Positions 1-64,000 of a stretch of 64,000 nucleotides of DNA are shown here, piece by piece. Both the position numbers and the translations under genes were made by a program. The stretch is from NCBI GenBank assembly GCA_947446575.1, contig CANFHC010000008.1:1-64000 (forward strand). Direction: 5' to 3'. Position 1 is the stretch's first letter. Each line of letters begins with the position of its first letter. The notes beneath the pieces are model-generated. The model saw only the letters and a list, made by a program, of their open reading frames with translations, did not search any database and was not told the DNA's origin. This DNA comes from Bacteriovoracaceae bacterium (lineage in GTDB: Bacteria; Bdellovibrionota; Bacteriovoracia; Bacteriovoracales; Bacteriovoracaceae).

Positions 1-176
1 GAGGCAAGCCACATGCTTCCTAAAACAATCAAACCTGCCGCAAGATATCCCCAAAAAATCATGGGTAGCCCATAAGATTTTAAAATAATGGTTGATGAAT
101 TGGTCTTAGTGTTTGATATGATTTCCGTGCGATCAACTTCATCAGTGCCAACAGGGAATATATACATGAGTCCCAT
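1..176 (-). CDS. Partial membrane protein, N-terminal end only
   Basis: An open frame starts at an ATG at 176 and runs off the left edge without a stop, giving 58 codons. A purine-rich GAAGGAAAA sits about 8 bases before the ATG and is a good ribosome-binding site. The first 35 residues are polar. Residues 37-58 form a hydrophobic segment that looks like a membrane anchor. It is divergent from the phosphatase gene at 272. I do not recognise the family, and the rest of the protein is outside the window. Confidence 0.5.
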   Translation of the reverse strand, partial: MGLMYIFPVGTDEVDRTEIISNTKTNSSTIILKSYGLPMIFWGYLAAGLIVLGSMWLA

Positions 177-271
177 AGTCAATTTTCCTTCAATTTACAA
201 GAATCCAATAGGCGTTTATCATAGAAGCTAGTGTTTAGAAAATAAAGGTCAAATCGCTACGGAGAGTGATT

Positions 272-1087
272 ATGTTAATGTGTAGAAGAACTTTACTATT
301 TCTTTTTTGCTTGTTCTTATATTCCTTCGTGACATTTGCCAGAACAGTCGTCATCTCTGATATCGACGATACACTTAAACAGGCCAATTCTGTGGGAACG
401 GCTCCGGAGCAAATCTATCACTTTCTAAAAAAAGTACCGTACCTAGATATGCGCAATCTTTTTAATGAAATAAAAAATAACGAGAAAAAAAATCTTGGAA
501 CGATTAGATTTTTTTATGTCTCTGCTGCAAAAGATTTTACTTTTAATGCAGATAAGTGGATTCAGAAAAATCAGTTTCCAATAGGTCGCTCGACTCTTAA
601 AACGTTAAATGAAAAGCGCTCAACGTACGATTTTAAACACGCCGTTATTAAAGACATAATTGAAGCTGAAAAAAAGACTTTAAACGTCGAAGAAAATGAA
701 TCTCTTCATATCCTTATGTTTGGTGACAATGCTCAAGCAGATGCGATGGTTTATAGTGATCTTACTCATGAGATGCATCTTGATTCGGCCATTTTTATTC
801 GCGATGTAAGAGCAGAGGCTACTTTTTTTAATTCAACATTGCCTATTAAAAAAATTATAGGTGTGAACTATTTTTTTTCCGAAGTTGAACTTTTAGCATT
901 TCCTGAATTTCATTTAATTAATCCAGATTTAAAATTAAAAACTTATGACAATTATAAAAGAAGAGCTTTAATTCCTCAATACACGCTAAAAACACTTTCT
1001 CGAAGATTGGAAAGTTTATATGGTGACAAGTCACGGGCCGCGAGTGATGCACTAAATTTTTGGAATGATTATTACTCACGGTTCTAA
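272..1087 (+). CDS. Secreted APP1-type (DUF2183) HAD phosphatase
   Basis: This 271-residue protein starts with a hydrophobic signal segment ending near TFA, followed directly by the HAD nucleophile motif DIDDT at about residue 30. A later GDNAQAD motif matches the acidic motif of the APP1/DUF2183 phosphatidate phosphatase family. Yeast APP1 dephosphorylates phosphatidate, so a lipid-phosphate substrate in the periplasm is plausible but inferred. ATG 272 is preferred over the upstream in-frame GTG at 266 because GGAG at 261-264 is then correctly spaced. It is a single gene, convergent with the dpp operon. A second DUF2183 protein lies at 17293-18453. Confidence 0.75.
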   Translation: MLMCRRTLLFLFCLFLYSFVTFARTVVISDIDDTLKQANSVGTAPEQIYHFLKKVPYLDMRNLFNEIKNNEKKNLGTIRFFYVSAAKDFTFNADKWIQKNQFPIGRSTLKTLNEKRSTYDFKHAVIKDIIEAEKKTLNVEENESLHILMFGDNAQADAMVYSDLTHEMHLDSAIFIRDVRAEATFFNSTLPIKKIIGVNYFFSEVELLAFPEFHLINPDLKLKTYDNYKRRALIPQYTLKTLSRRLESLYGDKSRAASDALNFWNDYYSRF

Positions 1088-1112
1088 ATTTTTTGAAATT
1101 CAACCATGTTAT

Positions 1113-2066
1113 TTATTGAGCAACAAAACAAGCAACCTCTCGGCCTTGTTTTATTTCTAAAAGTGGAACACTTTTTTTACATGATTCTTGAGCATAAGGA
1201 CATCTTGGTTCAAACGCACATCCCACAGGTAAGTTAAGTGCAGATGGGAGTTCACCTTTAACAGTTATATGTTCTGAATTTTCTCGACGATTCGTTTGAG
1301 GCGCACTTTCAAGAAGAATTTTTGTATAGGGGTGTAGTGGATTATTAAAAATTTGATCGCGAGTTCCATACTCAACTACTCGGCCCAAATACATAACCAT
1401 AATTCTATCTGACATGTGTTGAATAACTGAGAGGTCATGAGATATGAATAAGTAGGCAAGAGAGAATTCTTTTTGCAATTCCAAAAGCAAATTCAAAACT
1501 TGAGCCTGAATAGAAACATCTAAAGCTGAAACTGGTTCATCTAAAATTAATATTTCAGGTTGAAGCATTAGAGCGCGAGCGATGCCTAATCTTTGTCTTT
1601 GACCACCGCTAAAATGATGAGGGTAACGAGTGGCAAACTCTTCTCTTAAACCAACTTTTTTCATCATTTCTAAAACTAGATCTTTAATCTCAGCGCTAGA
1701 TTTTTGCGTATTGATAACGAGTGGATCTGCAATGATATCGATTGCTTTTTTTCTAGGATTAAGGGATTGATAAGGGTCCTGAAACACCATTTGAATAGCA
1801 GAGTGAAATTCAGCACCTGTAAAACTATCAAAAGGCTTTCCAATAAGTTCAATATTTCCGTTTGTTCTAGCTTCTAATTTTGTGAGCACTTTTGCCAAAG
1901 TACTTTTTCCGCAGCCTGATTCTCCAACAATCCCAAGAGTTTCTTTTCTATCAACATGAAAATGAATATTTGTAAGGGCCTTTAATTTTAGTGTCGGCAT
2001 CATTAGTTTTTTTATGTCGTAAACTTTATCAAGGCCTGAAACTTTTAGGAGATTTGATTCTGACAT
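1113..2066 (-). CDS. dppF: Dipeptide ABC transporter ATP-binding protein DppF
   Basis: This is the second cytoplasmic ATPase of an Opp/Dpp-family peptide importer. Visible motifs are Walker A GESGCGKS, signature FSGGQRQRLGIARAL, Walker B ILILDEP and a switch His in ISHDLSV. The C-terminus has the Cys-containing CAFEPRCPYA motif typical of the oligopeptide/dipeptide ATPase C-terminal domain. The start at 2066 lies two bases beyond the dppD stop, so translation is probably coupled. An in-frame start at 2096 would overlap dppD. It is the last gene of dppABCDF. Confidence 0.93.
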   Translation of the reverse strand: MSESNLLKVSGLDKVYDIKKLMMPTLKLKALTNIHFHVDRKETLGIVGESGCGKSTLAKVLTKLEARTNGNIELIGKPFDSFTGAEFHSAIQMVFQDPYQSLNPRKKAIDIIADPLVINTQKSSAEIKDLVLEMMKKVGLREEFATRYPHHFSGGQRQRLGIARALMLQPEILILDEPVSALDVSIQAQVLNLLLELQKEFSLAYLFISHDLSVIQHMSDRIMVMYLGRVVEYGTRDQIFNNPLHPYTKILLESAPQTNRRENSEHITVKGELPSALNLPVGCAFEPRCPYAQESCKKSVPLLEIKQGREVACFVAQ

Positions 2067-2068
2067 AA

Positions 2069-3040
2069 TTATTTTTCCGCCATTGGATGTAAGCATCGAA
2101 GTCCATTTTCAATGATAATAGTTTGATTTAAACAATCATTTTGAGCATTAGTGCATCTCGGATTAAATTGGCATCCTGCTGGTCTATGATGAAATGCTGG
2201 TACGATTCCAGGAATAGAGGGAAGTTCACTTTTTGGTTTTGTCTCAATCGCTCCAGGGCGAGAAGAAAGTAAACCATAAGTATAAGGATGGTGCGGATAC
2301 GTGATAAGTTTTTTAGTCTCTGCTGTTTCTACTATTTCTCCAGCATACATAACCTGCACGCGCTCGCTGAATTCGCTTACGACTCCAAGATCATGAGTGA
2401 CTAGAATGACTGACATATTATTTTTAATTTGTAGTGATTTAATCAACATCAGGATTTGTTTTTGTATCGTTACATCCAGAGCTGTTGTGGGTTCATCCGC
2501 AATCAAAAGTTTGGGACTCGTTGAAATGGCCATGGCAATCATTACTCTTTGGGCCATACCACCAGAGAGCTCAAATGGATAGGCCTTGAGTCTATCTGCA
2601 GGAGAAGTAATTCCTACTTGTGAAAGTAAATCAATGGCTCGCTCGCGTGCTTCTTTTTTTGAGCAATCAATATGGGCAAGAATCGTTTCGACTAATTGAA
2701 ATTCTACTGTAAGAAATGGGTTTAAAGCAGTCATTGGATCTTGGAAAATCATAGAGATTTCACCTCCACGAACTTTTTGCCATTCTTTTTCACTTAAATT
2801 TAATAAATTTTTATTATTAAAAGTGCATTCTTGCGCCTTAATAATAGCACTATCGCCTAAGATCCCCATGAGAGCGAGATTCGTTATACTTTTTCCCGAA
2901 CCAGATTCTCCAACGACACCTAACATCTCTCCTTGCTTAAGAGAAAATGAAAGATCGCGAACTGCATGAATGGGTTCAGGATTTTTATCTGATTTAAAAA
3001 AAATATTAAGATTTTCTACATTTAATAATGTGTCGTTCAT
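2069..3040 (-). CDS. dppD: Dipeptide ABC transporter ATP-binding protein DppD
   Basis: This is the first ATPase subunit of the dipeptide importer, pairing with DppF to drive uptake through DppBC. It has Walker A GESGSGKS, signature LSGGMAQRVMIAMAI, Walker B LLIADEP and the CQFNPRC Cys motif near the C-terminus, as in DppD/OppD. ATG 3040 begins one base after the dppC stop. The longer frame to 3091 would run into dppC and adds no conserved sequence. Co-transcription in dppABCDF is clear from the spacing. Confidence 0.93.
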   Translation of the reverse strand: MNDTLLNVENLNIFFKSDKNPEPIHAVRDLSFSLKQGEMLGVVGESGSGKSITNLALMGILGDSAIIKAQECTFNNKNLLNLSEKEWQKVRGGEISMIFQDPMTALNPFLTVEFQLVETILAHIDCSKKEARERAIDLLSQVGITSPADRLKAYPFELSGGMAQRVMIAMAISTSPKLLIADEPTTALDVTIQKQILMLIKSLQIKNNMSVILVTHDLGVVSEFSERVQVMYAGEIVETAETKKLITYPHHPYTYGLLSSRPGAIETKPKSELPSIPGIVPAFHHRPAGCQFNPRCTNAQNDCLNQTIIIENGLRCLHPMAEK

Positions 3041-3041
3041 T

Positions 3042-3908
3042 TTAGTTCTGCTTTTTGAGACGTGGATCGAGAGCATCTCTGAGTCCATCACCTAAAAGAT
3101 TAAAAGATAATACAGTTACAAGAATACAGATTCCCGGAAGAGTAACCATCCATGGGCTTGACTCGATAAAACTGCGAGCATCTGAGAGCATCGTTCCCCA
3201 TTCTGACATGGGCGCTTGAGCACCAAGACCTAAAAATCCTAGGGCGGCGACATTTAAAATTCCGTCGGAAAATCCTAAACTCGCCTGAACAATTAACGGG
3301 GCCATGCAATTAGGAAGAATTTCAATAAACATAATTCTAAAAGAGCTCGCCCCAAAAAGTTTTGCGGCAAAAACATATTGGCGATTTTTTTCTACCATGA
3401 CTTGTGCGCGTATGATGCGAATAAAATTTGGAACTGCTACTACTGAAACTGCAATGATGGCATTAGTAATTCCAGGGCCCAAGACGGCTACAATTACTAT
3501 AGCGAACAAAATACTCGGAAGAGACATGATGAGATCAGTTAAGCGCATGATGATTCGATCGGTGAATCCACCGTAAAATCCTGCGATGACTCCTAAAAAT
3601 GTTCCACTGATTAAGGCAATAATGACGACGCTGAAACCTACAGCAAGAGATATTCGAGATCCGTAAATAAGACGGCTTAAAAGATCTCGTCCAATATCGT
3701 CTGTTCCAAAAAAATATCCGGCACGGCCGCCTTGTACAAATACAGGTGGAAGTCTGAGGGCATCTGCAAATATTTCTGTCGGATTATGAGGAGCAATAAG
3801 TGGAGCAAATAGCGCGATAAAAACACTAATAATAATAACAACGACACCAATCATGGCACCACGATTTTTTTTCAATTCAAAATAAAGTTCGCTAAAAAAT
3901 ATTTTCAT
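3042..3908 (-). CDS. dppC: Dipeptide ABC transporter permease DppC
   Basis: This 288-residue inner-membrane permease has an N-terminal anchor (about residues 18-38) and the cytoplasmic-to-periplasmic FGTDDIGRDLLSRLIYGSR region typical of DppC/OppC. The EAA loop is visible as AAKLFGASSFRIMFIEILPN. The C-terminus GDGLRDALDPRLK is nearly diagnostic for the family. It forms the translocation pore with DppB. It starts six bases after dppB ends, inside the operon. Confidence 0.94.
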   Translation of the reverse strand: MKIFFSELYFELKKNRGAMIGVVVIIISVFIALFAPLIAPHNPTEIFADALRLPPVFVQGGRAGYFFGTDDIGRDLLSRLIYGSRISLAVGFSVVIIALISGTFLGVIAGFYGGFTDRIIMRLTDLIMSLPSILFAIVIVAVLGPGITNAIIAVSVVAVPNFIRIIRAQVMVEKNRQYVFAAKLFGASSFRIMFIEILPNCMAPLIVQASLGFSDGILNVAALGFLGLGAQAPMSEWGTMLSDARSFIESSPWMVTLPGICILVTVLSFNLLGDGLRDALDPRLKKQN

Positions 3909-3914
3909 GAGATT

Positions 3915-4931
3915 TTAGTTTCGCATTTTAGGGTTTAAGAAATAATAAATTACATCAACAAAAATATTAGTCATAATGATGATGAAAGAAATAATGAGAA
4001 CTCCGCCTTGAATAACTGGATAGTCTCTTGAAGTGATACTTTGAACAATCCATTTACCAATCCCGGGCCATGAAAAAATGGTCTCAGTTAAGATGGCACC
4101 TGTAATGATTGATCCAAATAAAAGTGCGAGTGTGGTAACAATAGGAACCAGAGCATTTCTTAGAGCGTGGATATAAACGATCCGAGTTTTACTCATCCCT
4201 TTAGCTTTTGCAGTTCTAATATAATCTTCACCTAAAACTTCAAGCATTGATGACCTCGTCATGCGTGCGATAACGGCAAGAGGGATTGTACCAAGTGCAG
4301 TAGCAGGTAAGATTAAATGTTTCAGTGCACTCCAAAATGGAGTTAAACCTTCAGCGCGAAGGACACTTGTTTGCAGAGTATCGATTAAATAAAGACCAGA
4401 AAAAACTGGAATATCAAAAACTAAATCAATTCTGCCTGATACGGGAGTAAGGCCTAGTTTTACCGAAAATACTAAAATGAGAATAAGTCCCCACCAAAAA
4501 ATGGGCATAGAATAGCCAATAAGTGATACACTCATTAAAAAATAATCAAAAAAACTATTTCTTTTAATGGCTGCATAGATACCCATTGGTATACCAATGA
4601 GCGTCGCCAGTATTAGTCCGACCATTCCCAATTCAAAAGTAGCAGGAAAACGTTCGATAAATTCTGACCAAACAGAGTTGTTAGAAACTATTGATGTCCC
4701 TAAATTTCCGTGAAGTGCATTTTTTAAGAAGTACCAAAATTGTTGAATGATCGGGAGATCAAGTCCCAACGATTTTTTCATTTCTAGGTAGCGAACCGGA
4801 TCAACTCCGCGCTCGCCAACTAAATTTAAAACCGGATCTCCAGGTATAAGTCTGATCATAAAAAAGCAGATCAAACTTATTCCTAAGAGAGTGGGTATTA
4901 AGTCTAAAAATTTTTTAAGAAAAAATTTCAT
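3915..4931 (-). CDS. dppB: Dipeptide ABC transporter permease DppB
   Basis: This 338-residue permease begins with the DppB/OppB-type segment (PTLLGISLICFFMIRLIPGDP). Its EAA loop is visible as RTAKAKGMSKTRIVYIHALRN. Several hydrophobic helices are obvious, ending in a family-typical DVIYYFLNPKMR. Its ATG directly abuts the dppA stop (TAAATG), so the two are one transcription unit. It partners DppC in the inner membrane. Confidence 0.94.
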   Translation of the reverse strand: MKFFLKKFLDLIPTLLGISLICFFMIRLIPGDPVLNLVGERGVDPVRYLEMKKSLGLDLPIIQQFWYFLKNALHGNLGTSIVSNNSVWSEFIERFPATFELGMVGLILATLIGIPMGIYAAIKRNSFFDYFLMSVSLIGYSMPIFWWGLILILVFSVKLGLTPVSGRIDLVFDIPVFSGLYLIDTLQTSVLRAEGLTPFWSALKHLILPATALGTIPLAVIARMTRSSMLEVLGEDYIRTAKAKGMSKTRIVYIHALRNALVPIVTTLALLFGSIITGAILTETIFSWPGIGKWIVQSITSRDYPVIQGGVLIISFIIIMTNIFVDVIYYFLNPKMRN

Positions 4932-6512
4932 TTATTCTACTGATACGTTAGTGAAATTATCGTGTCCAAGTGGATCAATTTTGTATCCCTTAACATTTTT
5001 TGCCATTGCCTTAAAAACAGTTGAGTGAGCAATTGTTGCCCATGGAGCTTGTTCTTTAAAAATCTTTTGAGCGTCTTTATAAAGAGCAGTTCTTTTTTTC
5101 ACATCAGTTGTCGTTTTTGCATCAACTACATCTTTATTGAATTTTTGATCGCACCATTTAGAGTAATTGCTGCCAGAAGCAATTGATCCACATCCTAAGA
5201 GTGTGTTTAGGAAATTGTCTGGATCCCCATTGTCTCCAGTCCAACCCATTTGCAACATTTGGTGTTCACCCTGGCTTGCTTTTTTTAAGTATGTCGGCCA
5301 ATCGAAGGATAGAAGTTTTACTTTAATTCCAACTTTTGCAAGATCGGCTTGCATTAACTCACCCATCTTCTTTCCGTTTGGATTGTAGGGACGAGATACT
5401 GGAAGAGTCCACATTTCGGTTTCAAATCCATTGGCCAGTCCTGCTTTAGCTAGAAGTGCTTTTGCTTTTTCTACGCTGTATTCATAATCTTTTACAGAAT
5501 CGTTATACGACCAAATCGTTGGAGGAATTGGATTTTTTGCAACAACTGCGTTCCCAAGATAAATAGCGTCGATATATGATTTTTTATTAAGTGCGTGATT
5601 AATTGCCTGGCGGACAAGTAGATTATCAAATGGCTTTTTAGTGACGTTCATTGAAAGATAACCAACATTTAAACCTGCATCTTGCATTACTTTTAGTGCA
5701 GGATTTTTTTTCATCTCAGCTATATCAGATGGACTTGGCTCATTAACGAATTGGCATTCATTTGTTTTTAATTTTTGGTGGCGAACGTTCGCATCTGGAG
5801 TGATAGCAAAAATAAGTTTGTCGATATTTCCGTGTTTTCCCCAAAATTGTGGATTGTTAGAATACTTAATCACACTATCTTTTGCATAAGATTGGAATAG
5901 GAAAGCACCAGTCCCAACTGGAAAATTATCAATATCCGATTTTTTATTTGCCCCAGCTAGTTTTGATCCATATTCTTCTGACAGAATATTCATAAAACTC
6001 ATGGCCATGTTTGCTAAGAAAGTTGCGTCTTGATTTGAAAGTGTGATTTGAACTTTATAAGGATCAAGAATTTTTACTTCTTTTATTGTTTTTCCCATTT
6101 CCATTCCATCAAAGTATTCATATTTTCCACCGCTCACATCGTGGAAGGGATGGGTTTTTACCCTCATTCGATCAATTGAAAAAACGACATCAGTAGCATT
6201 GAAGTCACGCGTTGGTGCAAAATATTTTGTCGTATGAAATTTAACCCCTTTTCTTAAGTTAAAAGTATAAACCAATTTATCTTTTGAAATTTCCCAAGAC
6301 GATGCAAGACTTGGGATAATTTTAGTTGTCCCTTCTTCAAAGCCTACTAGGTTATTATAGAGAGTCGCTGCTGTTGCATTAACAGAAGTTCCATCTGTAA
6401 CTAATTGCGCATTAAATGAACTCGGAGAGCCTTCTGAGCAGTATACGAAATTTTTGGCAAAGGCCTGATTTTGAAATTGGGCAATAAACAAAATTATTAA
6501 AATTGTCTTCAT
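4932..6512 (-). CDS. dppA: Periplasmic dipeptide-binding protein DppA
   Basis: This is a 526-residue extracytoplasmic solute-binding protein of family 5 with a clear signal peptide ending near QAFA. It resembles Escherichia coli DppA along its whole length. Shared blocks include FVYCSEGSPSSFNAQL, VSGGKYEYFDGM, MGWTGDNGDPDNFLNTLL and APWATIAHSTVF. DppA binds dipeptides, and in some species haem or 5-aminolevulinate, and delivers them to DppBC. It is the first gene of dppABCDF, with AGAGG about ten bases before ATG 6512. Peptide uptake would suit a protein-consuming lifestyle, but that is inference. Confidence 0.95.
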   Translation of the reverse strand: MKTILIILFIAQFQNQAFAKNFVYCSEGSPSSFNAQLVTDGTSVNATAATLYNNLVGFEEGTTKIIPSLASSWEISKDKLVYTFNLRKGVKFHTTKYFAPTRDFNATDVVFSIDRMRVKTHPFHDVSGGKYEYFDGMEMGKTIKEVKILDPYKVQITLSNQDATFLANMAMSFMNILSEEYGSKLAGANKKSDIDNFPVGTGAFLFQSYAKDSVIKYSNNPQFWGKHGNIDKLIFAITPDANVRHQKLKTNECQFVNEPSPSDIAEMKKNPALKVMQDAGLNVGYLSMNVTKKPFDNLLVRQAINHALNKKSYIDAIYLGNAVVAKNPIPPTIWSYNDSVKDYEYSVEKAKALLAKAGLANGFETEMWTLPVSRPYNPNGKKMGELMQADLAKVGIKVKLLSFDWPTYLKKASQGEHQMLQMGWTGDNGDPDNFLNTLLGCGSIASGSNYSKWCDQKFNKDVVDAKTTTDVKKRTALYKDAQKIFKEQAPWATIAHSTVFKAMAKNVKGYKIDPLGHDNFTNVSVE

Positions 6513-6549
6513 AGTTGAACGCCTCTTAGGAGTAGATTTTTTAAATAGT

Positions 6550-6589
6550 AATCAATTCTTCAATACTTGAGACATTTTGACAATTGATT
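6550..6589. promoter_or_regulatory. Divergent promoter region dppA / histidine kinase
   Basis: The short gap between the divergent dppA and kinase genes carries an 8-bp inverted repeat, AATCAATT at 6550-6557 and AATTGATT at 6582-6589. Two promoters must lie here or just inside the kinase reading frame. The arms are AT-rich and could arise by chance, so an operator function is only a suggestion. Confidence 0.25.
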
Positions 6590-6676
6590 CTGTGTAATTT
6601 TATTTACTTAAAGATAAAAAGACATGTTTTGTTAGGAATAAGTTTTACTTATTTTAAACATTCCGCCGACAAGTCT

Positions 6677-8173
6677 ATGATGATGGATTATATCGACCAT
6701 ATTGGCCTGTCCAAAAAATTAACGTTTTTAACGTTAGCGTTTACTTTAATCAGCTCGTTTGCAATTTTAGCCTGCGTTTATTTTTTTACTTTTCGTTTGA
6801 ATGAGAAGTTTTTAATAAATGAGCTCAAAGAGCGACAGGTTATGATCGAGCATTCCTTTGTTGAGCCATTATGGAATTTTGATCAATTACAGATTGAAGA
6901 AGTTTCAAAATCATTAATTGGACTTAATGGTTATGGCAATATAACAGCGGTGAGAGTGATTGATTCGTCTGGAAATATTTTATTTCAAGCTCCAGTAATT
7001 AACTCCAGTCATATTTCATTTGATGAATACGCGAAAAGACCTTTTACGAAAGTGGGAATTACACAAATCAAAAAAGCGAACGAAATTTTAGGAACTGTCC
7101 AAATTGTCTTCACAACTGAAGCAACTGTTGAAAATTATCGAGGTCTCTTGTTTCGCATTTTTTCAATTTCATGTTGTTTAATTTGTCTTACTTGCATCTG
7201 GATTTATTTTTTCTTTGATAAAAACTTAACAAATCCATTAAATAAATTATTAGAGCACGTAAAACAACTAAAAAATGAAAAATATGAAGTAAGAGAATAT
7301 ATAAATATTTCTTCTGAATTACAGCTAATTGGAAATGCTCTTAATTTTACATCAACTTTGATAAATAAAAGAAATAACGATTTAAAAAATCATACTGAAA
7401 ACTTAGAAAAGTTAATAGAAGAGCGAACTTCAGAGTTAGAAAGTCAAATTGTGAAAAATATTAATGCTTCGAGATTGGTTGCTGTCGGTGAAATTGCATC
7501 AGATATTGCGCATGAAATTAATAATCCTCTAATGGTGATAAACGGACAGGTTTTTAAAATAAAACGCCAATTAACACATGTTGACCAAGAATATCGAGAA
7601 AGTATTGAGCAGCCATTAGAAAAGATAACTTTAATGAGTGAGCGAATTGTAAAAATTATTACTGGGCTCAAACTTATTTCTAGAGATGGTCACGGTGATG
7701 CGATGATTGAATTTTCGCTTCCCAAAATGATTGATGAAATTAAAATATTAACTGAAATGAAAATTAAATCTCAAGATATTAAATTTACTATTTTAATGCC
7801 TGAGAATGTTGGAATTATTCATGGCAGAGAAGTGCAAATTTCTCAAGTTTTAGTAAATCTTATTAATAATGCAGTTGATGCCGTTTCTCCATTAGATAAT
7901 AAATGGATTACTCTCGAAGTTTCAGATTTAGATGATGTTATTAAGTTTGCTGTTACTGATTGTGGTAATGGAATTTCCACTGAATTACAGATAAAAATAA
8001 TGAATCCTTTTTTCACGACTAAAGAGGTAGGTAAAGGAACTGGACTTGGTTTAAGTATATCGAAAGGGATCGTCAAAGAGCATGGTGGAGATTTTTATTA
8101 TAATGATAAAGTAATCAATACTCAGTTTGTTTTTACGATAAGAAAGAAAAGTAATCAATTAAATGTTGCCTAA
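6677..8173 (+). CDS. Orphan membrane sensor histidine kinase
   Basis: This protein of about 498 residues has two transmembrane helices flanking a periplasmic sensor domain, then a HAMP-like linker and a coiled coil (EERTSELESQI). The HisKA box is GEIASDIAHEINNPL with the phospho-acceptor His near residue 279. The HATPase boxes are N (NLINNAVDA), G1 (DCGNGIS), F (FFTTK) and G2 (GKGTGLGL). It should autophosphorylate and pass phosphate to a response regulator, but none is encoded next to it. I start it at the ATG cluster at 6677. The open frame reaches a TTG at 6584, which lacks a ribosome-binding site. It is probably co-transcribed with the binding protein 20 bases downstream, which may help sensing. 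Confidence 0.88.
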   Translation: MMMDYIDHIGLSKKLTFLTLAFTLISSFAILACVYFFTFRLNEKFLINELKERQVMIEHSFVEPLWNFDQLQIEEVSKSLIGLNGYGNITAVRVIDSSGNILFQAPVINSSHISFDEYAKRPFTKVGITQIKKANEILGTVQIVFTTEATVENYRGLLFRIFSISCCLICLTCIWIYFFFDKNLTNPLNKLLEHVKQLKNEKYEVREYINISSELQLIGNALNFTSTLINKRNNDLKNHTENLEKLIEERTSELESQIVKNINASRLVAVGEIASDIAHEINNPLMVINGQVFKIKRQLTHVDQEYRESIEQPLEKITLMSERIVKIITGLKLISRDGHGDAMIEFSLPKMIDEIKILTEMKIKSQDIKFTILMPENVGIIHGREVQISQVLVNLINNAVDAVSPLDNKWITLEVSDLDDVIKFAVTDCGNGISTELQIKIMNPFFTTKEVGKGTGLGLSISKGIVKEHGGDFYYNDKVINTQFVFTIRKKSNQLNVA

Positions 8174-8193
8174 GAATTGATAATAGGATTGAA

Positions 8194-8952
8194 ATGAAAA
8201 AGAAAATACTTTGTTCTATAGCGATGCTATGTTCTAGCACGCTTTGGGCCGATGATATATCATTAAGCTCAGACCTTTGGTGTCCATATGCTTGCGAATC
8301 TAACTCCAGCTCACCAGGCTTTATGGTGGAAATAGCTAAAGTGATTTTAGAAGGTGAGGGCCATAAAGTTAACTATACAACAATCAATTGGGCTCGTGCA
8401 GTCTCAGAAACTAAAACTGGAAAGTTTGCTGGTATTATTGGAGCAAGTCGTGCGGATGTTGTGGGCTTTGTATTGCCTTCAGTTCCAACAGGATTTAATT
8501 CTAACTATTTTTGGGTAATAAAAGATAATAACTGGTCATACAAAGACGTAAAGTCGTTATCAGGAAAAAAGATTGGGCTTATTAATTCCTATTCTTATGG
8601 CAACGAAATAGATAATGAAGTTCAAAAGAAAAATCCAAACTATATAATTGTCTCGGGAAATGATGCTCTAAAAAAATTAATTCGAATGACTGATATAAAA
8701 CGTCTTGATGGGTTTGTAGAAAATCCTAATGTGTTAAATTATCTCTTAAAAGATATGCCAGAATTTAAAAATCATTTTAAAATAGTTAGTAAGAATGTCG
8801 CTAATGATCCTGATTTATTCGTAGCCTTTTCCCCAAGTAATCCGAATTCAAAAAAATATGCCCAACTTATATCTGATGGGATGTCTAATTTGCGAAAAAG
8901 TGGAAAATTAAAAACAATATTAAGTAAATACGGTGTCAGTGATTGGAAATAA
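8194..8952 (+). CDS. Periplasmic solute-binding protein, family 3-like
   Basis: This 252-residue protein has a signal peptide ending at LWA. It has the layout of amino-acid-type (SBP_bac_3) binding proteins: an N-terminal SDLWCPYACES region, PGFMVEIAKVIL, and the interdomain block LSGKKIGLINSYSYGNEID. There are no ABC permease or ATPase genes beside it. It follows an orphan histidine kinase by 20 bases, so it may feed a signalling system rather than an importer. That link is inference from position. Two Cys in WCPYACES could form a disulphide. Confidence 0.75.
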   Translation: MKKKILCSIAMLCSSTLWADDISLSSDLWCPYACESNSSSPGFMVEIAKVILEGEGHKVNYTTINWARAVSETKTGKFAGIIGASRADVVGFVLPSVPTGFNSNYFWVIKDNNWSYKDVKSLSGKKIGLINSYSYGNEIDNEVQKKNPNYIIVSGNDALKKLIRMTDIKRLDGFVENPNVLNYLLKDMPEFKNHFKIVSKNVANDPDLFVAFSPSNPNSKKYAQLISDGMSNLRKSGKLKTILSKYGVSDWK

Positions 8953-8955
8953 AAA

Positions 8956-8976
8956 AAGCCTCCGAAAAGGAGGCTT
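8956..8976. terminator. Bidirectional Rho-independent terminator
   Basis: An 8-bp perfect stem, AAGCCTCC at 8956-8963 and GGAGGCTT at 8969-8976, closes a GAAAA loop. The run of seven A at 8951-8957 becomes a T-tract on the minus strand, so the hairpin best ends the phnDCE operon. It can also stop the plus-strand binding-protein transcript. Confidence 0.85.
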
Positions 8977-8982
8977 GAATAT

Positions 8983-10032
8983 TTATTTAAGTGCTTCTCT
9001 AATAACTGATGATGCCCAGTCCATAGTCCAGACTATGGCCGCGATTAAAATAACAAGCAGGCCGACTTCGCTCCATCTTGCTTGACCTTGGTATTGCATT
9101 AAAAGGTTTCCGATACCACCGCCACCAACTAGACCGATGACCGTCGCCATACGTACGTTGATATCCCAACGATAAATTGTATAGGAAAGATAAGGTAATA
9201 CGATTTGTGGAACTACACCAAACCAAATAACTTGAATTGGGTGAGCTCCGGTTGCAGTAATGGCTTCAATAGGTCCATCGTCTATCGATTCAATTTGTTC
9301 TGAGTATTGTTTTGTTAAAGAGGCAATTGAGTGCAAGCAAAGTGCAAGCATCCCTGAAAATGGTCCGATACCAACCCATACTGAGAATATAATCGCCCAA
9401 ACCAATGGTTCAATTGAGCGTGAAATGTTTAAAAATGCTCTAAGAGCGCTATAGCAGAAGAATGCTAGTGGATTACCACTCATTAAATTCCTTGCTGCAA
9501 TAAAACCTAAAATAAAAGCGATGGGGATAGCGATAGCAGTAGCTATGAAGGCCATATAGATTGTTTCGATGGCCGCAAACAGTCCTTGTTCAAAGATTCC
9601 CCAGTTTGGGTGAAAAAGTGCAGTGAAAATTCTTTTTGCTCCATCTAGACCGTTTTGAGAAAAAAATTCTTTAATAGAAACTTGTGAAACGTAAAATCCA
9701 GTAAGAAATGTGAGCGCAACTATTAAATAGCCTAGGTAAGCAAATGGCTTACTCGTTGCTGATTCGTCATCCCGAATTTTTATAAGTCCGAAAAGACCTC
9801 TTCCTAATGAAGCAGGAGTTAAAAATAAAAGGGCGGCCATCACGATACCAAAATAAAGTGAGTATAATGGCTGATTCCAAGTAAATTCAGGATAGCGACT
9901 ATCAATGATTATTTTATCGTAAATAATTTTATAACCAACTAAAGCGATATAGGCCCATGATAGGGAATCTAGAATAAACGCTTTAATCGTTTGAACTTTT
10001 TTGTTAGCTTTTTTCTTTATTATCTTTTGCAT
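8983..10032 (-). CDS. phnE: Phosphonate/phosphite-type ABC permease PhnE
   Basis: This 349-residue inner-membrane permease carries the PhnE signature region: AIETIYMAFIATAIAIPIAF, then LAFFCYSALRAFLNISRSIE, the EAA-like loop EAITATGAHPIQVIWFGVVPQ and the GLVGGGGIGNLL block. It has an extra N-terminal extension with two or three hydrophobic segments, making it longer than the common 260-residue PhnE. It ends the phnDCE-order operon and is followed by a strong terminator. The substrate could be phosphonate, phosphite or a related organophosphorus compound. Confidence 0.9.
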   Translation of the reverse strand: MQKIIKKKANKKVQTIKAFILDSLSWAYIALVGYKIIYDKIIIDSRYPEFTWNQPLYSLYFGIVMAALLFLTPASLGRGLFGLIKIRDDESATSKPFAYLGYLIVALTFLTGFYVSQVSIKEFFSQNGLDGAKRIFTALFHPNWGIFEQGLFAAIETIYMAFIATAIAIPIAFILGFIAARNLMSGNPLAFFCYSALRAFLNISRSIEPLVWAIIFSVWVGIGPFSGMLALCLHSIASLTKQYSEQIESIDDGPIEAITATGAHPIQVIWFGVVPQIVLPYLSYTIYRWDINVRMATVIGLVGGGGIGNLLMQYQGQARWSEVGLLVILIAAIVWTMDWASSVIREALK

Positions 10033-10055
10033 GATTTTCTCTAAAATTTCTGGAA

Positions 10056-10814
10056 TTAGTTAATAGTTACTTCAACAGCATCTTCGCCATAAATAGTTTT
10101 AAACCACTCTTCGCTAATCTCTAACGGTTTTCCGTCATAGATTAATTTACCACCCTTAAGGGCGACAACTCTGTGAGCGTATTGACGGACGAGTGAAAGA
10201 AAGTGCAAGTTACAAATAACTGTCACTCCTAATTCTTCGTTTACTTTTTTAAGATACTGCATAACTGAGTGAGAAGTAGCTGGATCTAGTGAAGCCACTG
10301 GTTCGTCAGCTAATAAAATTTTCGGATTTTGCATAAGTGCGCGAGCTATTGCAACTCGTTGCTGTTGTCCGCCGGAGAGATTATCAGCGCGGTTGCGCTC
10401 TTTACCACTTAGTCCCACGATACCGATATACTTCATCGCTAAAGCTTTATCTTCTGCTGAATAAATTCCCAAAATAGATTTGAAAATTCCTGTGCGAGAT
10501 AAATTTCCAGAAAGGACATTGGCCATAACTGAGCGTCTTGGAATGAGATTGAAATGTTGAAATACCATACCTATTTCAGATCTAATTTTTCTAAGCGAAG
10601 CTCCTTTTAATTTTGTAGTATCTACTCCATGAAAAAGAATTTCTCCACCTGTTGGATCATGTAGGCGATTTATACATCTAAGCATAGTTGACTTACCAGA
10701 TCCCGAAAGTCCGATAACAACTAAGAATTCACCTTTAGGCACGCTAAAACTTATGTCGTGTAAAGCATGGTATCCGTTGGGGTATACTTTGTTAAGATTT
10801 TTGATTTCTAACAT
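10056..10814 (-). CDS. phnC: Phosphonate/phosphite-type ABC ATPase PhnC
   Basis: This ATPase of about 252 residues has Walker A GLSGSGKS, Q-loop FQHFNLI, signature LSGGQQQRVAIARAL and Walker B ILLADEPVASLD. The FQHFNLIPRRSVMANVLSG stretch and the NLHFLSLVRQYAHRVVALK ending are typical of PhnC rather than general amino-acid ATPases. ATG 10814 is chosen because GAGGA lies about nine bases upstream. The alternative TTG at 10835 overlaps that site. It energises uptake through PhnE. Confidence 0.91.
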   Translation of the reverse strand: MLEIKNLNKVYPNGYHALHDISFSVPKGEFLVVIGLSGSGKSTMLRCINRLHDPTGGEILFHGVDTTKLKGASLRKIRSEIGMVFQHFNLIPRRSVMANVLSGNLSRTGIFKSILGIYSAEDKALAMKYIGIVGLSGKERNRADNLSGGQQQRVAIARALMQNPKILLADEPVASLDPATSHSVMQYLKKVNEELGVTVICNLHFLSLVRQYAHRVVALKGGKLIYDGKPLEISEEWFKTIYGEDAVEVTIN

Positions 10815-10849
10815 ATCAATCTCGTCCTCAAGCAATTAAAAGAAATAAA

Positions 10850-11752
10850 TTATTTTACTAAACTAGCAGCATCAGTGTTTGTTGCTTTAAGAACTTTTCT
10901 TAAATCATCATAGTCTTTGTTTGTAGCAGGAACTACACCATCGACTGCATAAATATTCTTGAAAGCTTCTTTTCCTTCAGGAGTTGCTAGGTATTTATTT
11001 AAACCATCAATGAATTTTTTAGTGATATCAGCTGGCATTCCTTTTCTAAATACGAACGGATCGTTAGGAATATGGTCAGTGATTTTCAAAACAGTTACTT
11101 TTTTCTCTACGTCAGGAAATTGAGTGAGAACTCTTTCTCTAGCGTCTTTAATTTTTCCATCGTATGCGTCTGAGTAAAACGCCGCTCCAGCGTCTACCTG
11201 ACCTTGATAAACCATAGTGATTACGTTGTCGTGCTTAATTGCAAACGTAGTGTTACCAAGTTTGATTTTATTATCGTTCATAATTTTTAGAGGAAATAAG
11301 TATCCAGAAGTTGAAGATGAATCAGTAAACGCAAATTTCTTTCCATTTAAATCCTTTAGCGATTTGATTCCAGAATTAACATTTACGTAGATTGCGCCGG
11401 CGTAATAGTCTTTTCCATGACGAAGTGTTTTTAATTTTGCTTCAGCTCCAAATTTTGTATTTGCTAGTAAGTAACCAAATGAATTCATAACGGCGATATC
11501 TGCTCTTGAAGAGCCGAAAGCTTCAACGACAGCGATATAGTTTGATGGAATTCCAGACTTAAAAAATAATCCAGTTTCTTTTTCCATAAATTTTAAAAAA
11601 TGATCTGAGTTTGTTGCGATAGAGTTTGCGTCAACTGACGGTGTGAAATAAATTTTGACTGGGTTCTCTTTTGTTCCTAGTTTTTCTTCAGCGAAGGCCG
11701 CAAAAGATACCGTAAAAATCAAAAGGCTTAAAAGTGCTCTTTTCATGTTCAT
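10850..11752 (-). CDS. phnD: Periplasmic phosphonate/phosphite-binding protein PhnD
   Basis: This 300-residue secreted protein has a signal peptide ending at AAFA and the PhnD-family fold: IYFTPSVDANSIATNSDHF, a long ADIAVMNSFGYLLA block, FAFTDSSSTSGYLFPL and IPNDPFVFRKGMP. The STSGYLFP stretch lines the ligand pocket in this family. AAGGAG lies six bases before the first of two in-frame ATGs. It is the first gene of the importer. No phn C-P lyase genes are in the window, so import may supply phosphorus processed elsewhere. Confidence 0.9.
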   Translation of the reverse strand: MNMKRALLSLLIFTVSFAAFAEEKLGTKENPVKIYFTPSVDANSIATNSDHFLKFMEKETGLFFKSGIPSNYIAVVEAFGSSRADIAVMNSFGYLLANTKFGAEAKLKTLRHGKDYYAGAIYVNVNSGIKSLKDLNGKKFAFTDSSSTSGYLFPLKIMNDNKIKLGNTTFAIKHDNVITMVYQGQVDAGAAFYSDAYDGKIKDARERVLTQFPDVEKKVTVLKITDHIPNDPFVFRKGMPADITKKFIDGLNKYLATPEGKEAFKNIYAVDGVVPATNKDYDDLRKVLKATNTDAASLVK

Positions 11753-11916
11753 GAAAAACTCCTTACAAAGAATTCAGCTGTTTATATTATAAAAATTGAT
11801 GGCCTACAGTAGCACAACTTATCTGAATTCGTTAGTCAGGAATTGGTTTTGTTGGGCATTTTTTAAAAAAGATGGTAATTTTTTTATAAAATACCCAATA
11901 CTTGGAGATTAATGCA

Positions 11917-12378
11917 GTGAAAACTTACCAAAGAATAATTATTGGATTCCTTTTTGTGGCAACGAGCTCTTTAACGATGGCCGAAGTGCAGTCTTATGAA
12001 ACAACAGATAATACGGGATTAAATAAACTAGAAAGACTTGATACCGTAGATAAATACTTAGTTGAATTATCAAAATCAGTTAAGGCGATGGAAGCTAAAT
12101 TAGATGAAAACGCAAAAAAAATACAATCGCTTGATTCAATTGTAAAAGTTTTAAAAGAAAATGAAGCGAAACTCATGACTGAAAAACTTGGTGAGCAGAA
12201 AAAATCGAGAACGAAGGAAGAGGCTAAAGTTTCTAAAGACGACTTAACAGAAATGGAAAAATTAAAAGCGGATATCCTCGCTCTTAAAAATAAAGACATT
12301 GAAAAGATAAAAGTAAATGTTGAAGAGTTAAGCGATACAGTAAAAGCGATTCAAGCGACTTTAAAAGACAGAAAATAA
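11917..12378 (+). CDS. Secreted coiled-coil protein, unknown
   Basis: This 153-residue protein has a signal peptide (hydrophobic 8-22, ending near TMA) followed by an almost entirely helical, Lys/Glu-rich region. Heptad-like spacing from about residue 38 to the end predicts a long coiled coil. I start it at GTG 11917, which has GGAG nine bases upstream; an in-frame TTG at 11902 overlaps that site. I do not recognise a family. It stands alone, divergent from phnD and closed by a hairpin, so it is probably a free-standing periplasmic protein. Confidence 0.6.
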   Translation: MKTYQRIIIGFLFVATSSLTMAEVQSYETTDNTGLNKLERLDTVDKYLVELSKSVKAMEAKLDENAKKIQSLDSIVKVLKENEAKLMTEKLGEQKKSRTKEEAKVSKDDLTEMEKLKADILALKNKDIEKIKVNVEELSDTVKAIQATLKDRK

Positions 12379-12382
12379 AATC

Positions 12383-12419
12383 TATTCCTGTCGTCTTTAT
12401 TTTAACGACAACAGGAATA
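12383..12419. terminator. Convergent-gene terminator hairpin
   Basis: TATTCCTGT at 12383-12391 pairs with ACAGGAATA at 12411-12419, and CGT with ACG continues the stem after a three-base bulge. A plus-strand AAATTTTT tract follows. It lies between the ends of two converging genes and probably serves both. Confidence 0.6.
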
Positions 12420-12424
12420 AATTT

Positions 12425-12742
12425 TTACTTAACAACAAATCCTACAAATTCCGAAGCAGGGATTTCTCCATTTTGAATTTTTATTTTTACTATATCTGAA
12501 ACTTTTGGATCAGCAGAATTTTTAACAATTATTCCAGTGCAGTCTGCTTTAAGTAAAACGCCTTCAGGCAAAACTAATCCCTCTAAATTTTTAATTGAAA
12601 ATTTAGATCCAGCTCCTGTGAGTTCACCCATTTTTACTTGTAGACCCGATTTAATGATAGCCTCTACAGATGAAAGTTCTGCTGCGGGTGCCAGATTCAT
12701 AATGCCAAAAATAAAAAGAAAAGAAATAATTATTGTCTTCAT
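12425..12742 (-). CDS. Small secreted protein, coupled to upstream regulator
   Basis: This 105-residue protein begins with a signal peptide ending near APAA. The mature part of about 80 residues is probably beta-rich and has one Cys. I recognise no family. Its ATG overlaps the TGA of the HTH regulator gene in the form ATGA, and its GGAG ribosome-binding site lies inside that gene. Production is therefore likely tied to translation of the regulator. This close pairing suggests a shared job, such as a periplasmic partner or target of the regulator; that is inference. Confidence 0.65.
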   Translation of the reverse strand: MKTIIISFLFIFGIMNLAPAAELSSVEAIIKSGLQVKMGELTGAGSKFSIKNLEGLVLPEGVLLKADCTGIIVKNSADPKVSDIVKIKIQNGEIPASEFVGFVVK

Positions 12743-13560
12743 TGGAGAACTCCTGCCTCGTGGGCGTTTTCTTTATTGGGCGTAAGGCCAATTACATCAG
12801 ATAAAACGACAGAATAGTAGGGAATGTTGCCCTGAAGTTTTTTATCGCTCATAAGATCAAATATTTTTTTAACAGCATTTTTTTCAATTTCTTTTATCAA
12901 ATTTATCCCTTCTTCATTCATTCCTTCAGAAAGTGAATAAAAGAGGTTAAATCCCTTATCAGCGTCTTTTGGTTTGTAGCAATCAACTAATGAGTGAGTG
13001 AGTTGGTGAGCAAGAGCGAGCTCAACTGAAAAGTTCTTTTCACGCGCGTGAAGTCTTTCATTTTCATCAATGATGATCCAATTAAGTTCGACGAGTTCAT
13101 TTAATTTTTCTATTCCAAGAATTCCGAAAATATTTTTAATTTCTCGTACACTCGTTCCACAGGCGTTAGCGGCAAGCTTGTAGATAAGGTAAACAGTTTT
13201 ATCACGAAAGAGACTGTTTAAATCAGTATGGAGTTCGTGAGGTGCAGACTTATCATCAAAGATGAATTGATCAAATGAGCGGTTGAGTAATTCCGCAATT
13301 GGGCCATTTACTTTTTTTAGAAGAGCAGAGATCTTTTTTTCTTTTAATAAATAAGAGGTAAGCGCAAGTACAGAGTGTGGTGCAAGTTCTTGTCTTTGAT
13401 CTTCTTGCATTAGTCGTCTCATTGTCGTGGCCGGAACACCTGAGCGAGTGGCCAGTGCATTGAGAGTTAAACCTTTGTGATTATCTAAATAGGAGCTCAC
13501 CAAAGATTTTAGTTGTTGGTTGACGCTAGAATGTGAATTTTCGGTTTGTGAAAGATTCAT
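12739..13560 (-). CDS. HTH-containing regulator-like protein
   Basis: This protein of about 273 residues contains an XRE-like helix-turn-helix near its N-terminus (LTLNALATRSGVPATTMRRL). A long alpha-helical C-terminal region of unknown type follows. The layout recalls the TIGR02147-type regulators common in Bdellovibrio relatives, but I cannot confirm that family. The frame also allows an ATG at 13641, just after a 12-bp hairpin. I prefer 13560 because the extra 27 residues look unconserved and a weak AGAG precedes this ATG. Its stop overlaps the start of a secreted protein gene (ATGA). Confidence 0.7.
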   Translation of the reverse strand: MNLSQTENSHSSVNQQLKSLVSSYLDNHKGLTLNALATRSGVPATTMRRLMQEDQRQELAPHSVLALTSYLLKEKKISALLKKVNGPIAELLNRSFDQFIFDDKSAPHELHTDLNSLFRDKTVYLIYKLAANACGTSVREIKNIFGILGIEKLNELVELNWIIIDENERLHAREKNFSVELALAHQLTHSLVDCYKPKDADKGFNLFYSLSEGMNEEGINLIKEIEKNAVKKIFDLMSDKKLQGNIPYYSVVLSDVIGLTPNKENAHEAGVLQ

Positions 13561-13660
13561 ATTCTCTGGTTGTAACAGCACTAATCTGTTTTCAAAATAA
13601 AAAACTGTTTCGTGCGAGAAAGAGTAAGTTCTTGCATTCATATATTGGTATTTTTTACAT

Positions 13661-13698
13661 AAGTGGTGCCATGAAGGAGTTCCAAAATGGCACCACTT
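13661..13698. promoter_or_regulatory. 12-bp perfect hairpin before the HTH gene
   Basis: AAGTGGTGCCAT at 13661-13672 is an exact inverted repeat of ATGGCACCACTT at 13687-13698, with a 14-base loop. No T-tract follows on either strand, so it is not a standard terminator. It lies between the end of a DUF4360 gene and the start of the HTH gene. It may be an operator for autoregulation, an RNA leader structure or a Rho-assisted stop. Confidence 0.5.
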
Positions 13699-13712
13699 TA
13701 TCTATTTGTGAG

Positions 13713-14462
13713 TTACTGACAAACTGTTTGTGATCGTCCACCGACACGAATCACTCTGCAATTTCTTCCGCCGCCACCGCCATTTCCACCTGGAGTTGGT
13801 CTACAGATTGAAGTCGTTGCACGCAATCGAATTCCACCTTTCATATCACTTGAATCCATCGTAATTGTTCCTTCTGTTCTATTGTCTCCTGCCAAAATCT
13901 GACTTCCTAATTGGTGTTGTAGATGAAGAGAAACTCGATCTCCAGCTGCTCCATTTCCACATTGTGAGGACACACTTATAACTTTTGTTGTTTGCACTAA
14001 AAAATCTTCTTCTTGATCTATGCTTGTGTTGAGCCAATTTTTATCAGCTATCAGTTGTTGCCCTTGGGTTCTTTCAGTTCCAAGACCAGAACTACTTATT
14101 AAATAACTTTTAAAACTGCCGGCGACTCCACGGTCTAAAAATGCATGTCCGCGCATATCATAAGATATTTCTATGGAATCTAATTTTTGTCCTGCTGGTA
14201 ATTTGATATCTAAAAAAACATTACAATTTAAACTTGAAATACTTGTTCCGCCACCTTTTGGATTTAGAGGAGTTGGTACATGAGATTCAAAACTTTGAAA
14301 GATTAAACTCGCTGATGATAAATCAGGCGCTGTCACAATTTGAGTTAAATCAGATGAACAACCTGACCCACCTACTCTGATATTTTGGAATTCAAAATTT
14401 CCCGCCATCGCACTAGAGATGGTTGCAAACATTCCTAGTGTAAAAAATAATTTGTTCTTCAT
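13713..14462 (-). CDS. Secreted DUF4360 protein with Gly/Arg tail
   Basis: This 249-residue exported protein has a signal peptide ending at AMA. Its core matches the DUF4360 pattern seen in the neighbouring gene: a VGGSGC start, SLIFQSF, a central Cys in SLNCNVFLDIKLPAGQ, an ISYDMRGHAFLDRG motif and a final Cys-containing strand. After the domain comes a Gly-rich linker and a short Cys-containing tail (NCRVIRVGG). DUF4360 proteins are secreted in fungi and bacteria, with no established function. It is divergent from its paralogue at 14695. AGGGGG precedes the ATG. Confidence 0.75.
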   Translation of the reverse strand: MKNKLFFTLGMFATISSAMAGNFEFQNIRVGGSGCSSDLTQIVTAPDLSSASLIFQSFESHVPTPLNPKGGGTSISSLNCNVFLDIKLPAGQKLDSIEISYDMRGHAFLDRGVAGSFKSYLISSSGLGTERTQGQQLIADKNWLNTSIDQEEDFLVQTTKVISVSSQCGNGAAGDRVSLHLQHQLGSQILAGDNRTEGTITMDSSDMKGGIRLRATTSICRPTPGGNGGGGGRNCRVIRVGGRSQTVCQ

Positions 14463-14543
14463 AAGTATTATCCCCCTGAGAAATAGAAATAGAGGAGAAG
14501 GGGATCTTTCACAAGACTAAAAACAGATTCATTTCATTCTGAT

Positions 14544-14586
14544 CGCCAGGTGGTTATGTTGAAAAATCGATCTCAACCAAGTGGCG
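14544..14586. promoter_or_regulatory. Nested inverted repeats between divergent DUF4360 genes
   Basis: In the 232-bp divergent gap, CGCCA (14544-14548) pairs with TGGCG (14582-14586) and, inside it, GTTGA (14558-14562) pairs with TCAAC (14573-14577). The position between two paralogous, divergent genes suits a shared operator. The arms are short, so this is tentative. Confidence 0.3.
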
Positions 14587-14694
14587 GTTAAAGTCAACAC
14601 ATATGCATTTTGATCTTTCTTATTAAAAAATATTCCATTAAAAAAAGATTAACGAAAGCAAAACGCTTTTAAAAATTTTCAATGAGGGGAAAAC

Positions 14695-15306
14695 ATGAAA
14701 AAGAATTTAACACTACTAAAGGCAGCTCTATTAGCTCTTGCTATTTCTGGATCTTCAATAGTTCACGCCGATGATATTCAATTAGGAACTCCTGCTTACG
14801 GAGGAAATGGTTGTCCGGCCGGAACTGCATCAGCTGTATTAAGTCAGGATGCTAAATCATTATCACTTATTTTTGATCAATTTGTGGTAGAGGCCGGTGG
14901 TGCTGCTAGAACACTAGAAAGAAAATCATGTAACGTCGCTATTCCAGTTCATATTCCACAAGGATTCAGTGTTTCAGTCGTTAATGTTGACTACCGTGGA
15001 TACGTATCGTTGCCTGCACAAGCTTCAGCGCGTATGACTGCAGAATATTTTTTAGCTGGATCAGTGGGGCCAAGATTTGATAAAATGTTTTTGGGTAAAA
15101 CCGATACAGATTACCAATTTTCAAACCAACTAGACATCAATGCTCAGGTTTGGTCACCATGTGGAGCTGATACAATCTTGAGAGTAAACGCAGCTATGTT
15201 AGTTAAAACTAACCGCTATAACGATCAAGCAATAGCAACAGTTGACTCTGCTGACTTTAAGACTGGTATCCTATACCAATTACAATGGAAGAGATGTTCA
15301 AGATAA
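14695..15306 (+). CDS. Secreted DUF4360 protein
   Basis: This 203-residue protein has a signal peptide ending at VHA and a complete DUF4360 domain. Visible blocks are GTPAYGGNGCPAGT, SLSLIFDQFVVEAG, a central Cys in RKSCNVAIPVHIPQG, VVNVDYRGYVSLPA and a C-terminal CGADTILRVNAAMLV. Four Cys probably form two disulphides. The biochemical role is unknown for the family; cell-surface or secreted roles are likely. It is paralogous to the divergent gene at 13713-14462 and ends at a strong terminator. Confidence 0.85.
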   Translation: MKKNLTLLKAALLALAISGSSIVHADDIQLGTPAYGGNGCPAGTASAVLSQDAKSLSLIFDQFVVEAGGAARTLERKSCNVAIPVHIPQGFSVSVVNVDYRGYVSLPAQASARMTAEYFLAGSVGPRFDKMFLGKTDTDYQFSNQLDINAQVWSPCGADTILRVNAAMLVKTNRYNDQAIATVDSADFKTGILYQLQWKRCSR

Positions 15307-15327
15307 TGATTTATATCTAGATACGAG

Positions 15328-15369
15328 AGAGAAAAAAAGACCAGCAGTATTGCTGGTCTTTTTTTCTCT
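15328..15369. terminator. Strong bidirectional terminator, 19-bp stem
   Basis: Positions 15328-15346 and 15351-15369 form a perfect 19-bp stem around a GTAT loop. The core is GACCAGCA/TGCTGGTC flanked by seven A and seven T. The A- and T-tracts make it effective on both strands. It separates the convergent DUF4360 and C45 hydrolase genes. Confidence 0.9.
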
Positions 15370-15440
15370 ACTTGAGGAAGAATAATAGTAAAGATCGATC
15401 CCATATTGGGCCTATTCTTAAGATAAATTCATCCCCTCTT

Positions 15441-17066
15441 TTATGTTGTATAAGCATAGATCACATCTAAAATATCAATTCGAGGAACAATCATCCCTTT
15501 GGTGGATATGTGAAATATTGTTTTTGGAATTTTAAATTCAAATTGATAAATAGCTTTCAGTTTTGGATGAATTATTTTGTCTTCTTCCAAAGACGTTGTT
15601 GAATTCAAAATGCGCTCAATGCGCCCAATAAAAAGAAGACAGTGATCATTAAGTGTTTGTGGCAAGTGTCCTTCCATTTTTTTGAAATCGTGCAAAATGG
15701 ACATCATGACTTTCGGATGAGTCTCGTATATGTATTGGGCAACTAAAAAATAAAATTCTGCGATCCCTTTTTCTGGATAATTTTCAAGATGATCTATGGC
15801 AAATTGCAGGTGATGATAAATCATTTGAGCGTCGTGCAAATCAAATCCCTTTTGCGCTTTCATCAGAGATTGAATCCCTTTGTAATAATCCTCTGATACG
15901 TTTTTTTGATTTTTTTTGCCCTTAAAGTTTTTTTGTTCGGGATGATCGAAAGCATTGGAGAGGAGTATGAGATTATCGCGATAAAGCTTTGGGGCCTCTC
16001 CGTCGATGTAGTAAGAGGTTCCAGCAGTTGGATTTAACGTCATTACCGTTAAACTCGAAGGAGTTATTGTATCCATTTTATAATTTTCATAATGACCCTT
16101 ATGCTTAACTTTTTGTTCATAGGGAGTGGCCATCATTTTAATTAGTTCTATTTCAGTTTTTTCTTTTTTGGCCTTAACGAATTGATGAATTTTATTTGCT
16201 GCAATCTCTTCACGCATTAAATTGAATTGGTGAAAGCCGGTCGGTAGCATATTTTCTTGATTAATCTCTCTGTTTTCTAAATGATTACAAAAATAAAGAA
16301 TTCCATTTTCTGGAACCGTATGTTCGGTGATAAATAATTCTTTCCCCATGAGATCTGCACCAATGATATCGCCATTTTTAAAAGACATATAGAGGCACCA
16401 GGTAGTGATGCTTTCGTGGGTCCGTAAATATTCAAGTACTGATTTTTTGTCATTGGCATTTTTAATAAGATCAAAAATTAATTCAAAAATTGAAAGTCCG
16501 TCTTTATTAAAAACATTAGTGAATTTTTGATGAAGAGCAAGAGTCATTCCATCTTCTGTCATCAGCGTAATGGAGGGATAGGGAATTCCACTAGCTCCAA
16601 AGCCCAAAGTTTTTGGCATACCTTTAAGATCATATAAAATGGCGCGCTCTTTTAAATCATATGAGCCATGTAGTGGAAAATCTAAGATTCGGCCATGAAC
16701 CACTTCATTTTTTTCATTTCGCATGAAAAAACTTGAGCATCCTAAATTTCCTTTAATAAATCCTGGTGCCCACTTGCTTATGCAACTGACGAGTTCAGGA
16801 ACCAACATCGTATATGCCGCTTCTTCGAGAGATAATCCCAAACCGTCTGCATAACTCTTTAGGTGATTATAATGCTCAGACTTTTTAAGGAGAGAATTTT
16901 TAAGCGCAACCTTTGCCACTTCTTCTATCGCTTTATTCACGGCTCCCCAAGGAGTGGAGAGCATATGCTTAACATCGCGGTGGACATCTTTTGCCGCCTC
17001 GCGATCCATGAGTCCCAATTGATAAAAATTTTCGTCTATAGAGCCGATGAGTGTGACGAGGTCCAT
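15441..17066 (-). CDS. C45-family Ntn-hydrolase / acyltransferase-like protein
   Basis: This 541-residue protein contains the region GNLGCSSFFMRNEKNEVVHG followed by RILDFPL near residue 110. That is the nucleophile-Cys region of the acyl-CoA:6-aminopenicillanate acyltransferase / acid ceramidase-like C45 family. The family self-cleaves just before this Cys, and members hydrolyse or transfer amide-linked acyl groups. The chain is longer than usual: about 150 C-terminal residues are helical and of unknown type. No signal peptide is visible, so it is probably cytoplasmic. The substrate cannot be predicted. Confidence 0.75.
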   Translation of the reverse strand: MDLVTLIGSIDENFYQLGLMDREAAKDVHRDVKHMLSTPWGAVNKAIEEVAKVALKNSLLKKSEHYNHLKSYADGLGLSLEEAAYTMLVPELVSCISKWAPGFIKGNLGCSSFFMRNEKNEVVHGRILDFPLHGSYDLKERAILYDLKGMPKTLGFGASGIPYPSITLMTEDGMTLALHQKFTNVFNKDGLSIFELIFDLIKNANDKKSVLEYLRTHESITTWCLYMSFKNGDIIGADLMGKELFITEHTVPENGILYFCNHLENREINQENMLPTGFHQFNLMREEIAANKIHQFVKAKKEKTEIELIKMMATPYEQKVKHKGHYENYKMDTITPSSLTVMTLNPTAGTSYYIDGEAPKLYRDNLILLSNAFDHPEQKNFKGKKNQKNVSEDYYKGIQSLMKAQKGFDLHDAQMIYHHLQFAIDHLENYPEKGIAEFYFLVAQYIYETHPKVMMSILHDFKKMEGHLPQTLNDHCLLFIGRIERILNSTTSLEEDKIIHPKLKAIYQFEFKIPKTIFHISTKGMIVPRIDILDVIYAYTT

Positions 17067-17095
17067 ACACTTTCATTCCTTATGAGGTACTTGTT

Positions 17096-17332
17096 ATGTT
17101 TGATATTGTAAGCTTAAATGGAATTGCAAGCAATCAATGGTTAAATATAGCAATGCTAATTGCTGCTGTTTTACGAGTTTATTTAGAAATTATCAAATTT
17201 GATTTTGCTGAACTTCCGCTTACAAAAGGAATGTTTAAATCAAGCGTAGAGGCCCGTCGATTTCATAGAAATGGGTTGTATATTTGTCTAGGTTATATTG
17301 TTTTATCAGCGCCATTTACACTTTTTTCTTGA
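17096..17332 (+). CDS. Small membrane protein, unknown
   Basis: This 78-residue protein has a hydrophobic helix at about residues 15-33 and a second at about 60-77, with a basic loop (EARRFHRNG) between them. GAGG lies nine bases before the ATG, supporting translation. It sits 30 bases from the divergent C45 gene, and its last 40 bases overlap the end of the convergent DUF2183 gene. I recognise no family. Confidence 0.55.
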   Translation: MFDIVSLNGIASNQWLNIAMLIAAVLRVYLEIIKFDFAELPLTKGMFKSSVEARRFHRNGLYICLGYIVLSAPFTLFS

Positions 17333-18453
17333 GCGAGTTTGAGTGCTTCAAACTCATCTTGATAAAGGCCATCATAAAGCTCAATGAGGTCAATTAATTT
17401 CTTTTGCCGCTGGAATGCTTCCGGGGGGTGAAGTTCGTCGTTTTTAAATCTTTTTCTGATATAAATTTTAATAGCAGTTTTTTTAGTATTCTTCTCTTTT
17501 CTTTTGCGAGTTAGCAAATTATCAAGCTGATAGATCTTATTTAAAAATTGGGAATTTTGCTTTTTCTTTAATTGAAAAATATCCTGCTCTTTTATGCTAT
17601 TCCAAATAACCCATGGGTCAATGTCTTCTCTTAAAATTTTTGAAAGCGTTAAATAGATAGCTGGATCAGATTCAAAATTATCTCCCATCAAGACCAACTC
17701 GTCGGGAATTCCAGTCATCAGAAGAATATCTAAGAGGTGATTGAGCTTGTAGAGACCTTGAGACTTTAAGTCTTTGGTAGTGAGTTCTCCTTCAAGAAAA
17801 GAAAAAAAGTGACGGTAATCTTTAAGAAATATTCCAGCAGAAAAAATATTATTTTTATAAAGCCAGTCGCGAATAGAATCTTCATAAAAATGGGGTGACG
17901 CCGAAAGAATAAATGGGTGATGGCCCATACGAATGTAACGGTGTAGGAGATTTACGCTACTCGCTACCGTGGGATTTACATCTATCGGTCTAGTTAATGA
18001 GCGATAAACTTCTTTAGTAGTTGAGTATTTTGTATCTACTAAGGTTTTATCAAAATCACAGATGATCAATTTTTTTGGAGAAAATATTCTTAGCGGAATA
18101 TAGGTTCCTAAGTGCAGTTCAAGGCCTGGTCGTTTTTTAACTTCGTAAAGTTGTAGAATCTCAATGTCTCCGCGCTCTTTTGTAAGAGGAATTTTAAAGT
18201 TAAAATTTCCGAATGAATCAGACTCAAATGACTTTTTGTAAATTTCTTTCTGATCTTTAGTCACCCCAACAATTTTCATGGTGAATTGATAGGCGTTCAA
18301 AAGACGTAAGGCCTGAATGGGAAATTTAGGTGTCGGGATATCAAGATCGAGATTTTGAGCAATCAAATTCTCTTTCATAGTAATGGAAGCCTTGATGTTG
18401 ATTGAGTCATCAGTCACTATGGCCAAAAAATGAACGAGATGTGGTCTTTTCAT
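17293..18453 (-). CDS. Cytoplasmic APP1-type (DUF2183) HAD phosphatase
   Basis: This 386-residue protein has an N-terminal beta-rich domain (about residues 1-125). A HAD domain follows with ICDFDKTLVDTK as nucleophile motif, ILSASPHFYED as the second motif and MGDNFESDPAIY as the acidic motif. The combination is characteristic of the APP1/DUF2183 phosphatidate phosphatase family. The C-terminal 80 residues are Lys/Arg-rich and could bind membranes or nucleic acid. No signal peptide is seen, unlike the paralogue at 272. A role in lipid-phosphate turnover is inferred. Confidence 0.75.
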   Translation of the reverse strand: MKRPHLVHFLAIVTDDSINIKASITMKENLIAQNLDLDIPTPKFPIQALRLLNAYQFTMKIVGVTKDQKEIYKKSFESDSFGNFNFKIPLTKERGDIEILQLYEVKKRPGLELHLGTYIPLRIFSPKKLIICDFDKTLVDTKYSTTKEVYRSLTRPIDVNPTVASSVNLLHRYIRMGHHPFILSASPHFYEDSIRDWLYKNNIFSAGIFLKDYRHFFSFLEGELTTKDLKSQGLYKLNHLLDILLMTGIPDELVLMGDNFESDPAIYLTLSKILREDIDPWVIWNSIKEQDIFQLKKKQNSQFLNKIYQLDNLLTRKRKEKNTKKTAIKIYIRKRFKNDELHPPEAFQRQKKLIDLIELYDGLYQDEFEALKLAQEKSVNGADKTI

Positions 18454-18530
18454 AATTAGGAATTTGATCTTATAATAGATTATTAGCTAACAATTAATTA
18501 TAGCGATAAAATAGAGAAAAGGAATTTAAA

Positions 18531-19280
18531 ATGATGGTAGCGGCAGAGACAGTTTTTATTGAACACTTAGGGCAAGTGGACGCCTATCTCGGGATGGGAA
18601 TTAAGATTGTCACCGGGCTGATTCTGGGAAGTTTGGTGGGCTATGACCGCGAACAGAAGATGAAGAATGCAGGGATCAAAACGAATGTTCTCATTTGTTT
18701 AGGTGCAACACTGTATACAGCTATCTCTATGTTGGGGCATGACCAAGGTGGTGGGATCAATTACGATGCAGCCAGAATACCCGCACAGATTGTGTCAGGT
18801 ATTGGTTTTTTAGGTGCCGGCGCGATTATGCAAGATAAGGGAAATATAATTGGTCTAACAACAGCTGCAACGATTTGGGTTGTGGCAGCTATTGGGATGA
18901 CAATTGGTTATGGTTTTCCAGTTATCGCTACAATTTTTACATTAACAATTCTTTCTGTACTTAGGCTACTGGGCCCAATCTACCAGGGCTTCGAATCGAC
19001 AAAAAATCACCGTTATTTTCATATTGAGATTTTATCTAATGGAGATATTAAAAACTTTGTTAAAGAAATTGTATTCAATATAACTGACCGTATTGATGAA
19101 CTTCATGAAGAGATTCTGGATAAAGAAAAAAATCAACGCCATATTGATTTTTATGTTTATTTACATCCTAAAAAAATGCGAGTCATGAGTGAAGAGTTAC
19201 GCGATATTGTTCAAGTTGAAAAAATGCATTATCACCAAATCGAAAGCAAATCGATTAAACGTGATTTACCAGAAGATTAA
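18531..19280 (+). CDS. MgtC/SapB-family membrane protein
   Basis: This 249-residue protein has the MgtC core: GLILGSLVGYDREQKMKNAG, LICLGATLYTAIS, RIPAQIVSGIGFLGAGAIM and GLTTAATIWVVAAIGM, forming about four to five membrane helices. A cytoplasmic C-terminal domain of about 90 residues follows, similar in position to the ACT-like tail of MgtC. MgtC proteins inhibit F-type ATP synthase or aid Mg-limited growth; which applies here is unknown. AGGAA precedes the first of two adjacent ATGs. Confidence 0.88.
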   Translation: MMVAAETVFIEHLGQVDAYLGMGIKIVTGLILGSLVGYDREQKMKNAGIKTNVLICLGATLYTAISMLGHDQGGGINYDAARIPAQIVSGIGFLGAGAIMQDKGNIIGLTTAATIWVVAAIGMTIGYGFPVIATIFTLTILSVLRLLGPIYQGFESTKNHRYFHIEILSNGDIKNFVKEIVFNITDRIDELHEEILDKEKNQRHIDFYVYLHPKKMRVMSEELRDIVQVEKMHYHQIESKSIKRDLPED

Positions 19281-19282
19281 GC

Positions 19283-20461
19283 TTAGAGTTTTTGGATTTT
19301 ATATTGAAGAGTGCCATTTTCATATTTTTGAGTAATGGACTTAGAGTTTAAAATATCTTTAGAATTAAAGTCTTTACTATAAAGCTCGTTGCGAGTGGAT
19401 TTATTAGTTGATCCATCCTCAGCTTCCATAGAATCCGTAAAGCGTCTAGTGAAAGTCATTTTAATGTCTCTGCCATGGGCCGAGAGATTCACATTTTCTT
19501 TTTCATGTTCTGGAACTTTAATTGAAACAATCATTTCCTTCTCCAGATCTACTACAGAAGGAGTGAGAGATTCAATTCGATAAAATTTATCGTCAATTTT
19601 ACTAGTAATCAATTTTTTTTGTTCCGAATTTTGATTAACAATACTTTTGACATCTTTTTCAAGATGGATTTTCAAATCAGCTAGAACAGCATCATGTTCT
19701 TTGACTAATTTCTCATAACGAATTTTAAAATCATTTTGTTTTTGGGCCATCATTTCTTTTTGATGATTATCTAAATAGGAGAGTTCAGCTTTATGGACAT
19801 TGCTTTTTTCCTCCTCAATGAGCTTATTGTCTTTTAAATCTCTCGCAACAACATCTTTAAGTTCTTTTTGTTGAATTCGGACTTCTTCATCATGAGCTTT
19901 GATATTAGCTTCTAGTTGAGCTCTATAATTTTTTTCGTCATTTATTCCTTTTTGATTAAAGTCATTCGAAAGAGCATTGAGTTTGGTTCTTGTCGCTGTT
20001 TCAAGGTGATTTTTCCCGGCCCTTGATTTATCAGACATGAGTTGAACATTACTTTGAGTTTGAGCATGAATATCTTCTTGCATCTCTCCAGCATGTTTAT
20101 ATTGCTCTTGTATATTGCTCATAAACTGCTCTCTTGAGTTTTGTATTTTACTTTCATGGTCATTTTTAATGGCCATTTCCTCAAAAGCCACACTCTTTTG
20201 TGTGCGCTCTAAATTTTCTTTGTAGCCATTTAATTTTTCTTCATATTCATGGCTTGCTCCAATGAGCATATCCTCATTTCTTTTGAGGCTGTTCACGTAT
20301 TGTTCTTCACCAAAAGATTTGGCAGCTTCAATTTTTTTATCATAAAGAGATTTGACATTTTCGAGTTCGGCTTCTTTTGCCGCATTTTGATTGCGGATTT
20401 TTTCATCCATTTTTCGTGCAAATTCTGCAGTACTTGCGGAGCTATTGTCACTGACTTTCAT
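19283..20461 (-). CDS. Long coiled-coil protein with Hsp20-like C-terminus
   Basis: This 392-residue protein is almost wholly charged alpha-helix from residue 10 to about 300, rich in Lys, Glu and Gln with heptad spacing. The last 90 residues change character: IVSIKVPEHEKENVNLSAHG then RDIKMTFTRRF resembles the beta-strand pattern of an alpha-crystallin (Hsp20) domain. No signal peptide is present. Its ATG overlaps the stop of the preceding secreted protein gene (TAATG). The Hsp20 resemblance is by eye and should be treated as a hypothesis. Confidence 0.6.
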   Translation of the reverse strand: MKVSDNSSASTAEFARKMDEKIRNQNAAKEAELENVKSLYDKKIEAAKSFGEEQYVNSLKRNEDMLIGASHEYEEKLNGYKENLERTQKSVAFEEMAIKNDHESKIQNSREQFMSNIQEQYKHAGEMQEDIHAQTQSNVQLMSDKSRAGKNHLETATRTKLNALSNDFNQKGINDEKNYRAQLEANIKAHDEEVRIQQKELKDVVARDLKDNKLIEEEKSNVHKAELSYLDNHQKEMMAQKQNDFKIRYEKLVKEHDAVLADLKIHLEKDVKSIVNQNSEQKKLITSKIDDKFYRIESLTPSVVDLEKEMIVSIKVPEHEKENVNLSAHGRDIKMTFTRRFTDSMEAEDGSTNKSTRNELYSKDFNSKDILNSKSITQKYENGTLQYKIQKL

Positions 20462-20775
20462 TACTTAACTCCTAGAGCTGGAATTGTAGCGGATGCCTCT
20501 GATAATTCTTTGCCTTCACTGATCGTACAAACAGGAAGATGAGAGGTGTTTCCCATGCACTGCCATGAACGCAAAAGATTGACTTCTAAAGTTTCACCAC
20601 CGCCATGGTAGGCCAGATAAGCGATAGGGTTAAGGGTGGATGTCACAAGTTCTGATTCAACAACTGTTATATTTTGAGTTTTTGGTCGCACATAATATTG
20701 ATAGACCCTGTATTCACCAAAAGCTTGTGAAGAAAAGAGCAAAAAAAATTTAAAAAGAATGAATTCTTTTTTCAA
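20461..20775 (-). CDS. Small secreted protein, unknown
   Basis: This 104-residue protein has a signal peptide ending near AFG and a mature part starting EYRVYQYYVRP. Two Cys (WQCMG, PVCTI) may form a disulphide. It starts at a TTG that directly follows the TAA of the upstream gene, and its stop overlaps the next ATG, so it is the middle gene of a tight three-gene operon. I recognise no family. Confidence 0.65.
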   Translation of the reverse strand: MKKEFILFKFFLLFSSQAFGEYRVYQYYVRPKTQNITVVESELVTSTLNPIAYLAYHGGGETLEVNLLRSWQCMGNTSHLPVCTISEGKELSEASATIPALGVK

Positions 20776-21177
20776 TTAGTGGATCTCAGGTTTTTGATCG
20801 AGGATTTTTCCTTCAACTAATTTTAAAAATGCTTTCATGAAAAGTTTTCTATCTTCATCTTCCATTGATAAAAGAACTGTTTTTTTATGTTCTAATTGAC
20901 GATGTTTAGAGACCCGTTGAAAAAGTTTTTTTGCTTTTGCTCGCTCAAGACCTGTAATTTTATGAAATTTTTTTTCTTTCATCTCTGGATCTAATAGCCA
21001 AGAATTGTGAAAAAGAGGAAAGTGCCCCTGTGTTCCTAATTGTATTAAAGCTTTCATTGATTCTTCAGGGCGATAGTGAATTTCCAAGACTTCCTCCACG
21101 ATATTTAGATCTAGTTTTAATGATAAATGAAGAAGCTTGTATAATAGGAGAGGGTAACTCTTTCCAGTGGTCCCCAT
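20776..21177 (-). CDS. Small helical cytoplasmic protein, unknown
   Basis: This protein of about 133 residues is basic and helix-rich with no signal or membrane segment. I start it at ATG 21177, preceded by TTAGGAAAA; an in-frame TTG exists at 21192. It leads a three-gene operon with the secreted 104-residue protein and the coiled-coil protein. The final HxxE-like composition gives no functional clue, and I recognise no family. Confidence 0.6.
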   Translation of the reverse strand: MGTTGKSYPLLLYKLLHLSLKLDLNIVEEVLEIHYRPEESMKALIQLGTQGHFPLFHNSWLLDPEMKEKKFHKITGLERAKAKKLFQRVSKHRQLEHKKTVLLSMEDEDRKLFMKAFLKLVEGKILDQKPEIH

Positions 21178-21249
21178 TTTTCCTAAAATCAAAGTGTTAT
21201 TAAAAAAATATAATAACTGTCACATTTGCTCGGTCATAATTGTAGGGGG

Positions 21250-21269
21250 TGCAATTTTTGCAAATTGCA
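21250..21269. promoter_or_regulatory. 8-bp inverted repeat upstream of barrel operon
   Basis: TGCAATTT at 21250-21257 and AAATTGCA at 21262-21269 form a perfect inverted repeat about 80 bases before the barrel gene. It lies where a promoter or operator for the 21349-23117 operon would be expected. Function is unproven. Confidence 0.35.
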
Positions 21270-21290
21270 GTTATTCTATATGAGGACCTC

Positions 21291-21344
21291 ATGAAGATGG
21301 TCCGGCATAAGGCCTGTAAAACTTTTGCGCCCAAGGATTGGTGA
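21291..21344 (+). CDS. Possible 17-residue upstream leader peptide
   Basis: ATG 21291 is preceded by GAGGACCTC and opens a 17-codon frame (MKMVRHKACKTFAPKDW) ending in TGA at 21342-21344, only four bases before the barrel protein ATG. The spacing would allow translational coupling or attenuation. It overlaps GGACC/GGTCC and GGC/GCC complementary segments. It may be chance, since such short frames are common. Confidence 0.3.
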   Translation: MKMVRHKACKTFAPKDW

Positions 21345-21348
21345 ATAA

Positions 21349-22233
21349 ATGAAATCATTTTTTAGTATTTCGCTTTCAACTCTTTTTTTACTATCTTTCA
21401 ATGCTTATGCGTTGGTTGATTATAGTGAAACAGTTAATGATCCCAATCCAAAGGCAATGCCAAATCAATTAACTTCTAAAATGCCAAATGCGGCTCGCTC
21501 TGAGTCTAAATCACTCATATGGAAATCAGATTTTTCATTTGCTACTAATTATGAATCTATGGAAATTGATGCTGATAAAATTGGTGTTTTTAATTTAAAC
21601 ACTCACGTGCAAACACCATTTAATATTTATTTGGATCTTACTTATTGGCAGGCCCAAGAAAAACTTGGATCTCAAAGCGGAAATCCTAAAGCGATTATTG
21701 GTTTCAACTGGCTGCGTTTTGGCTCACCTGCTGATGAAGCAAAATTCGATTTTTATGGTGGTGGTCGATTTGCTGGAACTTCTGATTTGGCCAGCTCTCG
21801 AACAGATAAAATATTTGGAGTTGAAACGACTAAACGTTTTGGAACTTTCGGCCTGGGGCTTGGTTATGATATTTCTTTAACTGGAGCACCAAAAAAAGAA
21901 GCTGATATGGGAATTGGAAACATTCACCGCATTATTGTGAGTGGCGGCTGGATGGTTTCAAATGATATTCAATTTGAAATTGAGTTAGAAAATTTTAAGA
22001 TTGCAGAGTCAAATGATAAAAGTCGTGCGAATTACCTATTAAAAAGTGTTAGTTTTTCAACTTTGTCTCCTAAACTTAACTTAACACTTGTCCCAGCTGT
22101 GAATCTTGAATTAGGGGCCCGTTTTAAAACAAACAAAGCTAAGCTTGATCAAAATCTAGCTTCTGCAAAATTGTTTGATTTGCACGGAGTTTATTCTAAT
22201 TCATTGTTTGCTGGTTTAAACTTTAATCTTTAA
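21349..22233 (+). CDS. Outer-membrane beta-barrel-like protein
   Basis: This 294-residue protein has a signal peptide ending near AYA. It then shows alternating amphipathic strands of about ten residues (for example IYLDLTYWQAQEK and NLELGARFKTNKA), ending in FAGLNFNL. That pattern is typical of bacterial outer-membrane barrels, although the last residue is Leu rather than the usual Phe or Trp. Its stop overlaps the start of the next gene (TAATG). Specific function is unknown. Confidence 0.6.
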   Translation: MKSFFSISLSTLFLLSFNAYALVDYSETVNDPNPKAMPNQLTSKMPNAARSESKSLIWKSDFSFATNYESMEIDADKIGVFNLNTHVQTPFNIYLDLTYWQAQEKLGSQSGNPKAIIGFNWLRFGSPADEAKFDFYGGGRFAGTSDLASSRTDKIFGVETTKRFGTFGLGLGYDISLTGAPKKEADMGIGNIHRIIVSGGWMVSNDIQFEIELENFKIAESNDKSRANYLLKSVSFSTLSPKLNLTLVPAVNLELGARFKTNKAKLDQNLASAKLFDLHGVYSNSLFAGLNFNL

Positions 22234-23117
22234 TGAAATTTAATAAACCACTCTATTTTTGCACTGAATGTAAGTCTGTTGTTAAGCAATTGCAAAAACT
22301 TCTTTTTGTTGAAGAGCATTCTACGAAAGGTTTTTGTTCAGAAACATGCATTGAAGATTTTTATCATCCTCTTGTAAAGCATTTTGAAAATCTAGATAAA
22401 AAAACGAGAAAAGAATTGAGTATTGACCGAGAAGCTATTTATCAGACAAAAGATGATAAAACTTTAGTTGAAGAAGTTTTGCATACTCCAAGTGAAGTTT
22501 GGCAAATTGAGAATGAGCTAAGTGAATCATTCTTTAGCTATATTCGTCACTATGAAGATTACAGTGCTATCGTTCTTTGCACAGTTTATAACAAGCAAGC
22601 GTCGTTTATATTTTTTAAAACACTTACTCGCTCTGAAGAGTATTTGCAGGAGTTTCGTTTAAAAAAATCTGAGATAATTGAAAACGAAAGGCATGCTATT
22701 GAAGAAGTTGAGAGCATTTCAGGAGAATCCTTTAACGAAGAAGATTTTCAATTCATGCAATTGCTTGAAAGCAAAAAATCAAGTTTGCTAGCAGATCTAC
22801 TCACAAAAAGATTAGACTCTGATATCTCCTTTGAAGAATTTACAAATTATGAATTTTGTTTTCAAGAGACCTTAGAAACTCCAGATGAAGTTTTTGAAAG
22901 CAAAGATAAAGAAGGCGATGTATTTTTTACTTATATAAAATCTTTTATCAAAGATCAGAGTAATTTCTTTTATATTATTTCTTGCTTAAAAAGAGTAAGC
23001 GCTGAAAGTACTGAAGATGTCAGCGTATTTCCTGTTTTAGCTTTCCCAACTAATGATATGGACTTGTACTTAGAATTTAGGTCAGGAAATAGAATCGCTG
23101 GACCTTTAAAAAATTAA
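22233..23117 (+). CDS. Cys-finger protein with internal repeat, unknown
   Basis: This 294-residue cytoplasmic acidic protein starts with FCTEC and FCSETC pairs (residues 9-42), a likely zinc finger. Two similar blocks follow: TPSEVWQIENELSESFFSYI near residue 85 and TPDEVFESKDKEGDVFFTYI near 216, each followed by a hydrophobic strand and Cys. The blocks faintly recall PBECR-type nuclease-like domains, but that is a guess. It overlaps the barrel gene by one base, so they are one operon. Confidence 0.65.
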   Translation: MKFNKPLYFCTECKSVVKQLQKLLFVEEHSTKGFCSETCIEDFYHPLVKHFENLDKKTRKELSIDREAIYQTKDDKTLVEEVLHTPSEVWQIENELSESFFSYIRHYEDYSAIVLCTVYNKQASFIFFKTLTRSEEYLQEFRLKKSEIIENERHAIEEVESISGESFNEEDFQFMQLLESKKSSLLADLLTKRLDSDISFEEFTNYEFCFQETLETPDEVFESKDKEGDVFFTYIKSFIKDQSNFFYIISCLKRVSAESTEDVSVFPVLAFPTNDMDLYLEFRSGNRIAGPLKN

Positions 23118-23125
23118 AATTGAAC

Positions 23126-23809
23126 TTAAAAAGTTTTGTAGACGTATTGCCCGACATTTTTGAAGGCTGTACAATAATTGCTGTTGTAATATGGGTACGC
23201 CAACATATTCATACATGTTTTATAAGCGTCTAATGTCATCACATAAGCATTAAAAGGTGAGTTGTAGTACCAACTTAAATCTTTAAAGAAAATCACGCCA
23301 TTAATAGTTGCCCCTGAATATTGAGCGTATTTAATAAAAGTGATTTTCCTAACAGCTTTTGGATCTTTAAAATAACCGCACATTGGGTTTCCTACATAGA
23401 TAGAGTTTGATCCACTGCTAGTTGTTGGTATAAGACAAATGCTTACATCTCCATTGTTTCCTGTTGGAGGAGTCTTAAGTTGGAAATAGACGACGCTTTT
23501 ATCAGTTGAACTTTGGCAAAGTGTATAGTCACCTAAATGGGTACTCGAAGATTCAAATCCTGTCGCTCCATCTGTAGAAAATTTACATTTAGTAGCATCG
23601 CTCGGAACAGTAGAAGTTGTGCCAGTCGTTGTAGTTGTTGTTGTTGTCGCACTTCCTGTGTCGGTCAAGTTTACAAAGGCACTTGAGCCAGGATTAGTGT
23701 TGGTAAGTCCGTTAGATGAAGTACTACTTAAGGCCCTTTGGCTTCTTGGTGAGTCACATGAAGAGAGCGTACCTGCAAGAGCTAGGACTAATAAAATATT
23801 TTTTTTCAT
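23126..23809 (-). CDS. Lipoprotein with Thr-rich linker
   Basis: This protein of about 227 residues starts with a lipoprotein signal, ending in lipobox LSSC. I use ATG 23809, which has GGTGAGAG upstream, rather than an earlier in-frame start at 23851. The mature part has a low-complexity Ser/Thr linker (a run of eight Thr) and then a compact Cys-containing domain of about 150 residues. I recognise no family. The linker suggests a domain displayed away from the membrane. Confidence 0.7.
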   Translation of the reverse strand: MKKNILLVLALAGTLSSCDSPRSQRALSSTSSNGLTNTNPGSSAFVNLTDTGSATTTTTTTTGTTSTVPSDATKCKFSTDGATGFESSSTHLGDYTLCQSSTDKSVVYFQLKTPPTGNNGDVSICLIPTTSSGSNSIYVGNPMCGYFKDPKAVRKITFIKYAQYSGATINGVIFFKDLSWYYNSPFNAYVMTLDAYKTCMNMLAYPYYNSNYCTAFKNVGQYVYKTF

Positions 23810-23951
23810 AAAATCTCTCACCTTTAAAAAATTCAGGGGCGCTATAATCATTATACTTATCGGATCTTAGTAAAAATAGTTGAGGCGAATATTTGCCTAG
23901 GCGTCTATCAATTTTCGTTAACTTAGGAGCAATTTCTCCCGATAAGAATTT

Positions 23952-25223
23952 ATGATAAAAAAGGTCATAATCTTGAGTATTGCGCTTTTATTGATAGTGG
24001 CCGGTGGCTGCCTCATTGCAATTGCTCCTTATCATATTTACACCCTAACTTTAACGGAAGGTGTTCAAACTCGATTTTTGGAAATGAAACCAAGTCCGGG
24101 CGTATTTTATGATGGCCAGGATTTTGTTTATTCACAAATTGAGAATGCTAATATCGACAAAGCACTCTTTGCAACATTTCATTTTTCAAATTTTGAAATG
24201 CCACTTCCTTTTAATCATCCTATTTTTTCTTTAATACCAACTATTAAGATAGAAAGTACCGGGCCTAGGCTCGGGGCCAGTTTTGTCGATGGGAAAAGTT
24301 CTGAATTATTTTCTTTTATGTTGGAGAAAGCATTTAAGCTTGAAACCATATCTGGTAATCAAAAATTATTTTTGCTGCCAATATTTAAAAATCATATAGC
24401 TCGCAAGTCAGAAGAAGAAGTTTGGCATGATCTTTTTTCTAAAAAACTTTCTCTTCCATCTAATTTTGGAAAAAGTTTTTATGAATCACTTTTAACCCTT
24501 AGAAAAGTTTCTTATAGTGACCTTGTTTATAATCTTTATATTCTTTACAATCGAGCTCATCTTTTTCCTTCGAATATTTTGAAAATTGCTTTCGATCCAA
24601 TAACAAAACATGGATTAATAGAATTACCAAGCAATGATCCAAAACTGAAGCAAGAGCGCTTATATATCATTGAAAAAGGTATTGTATACTCATTAACGAT
24701 TGTTAGTAAAAACGATAATGAAGCTGCAGAAAATTTGCGTAATCGAATTTTAAAAGAAACGGTATATAAAAGTAGTACGGCTGATTCGGCAATTCCAATT
24801 TATGCTCAATATAAAAATATTTCTTACGGACGCCGTATTGATCAACAAGGAATGATGTATTTGTATGCGGCATGGTCTCATGATTTAACTAATAAGGACT
24901 TCGTGAGAGTTATTATTTTATTTTTAGAAAGAGGAAAGTCGAACCTTAAATTCCTGAAACCTTTTTATGAATATGCTTATAAAAAATTTGGATCCAATCT
25001 TTCCTCGGACAATGAATTTTTATTAGAGACGGCTTCGGAAAAACTTAAGCGCAGAATGAAAGAAGATTTGGAAAGTGAAGTAAAAAAAGAGGAACAAATC
25101 TTAGCTCCTAAATATGATGGAAAATTTGATTCTCCGGAGGAGAAAATTAAGTATAATTTGCAAAAAGCTAAAGAAGGTAAAATAAATTCTGATGACTCAG
25201 ATAAAGTTTTATTGCAGGAGTAG
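23952..25223 (+). CDS. Membrane-anchored protein, unknown
   Basis: This 423-residue protein has one N-terminal membrane segment (residues 4-27), then a large soluble domain and a charged C-terminal tail rich in Lys/Glu (from about residue 360). The anchor, with no clear cleavage site, suggests a periplasm-facing protein held in the inner membrane. Only weak AT-rich sequence precedes the ATG, with no obvious Shine-Dalgarno site. I recognise no family. Confidence 0.6.
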   Translation: MIKKVIILSIALLLIVAGGCLIAIAPYHIYTLTLTEGVQTRFLEMKPSPGVFYDGQDFVYSQIENANIDKALFATFHFSNFEMPLPFNHPIFSLIPTIKIESTGPRLGASFVDGKSSELFSFMLEKAFKLETISGNQKLFLLPIFKNHIARKSEEEVWHDLFSKKLSLPSNFGKSFYESLLTLRKVSYSDLVYNLYILYNRAHLFPSNILKIAFDPITKHGLIELPSNDPKLKQERLYIIEKGIVYSLTIVSKNDNEAAENLRNRILKETVYKSSTADSAIPIYAQYKNISYGRRIDQQGMMYLYAAWSHDLTNKDFVRVIILFLERGKSNLKFLKPFYEYAYKKFGSNLSSDNEFLLETASEKLKRRMKEDLESEVKKEEQILAPKYDGKFDSPEEKIKYNLQKAKEGKINSDDSDKVLLQE

Positions 25224-25225
25224 AG

Positions 25226-26149
25226 CTAAATTTCAAATGCCAAACCAACTCCTATTTCAAGTCCATTTATTGATCCAATTCCATTAATCAATTTTTCGTT
25301 GCTATCGTATACATTTTCAATTTGCAAAACCTTATAATTTCTATAGGCCATAACACCGAATAAATGATATTTATTATTTGGGAAAAAAACAATTTTTCCT
25401 CCAAAAGTTGGTCCGTAGATAAAAGCATTAGGTTCAGTATCTAAATTGCTTTTTATTTTTAATTGTGCGCCAACAGTGAAATCGAATGAGAGATTTAGAT
25501 CTAATAAAAAAAGAGATGTTCGCATTAGTGTATAACCCAAAATTGGCTTAAGAACGTAAAAACTTAGATCAATATTGGAACTGGTAATTGTATTGTACTC
25601 AAAAGCTCCACCCCAAAACATTTTTCCATTTACTTGGCGGTGAATTAAGGAAATATCATAACCAACAATACTAGATTTTTCATTGCCTTCGATTGCAGAA
25701 TAAAGGTTTTTAGTATCATTTCCCGCACCATATTCATGGATTGCAAAATAGGCAGAGTTATTTTCTGAGAGTTTTTCTTCAGGTTTGATCAAAATAATAT
25801 CTATATTATGTTCTCTGGGAGCACCACGTTTTGCATTTAGCGTTTCAATAGATTCGTTCTCAAAATGGATACTTTTAGCTTCTATGAACGCCAATCGGCC
25901 ATAAACGATTAAAGGGACGAGGTCGGGATTTTTTTTTCTTGGATTTCCGACTGTAATTAGTCTGTCATTGGAAATATAGCCTAATGGGCTATTCATATTT
26001 TCATCAGAATATACAACAGCTCGAGGGATAATAACTCGCGCTAAGTGAGTTCCAACCAGTAAATCACTGGTACTTTCCGCAACTGCCATTATAGGAGTGA
26101 CGAATAAAAAAATACATCCTAAAATAAGGGCATTCAATTTTTTAAGCAT
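25226..26149 (-). CDS. Exported protein: SH3-like domain plus barrel-like C-terminus
   Basis: This protein of about 307 residues has a signal peptide ending near AVA. Residues about 25-90 (VVYSDENMNSPLGYISNDRL region) resemble a bacterial SH3-like domain. The C-terminal 180 residues alternate in amphipathic strands and end in GVGLAFEI, as in an outer-membrane barrel. I start it at ATG 26149; longer frames reach 26206 but would overlap the divergent gsk start. Function is unknown. Confidence 0.6.
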   Translation of the reverse strand: MLKKLNALILGCIFLFVTPIMAVAESTSDLLVGTHLARVIIPRAVVYSDENMNSPLGYISNDRLITVGNPRKKNPDLVPLIVYGRLAFIEAKSIHFENESIETLNAKRGAPREHNIDIILIKPEEKLSENNSAYFAIHEYGAGNDTKNLYSAIEGNEKSSIVGYDISLIHRQVNGKMFWGGAFEYNTITSSNIDLSFYVLKPILGYTLMRTSLFLLDLNLSFDFTVGAQLKIKSNLDTEPNAFIYGPTFGGKIVFFPNNKYHLFGVMAYRNYKVLQIENVYDSNEKLINGIGSINGLEIGVGLAFEI

Positions 26150-26173
26150 TAGATAAATTATAAGGGGCATTTC

Positions 26174-27472
26174 TTGAAATTTCCAGGCAAAAGAAAAACA
26201 AAGCATTACTTCCCCGTTAACGAATCAGGCCGAATTCCGTTTGATGTAGATTTTTCAGAAAGAGGCAGCGTTTACGTTGTTGGGATTGACCAATTAATTG
26301 TCGATATCGAAGCCAATGTTGATTATTCCTTTCTTGAAAAATTTAACATCGTAAAAGGTGAGTCAGCGGTGCTTCCTGATGCAATAGTTGAAGAAATTTA
26401 TCATGAATTAAAAAAATCCAATGCTATAATTGGAGAATATGCTGGTGGGGCCATTGGAAATACTCTGCATAATTATAGTGTGCTCTCTGATTCTCGGTCG
26501 GTTGCTTTAGGCGCCATCTCTAAAAATATCTCCGTGGGTGACTATGCCTTCAAATATATTTGCACTACTAATTCATTTGTCGATTTTTCTTATTTAAAAC
26601 CTGTTGATGGACCGATGGGCAGGGCCTTTTGTCTTCTGACTCCAGATCGCGAACGATCGTTTGCCATTGGAAAAGGAATTATGAATGAGCTTTCTGCAGA
26701 TTTTATTCCAGAAGATTTAATTAAAGGGGCATCAGCTCTTTTGGTTTCTGCTTATTCGCTCCGAGATGAAACTTCGTCAATGTATAAAGCTAATGTAGCG
26801 GCTTGTGAATTTGCTCTACAAAACAATGTGCCCGTCGTTCTTTCATTAGGAACAAGCACATTGATAAATTCTCGCCAAAAATTCTTCCAAGATTTTATTT
26901 CAAAATATGTTTCTATTACGGCCATGAACGAAGATGAAGCTTTAGCGTTAGTTGGAGATAAAGACCCATTGCTCTCATGCAAAAAAATTCTCGATCTTTG
27001 CGACATGGTTCTTATGACAGTGGGTCCTCGCGGACTCTATTTAGCGGCCCATGTTGATGATCAGTACAAAAGAGAGACTAAAGATTTTATTCATTCTAAA
27101 TCTATTGCAGAATACAATAAATTTGAATATTCACGGGCCATGATGAAAGTGGATTGTAAAAATCCAATGAAAGTCTACACCCACATTAATCCCTATATGG
27201 GAGGACCAGGAATAATAAAAAACACCAATGGCGCTGGTGACGCAGCTCTTTCGGCGATTTTACATGATATTGCTTCGAACACTTATCACCGCCAAGTGAC
27301 TCCAAATTCACCAAAGCATGTAGGACGATTTTTAACCTATTCATCGATTCACCAAGTAAGTAAGTATTGCAATCGCGCTAGTTTTGAAGTGTTAAAACAA
27401 AATTCACCTCGTTTAATTAAAGGTCTTCCAGCTCGAGAAGAAAGTTTGGAAGATGCATACTGGGATACATAG
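26174..27472 (+). CDS. gsk: Inosine/guanosine kinase Gsk
   Basis: This 432-residue PfkB-family kinase phosphorylates inosine and guanosine to IMP and GMP in purine salvage. It matches Escherichia coli Gsk end to end, including the N-terminus MKFPGKRKTKHYFPV, GAIGNTLHNYSVL, VDGPMGRAF, AMNEDEALAL, NTNGAGDAALSAILHDI with the catalytic Asp, and SPRLIKGLPAREESLEDAYW. The conserved N-terminus proves that translation starts at TTG 26174, which has AAGGGG six bases upstream. It probably shares a transcript with the small secreted protein gene at 27482. Confidence 0.95.
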   Translation: MKFPGKRKTKHYFPVNESGRIPFDVDFSERGSVYVVGIDQLIVDIEANVDYSFLEKFNIVKGESAVLPDAIVEEIYHELKKSNAIIGEYAGGAIGNTLHNYSVLSDSRSVALGAISKNISVGDYAFKYICTTNSFVDFSYLKPVDGPMGRAFCLLTPDRERSFAIGKGIMNELSADFIPEDLIKGASALLVSAYSLRDETSSMYKANVAACEFALQNNVPVVLSLGTSTLINSRQKFFQDFISKYVSITAMNEDEALALVGDKDPLLSCKKILDLCDMVLMTVGPRGLYLAAHVDDQYKRETKDFIHSKSIAEYNKFEYSRAMMKVDCKNPMKVYTHINPYMGGPGIIKNTNGAGDAALSAILHDIASNTYHRQVTPNSPKHVGRFLTYSSIHQVSKYCNRASFEVLKQNSPRLIKGLPAREESLEDAYWDT

Positions 27473-27481
27473 GAGTTTAAA

Positions 27482-28018
27482 TTGAAGTCGTTATTATTTT
27501 TCTTAACTTTTATTTCTTCATTCATAGCAAATGCAGCCGTATTAAACTTAGGGTGCGTTACTGAAATACCAACAACTTCGATGATTGCTGAGACTTATAA
27601 TGGGGTTGTCGATTTTCAACTCATTCATCATAATGGAGTAAAATTCATGCCCATTTATAATGGAGTTGTTACCCCTAATGACTTGGGAACTCTGAGTGAT
27701 AGAGCAAGTTTGCTTGCGGATTTAGGCGATTATCTCCAATTCAAAATGCCGAGTGAGGCTTGTCAGGTTAATGGTGTTCTTTTTAATTGTTTTGGATCTA
27801 GTCCAAAAGAGATGATTGGAGGGCATATTGTTCGCCTATGGGCAGCTTACAGTTCTCAATATGATGAAGAAAGTTTTGCCGGTGTTTTTTCATATATCAC
27901 TACAAATTTAGCTATTGAAGTAGATGGGCAATCAATTTATTTACCAATGAAATACAGTCAGTCTGAGTGTTATAAAGATTTTTCAAAAAACAAAAACTTA
28001 AAAAAATTAATTCGCTAA
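27482..28018 (+). CDS. Secreted protein, unknown
   Basis: This 178-residue protein has a signal peptide ending near ANA and five Cys after it, likely disulphide-bonded. It starts with a TTG preceded by GGAG seven bases upstream. It lies nine bases after gsk and its end overlaps the end of the convergent pyrF by 12 bases. I recognise no family. Confidence 0.65.
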   Translation: MKSLLFFLTFISSFIANAAVLNLGCVTEIPTTSMIAETYNGVVDFQLIHHNGVKFMPIYNGVVTPNDLGTLSDRASLLADLGDYLQFKMPSEACQVNGVLFNCFGSSPKEMIGGHIVRLWAAYSSQYDEESFAGVFSYITTNLAIEVDGQSIYLPMKYSQSECYKDFSKNKNLKKLIR

Positions 28019-28702
28019 TTCTTTGAGTCGTTCTTCAAGGTTCTGGGCCTTGGTGAGAGATCTGCCAATCACCACAAAGTCTGCACCAGAATTAATGGCG
28101 TCTTTTGGAGATGCCACACGTTTTTGATCCTGAGTTTTTTGATTATCAATTTCATCACGAAATCGAATTCCAGGAGTAATTGCTAAGAGTCTTGGGTAAT
28201 GCTTTTTGACGAGAGATATTTCGTGAGGTGAGCATATTACCCCGTCAATTCCAGAGGTGTCCGCAATATTGAAGAGCCTCGTAAAAGCTTCTTTTGTATT
28301 TGTGATACCAAAAATTTTTTCTAAATCCGCATCTTCTAATGATGTAAGAAAGCTTACTCCTAAAATTTTGCATTCTGGAATACTTAGTCGCGCCTCTTTT
28401 AAAGCGGCCTTTAGCATTTCTTCACCACCACTGATATGAATAGTTAAAAAATCTATGGGTAGATTTTTGAGGGAATGAATTGCCCGCTCAACAGTGATTG
28501 GTATATCGTGAAGTTTTAAATCTAAAAATATTTTCTTTTTATAATCCCGGTGAATTTTATGAACAAGGTCAGCACCGTATTTAACAAATAATTCTAATCC
28601 AATTTTCACAGTTGGTAGTGTATTTTCTGGACGAGATAAAAAAAGATCAATTTCATCTAGACTCATTTGATCGAGAGCGACGATTGTTTGTTTTAAACTC
28701 AT
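28007..28702 (-). CDS. pyrF: Orotidine 5'-phosphate decarboxylase PyrF
   Basis: This 231-residue TIM-barrel enzyme makes UMP from OMP, the last step of de novo pyrimidine synthesis. The catalytic Asp-Lys-xx-Asp array is visible as FLDLKLHDIP. Other landmarks are TIHISGGEEM, GVICSPHEI, ITPGIRF and the phosphate-gripping GADFVVIGRSLT. Its ATG overlaps the stop of carAB (ATGA), so it is the last gene of the pyrB-carAB-pyrF operon. Confidence 0.95.
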   Translation of the reverse strand: MSLKQTIVALDQMSLDEIDLFLSRPENTLPTVKIGLELFVKYGADLVHKIHRDYKKKIFLDLKLHDIPITVERAIHSLKNLPIDFLTIHISGGEEMLKAALKEARLSIPECKILGVSFLTSLEDADLEKIFGITNTKEAFTRLFNIADTSGIDGVICSPHEISLVKKHYPRLLAITPGIRFRDEIDNQKTQDQKRVASPKDAINSGADFVVIGRSLTKAQNLEERLKELAN

Positions 28703-31700
28703 CTTTTATACTTTCCTAGAGATCCCATTTCTTGAAGAGCAAGGGGAGTAATTTCTGAATCATGAGTTCCAATTAAAGCCTCGGCGACAGCTCTAATATT
28801 TTCGGGTCGTGTAAAGCAAGGGATCGCATATTGGATAGCTGAGTTTCTTATATGCTCGCCATCGTTTTGTGATTGCCCCTGATTCTGAGGAGTATTAAAA
28901 ACAATTTTCATGGATTCGTCTTTCAAAACTTCTAATATCGTAAGTCCTACTTCATCTAGTTTTTTAACTAGATCACAAGGAATTCCTTGTTTTTTGATGT
29001 AATCACAAGTTCCACTTGTGGCAACAAAAGTGAAACCTATTTTAAAAAGTGATTTAATATAAGGAAGAATAGTATCTTTTGTATTGTCTGCAAGACTGAT
29101 TAAGATTTTCCCCTTTGATCCAAGGTTGGGATAATTTCCTTGATAAGATTTTAATATTGCTTTTTCTTTATCGCGGTCAATTCCCATTGTTTCACCAGTT
29201 GATCTCATCTTTGGTCCAAGCAGAATATTGTCTTGAACAAAGCGATCGAATGGGAAAGTAGATTGTTTTACGCTAAAAAATTCAGAAACAGGTTGCTCGC
29301 AATTTTCAATGCGATCGCCAAGCATGGCATCTGTGGCAATTTTAGGAATTGAAATATTATAGGCCTTACTTAAAAAAGGCAGTGTTCTAGATCCTCTTGG
29401 GTTGGCCTCGATACAATAAATGTTTCCATCTTTAATGGCGTATTGAAAATTGATGGGGCCTACTATTTCTAATTTATTTGCCAGAGCAAACGAAATGTTT
29501 TTAAGTTCATCATAATTTTTTTGAGTAAGCACTACTGGGGGGGTGATCATTCCCGAGTCACCCGAGTGAACCCCTGCAAATTCAATATGCTCACAAACGG
29601 CAAAACAGAAGTTTCCGAATTGGTCACGCACTAAATCCACGTCGTATTCAATTGCATTTTCTAAATAAGTTTCTACTTGAAACACGGCAGATCCATCTTG
29701 CAATTGATCTTTAAAGGCCTTTGGCAATTGGTTTAAATCTTCGTGTGAGTAGAAGATATACATAGACTCACCACCGATCACAAATGATGGTCTAATAATA
29801 ACTGGAAGACCAATATCAATCATGGCGTTGACGAGATTTTTCTTTCCACTAATTTCTCGAGAGTGAGTGTGGGAGAGTTTTGTCTCTTTTGTGAGTTCGT
29901 AGAATTGTTTTCTGTCTTCTGTAGCCTCTAAAATTTTCCAAGTTGGTCCTAAAAAATTTATTTTAAAGAGGTCTGATCTAAAACTTCTTTCTAAATGTTC
30001 ACGCAACTGAATTCCGGTTTGTCCTGAAAAGGACGCGATAACACCAAAAGGTTTTTCATTGATTAAAATATCAAACAAGTCTTCAGAATAAAGCGGTGAG
30101 AGATAAAGCCTATTTGAGCTATCGTAATCCGTTGAAACTGTTTCTGGATTTGAGTTAATCATAATCGATTGGATATTTTTTTCTTTTAAGCGCTCACATG
30201 ATTTTACACATGAATAATCGAACTCAATTCCTTGCCCAATTCGGTTAGGTCCTGATCCTAAAATGACCACTGATTTTCCATTAAGCGATAATGATTCTGC
30301 TTCATTTTCTTCAGCATAAGTTGAATAAAAATAAGGTGTCTCAGCGGCAAATTCTCCAGAACAAGTATCGACTGCTTTATAAACTGGAAAAATATTATGC
30401 TGGAATCTGTATTCTAAAATATCTTTTTGAGACTTATTTGATAGTAGGGCTATATGTTTATCAGAAAATCCTAATTTTTTTATTTCTAAGAAATGATCTG
30501 GATTTTTAAAGAGATTTTTTTCATTTTTTAATTTTCCTTCACAAACAATTAAAAGTTCCATTTGTTCAATAAACCATTTTGTGATTTTTGAATGTTCATG
30601 AATTTCGTTCACACTCATTCCAGCTCTTAATGCTTCAAGAACTGTTAACAGAGATAATTCATTAGCAGTTTGTAAGCGCTTCTTAATATAAACTAAATCC
30701 ATATCAAGCGGAGTGCTTTTTAGTTGTGTTAGACTCGGAATTTCTAAGCCCATTTCTAGAGCTCTTAATGCTTTTAAAAAAGCTTCATTAAAACTTCCAC
30801 CTAGGGCCAAGACTTCTCCCACTGAGCGCATTTGTGGCCCCAGAGTTTTAGAAGAGCTTGGAAATTTACTAAAAGGAAAGATGGGAATTTTAAGTGCTAC
30901 ATAATCGAGTGTAGGCTCAAACGCCACGGGGGAAGCTTTTGTAATATCATTTAAAATTTCTGAAAGAGTGTATCCAATTGCAAGCAGGGCTGAAATTTTA
31001 GCAATAGGATAACCCGTCGCTTTTGAAGCAAGAGCACTTGATCTTGAAACTCGAGGGTTCATCTCTATGACTGTGATATCGTCTTCGTTATCTGGATTGA
31101 TGGCAAATTGAACGTTTGCTCCACCGGCCACTACACCCATGTGTTTTGCAATAGTCAATGTCATGGTTCTCAATTTTTGCATGCAACGATCACTGATCGT
31201 CATAGCAGGAGCGACAGTAATTGAATCCCCAGTGTGTATTCCACATGGATCGACGTTTTCTATTGAGCAAATGATGACACCATTTCTTTTACAGTCCACC
31301 ATTACTTCTAATTCTATTTCTTTTTGGCCGACTAATGACTTTTCCATTGTTACTGGAAATTTGATATCGCTAGTAAAAACTTCTCTTAATTCTTCCGTAT
31401 TATAAACGAGGGCAGCTCCTTTTCCACCGAGCGCAAAATCTCTTCTGATGATCAGAGGAAATTTAACTTTTTCTTGGGCCATTGTAATGGCCTCTTCGGC
31501 GCTTTTTGCTGTAAAACGTTTTCCAGTTTGATAACCTAATTTGTCTAGTTCAAGAGCAAATAGGCCTCGGTCTTCTGTTTTTTTAATGGTGTCAACATTG
31601 GCTCCTAAAAGAGCTACGTTATTTTGAGCGAGGTAGTCTTCTTCTTCTAGTTCGACGCATAGGTTGAGGGCTGTTTGTCCTCCCATAGTCGAGAGAACTG

Positions 31701-33126
31701 CATCTACTTTTTCCTTCTGGATAATTTTTTTAATTGTTTCTTTTGTAATGGGCTCAATATAAGTTCGCGTGCACATTTCTGGATCAGTCATGATAGTTGC
31801 AGGATTTGAATTTAATAAAACAACATCAATTCCTTCTTCTTTAAGTGCCTTCAGAGCCTGAGTTCCAGAATAATCAAATTCACTTGCCTGACCAATCTTA
31901 ATTGGACCAGAGCCAATAAGAAGTATGCGTTTATAAGGAGTAAGCTTTTTTAGCCTAGTATTTAATTTATTAAATGGAAAAAGTTTTTTTGTATCTACAG
32001 GTGTTTTGATTTTTCCTTCAAGGAATTCTTTTATTTCTAGAAAAAATTCATGAGCATCATGAGGACCAGGATTAGCTTCTGGGTGAAATTGCACTGATTT
32101 CACAAAATGGTCAGTCGTTGCGATTCCTTCAATTGAATCATCAAAGAGCGATGTGTGCTGAATATACAACTCACGATTTAATAGATTATTATTTTTCTTT
32201 TTGTTGAATGATTCGCTTTCAATAGCATAACCATGGTTTTGCGAGGTAATCACAATTTTATTGTTTGTGTGATCAATGACAGGGTGATTTGCTCCGCGTT
32301 GACCAAAAGGAAGTTTAATAACAGCAATATCTAAGGCCGCTGCAATTAGTTGATGACCTAAACAGATCGCTCTAATAGGAACTTGTTTTTGCAATAGTTC
32401 TTTTACCACTGAAATTTCAGCGCGGAAATTTCTTGGATCACCAGGACCATTTGATAAAAGAATAAGTCTTGGATTTAATTTTAAAACTGCTTCTGCGCTA
32501 ATATTATGAGGAACTGTGATTAGTGGAAATCCCAGAGCAGCTGTTTGATCGATGATGGCCTGTTTAACTCCGTAGTTAATTAATACAATTGGGTTAATTC
32601 CAGCTACATGTACAATATTTTCTTTTTGGCTAACAAGTGGAAGATCGTCTGTTATTAGTTGAGCTTTTTGAAATTCACTTTCAGATGGAGCTGTTTCGCT
32701 AAGTGAGAGAACAGATTTATGTGAGCTCGATTTTTTTGAAGTTAAGTAGCGCACGAGTTTTCTCGTATCAACACCTGAAAAAAGTGGAGCATCTAATTTG
32801 CTTAAACATTCGTTGTAAGAAAAATTTCGAGCAATGATACAAGTCGCGAATGATTTTTTTGATTGCGCTACATTAATATTTAGATTTTTTTCGTAATTTC
32901 CAATATGAGCATTGGTGAAAATAATATGCTGACCTAAAAAAGATGGATCAGAAATAGTTTCTTCATATCCGGTCATTCCAGTAGTGAAGGCAGCTTCTCC
33001 CCATATTCCTTTTTGTAATTCAATGTCGGTTCTATCGCGGTTAACGTAGCCTTGAAATTTCGTGCCGTCTTCAAAATGAAGAAAAGCGCGTGATTTTTTA
33101 AGTGAGAGATTAAAATTTTTCTCCAT
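28699..33126 (-). CDS. carAB: Fused carbamoyl-phosphate synthase CarA-CarB
   Basis: One 1475-residue polypeptide carries both carbamoyl-phosphate synthase subunits. Residues 1 to about 370 are the CarA glutaminase, with catalytic Cys255 in AICLGHQL and the His348/Glu350 pair in FHPE. A linker of about 25 residues leads into CarB at about 395 (RILLIGSGPIKIGQASEFDYSG). CarB has two ATP-grasp halves, the second starting near VVILGSGPNRIGQGIEFDYS, and an MGS-like regulatory domain at the end. No stop or frameshift separates the parts. It makes carbamoyl phosphate for pyrimidines and arginine. It overlaps pyrB by 17 bases and pyrF by 4. Confidence 0.96.
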   Translation of the reverse strand: MEKNFNLSLKKSRAFLHFEDGTKFQGYVNRDRTDIELQKGIWGEAAFTTGMTGYEETISDPSFLGQHIIFTNAHIGNYEKNLNINVAQSKKSFATCIIARNFSYNECLSKLDAPLFSGVDTRKLVRYLTSKKSSSHKSVLSLSETAPSESEFQKAQLITDDLPLVSQKENIVHVAGINPIVLINYGVKQAIIDQTAALGFPLITVPHNISAEAVLKLNPRLILLSNGPGDPRNFRAEISVVKELLQKQVPIRAICLGHQLIAAALDIAVIKLPFGQRGANHPVIDHTNNKIVITSQNHGYAIESESFNKKKNNNLLNRELYIQHTSLFDDSIEGIATTDHFVKSVQFHPEANPGPHDAHEFFLEIKEFLEGKIKTPVDTKKLFPFNKLNTRLKKLTPYKRILLIGSGPIKIGQASEFDYSGTQALKALKEEGIDVVLLNSNPATIMTDPEMCTRTYIEPITKETIKKIIQKEKVDAVLSTMGGQTALNLCVELEEEDYLAQNNVALLGANVDTIKKTEDRGLFALELDKLGYQTGKRFTAKSAEEAITMAQEKVKFPLIIRRDFALGGKGAALVYNTEELREVFTSDIKFPVTMEKSLVGQKEIELEVMVDCKRNGVIICSIENVDPCGIHTGDSITVAPAMTISDRCMQKLRTMTLTIAKHMGVVAGGANVQFAINPDNEDDITVIEMNPRVSRSSALASKATGYPIAKISALLAIGYTLSEILNDITKASPVAFEPTLDYVALKIPIFPFSKFPSSSKTLGPQMRSVGEVLALGGSFNEAFLKALRALEMGLEIPSLTQLKSTPLDMDLVYIKKRLQTANELSLLTVLEALRAGMSVNEIHEHSKITKWFIEQMELLIVCEGKLKNEKNLFKNPDHFLEIKKLGFSDKHIALLSNKSQKDILEYRFQHNIFPVYKAVDTCSGEFAAETPYFYSTYAEENEAESLSLNGKSVVILGSGPNRIGQGIEFDYSCVKSCERLKEKNIQSIMINSNPETVSTDYDSSNRLYLSPLYSEDLFDILINEKPFGVIASFSGQTGIQLREHLERSFRSDLFKINFLGPTWKILEATEDRKQFYELTKETKLSHTHSREISGKKNLVNAMIDIGLPVIIRPSFVIGGESMYIFYSHEDLNQLPKAFKDQLQDGSAVFQVETYLENAIEYDVDLVRDQFGNFCFAVCEHIEFAGVHSGDSGMITPPVVLTQKNYDELKNISFALANKLEIVGPINFQYAIKDGNIYCIEANPRGSRTLPFLSKAYNISIPKIATDAMLGDRIENCEQPVSEFFSVKQSTFPFDRFVQDNILLGPKMRSTGETMGIDRDKEKAILKSYQGNYPNLGSKGKILISLADNTKDTILPYIKSLFKIGFTFVATSGTCDYIKKQGIPCDLVKKLDEVGLTILEVLKDESMKIVFNTPQNQGQSQNDGEHIRNSAIQYAIPCFTRPENIRAVAEALIGTHDSEITPLALQEMGSLGKYKR

Positions 33127-34063
33127 TTACGTTCCCAATATTTTTATCGTTGTTTACGAGCATTGATTGAATGATCGCCATTCTTACAGGAATGGAATTT
33201 TGTACTTGTTCATATCCTTTATATAGATTTGATTTTATCAGAGCTTGGTCGAGTTCTACTCCGATATTTGCTGGACCTGGATGAAGAACAGGGATGCGTT
33301 TGTTCATTTTTTTCAACAAATCTAAACTGATTCCGAATGTCTCGTGATAATTATCAATTGCATCGTGCAGTTTTTCATCATGACGTTCTTTTTGAATTCG
33401 CAATAAATATAGAAAATCAGATTTCGCTATTGTTTCGTCTCGATTATCAGACCACTCAACTCCAAAAGGGAGGTCTTGTTTTTGGGGTAAAAAGTGGTGA
33501 GGTCCACAAAGAATAATTTTCATTCCATAAAGCGGAAGTAATTTGATTAATGAATGACCTACGCGAGAGTGAACATTGTCGCCAAAAATAGCGAGGGTTT
33601 TTCCCTCAAGATTTGGTGAGAGTTCTAAGAGTGTAAAGAGATCAAGCAGGGCTTGAGTTGGATGTTCGTTTATTCCATCACCGCCATTTATGATTTTTAT
33701 CGGTGGCATTTCTCTAAATTGGCTTAATTGAAATGAAACACTTGAGCGAAAAATACAAATGTTTACCCCTTGATTAAATAATGTCAGAAAGGTTTCTTCC
33801 AAACTTTCACCTTTTTTAAGGCTCGACGTTTCTGCATTAAAATCTATATACATAGCGCCAAGCTTTTGAATAGCTATAGCAAAAGAGTGTTTTGTGCGGG
33901 TAGAGTTTTCTAAAAAAGATGTAGCAATGATCGGTCTTTTATAAGTAAATAAATTAGATTCGCTTTCACGTTGCTTAAATTTGGATGATAGAGAGAGGAG
34001 TCCGTCAATTTGAATTTTGTTCAAATCTTGTATGCTTTCAAGCAATGAAGGAAATGAATTCAT
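33110..34063 (-). CDS. pyrB: Aspartate carbamoyltransferase PyrB
   Basis: This 317-residue catalytic subunit joins carbamoyl phosphate to aspartate in pyrimidine synthesis. The carbamoyl-phosphate loop is visible as ENSTRTKHSF near residue 53. EHPTQALLDL and VLHPGPANIGVE are also family signatures. No pyrI or pyrC is adjacent. It leads the pyrB-carAB-pyrF operon, so the product of the fused synthase is made next to its user. Its 3' end overlaps the carAB start by 17 bases. Confidence 0.95.
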   Translation of the reverse strand: MNSFPSLLESIQDLNKIQIDGLLSLSSKFKQRESESNLFTYKRPIIATSFLENSTRTKHSFAIAIQKLGAMYIDFNAETSSLKKGESLEETFLTLFNQGVNICIFRSSVSFQLSQFREMPPIKIINGGDGINEHPTQALLDLFTLLELSPNLEGKTLAIFGDNVHSRVGHSLIKLLPLYGMKIILCGPHHFLPQKQDLPFGVEWSDNRDETIAKSDFLYLLRIQKERHDEKLHDAIDNYHETFGISLDLLKKMNKRIPVLHPGPANIGVELDQALIKSNLYKGYEQVQNSIPVRMAIIQSMLVNNDKNIGNVNGEKF

Positions 34064-34172
34064 TTTCTTCCTTGAGATGCCTTTGCTACTATAGTTGTGA
34101 GCTTGGCGCTTTCCTAGTTTTTAATAGTCTAGAGAGAGAACTACTGTTTGAAAAGAAATATTATTAAGTTAA

Positions 34173-35195
34173 GTGACAAAAATGAAAATCGTTGACTACA
34201 GTAATCAAATTACAAAAGAGGCCATTATTAACGAGTTTAAGGGAAACCTTTTCGAGTTTTTAGTTGCACAGGGGCTCGCTCGATTCTCGCATATAGAGGA
34301 TCAATTTTTACTTTCATTACCAATAGAGTTTAAATCTAAATTGGGCAGTTACGAGGAGTTAATTAGAACTCATGAACCAAGGTTATTAGAGAGATTGCCA
34401 TCTTTGGCACAAGCGACTGTTAAAAAAATATTGGCTGACAAAAGTTTTTTTGAAGTGGAGTTTATCAATTGGAATGTCATTGGAAAGATGGTGGCGACAA
34501 ATGAGAGTGAAACATGGAACGAAACTGATATCGTTGGGACTACAAAAGACGGAGTAAAGCTTGCCCTAAGTTTAAAATTGACCAAAGATCATAGTTTCGT
34601 AAATACCAAAAGCGCTGGTGTAAAAAGTTTTTTTACTAAGTATTTTTCAGGCTTTGGTTCAGATATCTCCATTCATCAAAAGGCCTTAAATAATGAGGTT
34701 GATGAATCTTTTTTAGTTATGGGGCATAAGCTTTATTCCATGATTGATAGCGAGTTTCATGGATCATTTAATCGGATTTGGAGCGATAATTATACAGAAC
34801 TTCCCGGGGAATTAAATCCTGAGATGCGAGTAATTGTTCATGAAAATTATTATCGAGTGGCCATAAAGCTCTCAGAACATCTCAATCTTTTAAAAAATAA
34901 AAATTCTGAACTTTTTTTTGATTCTCTTTATGCTCTTTGTGGGTTTGGTCATGCTGATATTATTCAAGTGAATTGTTTTCATCAAGATTATGAGTTAAAA
35001 GAGATCACTATTAAAAAATTCGATGACCTCTTTTTTAAAATGAATAAAGAATGCACGATTCTTCCTTTAAAAGAGATGGGAAGCTCTGTTGAAATCGTAA
35101 TGGGAAAAATGGTTTTGCAAATTCGAGTAAAGCCGATGAATAAATTTACTACGGCCGCTTATAAAATTAACTGCTCAATAAAGGTAAGAGAATGA
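34173..35195 (+). CDS. PD-(D/E)xK nuclease-like protein, orphan
   Basis: This 340-residue protein may be a restriction-endonuclease-fold protein. The N-terminal helix has a Glu in KGNLFEFLVAQGLA. A strand pair reads ETDIVGTTKDGVKLALSLKL, followed by TKSAGVKSFF, which resembles the D...xK active site and basic recognition region of HaeIII-like type II enzymes. The assignment is by eye. No methyltransferase is adjacent; the nearest lies 10.6 kb away. GTG 34173 or ATG 34182 could start it. Its stop overlaps the next gene (ATGA), tying it to a sugar-phosphate phosphatase. Confidence 0.5.
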   Translation: MTKMKIVDYSNQITKEAIINEFKGNLFEFLVAQGLARFSHIEDQFLLSLPIEFKSKLGSYEELIRTHEPRLLERLPSLAQATVKKILADKSFFEVEFINWNVIGKMVATNESETWNETDIVGTTKDGVKLALSLKLTKDHSFVNTKSAGVKSFFTKYFSGFGSDISIHQKALNNEVDESFLVMGHKLYSMIDSEFHGSFNRIWSDNYTELPGELNPEMRVIVHENYYRVAIKLSEHLNLLKNKNSELFFDSLYALCGFGHADIIQVNCFHQDYELKEITIKKFDDLFFKMNKECTILPLKEMGSSVEIVMGKMVLQIRVKPMNKFTTAAYKINCSIKVRE

Positions 35196-35707
35196 AGAAA
35201 GCGCTTTTTTTAGACCGAGATGGAATATTAAACATTGATAAAACTTATATTTATCGTTTTGAAGACATTGAGTGGGTTGAGGGTATTTTTGAGTTGGTTG
35301 AATACGCTAATAAAAATAATTTTTTAGTTATCGTGTTAACAAATCAATCGGGTGTTGCTCAAGGAATGTACACAGAAGAAGACGTAAAAATTCTCCATGA
35401 GAAAATGAATAAGCATTTCATTGGACTTTCGCTGACTGTAGATGATTGGTTTTATTGTACTGAATATAATAGTGATCGCAGAAAGCCTCGACCAGGAATG
35501 ATGATAGATGCTCAGTTGAAATACAATATTGATTTAACCCAGTCGTTCATGGTGGGAGATAAAGTATCTGATATTTTAGAAATTAGTGGTCCGCGCACCT
35601 TTTTATTGCGCGGAAATTATCCTCTAGAAACAGTTGCTAAACATCATAGTGCAGAAATTTTCAATTCGCTTGCTGAAATTTTAGAACACTTAAAAAAAAT
35701 ACTTTAA
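35192..35707 (+). CDS. GmhB-like HAD phosphatase (HAD-IIIA)
   Basis: This 171-residue phosphatase has the DRDGILN nucleophile motif at residues 8-14, VLTNQSGVAQG as second motif, RRKPRPGMM and MVGDKVSDI as the acidic motif. This is the layout of D-glycero-D-manno-heptose-1,7-bisphosphate 7-phosphatase and histidinol-phosphatase. The usual zinc loop with CxH and CxC is nearly absent: only one Cys remains (YCTEYNSDRRKP). Heptose or another sugar phosphate is the likely substrate. Its start overlaps the upstream nuclease-like gene. Confidence 0.8.
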   Translation: MKKALFLDRDGILNIDKTYIYRFEDIEWVEGIFELVEYANKNNFLVIVLTNQSGVAQGMYTEEDVKILHEKMNKHFIGLSLTVDDWFYCTEYNSDRRKPRPGMMIDAQLKYNIDLTQSFMVGDKVSDILEISGPRTFLLRGNYPLETVAKHHSAEIFNSLAEILEHLKKIL

Positions 35708-36082
35708 ACGTCTAAGGCCCGTATCGCACTGACAAGCTTTCTAAGTTCAAATTTTTCATTTTTTCTAAGACAAACATTGACTCCAGCCCGAGCAGCAATT
35801 ACTCATGGAAAAGTCCATCCTTAGCAATGAAACATTGGGGGGCTTGGGCATATCCCATACTAATATATTTGATATGGCTGCGAGATAGGCCCTGCGATGA
35901 TGGTAGACAACACCTTTCGGATTTCTGGTTGTGCCTGATTGACTGTCTAATTTTTAGGCAGTTTCATTAAATATTGTAATTAATTTAGACTATCGAAATC
36001 ACTTTACAAGCTATTAGCAATGTATGTTTTTTGGAGCGCTTCTTGCTTAGAAACACTATATATTTCAAAAATAGGAGACAGT
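35708..36082. other. Gap with possible gene remnant and hairpin
   Basis: No intact gene fits this 375-bp stretch. On the minus strand, about 35707-35797 reads as a 30-residue end, AARAGVNVCLRKNEKFELRK then LVSAIRALDV and a stop. This looks like the last helix and strand of a receiver domain, but the frame is closed by a stop just upstream. A hairpin lies at 35942-35962 (ACTGTCTA/TAGGCAGT with one wobble pair). The promoter of the lipoprotein gene should lie near the right end. Confidence 0.35.
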
Positions 36083-36478
36083 ATGAAAAAGACATCAATT
36101 TTTAAATCATTAATTTTATCTTTTATTGCAATGTCATTAATTACTAGTTGTGGTGGAAGTAATTCATCGGCTGGATCTGCATCGAGTTCTTCATCTCCTG
36201 TAACACAAAATGGTTTGACGTCTGTTTCTGCTGATTCATTTGTTGGTAGTTGGACTGGATATTTAGATGATAGTTATACGGCCATTACGATTGCCGCTAA
36301 CGGAAGTATTACCATTACCTCAGTTGGACAAAGCACACGCACTAGAATTTTATATTTACAAAACTCTATATACTATATTGTTAACACTGAAACAAAAACT
36401 GGAGTACCAGTTAAAGTTAGTGGATCGTCTTTGATTGTTACTATTAATGGTGTCAACGAAACATTCTCTAAAAACTAA
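36083..36478 (+). CDS. Small lipoprotein, lipocalin-like
   Basis: This protein of about 131 residues has a lipoprotein signal with lipobox ITSC, then a Ser/Gly linker. A beta-rich domain follows, beginning FVGSWTGYL, which resembles the opening of lipocalin-like small lipoproteins. ATG 36083 has GGAG upstream; a longer frame to 36020 is not supported. It precedes the DUF4105 protein gene by 25 bases and may share its transcript. Confidence 0.7.
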   Translation: MKKTSIFKSLILSFIAMSLITSCGGSNSSAGSASSSSSPVTQNGLTSVSADSFVGSWTGYLDDSYTAITIAANGSITITSVGQSTRTRILYLQNSIYYIVNTETKTGVPVKVSGSSLIVTINGVNETFSKN

Positions 36479-36503
36479 GATCCGCCCCTAGGGAGAGCTT
36501 TAT

Positions 36504-38633
36504 ATGAAGATCACTAGCACATTGGTAGTTCTTGTTTTTTCATTACTTGAATTACAGGTTGCCATGTCTAATGATTTGCCTATAAAGCTCAAAACATCTC
36601 TGAGTGAAAAAGAAAAAATAGCACTTAATTATGCGCTAGCGGAAGTTACGAACATTCTACCTGTTAAAGTGATTGCAAATTTGCCAAAAGATATTGAATT
36701 AAAATTTAAAAATTTAACTGAACATAATAATATCCCATCCGATATTTGTAATTCTGGAGCACCAATGAAAGGTGCTCAAGCATTTGTCTATGGTGAGTAT
36801 AATAAAAGTAAAAATGAACTCGTCCTTAATCGCGCTGTTTTAAACGAGCTAATTATAGGTCCCACAGATTCAAAAAGAATAAACTGTCAGCACAAATCTC
36901 TTTATGAGCAGGCCATCTCAACGATTGTGCATGAATTAACTCATGCCTATGATTTTCAAAATAATATTTCAAATTCCCAAGAATTCGTTCGCCGTGCTGG
37001 TTTTAAAAAAGGTCTTTTGATAACTAAGTCTAAAAACAATGATCCGATGAGATCTGCTGATAATTACGAGCTTGTTAATATTGCTGAGGCGTATGCTGTT
37101 AATATGGAGTATTTCACAATGGATTCGGAGTTTGCTTGTCGCAAACCAGCTCTTTTTGATTATTACAAAAGATCGCTAGAAATGGATCCATATCCGAATC
37201 GTCAATGCGCTGTTAATAATACAGTTATGATGTCTACATCCTCAGGATTTTATCCAATAAAGTTGGATACCTCTCGCGTTTATAGAATAGATTATCTAAT
37301 GGCCGCACCAGGAAAAGAATTATCATCTGGTTTTGGTCATTCAATGTTTCGAATCATTATTTGTGCCCCAGAAAGACTTGACCCCATTTCAAACAGAATA
37401 ATTCCTGCGACTCCATATGGAAAAAAATGTTTAGAGGATAAACTTTTTCATTTGGTTGTCAGCTACCGTGCAAATGTTGAAGATGCGACTCTTAATTATG
37501 TTAAAGGACTTTTCGGCGGATACCCTTCAATGCTTTTTATTTTAAATTTCGCTGATGTTCTCGATGAATACAACGGAGATGAATTGCGTGATGTTGTCTC
37601 ATATCCATTAAAATTAAGTTCTAAAGATAAGAGTGATTTTATTAATAAAGTTTTAGAAGAACATTGGAATTACCGTGGTGCTTATAGATTTATTACGAAT
37701 AATTGTGCGGTTGAATCTTTTGATTTATTAAAAAGTTCACTCGATAGATCGGAAGAGAAAAACCTTCATTCGCTCAGCCCCAAAGGTGTTTTGGAAGATC
37801 TGGACAAGTTAGAATTTCTAACAATAAAAAACGGATCTGAAGAATTATTTAAAGCTCGTACTGAGCAATTGCTTCTCGCTTTAAAAATGGCCTACAGTCA
37901 TAATTTAGCTAATGCAAAAAAAGATAAAAAAGCATTACTAAAGTTTATCGATGAAAGCACAATTTCAGAACGTTTACGCTCATTTAGAGAATTTGCGGCA
38001 ATCGTAGAACTCCCTAATGATATGCACGCTGAAATATCTCTGCTGAAAGATCGTTTAATAAAAGCATCATCATTTTCAGTGATGGAGCAACAAATTTTAA
38101 GATCAAAAAGTGCACAATTTAGAAAAAAAGCAGCTGATCTTTTTATAAATACTAAAGATGAGAAAATTAAAAAAATATTAGCAGAAAGCTCAGAAGCGCA
38201 AAAACTAGATTTTAAAGGACTTAGCTCAAATGGATATGGAGTTCCTCTAGTAAGCGAAATGCTTACAAAAGAAAATATTGATCAAAGAGCAGCTTTATCG
38301 AAAGAGATGTTAGAAACTTTAGATGTAACTCTTAGGGAACTAATGGGAGTTGAATTTAAAACCTTAAAAGAGATTAATGCAAATATTTTAATTTTTAATT
38401 CCAAGTCGCTAGCTATTAGAAAAAATTACCGCGAGAGATTAGAGATCTACACAAAACAAGTTTTAAAAAATTTAACTCTTGATGATCTAAACCGCACTAT
38501 TTTAATTAATGCTTTAAATGATGCTCAGAGTTTGAGTAAAGTTCGCGACCTGCTAGATCGCAATTTAGTTACTGAAAAAGAAATCTTGAACGATAAATTA
38601 GTAAAATTAATTCAAGAAACAATAGAAAACTAA
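36504..38633 (+). CDS. HExxH metalloprotease-like protein with DUF4105 domain
   Basis: This 709-residue exported protein has a signal peptide ending near AMS. Residues 140-150 read TIVHELTHAYD, a HExxH zinc-protease motif (His143, His147) with a downstream Glu in NIAEAYAVN. A DUF4105-like region follows: SSGFGHSMFR, YVKGLFGGYPSMLFI and YRFITNNCAVESFDLL. Its Cys/His pair recalls NlpC-type folds. The last 270 residues are helical. Two hydrolase-like modules in one envelope protein suggest cell-wall or protein processing, which is inference. GGGAG precedes the ATG. Confidence 0.75.
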   Translation: MKITSTLVVLVFSLLELQVAMSNDLPIKLKTSLSEKEKIALNYALAEVTNILPVKVIANLPKDIELKFKNLTEHNNIPSDICNSGAPMKGAQAFVYGEYNKSKNELVLNRAVLNELIIGPTDSKRINCQHKSLYEQAISTIVHELTHAYDFQNNISNSQEFVRRAGFKKGLLITKSKNNDPMRSADNYELVNIAEAYAVNMEYFTMDSEFACRKPALFDYYKRSLEMDPYPNRQCAVNNTVMMSTSSGFYPIKLDTSRVYRIDYLMAAPGKELSSGFGHSMFRIIICAPERLDPISNRIIPATPYGKKCLEDKLFHLVVSYRANVEDATLNYVKGLFGGYPSMLFILNFADVLDEYNGDELRDVVSYPLKLSSKDKSDFINKVLEEHWNYRGAYRFITNNCAVESFDLLKSSLDRSEEKNLHSLSPKGVLEDLDKLEFLTIKNGSEELFKARTEQLLLALKMAYSHNLANAKKDKKALLKFIDESTISERLRSFREFAAIVELPNDMHAEISLLKDRLIKASSFSVMEQQILRSKSAQFRKKAADLFINTKDEKIKKILAESSEAQKLDFKGLSSNGYGVPLVSEMLTKENIDQRAALSKEMLETLDVTLRELMGVEFKTLKEINANILIFNSKSLAIRKNYRERLEIYTKQVLKNLTLDDLNRTILINALNDAQSLSKVRDLLDRNLVTEKEILNDKLVKLIQETIEN

Positions 38634-38820
38634 TCACATGCCAAATGTTGGAGTCCTTCTATCACCATTTAGAGGTCTTCAGTGCCATAATGTTACTGAT
38701 TTTCTCACTCCTACCTACCAAAGACTTACCGCTTAACTAAATAAGTCGACTTAAAAAAAGTGTGTTGATAAACCATATTGAGAGATCAAAAAAAGTGGAT
38801 CAAAGAGAGGGGAGACACAC

Positions 38821-39726
38821 ATGAAAAAAAAGTTGCAATCAGTTTTTAAATTATCAGCGGTACTATTTTTATTAGCTCTAGCTAGCTGTGGTGGCGGAGG
38901 CGGCGGCGGCGGCGGAACAACAACAGGCGGTGGATCAACTTCTGGTGGAGGAACATCGACATCTACCTATGGAGCAAAAACTTCTGCAAATATCTTGGCA
39001 TCAGAATTCGTTGCGGCCATTAATACGACTGATGGAACATACTCTTCAGCAGTTCAACTTTATACAAATGAAACTCTTCGCTCGAGTCAAGCAGGCCAGG
39101 AGCAATGGTTTGTTATCTGGGACGCTAAATTTAGCGAATATAAAGCTGTAAGCTTAAATTACGTACGCACAATCGTTTATTATGACTATTACTCAAATAA
39201 CCATGCTGTGGCTTCGGAATTTAGATCGATTGAAAGAAGCGATGTACTTGCAGGACGATACAATGGAGATACATATGGAAATGATTATGAAGTCGTTGAT
39301 TACCATTCTTCTACTGGTTACTACGAAGGAAGAAATTCTGGTTACCTCTATGAAGACGAAGCTGGTTCGACGGACGTAAGCTTACTTGCTAAAGAGCAAG
39401 AAAAAGCTAGGTTTTACGAAAAAGCAGCTCGTGTTTCATTTGCTTATAGTGTGAGTTTAGAAACTTCAATGTCGATGGTGACTTTAGGATCTAAAATTGA
39501 GCGCATGTTATCTCACGGTAATGGTGAATTAACTCAAGATGACCAATTAGCTCTTCTATCTGACCTAAAAACTCTTACGGGCGTAAGCGTGCAAGATATC
39601 CAAGCAGCAAGCGTTGATTCAAAAGCTAAAGCAGATGTCTTAGCTAAGATTGCTTCAAAAATTGGAACTAGTTCTCAGAACTTAGAACAAAAATTTCTTC
39701 CAGAAGTTTTTGGTATAAATCTTTAA
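38821..39726 (+). CDS. Lipoprotein with poly-Gly linker, unknown
   Basis: This 301-residue lipoprotein has lipobox LASC at residue 24, followed at once by nine Gly, encoded partly by tandem GGC triplets. A Gly/Ser/Thr linker runs to about residue 50. The mature domain is Tyr-rich in the middle and helical towards the end. The unit ends at a strong terminator. I recognise no family. The flexible linker resembles those of surface-displayed lipoproteins. Confidence 0.7.
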   Translation: MKKKLQSVFKLSAVLFLLALASCGGGGGGGGGTTTGGGSTSGGGTSTSTYGAKTSANILASEFVAAINTTDGTYSSAVQLYTNETLRSSQAGQEQWFVIWDAKFSEYKAVSLNYVRTIVYYDYYSNNHAVASEFRSIERSDVLAGRYNGDTYGNDYEVVDYHSSTGYYEGRNSGYLYEDEAGSTDVSLLAKEQEKARFYEKAARVSFAYSVSLETSMSMVTLGSKIERMLSHGNGELTQDDQLALLSDLKTLTGVSVQDIQAASVDSKAKADVLAKIASKIGTSSQNLEQKFLPEVFGINL

Positions 39727-39731
39727 ATTTC

Positions 39732-39762
39732 AAAAAAAGGCCGGGTAATCCGGCCTTTTTTT
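39732..39762. terminator. Bidirectional terminator, 13-bp stem
   Basis: AAAAAAAGGCCGG (39732-39744) pairs perfectly with CCGGCCTTTTTTT (39750-39762) around a GTAAT loop. Further T bases follow to 39764. It separates a plus-strand lipoprotein gene from a minus-strand gene. Confidence 0.92.
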
Positions 39763-40107
39763 TTATTTAAGAATGATTTTTGAGGCCTCAACTAAAAGAT
39801 CAACTGACTCATCATCTGAGAGCTTTGAATCTAGCTCTTTTGCCAATTGAATTTTACTTTCTAAAAAGAGGCTCGTAATTCCTGATTGGTAGTAATTTTG
39901 AGCATCATGTTGAATTCTTAAGGCTTCAGCCTTTTGGTTTCTAGAAGAAATCGACAAACTTGATGCTTCAGTCGTTGCAACTCCAAGTGCTGCCGTATAA
40001 ATAGTTTGCGCCAATGTATAAGCGAGGGCATTCGTCCCTACCTCTAAGGCGTAAGAGTTATTAGTCGATAAAATTGAAGCAATCACTAAAATTAATAGCT
40101 TTTTCAT
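39763..40107 (-). CDS. Small secreted protein, unknown
   Basis: This protein of about 114 residues has a signal peptide ending near SYA and an Ala/Ser/Gln-rich helical mature part. ATG 40107 has GGAG eight bases upstream. A longer frame to 40197 has no ribosome-binding site. I recognise no family. It is divergent from mtgA. Confidence 0.6.
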   Translation of the reverse strand: MKKLLILVIASILSTNNSYALEVGTNALAYTLAQTIYTAALGVATTEASSLSISSRNQKAEALRIQHDAQNYYQSGITSLFLESKIQLAKELDSKLSDDESVDLLVEASKIILK

Positions 40108-40250
40108 AAGTTTCTCCGAAGTGGTTAGTCCTATATAATCGTTGCAGAGTTTAGCACACCTAAAAAATGATAGAAGCTTCCCTGTAAAAATTATCAACTA
40201 ACAATATAAGTTTTAAGCCAATTGGTATTTTTTTTGGTAGAGGAAGACAT

Positions 40251-41099
40251 ATGGAATCTAGAACGCTCTCATTCGCTGACCGCTTCAGTAAAATCAAAAT
40301 GAGATTTCTCATCATCTTTTGGTTAATTGTAGTGATAGTTATTATAAAAAGTACTCTGCCAACACTTGCTTCAATTTATTCGATTAAAAAAGCGCAAACA
40401 AGTTTTTACACCATTACTCTAAAAGAAAATCTCGCTGAGTACGCGCGGGTTGAAACGCCCCCTAAAGAGTGGACTCCCTTAAATAAAATTTCTAAACGTA
40501 TTCAAGGCGCAATCATTTCAAGTGAAGATGGAAAATTTTTTCTGCACCCAGGATATGATCTAGAGCAATTTCAAGACGCCATTAACGACACATTTGTTCG
40601 AAAAAAGAAAATGCGTGGAGCTTCGACTATAACTCAACAGTTAGTAAAAAATCTTTTTTTGAATAAAGACCGCTCTTTTGGACGTAAAGGAAAAGAGCTT
40701 ATTATGTCACTTATGATAGAAAAGCACGCGGATAAGAAAAAAATATTAGAAACATATTTAAATATCATTGAATATGGAAAAGGCCTTTATGGTATTCAAG
40801 CAGCTACACAATTTTATTTTAAAAAAAATCCAGATAAACTAACAGCTCGAGAAGCTGCTTTTTTGGCAATGCTTTTACCAAGTCCCGCAAAATACTCAAA
40901 ATCTTTCAAAACGAAAACTCTCACTAGTTTTGCCAATCGTATGATTGCATCGATCTTGCTTAAAATGAAGCAAGGTGGATATATCGGAGAAGAGGAATAT
41001 GCAACAGAGCTTAATTCTCATTTTGCCTGGGAGAAACCTCAACTGACAGAAGATGCATCTGATCAAAACATTGAAGATGAATTTAGTGAAAACGAATAG
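40251..41099 (+). CDS. mtgA: Monofunctional peptidoglycan glycosyltransferase MtgA
   Basis: This 282-residue enzyme polymerises lipid II into glycan strands. It has one N-terminal membrane anchor (about residues 18-40) and a GT51 domain. Catalytic Glu lies in SSEDGKFFLHPGYD. Further motifs are RGASTITQQLVKNLFL, KKKILETYLNIIEYGKGLYG and AREAAFLAMLLPSP. There is no transpeptidase domain. GAGGAAG precedes the ATG. It is followed by the lipoate ligase gene nine bases on. Confidence 0.93.
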   Translation: MESRTLSFADRFSKIKMRFLIIFWLIVVIVIIKSTLPTLASIYSIKKAQTSFYTITLKENLAEYARVETPPKEWTPLNKISKRIQGAIISSEDGKFFLHPGYDLEQFQDAINDTFVRKKKMRGASTITQQLVKNLFLNKDRSFGRKGKELIMSLMIEKHADKKKILETYLNIIEYGKGLYGIQAATQFYFKKNPDKLTAREAAFLAMLLPSPAKYSKSFKTKTLTSFANRMIASILLKMKQGGYIGEEEYATELNSHFAWEKPQLTEDASDQNIEDEFSENE

Positions 41100-41108
41100 G
41101 ATCTCTAT

Positions 41109-42140
41109 ATGACAAAGTTGCGCGTACTCTTATCTGACACTTTTGATCCATGGTTTAATATCGCCACAGAAGACTGGATATTTCGCGATATGCTTTCTGA
41201 TTCTGAATTAGAAGATACTAAAATTCTTTTTCTTTGGAGAAATGACAATGCAGTTATCATCGGTCGATTTCAAAATCCCTGGACGGAATGTAATACCGAA
41301 AAAATGGAAGCCGACTCAATTAAGCTTGCTCGTAGGCAAAGTGGCGGTGGAGCAGTCTTTCACGATTTAGGTAATACAAATTATACTTTTTTATCAGGAA
41401 AAAAGAATTTTGATAAGGCCGCAAATAATAAAATTATAACAAATGCTATTAATTCTTTTGGTCTTAATAGTTTTGCCTCAGGAAGAAATGATTTATTGGT
41501 ATCTACCTCCGAAGGAGATAAAAAAATCTCAGGAAGTGCTTTTAAAGAAACAAAAGATCGCTCATTTCATCATGGTACAGTTCTTATCAATGCGGATATG
41601 ACCAAGCTTGAGCAATACTTAAATCCTAACAAAAAGAAATTAGAGTCTAAAGGAATAACTTCTGTGAGAGCGCGAGTCTTGAATCTTGCAGAATTAAATA
41701 TTGAGATCACGCATGAATCCCTTTGTTCTAAAATAATTCAAGAATTTTTTGATTATTATAAAAGTAGCTGCGAAATTGAAGTACTCGATCATCAATATTT
41801 ATTAACTATCCCGAGATTAAATGAACATTTTCTAAAAATGAGTGATTGGAATTGGCGTTTCGGCGAAGCTCCAAAGTTTAATCAGCAAATGTCCGAGCGT
41901 TTTACTTGGGGGACAGTCGATGTTTATCTAGATGTCCATAAAGCAGTTGTAGAAAAAGCGCAGATTTTTTCTGATTCACTTCACCCCGAAATGATCGAAC
42001 AACTCATGGCCTCTTTAGAGAATATTTCTTATACTAAGGACGCTTTCAGCGGCGCTATCGCCAAAGTTAGTGCAGAATTGCCAATGATAGAAGATTATTT
42101 AATGGAATTCCTTGATTGGATCCTTAAAGAAATTAGATAA
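41109..42140 (+). CDS. lplA: Lipoate-protein ligase A
   Basis: This 343-residue enzyme activates lipoate with ATP and attaches it to lipoyl domains. The signature RRQSGGGAVFHDLGNTNYTF is clear near residue 75, with KKISGSAFKE and FHHGTVLINADM following. Its length matches the two-domain Escherichia coli LplA. It allows scavenging of free lipoate. It lies between mtgA and the ABC exporter genes in the same direction. Confidence 0.93.
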   Translation: MTKLRVLLSDTFDPWFNIATEDWIFRDMLSDSELEDTKILFLWRNDNAVIIGRFQNPWTECNTEKMEADSIKLARRQSGGGAVFHDLGNTNYTFLSGKKNFDKAANNKIITNAINSFGLNSFASGRNDLLVSTSEGDKKISGSAFKETKDRSFHHGTVLINADMTKLEQYLNPNKKKLESKGITSVRARVLNLAELNIEITHESLCSKIIQEFFDYYKSSCEIEVLDHQYLLTIPRLNEHFLKMSDWNWRFGEAPKFNQQMSERFTWGTVDVYLDVHKAVVEKAQIFSDSLHPEMIEQLMASLENISYTKDAFSGAIAKVSAELPMIEDYLMEFLDWILKEIR

Positions 42141-42179
42141 GGTCCTCTGCAAACCATGAAAAACTAAACGAAGAGAAAC

Positions 42180-43886
42180 ATGAAGTTTCAAACTCACGCA
42201 AAATCAATTTGGAAAAATTATCTAGCTGATCGCTGGGTGATTTACTCATGGGGAGCTTTTTCAGTTCTTCTGACCAATTTAATGCAAGTACTGGCACCAA
42301 AAAATATTGGATGGATCGTCGATTTCATGACGAGAAAACCTATTCCAAAATTTTTAACCGGCAGTGATGATCATCAAACATTTGTTATTCTCTTTTTAGT
42401 TCTTGCAAGCTCTAGAGTGCTCATTAATATTTTCCGATTTATGTGGAGAATCACGCTTGGTAGGCAAACTCATTATGCATGTGGGATGCTTAGACGTGAT
42501 GTTTGGGATCATGTGCGCTTTTTTAAAAGGCAAGACCTTGATCGAAAGTTTACAAAAGGCGTGTTAATGAATGCTCAGGCATCAGACACCAATAGTGCTC
42601 GCTTTGTTTTTGGTTTCACTTTAGTCGCCATTACGGATGTTCTTTTTTTAGGAATATTTACTTTTATTGCGATGGCGATGATTCATTTAGGAATGGCAAT
42701 TTTATCGTTCGTTGTTTTACTTTTTGTTCCAATATTCGTTAGAAAACTTTCTCAAAGAGAAGTTGAGCAATATAAAAAAACTCAAGATGTGCTCTCCAAT
42801 TTCAACGATCTTTCTTCTCAAGCAGTCTCTACAATCAAACTTCAACGTTTGACCCAAACGGGACCTTTTTGGGAGAGGCGTTTAATGACGGTTGCGGAAA
42901 ATCACCGCTCTCAAAAGCTTAAAGGAATAAATTTAAATTTACTTTATATTCCGGTCATGGGAGCCGCTTCCATTATTTCATATGTCGTGTTGTTTGTGAT
43001 GGGGATCTATTTTACTTTTAGCTCACGCATGAGTGTGGGAGATTTTATTTCCATGCAAGGTCTCATTTTTCTTTTGCATGATCCATTAATGTCGATGGGG
43101 TTTATCGTCTCTGAATGGAAAAAAGGTTTTACTGCTCTTGAGAGGTTATCAGAAATTTTTCTGCAAGAAAAAGATCAAAGCCTAACAACTGAAGGTATTC
43201 CAATTAATTTCGATAAGCCTGAAGATTCACCAGTTCTTGAAGTTGAAAATTTAACTTTTTCTTTCGGTCCAGGAACTCCACTTTTTTCGAATCTATCTTT
43301 TAAGTTGAAAAAAGGAGAACGACTTGGCATAACAGGACCTATTGGTGCTGGCAAAAGTACATTACTTTCAATACTCACAGGATTAAATCGAGATGTAGAA
43401 TCGGGAAAAGTGGAATTCTATGGAAAACCATTTTCGGATTATTCTCATGAAAACTTGCGAGCGATGATTGGATTCGTTTCTCAGAAACCTTTTTTATTTG
43501 CTGATTCAATTCGCGTAAACGTCTCGATGAACCACGAAATGAGTGATGATTTAATTTGGAAATATTTGGACCTAGCAGGTTTAAAAGAAGACATTGAGCT
43601 TTTCCCAAATGGTCTTGGAACTCAATTAGGGGAGTGGGGAATTAATCTATCAGGCGGACAAAAGCAACGCCTGACTCTCGCACGTGCATTAGCAAGTAAT
43701 CCAAAAGTTTTATTCCTAGATGATTGTTTGTCTGCGGTTGATACCATCACAGAAGAGCGTATTTTAAAAAACTTAGATCAGCATTTAAAAGATGTCACTC
43801 TCGTTTGGGTTGCCCATCGAAAATCGACACTTAAATATTGCAATCAAACTTTTGAATTAAAAGCTATGATGGGTGCAATACAATGA
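42180..43886 (+). CDS. Heterodimeric ABC exporter subunit, MdlA-like
   Basis: This 568-residue half-transporter has six membrane helices and one ATPase domain. Walker A is GPIGAGKST, the signature is LSGGQKQRLTLARAL and Walker B is VLFLDDCLSAVD. The residue after Walker B is Asp instead of catalytic Glu, as in MdlA and other degenerate-site halves of heterodimers. It partners the next gene, whose ATG overlaps this stop (ATGA). Substrate is unknown; lipids or drugs are typical. Confidence 0.88.
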   Translation: MKFQTHAKSIWKNYLADRWVIYSWGAFSVLLTNLMQVLAPKNIGWIVDFMTRKPIPKFLTGSDDHQTFVILFLVLASSRVLINIFRFMWRITLGRQTHYACGMLRRDVWDHVRFFKRQDLDRKFTKGVLMNAQASDTNSARFVFGFTLVAITDVLFLGIFTFIAMAMIHLGMAILSFVVLLFVPIFVRKLSQREVEQYKKTQDVLSNFNDLSSQAVSTIKLQRLTQTGPFWERRLMTVAENHRSQKLKGINLNLLYIPVMGAASIISYVVLFVMGIYFTFSSRMSVGDFISMQGLIFLLHDPLMSMGFIVSEWKKGFTALERLSEIFLQEKDQSLTTEGIPINFDKPEDSPVLEVENLTFSFGPGTPLFSNLSFKLKKGERLGITGPIGAGKSTLLSILTGLNRDVESGKVEFYGKPFSDYSHENLRAMIGFVSQKPFLFADSIRVNVSMNHEMSDDLIWKYLDLAGLKEDIELFPNGLGTQLGEWGINLSGGQKQRLTLARALASNPKVLFLDDCLSAVDTITEERILKNLDQHLKDVTLVWVAHRKSTLKYCNQTFELKAMMGAIQ

Positions 43887-45754
43887 CAAAATTACAAATC
43901 AAAAAAATTGGAAGAAAAATTTTAAAGGATCATCGTCCTCCAGGTCTTAAGTCTGAACAAACGATAAGTTCTTATTTAATGGCCGATGACCAAGATGAAT
44001 CACGCATTAATGAAAAAGGTCTTGGTGATTTTAAATCATTTAGCATTTTATTAAATTACGCTAAACCATTTCGAATGAAAATTTGTTTTGCTCTTTCACT
44101 AATTTTTGTAAGCTCCTTTTTTGCAATTTATTCTTCCAAACTAATGGGAGATTTATTAGAAAAGGGACTGATCGCTAGAAATATGAATCGATCAATTTCT
44201 TTTGCTCTTAGTATTATGGGATTAGAAATAGGAAGTATTTTTTTCATCTGGACTGGAAGGAAAATTCTCGCAGAGTCTGCTTCTCAAGTTATTTTTAGTG
44301 TCAGACAACACTTGTTTGAGAAACTTCAGCAATTGCCATTGCAATATTATGACCGTCAACCACAAGGGCGAATAGTTACTCGTGTCACTCACGATGTTGA
44401 AGGAATTGATGAATTTTTTACTTCTAGTTTAGGAAATTTAATCTCAGCTAGCATGATGACGATACTCGCGATTGCCGCCATGATTGTCTCCGATACAAAG
44501 TTGGGTCTAGTAATGACTGCCTCAATATTGCCATCTCTTTTTATCATGTATAAAACCAAAGATTTTTTAAAAAATTCAAACCGTCGAGTTTCTAAATTTT
44601 CATCTGCGATTAATGCTAAACTTTCTGAATATATTAATGGGATGGATGTAATTCGAAGTTTTGGATTAGAGAAATGGACGATGGACAAATTTTCTCAAAC
44701 AGTTGATGACTATCTCTATGCTCAATTGCGCGGAAATCTTCTTTTTGCGTGGAGTATGCCTCTTGTTTCTTTTTGCGCCACCATCCCTTTGATCGGCCTT
44801 GTTTGGTACGGGGGATTAGGGGTGCTTAAGGGGGCGGTGAGTGTGGGACTCTTTGTCTCCTTCGTGCGCTACTACGAACGTTTTTTTAACCCCATGATGC
44901 TATTATCACGCGAGATTCATGTGGTTCAACAGGCCTTCACAAGTACTGAGCGAGTAATGAGTTTTTTAAATGAAGATGACGAAGAAAAGATTCTGAAAAA
45001 TAATGGTAAAATGGTTTTGACTCATTTATCAGGGGATATTAAATTTGAAGACCTCTCAATGCAATACCTGGGTGGAGATTGGGTCTTAAAAAATTTAAAC
45101 TTTCACATTAAGGCCGGAGAAAAAATTGGACTCGTTGGAAAAACTGGCTGCGGAAAAAGTTCAACGGTTTCTCTTCTTTCTAGACTTTATGAATTTCAAA
45201 AAGGCGAAATAAAAATTGATGATATTCCTATTCGCAACTTTAATCGCAATTCACTTCGAGAACAAATTGGTTTTGTCGCTCAGGATGCCATAATTTTCAA
45301 GGGATCATTGCGTGAGAATCTCTCTTGCAATTTAGCTCAAACAGATCAAGAGCTCATCGATGCTGCCCGCTCGACGGGTCTTGTAAAAGCTTTTGCCAAA
45401 GAAGGATTTAATTTAGATATGGAAGTGCTCGAAGGTGGAAGTAATATGAGTGTCGGACAACGACAGCTCGTAAGCCTCACTCGCGTTTTATTAAAAAACC
45501 CTTCTATACTTATTTTAGATGAGGCCACTGCAAATATAGACCCTTATTACGAAGAGATCATACATGAAGCCGTGATGACAATGATGTCTAAAAGAACTTG
45601 CCTGATTATCGCTCACCGTTTGGACACATTAAAACAATGCGATCGCGTATTTGTTTTTGATCAAGGAGAGTTAGTAGAAGAGGGACCACTCTCTAAATTA
45701 TTGACGGAAGGAAATTACTTCTATCGTCTACATAATGCTCAAAGTGTTCATTAG
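43883..45754 (+). CDS. Heterodimeric ABC exporter subunit, MdlB-like
   Basis: This 623-residue half-transporter has an N-terminal cytoplasmic extension, six helices and an ATPase domain. Walker A is GKTGCGKSS, the signature MSVGQRQLVSLTRVL and Walker B LILDEATANID with the catalytic Glu intact. The SVGQ signature and intact Glu match MdlB. With the MdlA-like half it should form one consensus and one degenerate ATP site. The two genes are translationally coupled. Confidence 0.88.
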   Translation: MTKLQIKKIGRKILKDHRPPGLKSEQTISSYLMADDQDESRINEKGLGDFKSFSILLNYAKPFRMKICFALSLIFVSSFFAIYSSKLMGDLLEKGLIARNMNRSISFALSIMGLEIGSIFFIWTGRKILAESASQVIFSVRQHLFEKLQQLPLQYYDRQPQGRIVTRVTHDVEGIDEFFTSSLGNLISASMMTILAIAAMIVSDTKLGLVMTASILPSLFIMYKTKDFLKNSNRRVSKFSSAINAKLSEYINGMDVIRSFGLEKWTMDKFSQTVDDYLYAQLRGNLLFAWSMPLVSFCATIPLIGLVWYGGLGVLKGAVSVGLFVSFVRYYERFFNPMMLLSREIHVVQQAFTSTERVMSFLNEDDEEKILKNNGKMVLTHLSGDIKFEDLSMQYLGGDWVLKNLNFHIKAGEKIGLVGKTGCGKSSTVSLLSRLYEFQKGEIKIDDIPIRNFNRNSLREQIGFVAQDAIIFKGSLRENLSCNLAQTDQELIDAARSTGLVKAFAKEGFNLDMEVLEGGSNMSVGQRQLVSLTRVLLKNPSILILDEATANIDPYYEEIIHEAVMTMMSKRTCLIIAHRLDTLKQCDRVFVFDQGELVEEGPLSKLLTEGNYFYRLHNAQSVH

Positions 45755-45755
45755 T

Positions 45756-46910
45756 TTATTTTGAATTACTATAATTAAAAGCACGCTTTCTGATTGTCGT
45801 GACTAATTCTTCTGATGAAGATTTGTTATTGGTTTTTTTAATTATTTTCATTTTTTTCTCTGCATACATTGAAAGTATGGCCTTCCCTAGAGCTAAACCT
45901 AACTTTGGAGGAACGGCATTGCCAATTTGTCGCCATTGAGCCGATAGAGGTCCCATGAATTTAAAGTCATTGGGAAAACTTTGAAGGGCAGCTGCTTCAC
46001 GTTGCGTGAGGTAACGTGGCTCTAATGGATGAAAATAATTATGTCTGTGGGTCATAATTGTTGGGCTTGGTTTTTTAGTATCTAAGCGCTGGTACTTTGT
46101 TTGTCTAAATCTATTTTCGCGAAGATTTTTCCAATCAACACCTAATTTTAAGCTGCTTTTTTTGAAATAAGCTTTTTCGTCTTTTTCGTAACGGATACCA
46201 CATCCTTCAGGGATGCATTTAATACGCTCTAGTTCTATTTTCTTTTTGATAGCTGCCAATTCAATATCATGATTAAAAAATTTTCCATTTGGTGCTTTTA
46301 AATTTTTAAGAGCATCTCCAACTGTCATAATTTTTGTATTGGGTTTAGGAAAAATGATTGATTCATTTATTCTAGAGCCAATGATAATTGTCCGTCTTCT
46401 GCGCTCTGGAACACCGTAATTTTCAGCCGACATTACTTGAACGTCTAAGTTATAGCCCATTTTATGAAAGAGCTTAAAAATATTTGCTAGAGTCTTTTCG
46501 TTTTTTTTAGCTAAAAGACCTGTGACATTTTCAATTATGACGTAATAAGGATTTGTTATTTTCACTAAACGAACAAATTCTCTAAAAAGTGAATTTCTTA
46601 GATCATTGGGATTCCCAAGACCTACAGTTGAAAACCCCTGACAAGGAGGTCCACCAACAACTGCATGAACAGTTTGATTATTGATTAATTCTTTTAACTT
46701 TTTTTCAGTTAGATCTAATACAGATCCACAATAGGTATTAGCGTGGAGGTGGTTTGCTTTAAAAGTTTCAATGGCATTTTTATCCATGTCGACTCCCAAA
46801 AGGCAGCGCATTCCTGCTAATTCAAGCCCGCAAGAAAGCCCGCCTGCACCTGAGAAAACGTCGATGAAATTAAGAGCTGTGTTTGATTTTGTCATATGTT
46901 GTATGACCAT
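45756..46910 (-). CDS. DNA (cytosine-5) methyltransferase, solitary
   Basis: This 384-residue enzyme has the C5-methyltransferase motifs in order: I (FIDVFSGAGGLSCGLELAG), IV with catalytic Cys (GGPPCQGFS), VI (ENVTGLL), VIII (RRRRTIIIG) and the C-terminal QRIGNAVPP-like motif QIGNAVPPKLGLALG. The target-recognition region is about residues 190-300. No restriction enzyme is adjacent. It may be an orphan regulatory methylase or the protective half of a lost system. It lies 36 bases after the degenerate ATPase-like gene on the same strand. Confidence 0.93.
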   Translation of the reverse strand: MVIQHMTKSNTALNFIDVFSGAGGLSCGLELAGMRCLLGVDMDKNAIETFKANHLHANTYCGSVLDLTEKKLKELINNQTVHAVVGGPPCQGFSTVGLGNPNDLRNSLFREFVRLVKITNPYYVIIENVTGLLAKKNEKTLANIFKLFHKMGYNLDVQVMSAENYGVPERRRRTIIIGSRINESIIFPKPNTKIMTVGDALKNLKAPNGKFFNHDIELAAIKKKIELERIKCIPEGCGIRYEKDEKAYFKKSSLKLGVDWKNLRENRFRQTKYQRLDTKKPSPTIMTHRHNYFHPLEPRYLTQREAAALQSFPNDFKFMGPLSAQWRQIGNAVPPKLGLALGKAILSMYAEKKMKIIKKTNNKSSSEELVTTIRKRAFNYSNSK

Positions 46911-46946
46911 TATCTCGAAAACTTAGGAAATGTGTCAACTAATAAA

Positions 46947-47663
46947 CTAAGCTGCGGTTTTTTTATCTGATTTTTTAGCTGGAATATGAAAGAGAAGCTC
47001 TCCGCTAGCAGCCTTTTCAATCTTTTTCGGATTGTAAAAAATCTCTTTTTCTTTTTTCCATTTCCAGTTTTTGTAGATTCTATCAGTGCTGAAGCTGAAA
47101 TCTTTCTCTCTCTTTACATGTAAATTCACATAGGGCATCCATAAATTCATATTGTGAGAGAAGATGAAAACGTTTTGTTTATTACGGGTCATATGTTCTT
47201 TTAGGACATGAATAAAGAGCTCGATTGAATCTGAATCAAGGTCGTGTTCGGGTTCTTCGAGAAAAATAAACTGTCCTTCGAAGATGACCGACTTAATAAG
47301 AGACGTAAGCTTTTTCATCTGCGCATCTGAATGTTCAGGGAGGTCATTCGGATGTAAAATTTTTCTATAAAGCTTATCAAGATGAATATTGGAATTTTCT
47401 TTTAAAAAGTCTTGAAATTGAATTTCTTTTGATGCTGTCAGGGAATTTGGTGAGAAATTCATCAAAATATTCTCATTTAAACTCATATCAGGAATCAGAC
47501 CTTCACCAGATTTTGCGACATACGAAAACATATAAGGCATATTCACCTTATTAAATTTGAGAAATGATAAAAATTCACTAAGCTTAGAGTAGTTTTCTCC
47601 TTCAAGCTTTTTAGTGAATAAATAGATTTCGAATGTTTCTTCGAAGTTTACCTTTGTCATCAT
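46947..47663 (-). CDS. ABC-ATPase-like protein lacking Walker A
   Basis: This 238-residue protein has a Walker B-like FIFLEEPEHDLDSDSIELFI, a D-loop (DLDSDS) and a switch His in VFIFSHNMNLW. A signature-like stretch SDAQMKKLTSLIKSVI lies just before. There is no GxxGxGKS motif at the N-terminus, so nucleotide binding by itself is doubtful. It may be a regulatory partner or the tail half of a split ATPase. The C-terminus is Lys-rich. It lies upstream of the methyltransferase gene and may be co-transcribed with it. Confidence 0.6.
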   Translation of the reverse strand: MMTKVNFEETFEIYLFTKKLEGENYSKLSEFLSFLKFNKVNMPYMFSYVAKSGEGLIPDMSLNENILMNFSPNSLTASKEIQFQDFLKENSNIHLDKLYRKILHPNDLPEHSDAQMKKLTSLIKSVIFEGQFIFLEEPEHDLDSDSIELFIHVLKEHMTRNKQNVFIFSHNMNLWMPYVNLHVKREKDFSFSTDRIYKNWKWKKEKEIFYNPKKIEKAASGELLFHIPAKKSDKKTAA

Positions 47664-47751
47664 TTCTTTATCGGCTGAGATGTCCTTATCTTAAGAAAAA
47701 CAATTTCCGATGGATTTGGTTGGCTATATCTATTTTCCACTCTTTAAAATA

Positions 47752-47786
47752 CTCGGCAAAAATAAATTGTGAGATATAATAATCTC
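47752..47786 (+). promoter_or_regulatory. Promoter for MnmA paralogue, probably leaderless
   Basis: A consensus TATAAT sits at 47775-47780, six bases before the ATG at 47787, with an AT-rich TTTAAA-like -35 region near 47752. Transcription would begin at or next to the A of ATG, leaving no ribosome-binding site. GAGAT/ATCTC flanks the -10 box as a small inverted repeat. Confidence 0.55.
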
Positions 47787-49001
47787 ATGATTGAAAAAGC
47801 CAGTAATCAAACAGTTTTAATTGCCATGACCGGGGGACTAGAATCTACCGTTGCGGCTTATTTATTAAAAAAGCAAGGCTATCGATGCATTGGAATCGGC
47901 GTGCAGTTTTTTGAGCCCGGTGAAAATGCGGGGCCCTTTGCTGATGTCATTGTCAGTGATCTTAATAAAGTTAAATCCATTTGTACCTATTTAGATATTT
48001 CATTTTATGCCGTGAATGCTGCCGAAATTTTCGCGGACACGGTTCTCGATCCAGTAGTGGGAAGAATTCTAAGTGGGAATACTTTCGAACCATTAGTGTT
48101 CTTAAGCTGCGTTTTAATGGAATTATTATCAGAGAAAGCTGCTAAATTTAATACAAATTTGGTGGCCACTGGTCATTATGCAAAAGTTTTAAAAAATCAA
48201 AAAACTGGATCGTTTGAACTCATGGTGGCCAACGATTTGGAGCATGATCAATCTTATTTACTATCGAGACTCCCTCAAAAACATCTGGCCAATTTAGTTT
48301 TACCTCTATCTGAAATTAGAAAAAAAGAAGTACAAAAAATTGGTGAGTTAATTAAAGTGGATTTTTCTACCAGACCTAAAACGAACTACGCCCACATTAT
48401 GCACGATCCGCGCATGATTGAGTTAGTGGAAGAGCGCTCTCCAAAAGATTTAAGAAGAACGGGAACAATTTATGATTATCGCCAAGAAAGCTCTTTGTGT
48501 GAACATTTAGGAATTCATCGTTATTATGTTGGACAAAAAAATCTTCCCTCAAAACCTGAAGTACAAATCGATCCTCTCAAAGAAGTTGTATCGATTATTC
48601 CTTTCAAAGGAAATATTTTTATCGATTACCCAGAACGCTTGCAATACTCCCATGCTCTTATTTCCCGCTTCGTTCCAGCAGCTAATTTAGACATTACCGT
48701 CCCCATTTCTGCCTATGTAAAAATGTCGCTTAAAGGAGAAAAGATTCCGTGCCGAATTTATTTTAAAAATAATCAAACTTGTTTGGTGGATTTTGAAGAG
48801 ATTCATCCTGGACTTTTAGTTCCAGGACAATTTTTTACTTTTTACTCAAGAAAAGCAGAAAAAGGAAAAGTTGTAGGTAGTGGGATCGTTGAGCTTGGGG
48901 GAGTTTTTGAAAACGGAGAATTTAATACTCTACCTATAAATAAAAGGGATTCAGATGAAGAAGACAACACCAAACAAACTGATGAAAAATTGCATTTTTA
49001 G
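47787..49001 (+). CDS. Divergent MnmA-like PP-loop protein
   Basis: This protein of about 404 residues follows the MnmA layout: PP-loop, ATGHYAKV, QSYLLSRL, and a C-terminal beta-barrel. The PP-loop reads TGGLES instead of SGGVDS. The second MnmA catalytic Cys is missing (KTNYAHIMHDP where STGIC is expected), while one Cys (LSCVLM) remains near the first position. Normal 2-thiouridine synthesis is therefore unlikely. Canonical mnmA lies one gene downstream. ATG 47787 is preferred over GTG 47769, which would precede the -10 box. The 3' end overlaps the peptidase gene by 47 bases. Confidence 0.8.
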   Translation: MIEKASNQTVLIAMTGGLESTVAAYLLKKQGYRCIGIGVQFFEPGENAGPFADVIVSDLNKVKSICTYLDISFYAVNAAEIFADTVLDPVVGRILSGNTFEPLVFLSCVLMELLSEKAAKFNTNLVATGHYAKVLKNQKTGSFELMVANDLEHDQSYLLSRLPQKHLANLVLPLSEIRKKEVQKIGELIKVDFSTRPKTNYAHIMHDPRMIELVEERSPKDLRRTGTIYDYRQESSLCEHLGIHRYYVGQKNLPSKPEVQIDPLKEVVSIIPFKGNIFIDYPERLQYSHALISRFVPAANLDITVPISAYVKMSLKGEKIPCRIYFKNNQTCLVDFEEIHPGLLVPGQFFTFYSRKAEKGKVVGSGIVELGGVFENGEFNTLPINKRDSDEEDNTKQTDEKLHF

Positions 49002-50124
49002 TTTTTCTATTTTAATGCTTTCTGCTCCGCTAAGAGCTATTGAAATTTCAAATTACGATAAAAAAATAAAAACAAGTTATAATATTACTTCTGTAACTGA
49101 AAAACTCTCGCGAGATGCGATTGAAAAAAACTTACGAGATTTTGTAGCTAGCGGCAGGCCAAGTCGATTTGTTGGAAGTCCAGGACATCAAAAAGCAATG
49201 GAATTTATCGAAACAAGGTTGAAAGCTGCCAAATCTCAAGGAGCTAGTTTTGAAAAAATCGAATTCACTCCTAATATCGCTCACGCAGGTGATTTTTACG
49301 CTGAAGATTTTAAAAAAGAAGTAGTCGCCAAAATTCCAAAGACCGATCCAAATTACGATCATTGGAAAGGCTTCACTATGTCCATGTTAAAAACTCTTGA
49401 TTCACTTAAAGGGCTCAAAGGTTACAATTTAGTATGGGAAAAAAAGGGAATACAAAAACCAGAAGAAGTAATTATTCTTGGAGCTAACTACGACACACTT
49501 TTAAATGATCCGAAAACCATGATCGTTAACTCAAAAGGAGCAATGCCGGGTGCAGATAATAATGGTACAGGTGTAGCGGCCCTCTTATCGATGATTGAAA
49601 TTTTGGATAAATTAGATTTACCCAAAACCGTTCGGATAGTCTTTTTTGATTTTGAAGAATTGGGATTTTCTGGATCTCGTGATTATGTTGAAAAATTGAA
49701 GGTCAATTTGGGAGCTCAAAAAATTGTAGGCTTCGTTGATCTAGTCATGCTTGGTAACGATTCAAAACGTGACGATAAAGAAAAAAAATTAAACAATATG
49801 AAAGTTTATTTGCGAGCTCCTACTGAAAAAGGCAGCGAAGAAGATTTAAAATTTGTGACGATGATGACCAATAATGGAAAAAGGCTCTATAGCACAATTG
49901 ACTTTACTCCAGAGGCAAACGGGATGAATTCCAGCTCTCATATTAGTTTTTGGGAAGCAGGAATTCCGGCTTTATGCTTTAGCCAGAACTGGGAGAGCGA
50001 TTTTAACCCTCGTTTTCACACTCCCAATGACTTTGTGGAGACTTTGAATATGAATACTTACACCAATGCCTTTAGATATATTACAGGGTCAGTGCTTGCT
50101 TGGAACTATGACGTAGTCAAATAG
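48955..50124 (+). CDS. M28-family peptidase-like protein with altered metal site
   Basis: This 389-residue protein has an export signal (hydrophobic residues about 12-27) and an M28 aminopeptidase fold. Metal-site motifs are GANYDT, PGADNNGTG, FDFEELGFSGS, a later FVDLVML and FHTPNDF. The first motif normally reads GAHYDS; here Asn178 replaces the His ligand. The other ligands are present. Activity may be weakened or altered. ATG 48955 has AGGGATTC upstream and lies inside the MnmA-like gene. Confidence 0.82.
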   Translation: MKKTTPNKLMKNCIFSFSILMLSAPLRAIEISNYDKKIKTSYNITSVTEKLSRDAIEKNLRDFVASGRPSRFVGSPGHQKAMEFIETRLKAAKSQGASFEKIEFTPNIAHAGDFYAEDFKKEVVAKIPKTDPNYDHWKGFTMSMLKTLDSLKGLKGYNLVWEKKGIQKPEEVIILGANYDTLLNDPKTMIVNSKGAMPGADNNGTGVAALLSMIEILDKLDLPKTVRIVFFDFEELGFSGSRDYVEKLKVNLGAQKIVGFVDLVMLGNDSKRDDKEKKLNNMKVYLRAPTEKGSEEDLKFVTMMTNNGKRLYSTIDFTPEANGMNSSSHISFWEAGIPALCFSQNWESDFNPRFHTPNDFVETLNMNTYTNAFRYITGSVLAWNYDVVK

Positions 50125-50142
50125 CCAAAATTTTGTTATAAA
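50114..50142 (+). promoter_or_regulatory. Promoter for mnmA, near-leaderless
   Basis: TAGTCA (50114-50119) and TATAAA (50137-50142) are separated by 17 bases. The -10 box ends eight bases before the mnmA ATG, so the transcript would have almost no leader. No Shine-Dalgarno sequence precedes the ATG. Confidence 0.5.
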
Positions 50143-50150
50143 TCACCCCT

Positions 50151-51305
50151 ATGAAAACTCTAAGGGGAAACCCAAAAACAAAATCTGAAACTATGGTGAT
50201 CGTCGGAATGTCCGGTGGGGTGGATTCTTCGGTCTGTGCCGCTATCTTAAAAGAAGAAGGCTATAACGTCGTTGGTCTATTCATGAAAAATTGGGAAGAG
50301 TTAGACGAGCACGGGGTTTGTCAGTCTTCTAAAGAATACGCTGACGTTATCTCTGTATGTGAAAAATTAGATATCCCATACTACTCAGTTGATTTTATCA
50401 AAGAATACAGAGACCAAGTTTTTTCTCATTTTGTTGAAGAATATAAATTAGGTTTCACGCCAAATCCTGATGTTCTTTGCAATCGTGAAATAAAATTCAA
50501 AGTATTTTTTGAAAAGGCCCGAGAATTAGGAGCTGATTATTTAGCGACAGGGCATTACTGCCAAAATGAACTAGTCGATGGAATTCCTGCTTTAAAAAAA
50601 GGTGCAGACCCTCTTAAAGATCAATCTTATTTTCTCTATACAATTAAAAGTGAAATATTAGAGCATGTTCTTTTTCCCATTGGTCATCTGCCAAAAACAG
50701 AAGTTAGAAAAATAGCAGCAAAATATGATCTCATTACTAAAGATAAAAAAGATTCCACTGGGATTTGTTTTATTGGCGAGAGAAACTTTAAAAATTTTCT
50801 TTCCAACTATGTAACGTTCGAGGATGGAAATTTTGAAACGCTTGAAGGTGAGATAGTTGGACGCCACACAGGTGCGACTTATTATACAATCGGTCAAAGA
50901 AAAGGTCTGGGTCTAGGTGGGCAAGGGGAACCTTGGTTTGTCATTGGTAAAGACATAAAGCGAAACGTTGTTATCGTCGAGCGCGGAGAATATCACCCTG
51001 CGATGTATTCAGACTCACTCATTGCGACAGATTTAGAATTTACATCTGGAACACTTAAGAGATCGCTCCCTTTTAAATGCACAGCTAAAATTCGTTATCG
51101 TCAAAAAGATCAGAATTGCACGATTGTGGATATTATCGATGGGAAAATTTATGTGGAATTTGATAATCCACAAAGAGCGATTACACCTCGTCAGTCAGTG
51201 GTTTTTTACGACGGAAATATCTGTTTAGGTGGAGCGATGATTGAAAAGTCAGGGCCTACTTATTTCGAGCTAACAAAATCTATCCCCAATATTTTGGATC
51301 ATTAA
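50151..51305 (+). CDS. mnmA: tRNA-specific 2-thiouridylase MnmA
   Basis: This 384-residue enzyme thiolates U34 of tRNA-Lys, -Glu and -Gln. The PP-loop is GMSGGVDSSVCA. The two catalytic Cys are Cys110 in NPDVLCNREIKF and Cys206 in STGICFIGERNF. ATGHY, DQSYFLY, and GQRKGLGLGG motifs are intact. A short Lys-rich N-terminal extension precedes the PP-loop. Its end overlaps the convergent small Cys protein gene by 26 bases. A degenerate paralogue lies just upstream. Confidence 0.96.
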   Translation: MKTLRGNPKTKSETMVIVGMSGGVDSSVCAAILKEEGYNVVGLFMKNWEELDEHGVCQSSKEYADVISVCEKLDIPYYSVDFIKEYRDQVFSHFVEEYKLGFTPNPDVLCNREIKFKVFFEKARELGADYLATGHYCQNELVDGIPALKKGADPLKDQSYFLYTIKSEILEHVLFPIGHLPKTEVRKIAAKYDLITKDKKDSTGICFIGERNFKNFLSNYVTFEDGNFETLEGEIVGRHTGATYYTIGQRKGLGLGGQGEPWFVIGKDIKRNVVIVERGEYHPAMYSDSLIATDLEFTSGTLKRSLPFKCTAKIRYRQKDQNCTIVDIIDGKIYVEFDNPQRAITPRQSVVFYDGNICLGGAMIEKSGPTYFELTKSIPNILDH

Positions 51306-51516
51306 AATCTTTTTTCCCGCTACCACCTTCATCATCACTATTTTTTTTTACTCTCTCTTCAAACGATGTGCACTCATGACCAGTTGATTGTTTGACGAGC
51401 ACCGAGGGCATTGTAGCTGATTTAAATTGGTAGAGCTTACATCCTCTAGGGGCGAGCGGATCAAAGGTGACATGATAATGAATACATCTCATGCAGGGGA
51501 TTCTGGCATTTTCCAT
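51280..51516 (-). CDS. Small Cys-containing protein, unknown
   Basis: This 78-residue cytoplasmic protein has Cys at CMRC, RGC and HEC, which could bind zinc or an iron-sulphur centre. AGGAG precedes ATG 51516 by eight bases. A longer frame to 51576 is possible but has no such site. The tail is acidic and Gly-rich (SDDEGGSGKKD). I recognise no family. Its end overlaps mnmA on the other strand. Confidence 0.65.
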   Translation of the reverse strand: MENARIPCMRCIHYHVTFDPLAPRGCKLYQFKSATMPSVLVKQSTGHECTSFEERVKKNSDDEGGSGKKDFNDPKYWG

Positions 51517-51719
51517 ATGTTTTCTCCTAAGAGTAGTATAACCCATCGAGGAAAACTGTCTAAACTTTAAACACACCTAGAGTGATTTGACAGGGTTACT
51601 AGTAATGGGTGGGGTAAGAGCTTTAATATAGAAGAGCTATTTAGGCATCTATTGTGCAGATTACTAAAGCGGATGAATATGAACAGTTTAAAAATGTCGC
51701 TATTTAAAGGGTCTATTTT

Positions 51720-52124
51720 ATGAAAACGAACTCTCACGAAGAGACCGAATCAATGAAGCAAAACTTGGTGATGTTTCCATCCGCCAAAAATTTTAGACCT
51801 GATCTCATAAATGTAGATTTAGGGCCTGACCCTCTTCATGACTTATTACATGAATATTCCCACATAACAGAAGAAGATATTCCCTCCCATCTTGATGAAC
51901 GTTTTGAGATGCAGCTCTTAGAAGCTGAGTTCGATCTTGAAGGGGATGCTTTTGATAGCCTTGAAGCTTTCATGAATCGTCATCAACGCGGTGAGATCCT
52001 CTCGCCTGATGACAAACTTATAAAACTCATCAACGAGCGTATATTGGCCATCAAAGAGGCTAAAGAGCGCATCAAATTCTACCTAGATGAAATAGATTTG
52101 TTTCTTCCTAGTAAAAGAAAATAG
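51720..52124 (+). CDS. Small acidic cytoplasmic protein, unknown
   Basis: This 134-residue acidic protein is mostly helical, with a Leu-rich stretch (HDLLHEYSHITEEDI) and a charged C-terminal helix pair. No signal or membrane segment is seen. AAAGGG lies about eight bases before the ATG. A TTGACA at about 51588 might be part of its promoter, but no good -10 box follows at the right distance. It is the last gene before the tRNA-Leu integration site. I recognise no family. Confidence 0.65.
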   Translation: MKTNSHEETESMKQNLVMFPSAKNFRPDLINVDLGPDPLHDLLHEYSHITEEDIPSHLDERFEMQLLEAEFDLEGDAFDSLEAFMNRHQRGEILSPDDKLIKLINERILAIKEAKERIKFYLDEIDLFLPSKRK

Positions 52125-52131
52125 ATTTTTC

Positions 52132-52160
52132 TTGCCAAGAAATTTTTAGGCCCTTATTAT
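52132..52160 (+). promoter_or_regulatory. tRNA-Leu promoter
   Basis: TTGCCA (52132-52137) and TATTAT (52155-52160) are separated by exactly 17 bases. The start point should fall just before the tRNA 5' end at 52169. Confidence 0.7.
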
Positions 52161-52168
52161 TTCCCTAT

Positions 52169-52254
52169 GCGCGGGTGGTGAAATGGCAGACACGCTACCT
52201 TGAGGTGGTAGAGCTCGCAAGGGTGTGCAGGTTCAAGTCCTGTTCCGCGCACCA
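52169..52254 (+). tRNA. tRNA-Leu (anticodon GAG)
   Basis: The 86-base gene folds into a full cloverleaf. The acceptor stem is GCGCGGG with TCCGCGC (one G-T pair). The anticodon stem CTACC/GGTAG carries loop TTGAGGT, giving anticodon GAG. The long variable arm marks a class II tRNA, and the T-loop is TTCAAGT. The 3' CCA is encoded. The serine recombinase gene on the other strand ends inside the tRNA (stop at 52233), so the tRNA 3' end is the probable attachment site and remains intact. Confidence 0.95.
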
Positions 52255-53927
52255 TTTGTAAAGCTATTCGAACCAACATACCCAACATTTTTTAATTTAT
52301 TTTGATCTTTAAAAGAATCGCAGGCATTTGCCTGCGATTTCTCCATATTTGATCCAATAATAACTTCATTCGAATAAAACTCTTTATCCACATTCCAATA
52401 AATCTTAACACTGTCAAGCCCAATTTCTACTCGTCTCACAAACTTCTGTAAAATCTTTCGGCGAACATTAAAATCTGGATTCTCATTCAAGATGAATTTT
52501 GAATATTCCGCAAATTTCTGAAAAGTTTTAAGAGGCACAAGCCTCTGGTCAATGTTCACATCTTTTAGAGAGTTTAATTTTTCATCCACTTCTTTTTTAG
52601 CGCTTTGAATCTTCTCTAATTGTTTAAATAGAGGTGTCGGCGAAATCTCCCGAGGCAAAATCCCAATTCTTTCAGCGAGGGCATCAATCTGTGAGTTTAA
52701 ACCATACTGCTTGGCCTTTAAACGCTCTCTTTCTTTGTGCTCGTCATTTTGCTTATGAATCGCAGTCACTTTTTCTAAAAGGTTCTTAATGAACAATTCA
52801 TTGGTAAGAAGTTTCGTAAATTCATTCCAGACCAGCGGTTCAACTTTCTTAGCTAAAACTCTATGTGGATTGCACTTAAAAGTTTTCTTCGTTAAGCATG
52901 AATCTCTTTTCGTCGCCCAAGAATGCTCGTAATAAGCAACCTTACCACTTCGGCCAGTAGCTGACTTGCCAGGCATATGGTCGCCGCAAGTCATACAAAA
53001 AGAAACTCCTGATAAAATATAGGGATGCCTATTTTCTGAAATTGGCTTGAGCCTAGACCTATTTTTAACTAGCTCCTCATTAGCTCTTTTAAAAGTCACC
53101 TCATCAATAATCGCTTCCCAAACGGCCGGAGATTCTTCAACTTCAACTTTATTTTTGACTGAAAAAACTTTCACTCCAATATAGGCCTTGTTCTTTAAGA
53201 GATGATACAAATTATCAATGGTAAAATGGCCAACACGCATCTTGCTCCCGCCACCTTCCCTCGAAAGTCTCGGTTTATATCCATGGTCATTAAGCCATTT
53301 TGCCGTTCGGGACAAAGTCCCAATCTCTAAGAATTTCTCAAAAGCTTTCTTCACTGTTGGAGCTGTTTCTTCATCAATATCTAAAAAGCCCGGTCGATCT
53401 TGAATCAACTTAAACCCAAGAGGAACGCATCCACCATTATAAAGACCACGCTTTGCTCTTGCTAAAAGGTTAGCTGAAACGCGCTCACTTGTTTGCTTTC
53501 TCTCAAACTGGTTAAAATTTACAATATTAAAAAGCAACATTTCTCCGGCCGACGTTGTTGTATCGAAATCTTCTCGAAGCGACATAAAGCTACATTTGTT
53601 AGTATTTAAAATTTCCCAAATCTGAATGAAGTCACTCATGCTACGAGAGAGACGAGACAGCTCAGTCATCATGACGAGATTGATTCGCTTCATCTTAATG
53701 TCCATGAGCATTTCTTGAAGCTTCGGACGCTTCATATTTTTTGCTGAAATTCCGGCATCAATATAAACGTCAACAATCTCACCAAAACCATATTGGCGAT
53801 TTCTGAAATTAATAGCTTCGCGAAGTCGTTGCTCCTGACTTTTTATGGAACCTTCAGGATTTTCTGCCTGCTCTTCAGAGGAAACTCGAATGTATAAACC
53901 GATCTTGTAATTAGAATTCTTAACCAT
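52233..53927 (-). CDS. Large serine recombinase ending inside tRNA-Leu
   Basis: This 564-residue recombinase integrates or excises DNA. The N-terminal resolvase domain has catalytic Ser16 in YIRVSSEEQ and MMTELSRLSRSM. A recombinase domain follows (GGCVPLGFKL region). Next come a zinc ribbon (CMTCGDHM and two more Cys near residues 345-355) and a coiled coil at about 400-460. The last seven codons (GARNRT and stop) are the reverse complement of the tRNA-Leu 3' end. AGGAG precedes the ATG. It overlaps the preceding small gene by eight bases. Confidence 0.93.
   Translation of the reverse strand: MVKNSNYKIGLYIRVSSEEQAENPEGSIKSQEQRLREAINFRNRQYGFGEIVDVYIDAGISAKNMKRPKLQEMLMDIKMKRINLVMMTELSRLSRSMSDFIQIWEILNTNKCSFMSLREDFDTTTSAGEMLLFNIVNFNQFERKQTSERVSANLLARAKRGLYNGGCVPLGFKLIQDRPGFLDIDEETAPTVKKAFEKFLEIGTLSRTAKWLNDHGYKPRLSREGGGSKMRVGHFTIDNLYHLLKNKAYIGVKVFSVKNKVEVEESPAVWEAIIDEVTFKRANEELVKNRSRLKPISENRHPYILSGVSFCMTCGDHMPGKSATGRSGKVAYYEHSWATKRDSCLTKKTFKCNPHRVLAKKVEPLVWNEFTKLLTNELFIKNLLEKVTAIHKQNDEHKERERLKAKQYGLNSQIDALAERIGILPREISPTPLFKQLEKIQSAKKEVDEKLNSLKDVNIDQRLVPLKTFQKFAEYSKFILNENPDFNVRRKILQKFVRRVEIGLDSVKIYWNVDKEFYSNEVIIGSNMEKSQANACDSFKDQNKLKNVGYVGSNSFTNGARNRT
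52316..52339. repeat. 10-bp hairpin within recombinase 3' end
   Basis: AATCGCAGGC (52316-52325) and GCCTGCGATT (52330-52339) form a perfect stem with an ATTT loop, 62 bases from the tRNA 3' end. ATCGCAGGCA recurs at 58228-58237 near the proposed right end. It could be a recombinase recognition site or an RNA hairpin. Confidence 0.5.
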
Positions 53928-54171
53928 TGATGCTCGCTCCTGTTAATAAGTTATTATTAAAAGAACCCGAGGCGATTTGAATTTTTGTGAGTTGGCAAAT
54001 ATGACTATAAAAAATCTTTGCCACTTCATCAAGCATTTGTTCAAACTCACCCGACTTAATTTCACCGTAAATCAAATTTTCCACGAACTTAAATTCATAT
54101 TTATTTTTTTTATTTTTCGCTAATCCCTCATCATTTTTTTTACTCAACACCTTTTTTATTATTTTTCCCAC
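53920..54171 (-). CDS. Small basic protein of the mobile element
   Basis: This 83-residue protein starts with a Lys-rich segment (KIIKKVLSKKND), then a mixed helical region. GTG 54171 is chosen because AAGGAG lies seven bases upstream; TTG 54177 is too close to that site. It overlaps the recombinase start by eight bases, so it may regulate or assist excision, as small directionality factors do. That role is inferred only from position and size. Confidence 0.55.
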   Translation of the reverse strand: MGKIIKKVLSKKNDEGLAKNKKNKYEFKFVENLIYGEIKSGEFEQMLDEVAKIFYSHICQLTKIQIASGSFNNNLLTGASING

Positions 54172-54270
54172 TACCAAACTCCTTAATTACCGCCCCTAAT
54201 ATCACCTAATTCAAACCAGCAACTTAACTACTACATAACTCCAACCTCATTCACACATCCTTTTACCTAG

Positions 54271-54369
54271 ATCCCAATTCATCATTCGCCATTCCCTGAC
54301 CTCATCCACTAAAACATATGTTGTGGGGGTGAGGTCAGGGAATTAGGCGATGATATATTTAATTGGGAT
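54271..54369. repeat. Large imperfect palindrome, candidate origin or oriT
   Basis: This 99-bp palindrome is centred on AACATATGTT (54313-54322). The inner arms are exact: ATTCCCTGACCTCA (54291-54304) and TGAGGTCAGGGAAT (54330-54343). Outer arms ATCCCAATT (54271-54279) and AATTGGGAT (54361-54369) also match, with CATCATTCGCC/GGCGATGATA between them. It lies directly beyond the stop of the Replic_Relax-like gene. An origin, transfer site or termination structure for the element is likely; a Rho-independent terminator is less likely because there is no T-tract. Confidence 0.75.
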
Positions 54370-55192
54370 GTCCTATCAAAGGTGTGTGATCTAAAGAAGT
54401 TAATTGATTCGCATTTTGTAGCGGCCTCTCAAAATTTGTGACCACCTCTTGGGCGGCCTGATGGGCAGGCATTTTAAAGAATTCTTTTAAAATATATTTT
54501 TCATTTGTTGAATACACCAAGGACTCTCCTTTAAAAGTTAAGATGTCATCTAAAAGAGAAAAATAAATTTTCCCTTCGGTATAACTCGATACGGTACTGT
54601 TCCAATAATCTTTAAGCTTATTTAAAATTGCAAGATTCGGAACGATATACCAAACGCCAAGTAAATCTTTATTCCATTGATACTGACCCAGAATTTTCTT
54701 ATACCTACTTTGACTTTTTAGGTTCAACTCCAATTCAATCGCCATACTATGAGATGAATTATCAATCTTTGTTTCAAAAATTCCATCTGGGATTAATTTA
54801 TTTTTCGCATCCCTTAATGAATATTTTTTATAAATCATTGATCGAATTACATGTTCAGCTACCCATTTTTTTATTACACCTAGCTCCTCTAAAAACATTC
54901 TCAGCTTGATTAATTTAAAATCATGATCAATACTTGCTTGATTCCAGTAACATTTAAAATTCTCCAAGCTCATCTTTTTTGCCCCTTTAGGTGCAATTGC
55001 CCAAAGATTTTCTGTCGTCATTAATAACCCTGCTCTTCTAATAAATCCCTCCTTCTCAAGAATGCGAAGGCGCCGAAGGACTGTTGAATAGTCGACATTG
55101 TTAAAATGTTTTTCGACGATCACTGTCGTTGATAATAATCCATAATTTCCTAAGTTAGATAAAAGGTGCTGGTCTCTATTTGTGAAATACAT
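54359..55192 (-). CDS. Replic_Relax-like protein (replication-relaxation family)
   Basis: This 277-residue protein has an N-terminal winged-helix region (VDYSTVLRRLRILEKEGFIR). DHDFKLIKLRMFLEEL and a later IPDGIFE with AIELELNLKSQSRYKKIL follow, resembling the Replic_Relax family found on plasmids and conjugative elements. The PDG...ELELN pattern recalls a PD-(D/E)xK core. It is thought to act in replication or DNA processing of the element. AAGGAG precedes ATG 55192. Its last codons form part of the palindrome. Confidence 0.72.
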   Translation of the reverse strand: MYFTNRDQHLLSNLGNYGLLSTTVIVEKHFNNVDYSTVLRRLRILEKEGFIRRAGLLMTTENLWAIAPKGAKKMSLENFKCYWNQASIDHDFKLIKLRMFLEELGVIKKWVAEHVIRSMIYKKYSLRDAKNKLIPDGIFETKIDNSSHSMAIELELNLKSQSRYKKILGQYQWNKDLLGVWYIVPNLAILNKLKDYWNSTVSSYTEGKIYFSLLDDILTFKGESLVYSTNEKYILKEFFKMPAHQAAQEVVTNFERPLQNANQLTSLDHTPLIGHPN

Positions 55193-55204
55193 TAATCGCT
55201 CTCC

Positions 55205-55483
55205 TTAAATAAAACTTGCTAACGCTTTCTCGATACCATTTTCTTTTTTTACGACCTCTGCTTTTTTTTTGAATGCTCTTAACTTTGTAATCATTTCCTT
55301 AGCCTCATGTAATTCATCTTTAAGCACGCTGATTTTAAATTCATGACTACGTTCAATTTTTAAAATCTCTTCTTCACAATAACTCTTTGCTTGTTTTCGC
55401 AATGAAGATTTAAATTCTTCTTTTTGGTAGTAGCAGTACAAAGCAAAAATCCCTGAACCCATTAAAATAAATGTTTCAAGCAT
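55205..55483 (-). CDS. Small membrane-anchored coiled-coil protein
   Basis: This 92-residue protein has an N-terminal hydrophobic segment (residues 2-20) followed by a charged helical region with heptad spacing. A perfect AGGAGG lies five bases before ATG 55483. It precedes the Replic_Relax-like gene by 12 bases in the same operon. I recognise no family. Confidence 0.6.
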   Translation of the reverse strand: MLETFILMGSGIFALYCYYQKEEFKSSLRKQAKSYCEEEILKIERSHEFKISVLKDELHEAKEMITKLRAFKKKAEVVKKENGIEKALASFI

Positions 55484-55942
55484 ACTGGCCTCCTAAAAAT
55501 AAAATAAGTTTCCGCAAATCTTGTGATTCGCTAAAATAGCTAATGGAGTTCTGTTTTTGATTGCTAAAGCATTTTCTCTGCTTTAGTATGAGTGGAAAGG
55601 CGTCCAACCTTACACTCTCTAGTTTTAAATTTTTCTCATAATCCTCCTCTTATTTGTCTGAAAAATTGCAGACGAATTCAAAAGAAAATCACAATAAATA
55701 TAAAAAATAACTCCGAGATGCATTGCCCCCGCAAGTCATTTTTGTTTTTTGAATAAATTCAAATAATTAAATTAGATTATTTTAAAAAAATATTTGATGT
55801 TGAATTTGTTTTGATAAAAATGAAAGGAGCCAGAATAAAGGTCCCTTTGTTGTACTTCTTGAATGTAGTTTTTCAAACCGATGACTAGTGCACATACTAA
55901 AAATATCTAAACTTTCTTAATTGTGACACTTCAAAAATAGAA
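55484..55942. other. AT-rich non-coding stretch with several hairpins
   Basis: No convincing gene lies in these 459 bases. Clear structures are CTAAAGCA/TGCTTTAG (55564-55586, 7-base loop) and ATTTGTCTG/CAGACGAAT (55652-55676, one wobble pair). The left side must hold the promoter of the 55483-52233 operon. The concentration of hairpins in a mobile element could mark a non-coding RNA or an origin. Confidence 0.4.
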
Positions 55943-56740
55943 CTAATATTGTATAGTATCAATTCCATAGATTTTTAATTTCTCTTGCTTTAAATCATCT
56001 CGCTCTGAATATTCTTCAGAATAATTTATTAAAACTTCGGCCATATCCTTTAATCTAGGATTCGGCATATTAATCTTAAGACCTCCTGAAAAACCCGAAC
56101 TTAATGTTAAAATTCCCGACGTAGTAAAATAAGGAAAATTTTCTTGATAATTGCTTACAAAGACCAGCCTGTCATTGTCATTAGTTGTTCCAGAAAATGT
56201 AAAATTTGATGGTTGAATATTTTTATTAATTTGAGCAATATTTGCAGCTAAAAAAGCCTGTTGTCCATAGTAAACTTTATTAACAAAATTATGACCACAA
56301 AATTGTTCAAATTTTACTCGGCCTAATTTTTTTAATGTCCCCTGATCTACCTGGACATTAATTAATTCATCAACAGACTGTATTCTGTAAGATGAAATAT
56401 TGTAACTCCAATACTTTTCAACCTGATTAAATTTTGAATCAATTTGGTAAATAATTTTTGAAAGACCTTCTGTCTTTTTTAATTCACCTGTAAAACAAAA
56501 CATCTGCAATTCGATTTTATCCTTAAACCACGCATCTGATAAACCAGGTACTCGTATTTTGTTATCGCTAGAAAATTGAGTCCTGAGGATGTCAGATGCG
56601 TCTGTATCAATAACCTTTAGAGGAGTTTTTTGAACTTCAACTTGATTAACATTAGCAGTTGGAGAAGCGCTATTACTATTACCTTTACTCCCGCATGAAG
56701 AAATTAAAACTAATATAATGAACAACATTGAAATTTTCAT
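55943..56740 (-). CDS. Lipoprotein carried by the element, unknown
   Basis: This 265-residue lipoprotein has lipobox ISSC at residue 16 and a Ser/Asn-rich linker. A beta-rich mature domain with two Cys (MFCFTG, QFCGHN) follows. I recognise no family. It precedes no obvious partner apart from the secreted protein gene 20 bases upstream, with which it likely forms an operon. Surface proteins on such elements may aid exclusion or mating, but nothing here proves it. Confidence 0.68.
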   Translation of the reverse strand: MKISMLFIILVLISSCGSKGNSNSASPTANVNQVEVQKTPLKVIDTDASDILRTQFSSDNKIRVPGLSDAWFKDKIELQMFCFTGELKKTEGLSKIIYQIDSKFNQVEKYWSYNISSYRIQSVDELINVQVDQGTLKKLGRVKFEQFCGHNFVNKVYYGQQAFLAANIAQINKNIQPSNFTFSGTTNDNDRLVFVSNYQENFPYFTTSGILTLSSGFSGGLKINMPNPRLKDMAEVLINYSEEYSERDDLKQEKLKIYGIDTIQY

Positions 56741-56760
56741 TTGTATTCTCTCTCAATTAA

Positions 56761-57153
56761 CTATTTTTTTTCTAGTTCAATTTGCAATTTGATTGCTTCT
56801 CTTTCACTATCTTTTGAATAAAATACGGTATCTCCGCCCTGGCTTTGACTACTTACTGACGGAAAATTCTTTAACGTAACTCCACCGTACGAGCCTGAAT
56901 AAACCATATAAGGCCCTTTCTTACCAGCTGCAAGCGCATTTAATATCTTTACGTTTTTAATACACTCTTCACTTGATAAATTTAAGGCAATATCAAATCC
57001 TTGTTGAGATTGATCTTGCTGTTGTGGAATTGTTTTTACTGATAATTCCCCACGATTACAAAGATAAATGTGAGTGGTCAATTCACCACACTCTTGAGCA
57101 TTTACTGAACAAATTGATAAGATAGCTAGGGACATAACGGTAAATAACTTCAT
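56761..57153 (-). CDS. Small secreted protein of the element, unknown
   Basis: This 130-residue protein has a signal peptide ending near VNA, then three Cys (QECGEL, YLCNRG, EECIKN) and a Gln-rich loop. GGAG precedes ATG 57153. It leads a two-gene operon with the lipoprotein. I recognise no family. Confidence 0.65.
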   Translation of the reverse strand: MKLFTVMSLAILSICSVNAQECGELTTHIYLCNRGELSVKTIPQQQDQSQQGFDIALNLSSEECIKNVKILNALAAGKKGPYMVYSGSYGGVTLKNFPSVSSQSQGGDTVFYSKDSEREAIKLQIELEKK

Positions 57154-57356
57154 CTTTACTCTCCAATCTTTTAATTATTTAATGAATAATACTTGAGAAT
57201 ATTAATTAAAATATTCGATTGAAAAATTTACAATCTTTGTTGTCTAAAAAATTAACACCAGATTTTGTAATCACGACTAATGATTTATAACTTCTCAATA
57301 TTTCGTTTATCTTCGCTTTGCCAATCACGCCCAAATGCCAAAATCATATTAAATCT

Positions 57357-57381
57357 CTGATTTTACAAGCCATAAAATCAG
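57357..57381. repeat. 9-bp hairpin before the toxin-antitoxin promoter
   Basis: CTGATTTTA (57357-57365) and TAAAATCAG (57373-57381) form a perfect stem with a seven-base loop. It lies immediately left of the 28-bp operator palindrome and might be a second regulatory site or a transcription block. Confidence 0.45.
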
Positions 57382-57385
57382 CTAA

Positions 57386-57415
57386 TTGACATTATAACGA
57401 ATTCGTTATAATGTC
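57386..57415 (+). promoter_or_regulatory. HigBA-like promoter with 28-bp palindromic operator
   Basis: Positions 57388-57415 form a perfect palindrome centred on ACGAATTCGT. TTGACA (57386-57391) and TATAAT (57407-57412) lie within or beside it, 15 bases apart, so a bound repressor would cover the promoter. The -10 box ends eight bases before the toxin ATG, so the transcript is nearly leaderless and lacks a Shine-Dalgarno site. Confidence 0.8.
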
Positions 57416-57420
57416 TTTCT

Positions 57421-57741
57421 ATGGAAATAGTTGTCCTTAAACAAGCAGAAAAAGAACTAAAAGATGGCCCAAAGGAACTAATGGAGGATATTTATTCTCT
57501 GTTTGATGATCTCTCTCAAGGGAAATCCCTTGGGATGCCAATATCAAGGCCTCTCCCTTCGATTGCTCGTGGACTTCATGAATTAAGACTCTCTGGAAAG
57601 GCCGGTGAATTCAGAGTCTTTTATCTGATTAAAGTTGGCGATGCGATTTATATAGTTCATGCCTGCACTAAAAAGAAGCAGGCAATTGATAAGAAGACCA
57701 CAGACCTACTTAAAAATAGAATTAGGAGCATAGACTTATGA
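57421..57741 (+). CDS. RelE/HigB-like toxin (Gp49 family)
   Basis: This 106-residue protein matches the phage-derived Gp49/HigB toxin pattern: LPSIARGLHELRLSGKAGEFRV, FYLIKVGDAIYIVHACTKKKQ and a basic C-terminus. Such toxins cleave mRNA on ribosomes. It comes first in the operon, toxin before antitoxin, as in higBA. Its stop overlaps the antitoxin ATG (ATGA). No ribosome-binding site precedes its ATG. Confidence 0.88.
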   Translation: MEIVVLKQAEKELKDGPKELMEDIYSLFDDLSQGKSLGMPISRPLPSIARGLHELRLSGKAGEFRVFYLIKVGDAIYIVHACTKKKQAIDKKTTDLLKNRIRSIDL

Positions 57742-58034
57742 AAGAAAAAAACAAATCATTTAAATCTTCAAAAGAGTTTGGTGCATTCTTAGGGTTATCT
57801 GACCTTGATATGGAGTTAGTCGGCCAAAAGAAGAAGCTTATTGAAAAATTAAAGAAGGCCAGAAACGATCAAGAAATATCTCAAGCGGAACTTGCAAAGA
57901 TGGTTCAAACTAAGCAACCAGCGATCGCCAGAATGGAATCGGGGCTTGTTAGTGAAATCAGCCTAGATTTTCTCGCAAAAGTAGCCTTAGTTCTCGGTGT
58001 TTCTTTTACTTTCAGAAGTGCTAAAGCGGCGTAA
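57738..58034 (+). CDS. XRE-family antitoxin (HigA-like)
   Basis: This 98-residue protein has an XRE helix-turn-helix (DQEISQAELAKMVQTKQPAI then ARMESGL) followed by a short dimerisation strand (VLGVSFTFR). It should neutralise the upstream toxin and repress their promoter through the 28-bp palindrome. Its last 14 bases overlap the convergent small HTH frame. Confidence 0.88.
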   Translation: MKEKNKSFKSSKEFGAFLGLSDLDMELVGQKKKLIEKLKKARNDQEISQAELAKMVQTKQPAIARMESGLVSEISLDFLAKVALVLGVSFTFRSAKAA

Positions 58035-58243
58035 TGCTTTTTTTCTTAATCTTCTGAAAATAATTTTGGATAGCGTCTTCAGTCCGTCCGTAATGTTCAG
58101 ATAATTGTTTCCGAGACCATCCATCTATAAAGCGTAACTTTGCCAACTCACGCAAATCGACTCTCGGTTCTTGCCACTCTATCAGGTATGATAAATCAAC
58201 CGACAATAGTGGTTCGTCGATCTTTGCATCGCAGGCACCATTA
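58021..58243 (-). pseudogene. HTH fragment, possible serine recombinase C-terminal remnant
   Basis: The minus strand encodes a helix-turn-helix-like stretch (LRELAKLRFIDGWSRKQLSE) that stays open upstream past any ATG to about 58243, where a stop closes the frame. Its first residues, NGACDAKIDE, resemble the recombinase C-terminal NACDSFKDQ. The only in-frame start is a TTG at 58206. It may be a 5'-truncated relic, left at the right end of the element, or a short HTH gene using TTG. No family is certain. Confidence 0.35.
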
Positions 58244-58356
58244 AAAAATCAAAATCTATTCATTTTACTCTTTTTTTATGGCCTAAATTTGTATGTGTGA
58301 CATCCTTTAATTAATTATAGTCTAAAGCCTATGGCGAAATTAATTTGGAGTTTCAA

Positions 58357-59208
58357 ATGAAGTCACTCGTAATATTATCTTCACTTATTTTTTCACTTAA
58401 TACCTTCGCCAACTTTCCCAAAAATAATTTAAAAATCCCAGTCACTGCACTTCTTCGTAACGATATGACTGAAGAGCGTTTTAACGAAATTATTAATCTC
58501 GCAGAAACTGCTTACGCTCCGATTGTTAAAGAAAAGAAAGCCGACTTAATTTTTTCTCGTAACTGGAAAGACGAAACAGTCAATGCCTCAGCAAGTCGAT
58601 TTGGCGGATCGTCTTGGTTTGTCAATATGTACGGAGGTCTTGCTCGCCACCCGTTAGTTACTGATGATGGATTTTTATTAGTCGTTTGCCACGAACTTGG
58701 TCACCACTTAGGGGGCGCCCCAACTAAAGGTGGCATTAATGGATTTTGGGCCGCAACTGAAGGACAGGCCGATTATTTTGGAACTTTAAAATGTATGCGG
58801 AAAGTTTTATCTAATGTTGATAACACTTCTATAGTTTCTAAGATGATAATTGATGCAGAATTAAGCGTTCAATGCAGCAGTGCCTATCAAAATGAAAGTG
58901 AAATAGCACTTTGTAAACGAATTGGAATGGCCGGTAAAAGTTTGGCGATGCTGCTTTCAAGTTTAGGTGATAATGCCGTTGTTGATTTTAAAACTCCAGA
59001 TGCGTCCATTGTGAAAAAAACTAATAAAACCCACCCGAAAGCTCAATGTCGTTTAGATACATACCTAGCAGGGGATCTATGTCAAAAAGATTTTAATCAG
59101 GAAAATGGAAAAAAAGATCCACGCGTCGGGGCCTGCGTGAAAAGCGAAGGATATGATAAAAAAATGACTCGCCCACTATGTTGGTACAAACCAGGTAGAG
59201 GCGAGTAA
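58357..59208 (+). CDS. Secreted HExxH metalloprotease-like protein
   Basis: This 283-residue protein has a signal peptide ending near TFA and a HELGH motif at residues 112-116 within VVCHELGHHLGG. A Glu in ATEGQADYFGT is a candidate third zinc ligand. Several Cys (GTLKCM, VQCSS, ALCKR, AQCRL, GDLCQK) suggest disulphides. The HELGHH-x-E pattern fits gluzincin-type proteases. ATG 58357 has GGAG six bases upstream. It is the first gene beyond the proposed element. Confidence 0.8.
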   Translation: MKSLVILSSLIFSLNTFANFPKNNLKIPVTALLRNDMTEERFNEIINLAETAYAPIVKEKKADLIFSRNWKDETVNASASRFGGSSWFVNMYGGLARHPLVTDDGFLLVVCHELGHHLGGAPTKGGINGFWAATEGQADYFGTLKCMRKVLSNVDNTSIVSKMIIDAELSVQCSSAYQNESEIALCKRIGMAGKSLAMLLSSLGDNAVVDFKTPDASIVKKTNKTHPKAQCRLDTYLAGDLCQKDFNQENGKKDPRVGACVKSEGYDKKMTRPLCWYKPGRGE

Positions 59209-59285
59209 GTTAATAATTTATTGAAGAGAAAATAACAATCCTTTCATGGTTATGACTCCAATATGTTGTCTAATTAGCCAACAGA

Positions 59286-60047
59286 TCACAGCAATTTATT
59301 CTTCACTTCGGAGACAACAGCATTGATTGATGAGATCAAGAGGTCTTGATTAATCGAATCTCCATAAATGAGATACTCTTTGGCAGGGTGAATACGAGCA
59401 AATTGTTTACATTTTTTTTGAGTGGTAATCGTTGGTGTAGTCATATCGATTGCACTTACGTTAAATTGATAATCGAGGCTTAATGTTTTTTCAACTTCTT
59501 TAATTCTTAAAATTAAAGATTCAACGTGAGCAAGTTCGCGGGTTTTAGGAGGAGTCATTTTTACTTCTATCATCCCTTTGACATATTTTATTTGAGCAAT
59601 TTTAAAGCGAATAAAATTTTCAAAAATTTCTAAGAACTGAGTGATAATAATTTTGGGAATTATAGTTAATTCTAAAATTCCAATAGGCCAAACAGAAGCA
59701 TCGCTTTGGTCTTTTAAAATAATATATAAGCTTCCATCTTTATCCGTTATTCTTGCATTTTCATCTAATTTAAATTCCCAAGGGAATTCTTTTTCTTCCA
59801 TGTTTTTGAAATGGGTATCTTTGCCAAAAATGCTTTCTGCAATAACTTCAAATGTTTTTGCATCCTTTGTTTTTAATTTTTTATAAGACCCAGAACAAAG
59901 AGCAATTTTTAGATTCGAGATCGATGTTTTTTCTGAACCATTGTTTTTGACTTTAACAACGCCTTTAACAAGAGCACCTTGCTGCCATTTTTCCCCTAAA
60001 ATTTCGATATTGTATTCAAGTGGTTTTAAAAATATTGAAGCTTTCAT
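59286..60047 (-). CDS. Arrestin-like protein, unknown
   Basis: This 253-residue protein has an N-terminal beta-sandwich-like region (EILGEKWQQGALVKGVVKVK) resembling arrestin-fold proteins such as the Spo0M type. The second half is mixed. No signal is seen. Only weak purine-rich sequence precedes the ATG. The arrestin resemblance is by eye, and a function cannot be assigned. Confidence 0.5.
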   Translation of the reverse strand: MKASIFLKPLEYNIEILGEKWQQGALVKGVVKVKNNGSEKTSISNLKIALCSGSYKKLKTKDAKTFEVIAESIFGKDTHFKNMEEKEFPWEFKLDENARITDKDGSLYIILKDQSDASVWPIGILELTIIPKIIITQFLEIFENFIRFKIAQIKYVKGMIEVKMTPPKTRELAHVESLILRIKEVEKTLSLDYQFNVSAIDMTTPTITTQKKCKQFARIHPAKEYLIYGDSINQDLLISSINAVVSEVKNKLL

Positions 60048-60218
60048 ATTTGATTATCTTATAATTCAGTGAGTAAACAGTCAATCTTGTAAGAATTTAT
60101 TCGTTTAGTAATACTAAAAAATTGATGTTGTAATTTTGTAAGAATAAATTGATTCAATTCATTAAAACTGTTCAGATAGTGTGAGCCTGAATGTTCAACA
60201 ATCTAATTAGGAGAAAAA

Positions 60219-60596
60219 ATGAAAAATGTAAGGAAAGTGATATTCGCGACAATGCTAATTGCAACTTTAGGATTTGGAGCTGAGCTTTTAAGTTTAAAGG
60301 CGAATATGAAGCAAACATCAGCTCTGTTAAAACAAGTAACACAGTCTGTGAATGATTCCACAAAAAATGCAGCCAACGCTGATAATGCAGCAAAAATGAT
60401 AGAGCTTTTTAAGACAGCTCGAAATCAAACTCCAGGTGTTGGTTCGTTTTCAGAGTACCAGTCCCTAATAGATCAGTGTATTGCTGAATTTACTAATTTA
60501 CAAAAAGCCTTTCAAAATAATGATAATAAAGAAGCATTGAGTACAATTCAAAAACTTAATCAAATAAAAAAAGAAGGACATGATAAATTTAATTAA
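60219..60596 (+). CDS. Cytochrome b562-like periplasmic protein
   Basis: This 125-residue protein has a signal peptide (hydrophobic 7-21) and a four-helix pattern close to cytochrome b562. The haem ligands are both present: Met30 in KANMKQ, matching the mature-protein Met7, and His121 in EGHDKFN, matching His102. ADNAAKMIELFKTAR resembles the second helix. It should bind haem non-covalently. GGAG precedes the ATG. It stands alone between convergent genes. Confidence 0.82.
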   Translation: MKNVRKVIFATMLIATLGFGAELLSLKANMKQTSALLKQVTQSVNDSTKNAANADNAAKMIELFKTARNQTPGVGSFSEYQSLIDQCIAEFTNLQKAFQNNDNKEALSTIQKLNQIKKEGHDKFN

Positions 60597-60600
60597 TCGT

Positions 60601-61467
60601 TTACTTTCGTAAATAGGGAATTGAATTAATTCGCATTACATCTTCACCTCTGCCAGAATTAGCAGCGTTGACTTTTGTAACTCGACACGATTCCCCCTGA
60701 AATTGAACATAATCGATATCACCTCTAATTAAAATTCCTTCTACTAGCCCAGATTTGATATTGATTACTGCCCCACCTGAATTGCCAGTAAAAGTATCTG
60801 AGTCAGTAGTGAAATAGATTGTGTTACTATTATCTCTAATTTCTACTGGTGTTGTAATTTTTGTTGGAACGCCAGACGGGTGTCCTATTACAGCTAAGAT
60901 GTCTTCATTAGTTAACTTTCCATTAGTACGGTATAAAAGTGGGGCTCTGTTAGTAACTGGTCGGTCGAGTTTAACAATCGAAAAATCACTTTTATCTTGG
61001 GCCCCAAAAGAGTGAGCCAGAATTTCTGTACAATGATAAATTTGATCTTTTGAAAATGAAAAACTTGATTGCTCTTTTGTTATATTGGCATAATCAAAAA
61101 CCCAATAATTTATTTTGCAATCATTGAGCTCTTGCACGCAATGACCTGCAGTTGCGAGTATGTCTGCTCCAATTAAAAATCCAGAACAGTCTGCCGAGGT
61201 AAGCTGACTAGCAAATCTCTCTTTTGCACATACTCCAGTTTCTCTTAAAGTCTTTCCTGTTAGAAGAAAATTCTGACCTTTTTGAATTAGTAATTCGTTT
61301 GGTATCAAGGCGGCGCTAGAGAGCGCCAGTCGATTTAATAATTGATCTGAATTCTGATAAAGATCGCTTCTATCATCAGTTCCATAAATAACTTTATTAA
61401 CAATGGATCCATTTGCCCATTTAGTAGATATAGCTAAAAAAAATATTAGGATTGCTTTGCTACTCAT
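60601..61467 (-). CDS. Secreted trypsin-like serine protease
   Basis: This 288-residue protein has a signal peptide ending near ANG and an S1-type catalytic triad: His in ATAGHCVQEL, Asp in KSDFSIVKL and Ser in TGNSGGAVI. The layout fits V8/glutamyl-endopeptidase-like proteases. The N-terminal 60 residues could be a propeptide. It starts one base after the stop of the secreted Cys-rich gene and is in its operon. A predatory or extracellular digestive role is plausible but inferred. Confidence 0.88.
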   Translation of the reverse strand: MSSKAILIFFLAISTKWANGSIVNKVIYGTDDRSDLYQNSDQLLNRLALSSAALIPNELLIQKGQNFLLTGKTLRETGVCAKERFASQLTSADCSGFLIGADILATAGHCVQELNDCKINYWVFDYANITKEQSSFSFSKDQIYHCTEILAHSFGAQDKSDFSIVKLDRPVTNRAPLLYRTNGKLTNEDILAVIGHPSGVPTKITTPVEIRDNSNTIYFTTDSDTFTGNSGGAVINIKSGLVEGILIRGDIDYVQFQGESCRVTKVNAANSGRGEDVMRINSIPYLRK

Positions 61468-61468
61468 T

Positions 61469-61717
61469 CTATTCTTCTGAACAATTTTTTACACAAGATT
61501 CGAAACGCGCCTGTCCTTCTTGGAGACAATTCGCTACATCGTCCATACAAAGTTCATATTGAACAGATTCAGGATTGCCTAACTTGAAGCAAGTTTGTCT
61601 TATTTTCTGGCACATTAATCCAATCTGATTAGCATCGCTATTGCATGTTTGATAACATGAATCCGATGCGAAAATTGAAGAAATAAAAAGTGTTCCTAAG
61701 ATTAGTAAATATTTCAT
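61469..61717 (-). CDS. Small secreted Cys-rich protein, unknown
   Basis: This 82-residue protein has a signal peptide ending near IFA and eight Cys in a CxxxC-rich pattern (CYQTC, MCQKI, TCFKL, LCMDD, NCLQE, CVKNC). Helical disulphide hairpins are likely. GGAG precedes the ATG. It is one base upstream of the serine protease gene, so it might be a partner or inhibitor. That is inference. Confidence 0.68.
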   Translation of the reverse strand: MKYLLILGTLFISSIFASDSCYQTCNSDANQIGLMCQKIRQTCFKLGNPESVQYELCMDDVANCLQEGQARFESCVKNCSEE

Positions 61718-62050
61718 AATGACTCCAAATACTTGTTTTTAGATTTTTTAGTTAAAAAGTAATAATTTGGCAATCATGCTGGATAAAACTTACAGGCTTA
61801 AGTTGGTGTCTAGTGAATTTAACCGGAGGTTTTTGCTAAGTGAATTGAATTCAGGGCGCTTAGGATTTCTTCGAAAGTGTGTTTATTATAATTGTAACTG
61901 TAGATGATGAGAAGCTACTCAGTTTAATTTAACAATTCAATAACAGCTTCTGCTGTAGTATCTTTTAAACGAATTGGCATCCAATTAACTTAATCAATGT
62001 AGCCTACGGGTCCTAAATAAACTAATCGGGTTGATCTACAATTAATATGT
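61718..62050. other. Gap with possible decayed coding remnants
   Basis: No intact gene fits these 333 bases. On the minus strand two open fragments look protein-like: about 61819-61914 (YNYNKHTFEEILSALNSIHL then AKTSG and a stop) and about 61924-62035 (VYLGPVGYID, a stop, then VNWMPIRLKDTTAEAVIELL). In-frame stops and the lack of starts suggest gene decay. They may be chance. The right part must hold regulatory sequence for little else. Confidence 0.3.
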
Positions 62051-62641
62051 TCACAAAAACTTCGGATCAAATTTCATTACTGATTTAATTTCACTATCTG
62101 GCACCTTTAAACCAGAACGATAATCCAGAACTTTTCTCCTTAATGGATTCGTGTAGTATTGAAGGTGTAAGATGGTACCAAACATATCGGAGAGCTCAAC
62201 TTTAGAAAAAATAAATCCTAACCTTAGCTTTGGAATTAAAACAGCATTATTAGTCGCGCAATGAGTGCCGTAAATTTTTTGAAAACCTTCTTCGCTACAG
62301 TGCTTGATTACTTCTTTTACCAGAGCACTATAAAGACCAAGTTGTCGATGTTCTGGCATAACAGCTGATGCCATCATATAAAATGTTTCTTCATTTTCTT
62401 GAGAACCAAAAGAAAAACCTACGAACTCATTTTTCGGAGAAAATAATCCCAAATGTAGAGTATATAAATTTCCCATTCTTTCTTTGAGTAATTGAATTTT
62501 CTCATTTTCTCTAACACTGAAATATGAATCGGGAAAAAAAGTGTGATCATTGCCAAAAATAGCATCATAGTTTTTACCAAAAAGAGGAAAAAATTCTTTT
62601 GCAGTCATTGTTTTAATTGAGTAGCCATTATCTAATTTCAT
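62051..62641 (-). CDS. GNAT-family acetyltransferase
   Basis: This 196-residue protein shows the GNAT acetyl-CoA-binding motif in AVMPEHRQLGLYSALVKEVI and a later HCATNNAVLIPKLRLGF that fits motif B. The substrate is unknown. AGAGG precedes ATG 62641. It stands alone on the minus strand. Confidence 0.8.
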   Translation of the reverse strand: MKLDNGYSIKTMTAKEFFPLFGKNYDAIFGNDHTFFPDSYFSVRENEKIQLLKERMGNLYTLHLGLFSPKNEFVGFSFGSQENEETFYMMASAVMPEHRQLGLYSALVKEVIKHCSEEGFQKIYGTHCATNNAVLIPKLRLGFIFSKVELSDMFGTILHLQYYTNPLRRKVLDYRSGLKVPDSEIKSVMKFDPKFL

Positions 62642-62932
62642 ACATACCTCTTATATATATTAGACACTAAATTTATGTATTGATCAAAAAAACATAGCAA
62701 TTTCCTCAGTGATAGATTCATTTATTTTTTATTAATTAGGAGAGCAATTGTCAATTTTCTAAGTCTTTATAAGAAGGGAGCATAGTTTCATAGTGACACC
62801 AGTTCAACAAAATATATACTCATTTTTAATCTTTTTGTAATTTCTTTCTAGCATTATGTTTTATAGGATTTGTAGCGAAATGATATGAATTCAAAATCAT
62901 ATTTTCGTTATATGTTTTGCCAAGGAGATTTT

Positions 62933-64000
62933 GTGAATATCGTTTATGTTTCAGATCAATATTGGCCATCTGTTAGTGGCGTTCCTGTTTCCATGGATTC
63001 TTTCAGAGAAAGTTTTACGAATAAAGGACATCGGATTTCATTATTAGTTCCAGATTATCCAGAAGCCGCAGAATGGGATAGAGATCACAATCCCAAAAAT
63101 CTTTTTCGGTTTAAGTCACGTTCGATTTTTTTTAACAAAGAAAATCGTCTGGTACATAGATCAGAAAAGAAAAAAATTCACGACAGACTTGATGCCATTA
63201 AACCAGATATTATTCATATCCATACAGAATTCACAATGGCAAAAATAGTCATTAAATATGCGAAGAGAAAAAATATTCCCTTAGTCTTAACTGCTCACAC
63301 GAATTGGGAAGAGTTGATCAATGAGTATATTAAATTTATTCCTCTTAGATTAGCACGGTTTTATTGCAGATCTATTTTAAGACGAATGTTTAATAAGATG
63401 GATGTTGTTATTGTTCCAACATCTCTGATGGAAACAAGACTTTTAGAGTATTATGTAAGAAGTCCTATTCAAGTCATTCCAACTGGAATAAATGTAGATC
63501 AATTTTCAAGAACAATTGAAGAAGAGAAAATTTGTCCCAATGAAATATTACTTAGTTTATCTGAACGTATTAAAGATCATAAAACTCTGCTTTATGTTGG
63601 AAGACTTGGTAGAGAGAAAAACATTAAGTTTCTCATAGACGCATTTTCTAAGATTGCTGAAAATGATAACAATATTAAATTAGTTATTGTCGGCGACGGT
63701 CCAGCTAAGGAAGATTTAGAAAGTTATTCAAGGCACTTGGGATTAGAAGGGCGAATCATTTTTACCGGATTTGTGCAAAGGAATATGCTTAATGATTTTT
63801 ATTCTATGGCCCATATTTTTATTTTTGCCTCAAAAGTTGAAAGCCAAGGACTTGTTATTTTAGAGTCTATGACTTGTGGAACTCCAGTAGTTGCTATAGG
63901 AGAAATGGGAACGAGAGCTTTGATGGGCAGTGGCGGCGGCGGTTATATGGTCGATGATGATTTAGATTTATTTATTGAGAAAGTCGAACTATTATTAAAC
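62933..64000 (+). CDS. GT4 glycosyltransferase, partial at right edge
   Basis: This open frame begins at GTG 62933, five bases after AAGGAG, and is still open at the window edge after 356 codons. It has the GT4 layout: an N-terminal acceptor domain with YWPSVSGVPVSM, HTEF, TAHTNWEEL and VIPTGINVDQF. The C-terminal nucleotide-sugar domain has LYVGRLGREKNIKFLIDAF, VIVGDGPAKEDL and the ESQGLVILESMTCGTPVVA motif. It resembles diacylglycerol glucosyltransferases and related lipid glycosyltransferases. The exact acceptor is unknown. Confidence 0.88.
   Translation, partial: MNIVYVSDQYWPSVSGVPVSMDSFRESFTNKGHRISLLVPDYPEAAEWDRDHNPKNLFRFKSRSIFFNKENRLVHRSEKKKIHDRLDAIKPDIIHIHTEFTMAKIVIKYAKRKNIPLVLTAHTNWEELINEYIKFIPLRLARFYCRSILRRMFNKMDVVIVPTSLMETRLLEYYVRSPIQVIPTGINVDQFSRTIEEEKICPNEILLSLSERIKDHKTLLYVGRLGREKNIKFLIDAFSKIAENDNNIKLVIVGDGPAKEDLESYSRHLGLEGRIIFTGFVQRNMLNDFYSMAHIFIFASKVESQGLVILESMTCGTPVVAIGEMGTRALMGSGGGGYMVDDDLDLFIEKVELLLN

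Follow-up and report, generated by a model that had tools for sequence, protein, structure and literature searches.

The palindrome and the element around it

The window, the whole 64,000-nucleotide stretch of Bacteriovoracaceae DNA analysed here, carries an imperfect palindrome at 54251-54389, where 139 bp match their own reverse complement in self-comparison. Exact outer arms of 9 bp (54271-54279 and 54361-54369) and exact inner arms of 14 bp (54291-54304 and 54330-54343; 17 bp with one mismatch) surround a tip, AACATATGTT, at 54313-54322. These arms and the centre are all present as an initial annotation of the sequence had described them. It had not included the outermost arms TCACACA and TGTGTGA (54251-54257 and 54383-54389), which carry the symmetry beyond the stretch first described, the bulged middle arms (54280-54290 and 54347-54355) or a cytosine-depleted tract beyond the palindrome. 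Hairpin alignments place a CTGACCTC box in one inner arm (54296-54303, plus strand) and GAGGTCAG, which is CTGACCTC read on the relaxase strand, in the other (54331-54338, plus-strand coordinates). The tip differs in length and sequence among hairpin copies.

Since the bulged middle arm connects both arm sets, folding turns the whole palindrome into a single long hairpin (-56 kcal/mol on the plus strand, -52 kcal/mol on the minus strand). The folding z-scores are -7.9 and -6.9, none of 200 shuffles equals the palindrome on either strand, and when the window is tiled into 1065 stretches of 121 nt its folding energy is the lowest; it is therefore not due to chance. A search for intrinsic terminators (stem plus T-tract) at the palindrome found none, in keeping with the lack of a T-tract remarked on earlier. 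An Rfam scan of the palindrome returned only chance matches to microRNA hairpins, below the gathering score.

The surrounding element spans at least 3.7 kb in the order tRNA-Leu(gag), serine integrase, 85-aa ORF, cytosine-depleted tract, palindrome (our proposed oriT), relaxase, 92-aa protein and conserved noncoding region. The tRNA-Leu(gag) gene (52169-52254, plus strand) is the integration site and holds the left end of the element; a repeat search with the tRNA end found neither a right end nor a second att copy. The serine integrase gene (52233-53927, minus strand), with Resolvase and Recombinase domains, overlaps the tRNA at its end. The 85-aa ORF (53920-54177, minus strand) lies between the palindrome and the integrase gene. 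Its first 20 or so codons are unconserved and fall within the cytosine-depleted tract, suggesting that the true start may be further in. The tract itself (54099-54249, minus strand), 3' of the hairpin on the relaxase strand, was recognised by its composition: its 151 nt contain 2% C on the gene strand, against 17% in the window. Both an integrase and a relaxase, the combination by which an integrative mobilizable element (IME) is recognised, are thus encoded by the element itself, and no T4SS genes were seen among the ORFs read by eye at about 52-62 kb of the window. The same tRNA-Leu(gag) gene is an integration hotspot in the genus, and differing serine or tyrosine integrases or their remnants abut it in several genomes.

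On the other side of the relaxase gene lies that of a 92-aa protein (55205-55483, minus strand) with, by eye, an apparent N-terminal membrane helix and a coiled coil; a coupling protein takes its place in larger elements. Small proteins upstream of the relaxase in the window and in loci L072-L089 are mostly unalignable, and by eye they have a membrane helix, a coiled coil and an ALxxFL-like C-terminus. As they occupy the coupling-protein position of the larger elements, a role in docking the relaxosome to a helper is conceivable.

The genome, whose nearest named relatives are Bacteriovoracaceae/Bacteriovorax MAGs, has a second copy of this unit (54249-55872) on contig C28, with 89% identity. 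The homology starts at the outermost palindrome arm, and the arms are kept, with the tip AACTCGTT replacing AACATATGTT. The conserved noncoding end of the unit (55484-55872) is common to both copies. This region is also 76% identical in DNA over 240 bp to an element of another genome (G008, L018) whose relaxase is only about 40% identical; small plus-strand ORFs lie inside it and a short GC-rich inverted repeat at its end.

The adjoining gene and the hairpins of Bdellovibrionota

The gene that adjoins the palindrome (54359-55192, minus strand) encodes 277 aa and, judged by profile matches and homolog alignment, is a member of the MOBC (Replic_Relax/MobC) relaxase family, with a predicted N-terminal winged helix and C-terminal PD-(D/E)XK-type site. 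Its stop codon (54359-54361) overlaps the right outer arm, bearing out the earlier statement that a Replic_Relax-like gene ends within that arm. The NCBIfam MobC_subf profile NF041423 matches residues 19-199 with an E-value of 5e-14, below the model's 200-bit cut-off, and matches 23 of 26 relaxase homologs. Pfam Replic_Relax (PF13814) gives 0.007 for the window protein alone, also below its cut-off; one homolog exceeds the PF13814 gathering threshold and 21 of the 26 match at E-values up to 1. When a profile of the 26 homologs was compared using hhalign, the catalytic motifs fell in register with those of CloDF13-type MobC (E-value 8e-15) and of a Paenibacillus MOBC protein (3e-16). The CloDF13 record holds no intact annotated mobC, and intact CloDF13-type relatives were compared instead. 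Seven residues are invariant in the homologs (H90, D91, E113, D136, E153, E155 and K159). Of these, D136, E153, E155 and K159 (D..ExE..K) form a PD-(D/E)XK pattern that aligns with MobC, and such residues are expected of MOBC relaxases (PMC8152469, PMC5714925); CONJscan uses the name MobC for Replic_Relax (PMC5357655). An AlphaFold model of the relaxase, made with two sequences, reached a pLDDT of 35. A PDB sequence search with the relaxase matched mainly winged-helix regulators and no nuclease, and a scan of viral contigs found no relative.

The initial annotation had proposed that the palindrome be sought next to Replic_Relax genes in other genomes, and it was found there. Every relaxase homolog with an E-value below 1e-70 is followed by a hairpin, at the stop codon or a few tens of bases beyond. 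The hairpin is retained after relaxases that are only 38-50% identical and where the outer arm sequences are wholly different. In some more distant homologs it lies about 70-135 nt further on, and others have no hairpin nearby. R1, a covariance model built only from Bacteriovoracaceae hairpins, has matches in 11 of 14 genus genomes, in 80 of 129 family genomes and in 138 genomes of a phylum sample of 291. Within the family, a hairpin is present in 53 of 55 relaxase-positive genomes against 27 of the 74 others (Fisher p 2e-13, an inexact value as the genomes are related).

Gene order is constant: relaxase, hairpin, cytosine-depleted tract, SSB in some cases, then excisionase and integrase. Across 53 hairpin loci, relaxase and hairpin are followed by an optional conserved small protein and SSB, then by xis with a tyrosine integrase or by a serine integrase, and the relaxase, SSB, xis and int genes, where present, are all on one strand. 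The place upstream of the relaxase is taken either by a coupling protein of TraG or FtsK type or by a small protein that appears to have a membrane helix and a coiled coil; in larger elements TrbI, CagX, TrbC-like and VirB4-like (T4SS) genes lie further upstream. These neighbourhoods are mobilization and conjugation modules.

An alignment of 25 hairpins shows how the stem is conserved. Within the TGACYNC box the T, G, C and a further C never vary and the A almost never does, compensatory changes occur in 15 of 19 pairs, and the covariation score is far above those of shuffled and slid controls. In the stems of relatives the sequence is entirely replaced and complementarity kept. At 27 further hairpin loci, found with R1 (L119 among them is a site already represented in the training set), 12 core pairs give 324 cells, 318 of them Watson-Crick, 6 mismatched and none G-U; these sequences were aligned by fitting them to the model, a procedure that favours pairing but would not on its own keep G-U pairs out. 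As any Watson-Crick pair is accepted and G-U is not, we infer that the constraint acts on DNA, as hairpin or cruciform, rather than on RNA.

The cytosine-depleted tract is equally general. At each of the 44 loci measured, C is scarce in the 150 nt that follow the hairpin on the relaxase strand (5.7% against 17.5%, p 8e-9), and the depletion fades across about 300 nt. It plausibly serves to keep an exposed single strand unstructured for SSB or for the transfer machinery.

At about nine loci the hairpin and integration genes, in most cases with the cytosine-depleted tract, occur without a relaxase gene. They look like oriT-only integrative elements that would need a relaxase in trans; decay, or a hairpin tied to the integration genes, may instead account for them. 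In the genome of the window, an orphan hairpin with its tract (G000:C7:146826-146892, L106; 7.8 kb context in L162) is accompanied by an excisionase-like gene and a tyrosine integrase, with no relaxase gene within 1.5 kb upstream, and is a candidate oriT-only hitchhiker. At G009:C1:190864-191123 (L103, L033) the last 57 or so relaxase codons precede an intact hairpin, the tract, an excisionase and an integrase; here the relaxase gene is lost and the hairpin retained.

Related hairpins on plasmids of other phyla

Plasmids of Carboxydocella, Paenibacillus, Peribacillus, Streptomyces, Brachybacterium and CloDF13-like Klebsiella were reached through the relaxase protein, and PLSDB types those of Carboxydocella, Paenibacillus and Klebsiella as MOBC. 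R1, trained without plasmids, gave one match per locus at 7 loci of 4 lineages, each upstream of a MOBC-like gene. E-values were 2e-11 and 1e-10 for Paenibacillus, 9e-7 for Peribacillus, 1e-6 for Streptomyces (three near-identical) and 1e-6 for Carboxydocella; the match on the Brachybacterium plasmid is weak (0.23). The matched hairpins, which are not experimentally mapped oriTs, precede the MOBC gene by hundreds of bases. A cytosine-depleted tract follows the hairpin on the Paenibacillus, Peribacillus and Brachybacterium plasmids and is absent from the Carboxydocella, Klebsiella and Streptomyces plasmids compared.

Among the known systems closest to the window family are Paenibacillus polymyxa pPPKN03045 and pAP2, whose hairpin CTTCCTGACCCCACCCTCACAACG..GGGGTCAGGAAG (R1 E-value 2e-11) is likewise followed by a cytosine-depleted tract. 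The MOBC gene is downstream of the hairpin and the coupling-protein gene comes next. However, the hairpin lies about 630 bp upstream of the relaxase gene and these plasmids have their own conjugation genes.

The CloDF13-type oriT-mobB-mobC module has a relaxase of the same family as the window (profile E-value 8e-15), and a coupling protein adjoins it, an arrangement seen also in the larger elements of Bacteriovoracaceae. An inverted repeat CTGACCACCC / GGGTGGTC(A/G)G stands just upstream of the coupling-protein/mobC operon of Klebsiella/CloDF13 plasmids, small Klebsiella bacteriocin plasmids included. Its similarity was recognised only by eye; R1 does not match Klebsiella/CloDF13-type plasmids. 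They also differ in being plasmids rather than integrated elements, in lacking the cytosine-depleted tract and in having the hairpin upstream of the coupling-protein gene, whereas that of the window follows the relaxase gene. For related elements, published work gives the order as oriT-mobB-mobC and places nic within an inverted repeat (PMC2262945).

Two further systems resemble the window by their description or gene content. The oriT of pAD1/pAM373 is a long inverted repeat next to short direct repeats. Their TraX is a PD-(D/E)XK relaxase, like that of the window, a likeness by description and not by sequence (PMC5714925). Streptococcal IMEs of class 8 (PMC5357655) are integrated, compact and provided with a Replic_Relax/MobC relaxase and a serine integrase, as is the window element, but encode their own VirD4, in place of which the window has the 92-aa protein; the likeness is drawn from the genes.

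The oriT reading and its alternatives

The palindrome is very probably the MOBC-type oriT of a small IME inserted in tRNA-Leu(gag), as judged from sequence comparison. It lies beside the relaxase gene in a mobilization module, and through the R1 plasmid matches its inverted repeat is common to other putative MOBC oriT regions. Three functions had been offered in the initial annotation. That of a transfer nick site is strongly supported by the relaxase-family neighbour, by a hairpin that tracks this family across genera and phyla, and by the T4SS, coupling-protein, SSB and integrase genes around it; that of a termination structure is contradicted. To call the element a new type was too strong, as IMEs with a MOBC relaxase are already described; it is a new, very reduced branch of these.

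In the mechanism that we propose, the serine integrase would excise the element and the MOBC relaxase would bind the palindrome through its winged helix, probably with the arms extruded as cruciform or hairpin. The PD-(D/E)XK site would nick one strand within the inverted repeat. A conjugative helper would supply the coupling protein and T4SS through which the nicked strand, with the unstructured C-poor stretch beside the hairpin, is passed; the strand would then be closed, and the integrase would reinsert it. What we infer in this scheme is that nicking takes place, where exactly and on which strand, that a helper is used and that the element is excised; its basis in the analysis is the relaxase family, the catalytic residue pattern, the constant synteny, the DNA-level conservation of the palindrome, the cytosine-depleted tract and the plasmid hairpins. 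Several observations weigh against the oriT reading: the integration genes kept by the relaxase-less loci, whose integration module could be the tighter partner of the hairpin, some distant relaxase homologs without a nearby hairpin, the CloDF13-type plasmids missed by R1, the scores of the window relaxase below the curated Pfam and NCBIfam cut-offs, and the missing right end.

Among the alternatives, a rolling-circle-like replication origin of the excised element, with the same protein as initiator, is improbable. The Pfam family is named 'replication-relaxation', some relaxases also initiate replication (PMC5714925) and the elements carry no other obvious replication gene, but the neighbourhood is conjugative (coupling protein, TrbI, CagX, VirB4-like), the MOBC family is defined by transfer, and elements without a relaxase keep the hairpin. 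Replication could nevertheless be an additional role, compatible with that of oriT. A part in integration or excision, as attachment or regulatory site for the integrase or excisionase, would explain why the hairpin always lies just upstream of the excisionase/integrase genes, even where the relaxase gene is missing. It is slightly less probable still, given that unrelated serine and tyrosine integrases go with the same hairpin, that the integrase of the window sits against tRNA-Leu, 2 kb from the hairpin, and that on MOBC plasmids the hairpin is close to the relaxase gene without an annotated integrase next to it.

The position at the 3' end of the relaxase gene and the strong RNA folding would suit a transcription terminator or a structured RNA at the end of its transcript. 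We consider this the least probable reading, and highly unlikely: there is no T-tract, RNA stems tolerate the G-U pairs that are absent from the 324 core cells of 27 independent hairpins, TGAC is conserved in both arms (its A nearly invariant), sequence turns over completely under strict Watson-Crick pairing, and on plasmids the MOBC gene begins only hundreds of bases downstream of the hairpin. Two more specific candidates were set aside. An integrase attachment site was rejected as the hairpin is common to elements with serine and with tyrosine integrases, and an integron attC, judged by stem structure and gene context, was dropped because neither the perfect pairing of the inner stem nor the synteny with a relaxase suits it.

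That nic can lie inside an inverted repeat of a MOBC oriT is already known. None of the open papers searched appears to describe the phylum-wide family, the cytosine-depleted tract, the cross-phylum motif or the relaxase-less carriers; a full-text literature search combining Bdellovibrio, integrative and relaxase turned up no work on elements of this kind, and conjugation in Bdellovibrionota is almost undescribed. More tentatively than for the oriT itself, and as a reading less likely than not, we suggest that one oriT architecture, a strictly Watson-Crick palindrome with CTGACYNC boxes plus a C-depleted strand of 150-300 nt, might serve MOBC transfer in several phyla, that either strand could be nicked since both arms have boxes, and that relaxase-less integrative elements of Bdellovibrionota, with this hairpin alone, might hitchhike on the relaxases of others. 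If so, the hairpin would be a main currency of gene exchange among predatory bacteria. About half of the 291 sampled phylum genomes gain a searchable oriT, and relaxase-less hitchhiker elements become findable. A little-studied relaxase family is supplied with a sequence definition of oriT that connects it across phyla, and the hairpin could become a transfer tool for predatory bacteria.

The element at G009:C7 (L023/L079) has an integrase 95% identical to that of the window and a relaxase only about 50% identical, indicating that integration and mobilization modules have swapped partners, the breakpoint lying close to the hairpin. By eye, a RelE-like toxin ORF followed by an HTH ORF forms a possible toxin-antitoxin pair at 57421-58034 of the window. 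G009:C7 has relatives of this pair as well, at a distance of about 6 kb from its relaxase gene, so that the pair may be cargo of the element.
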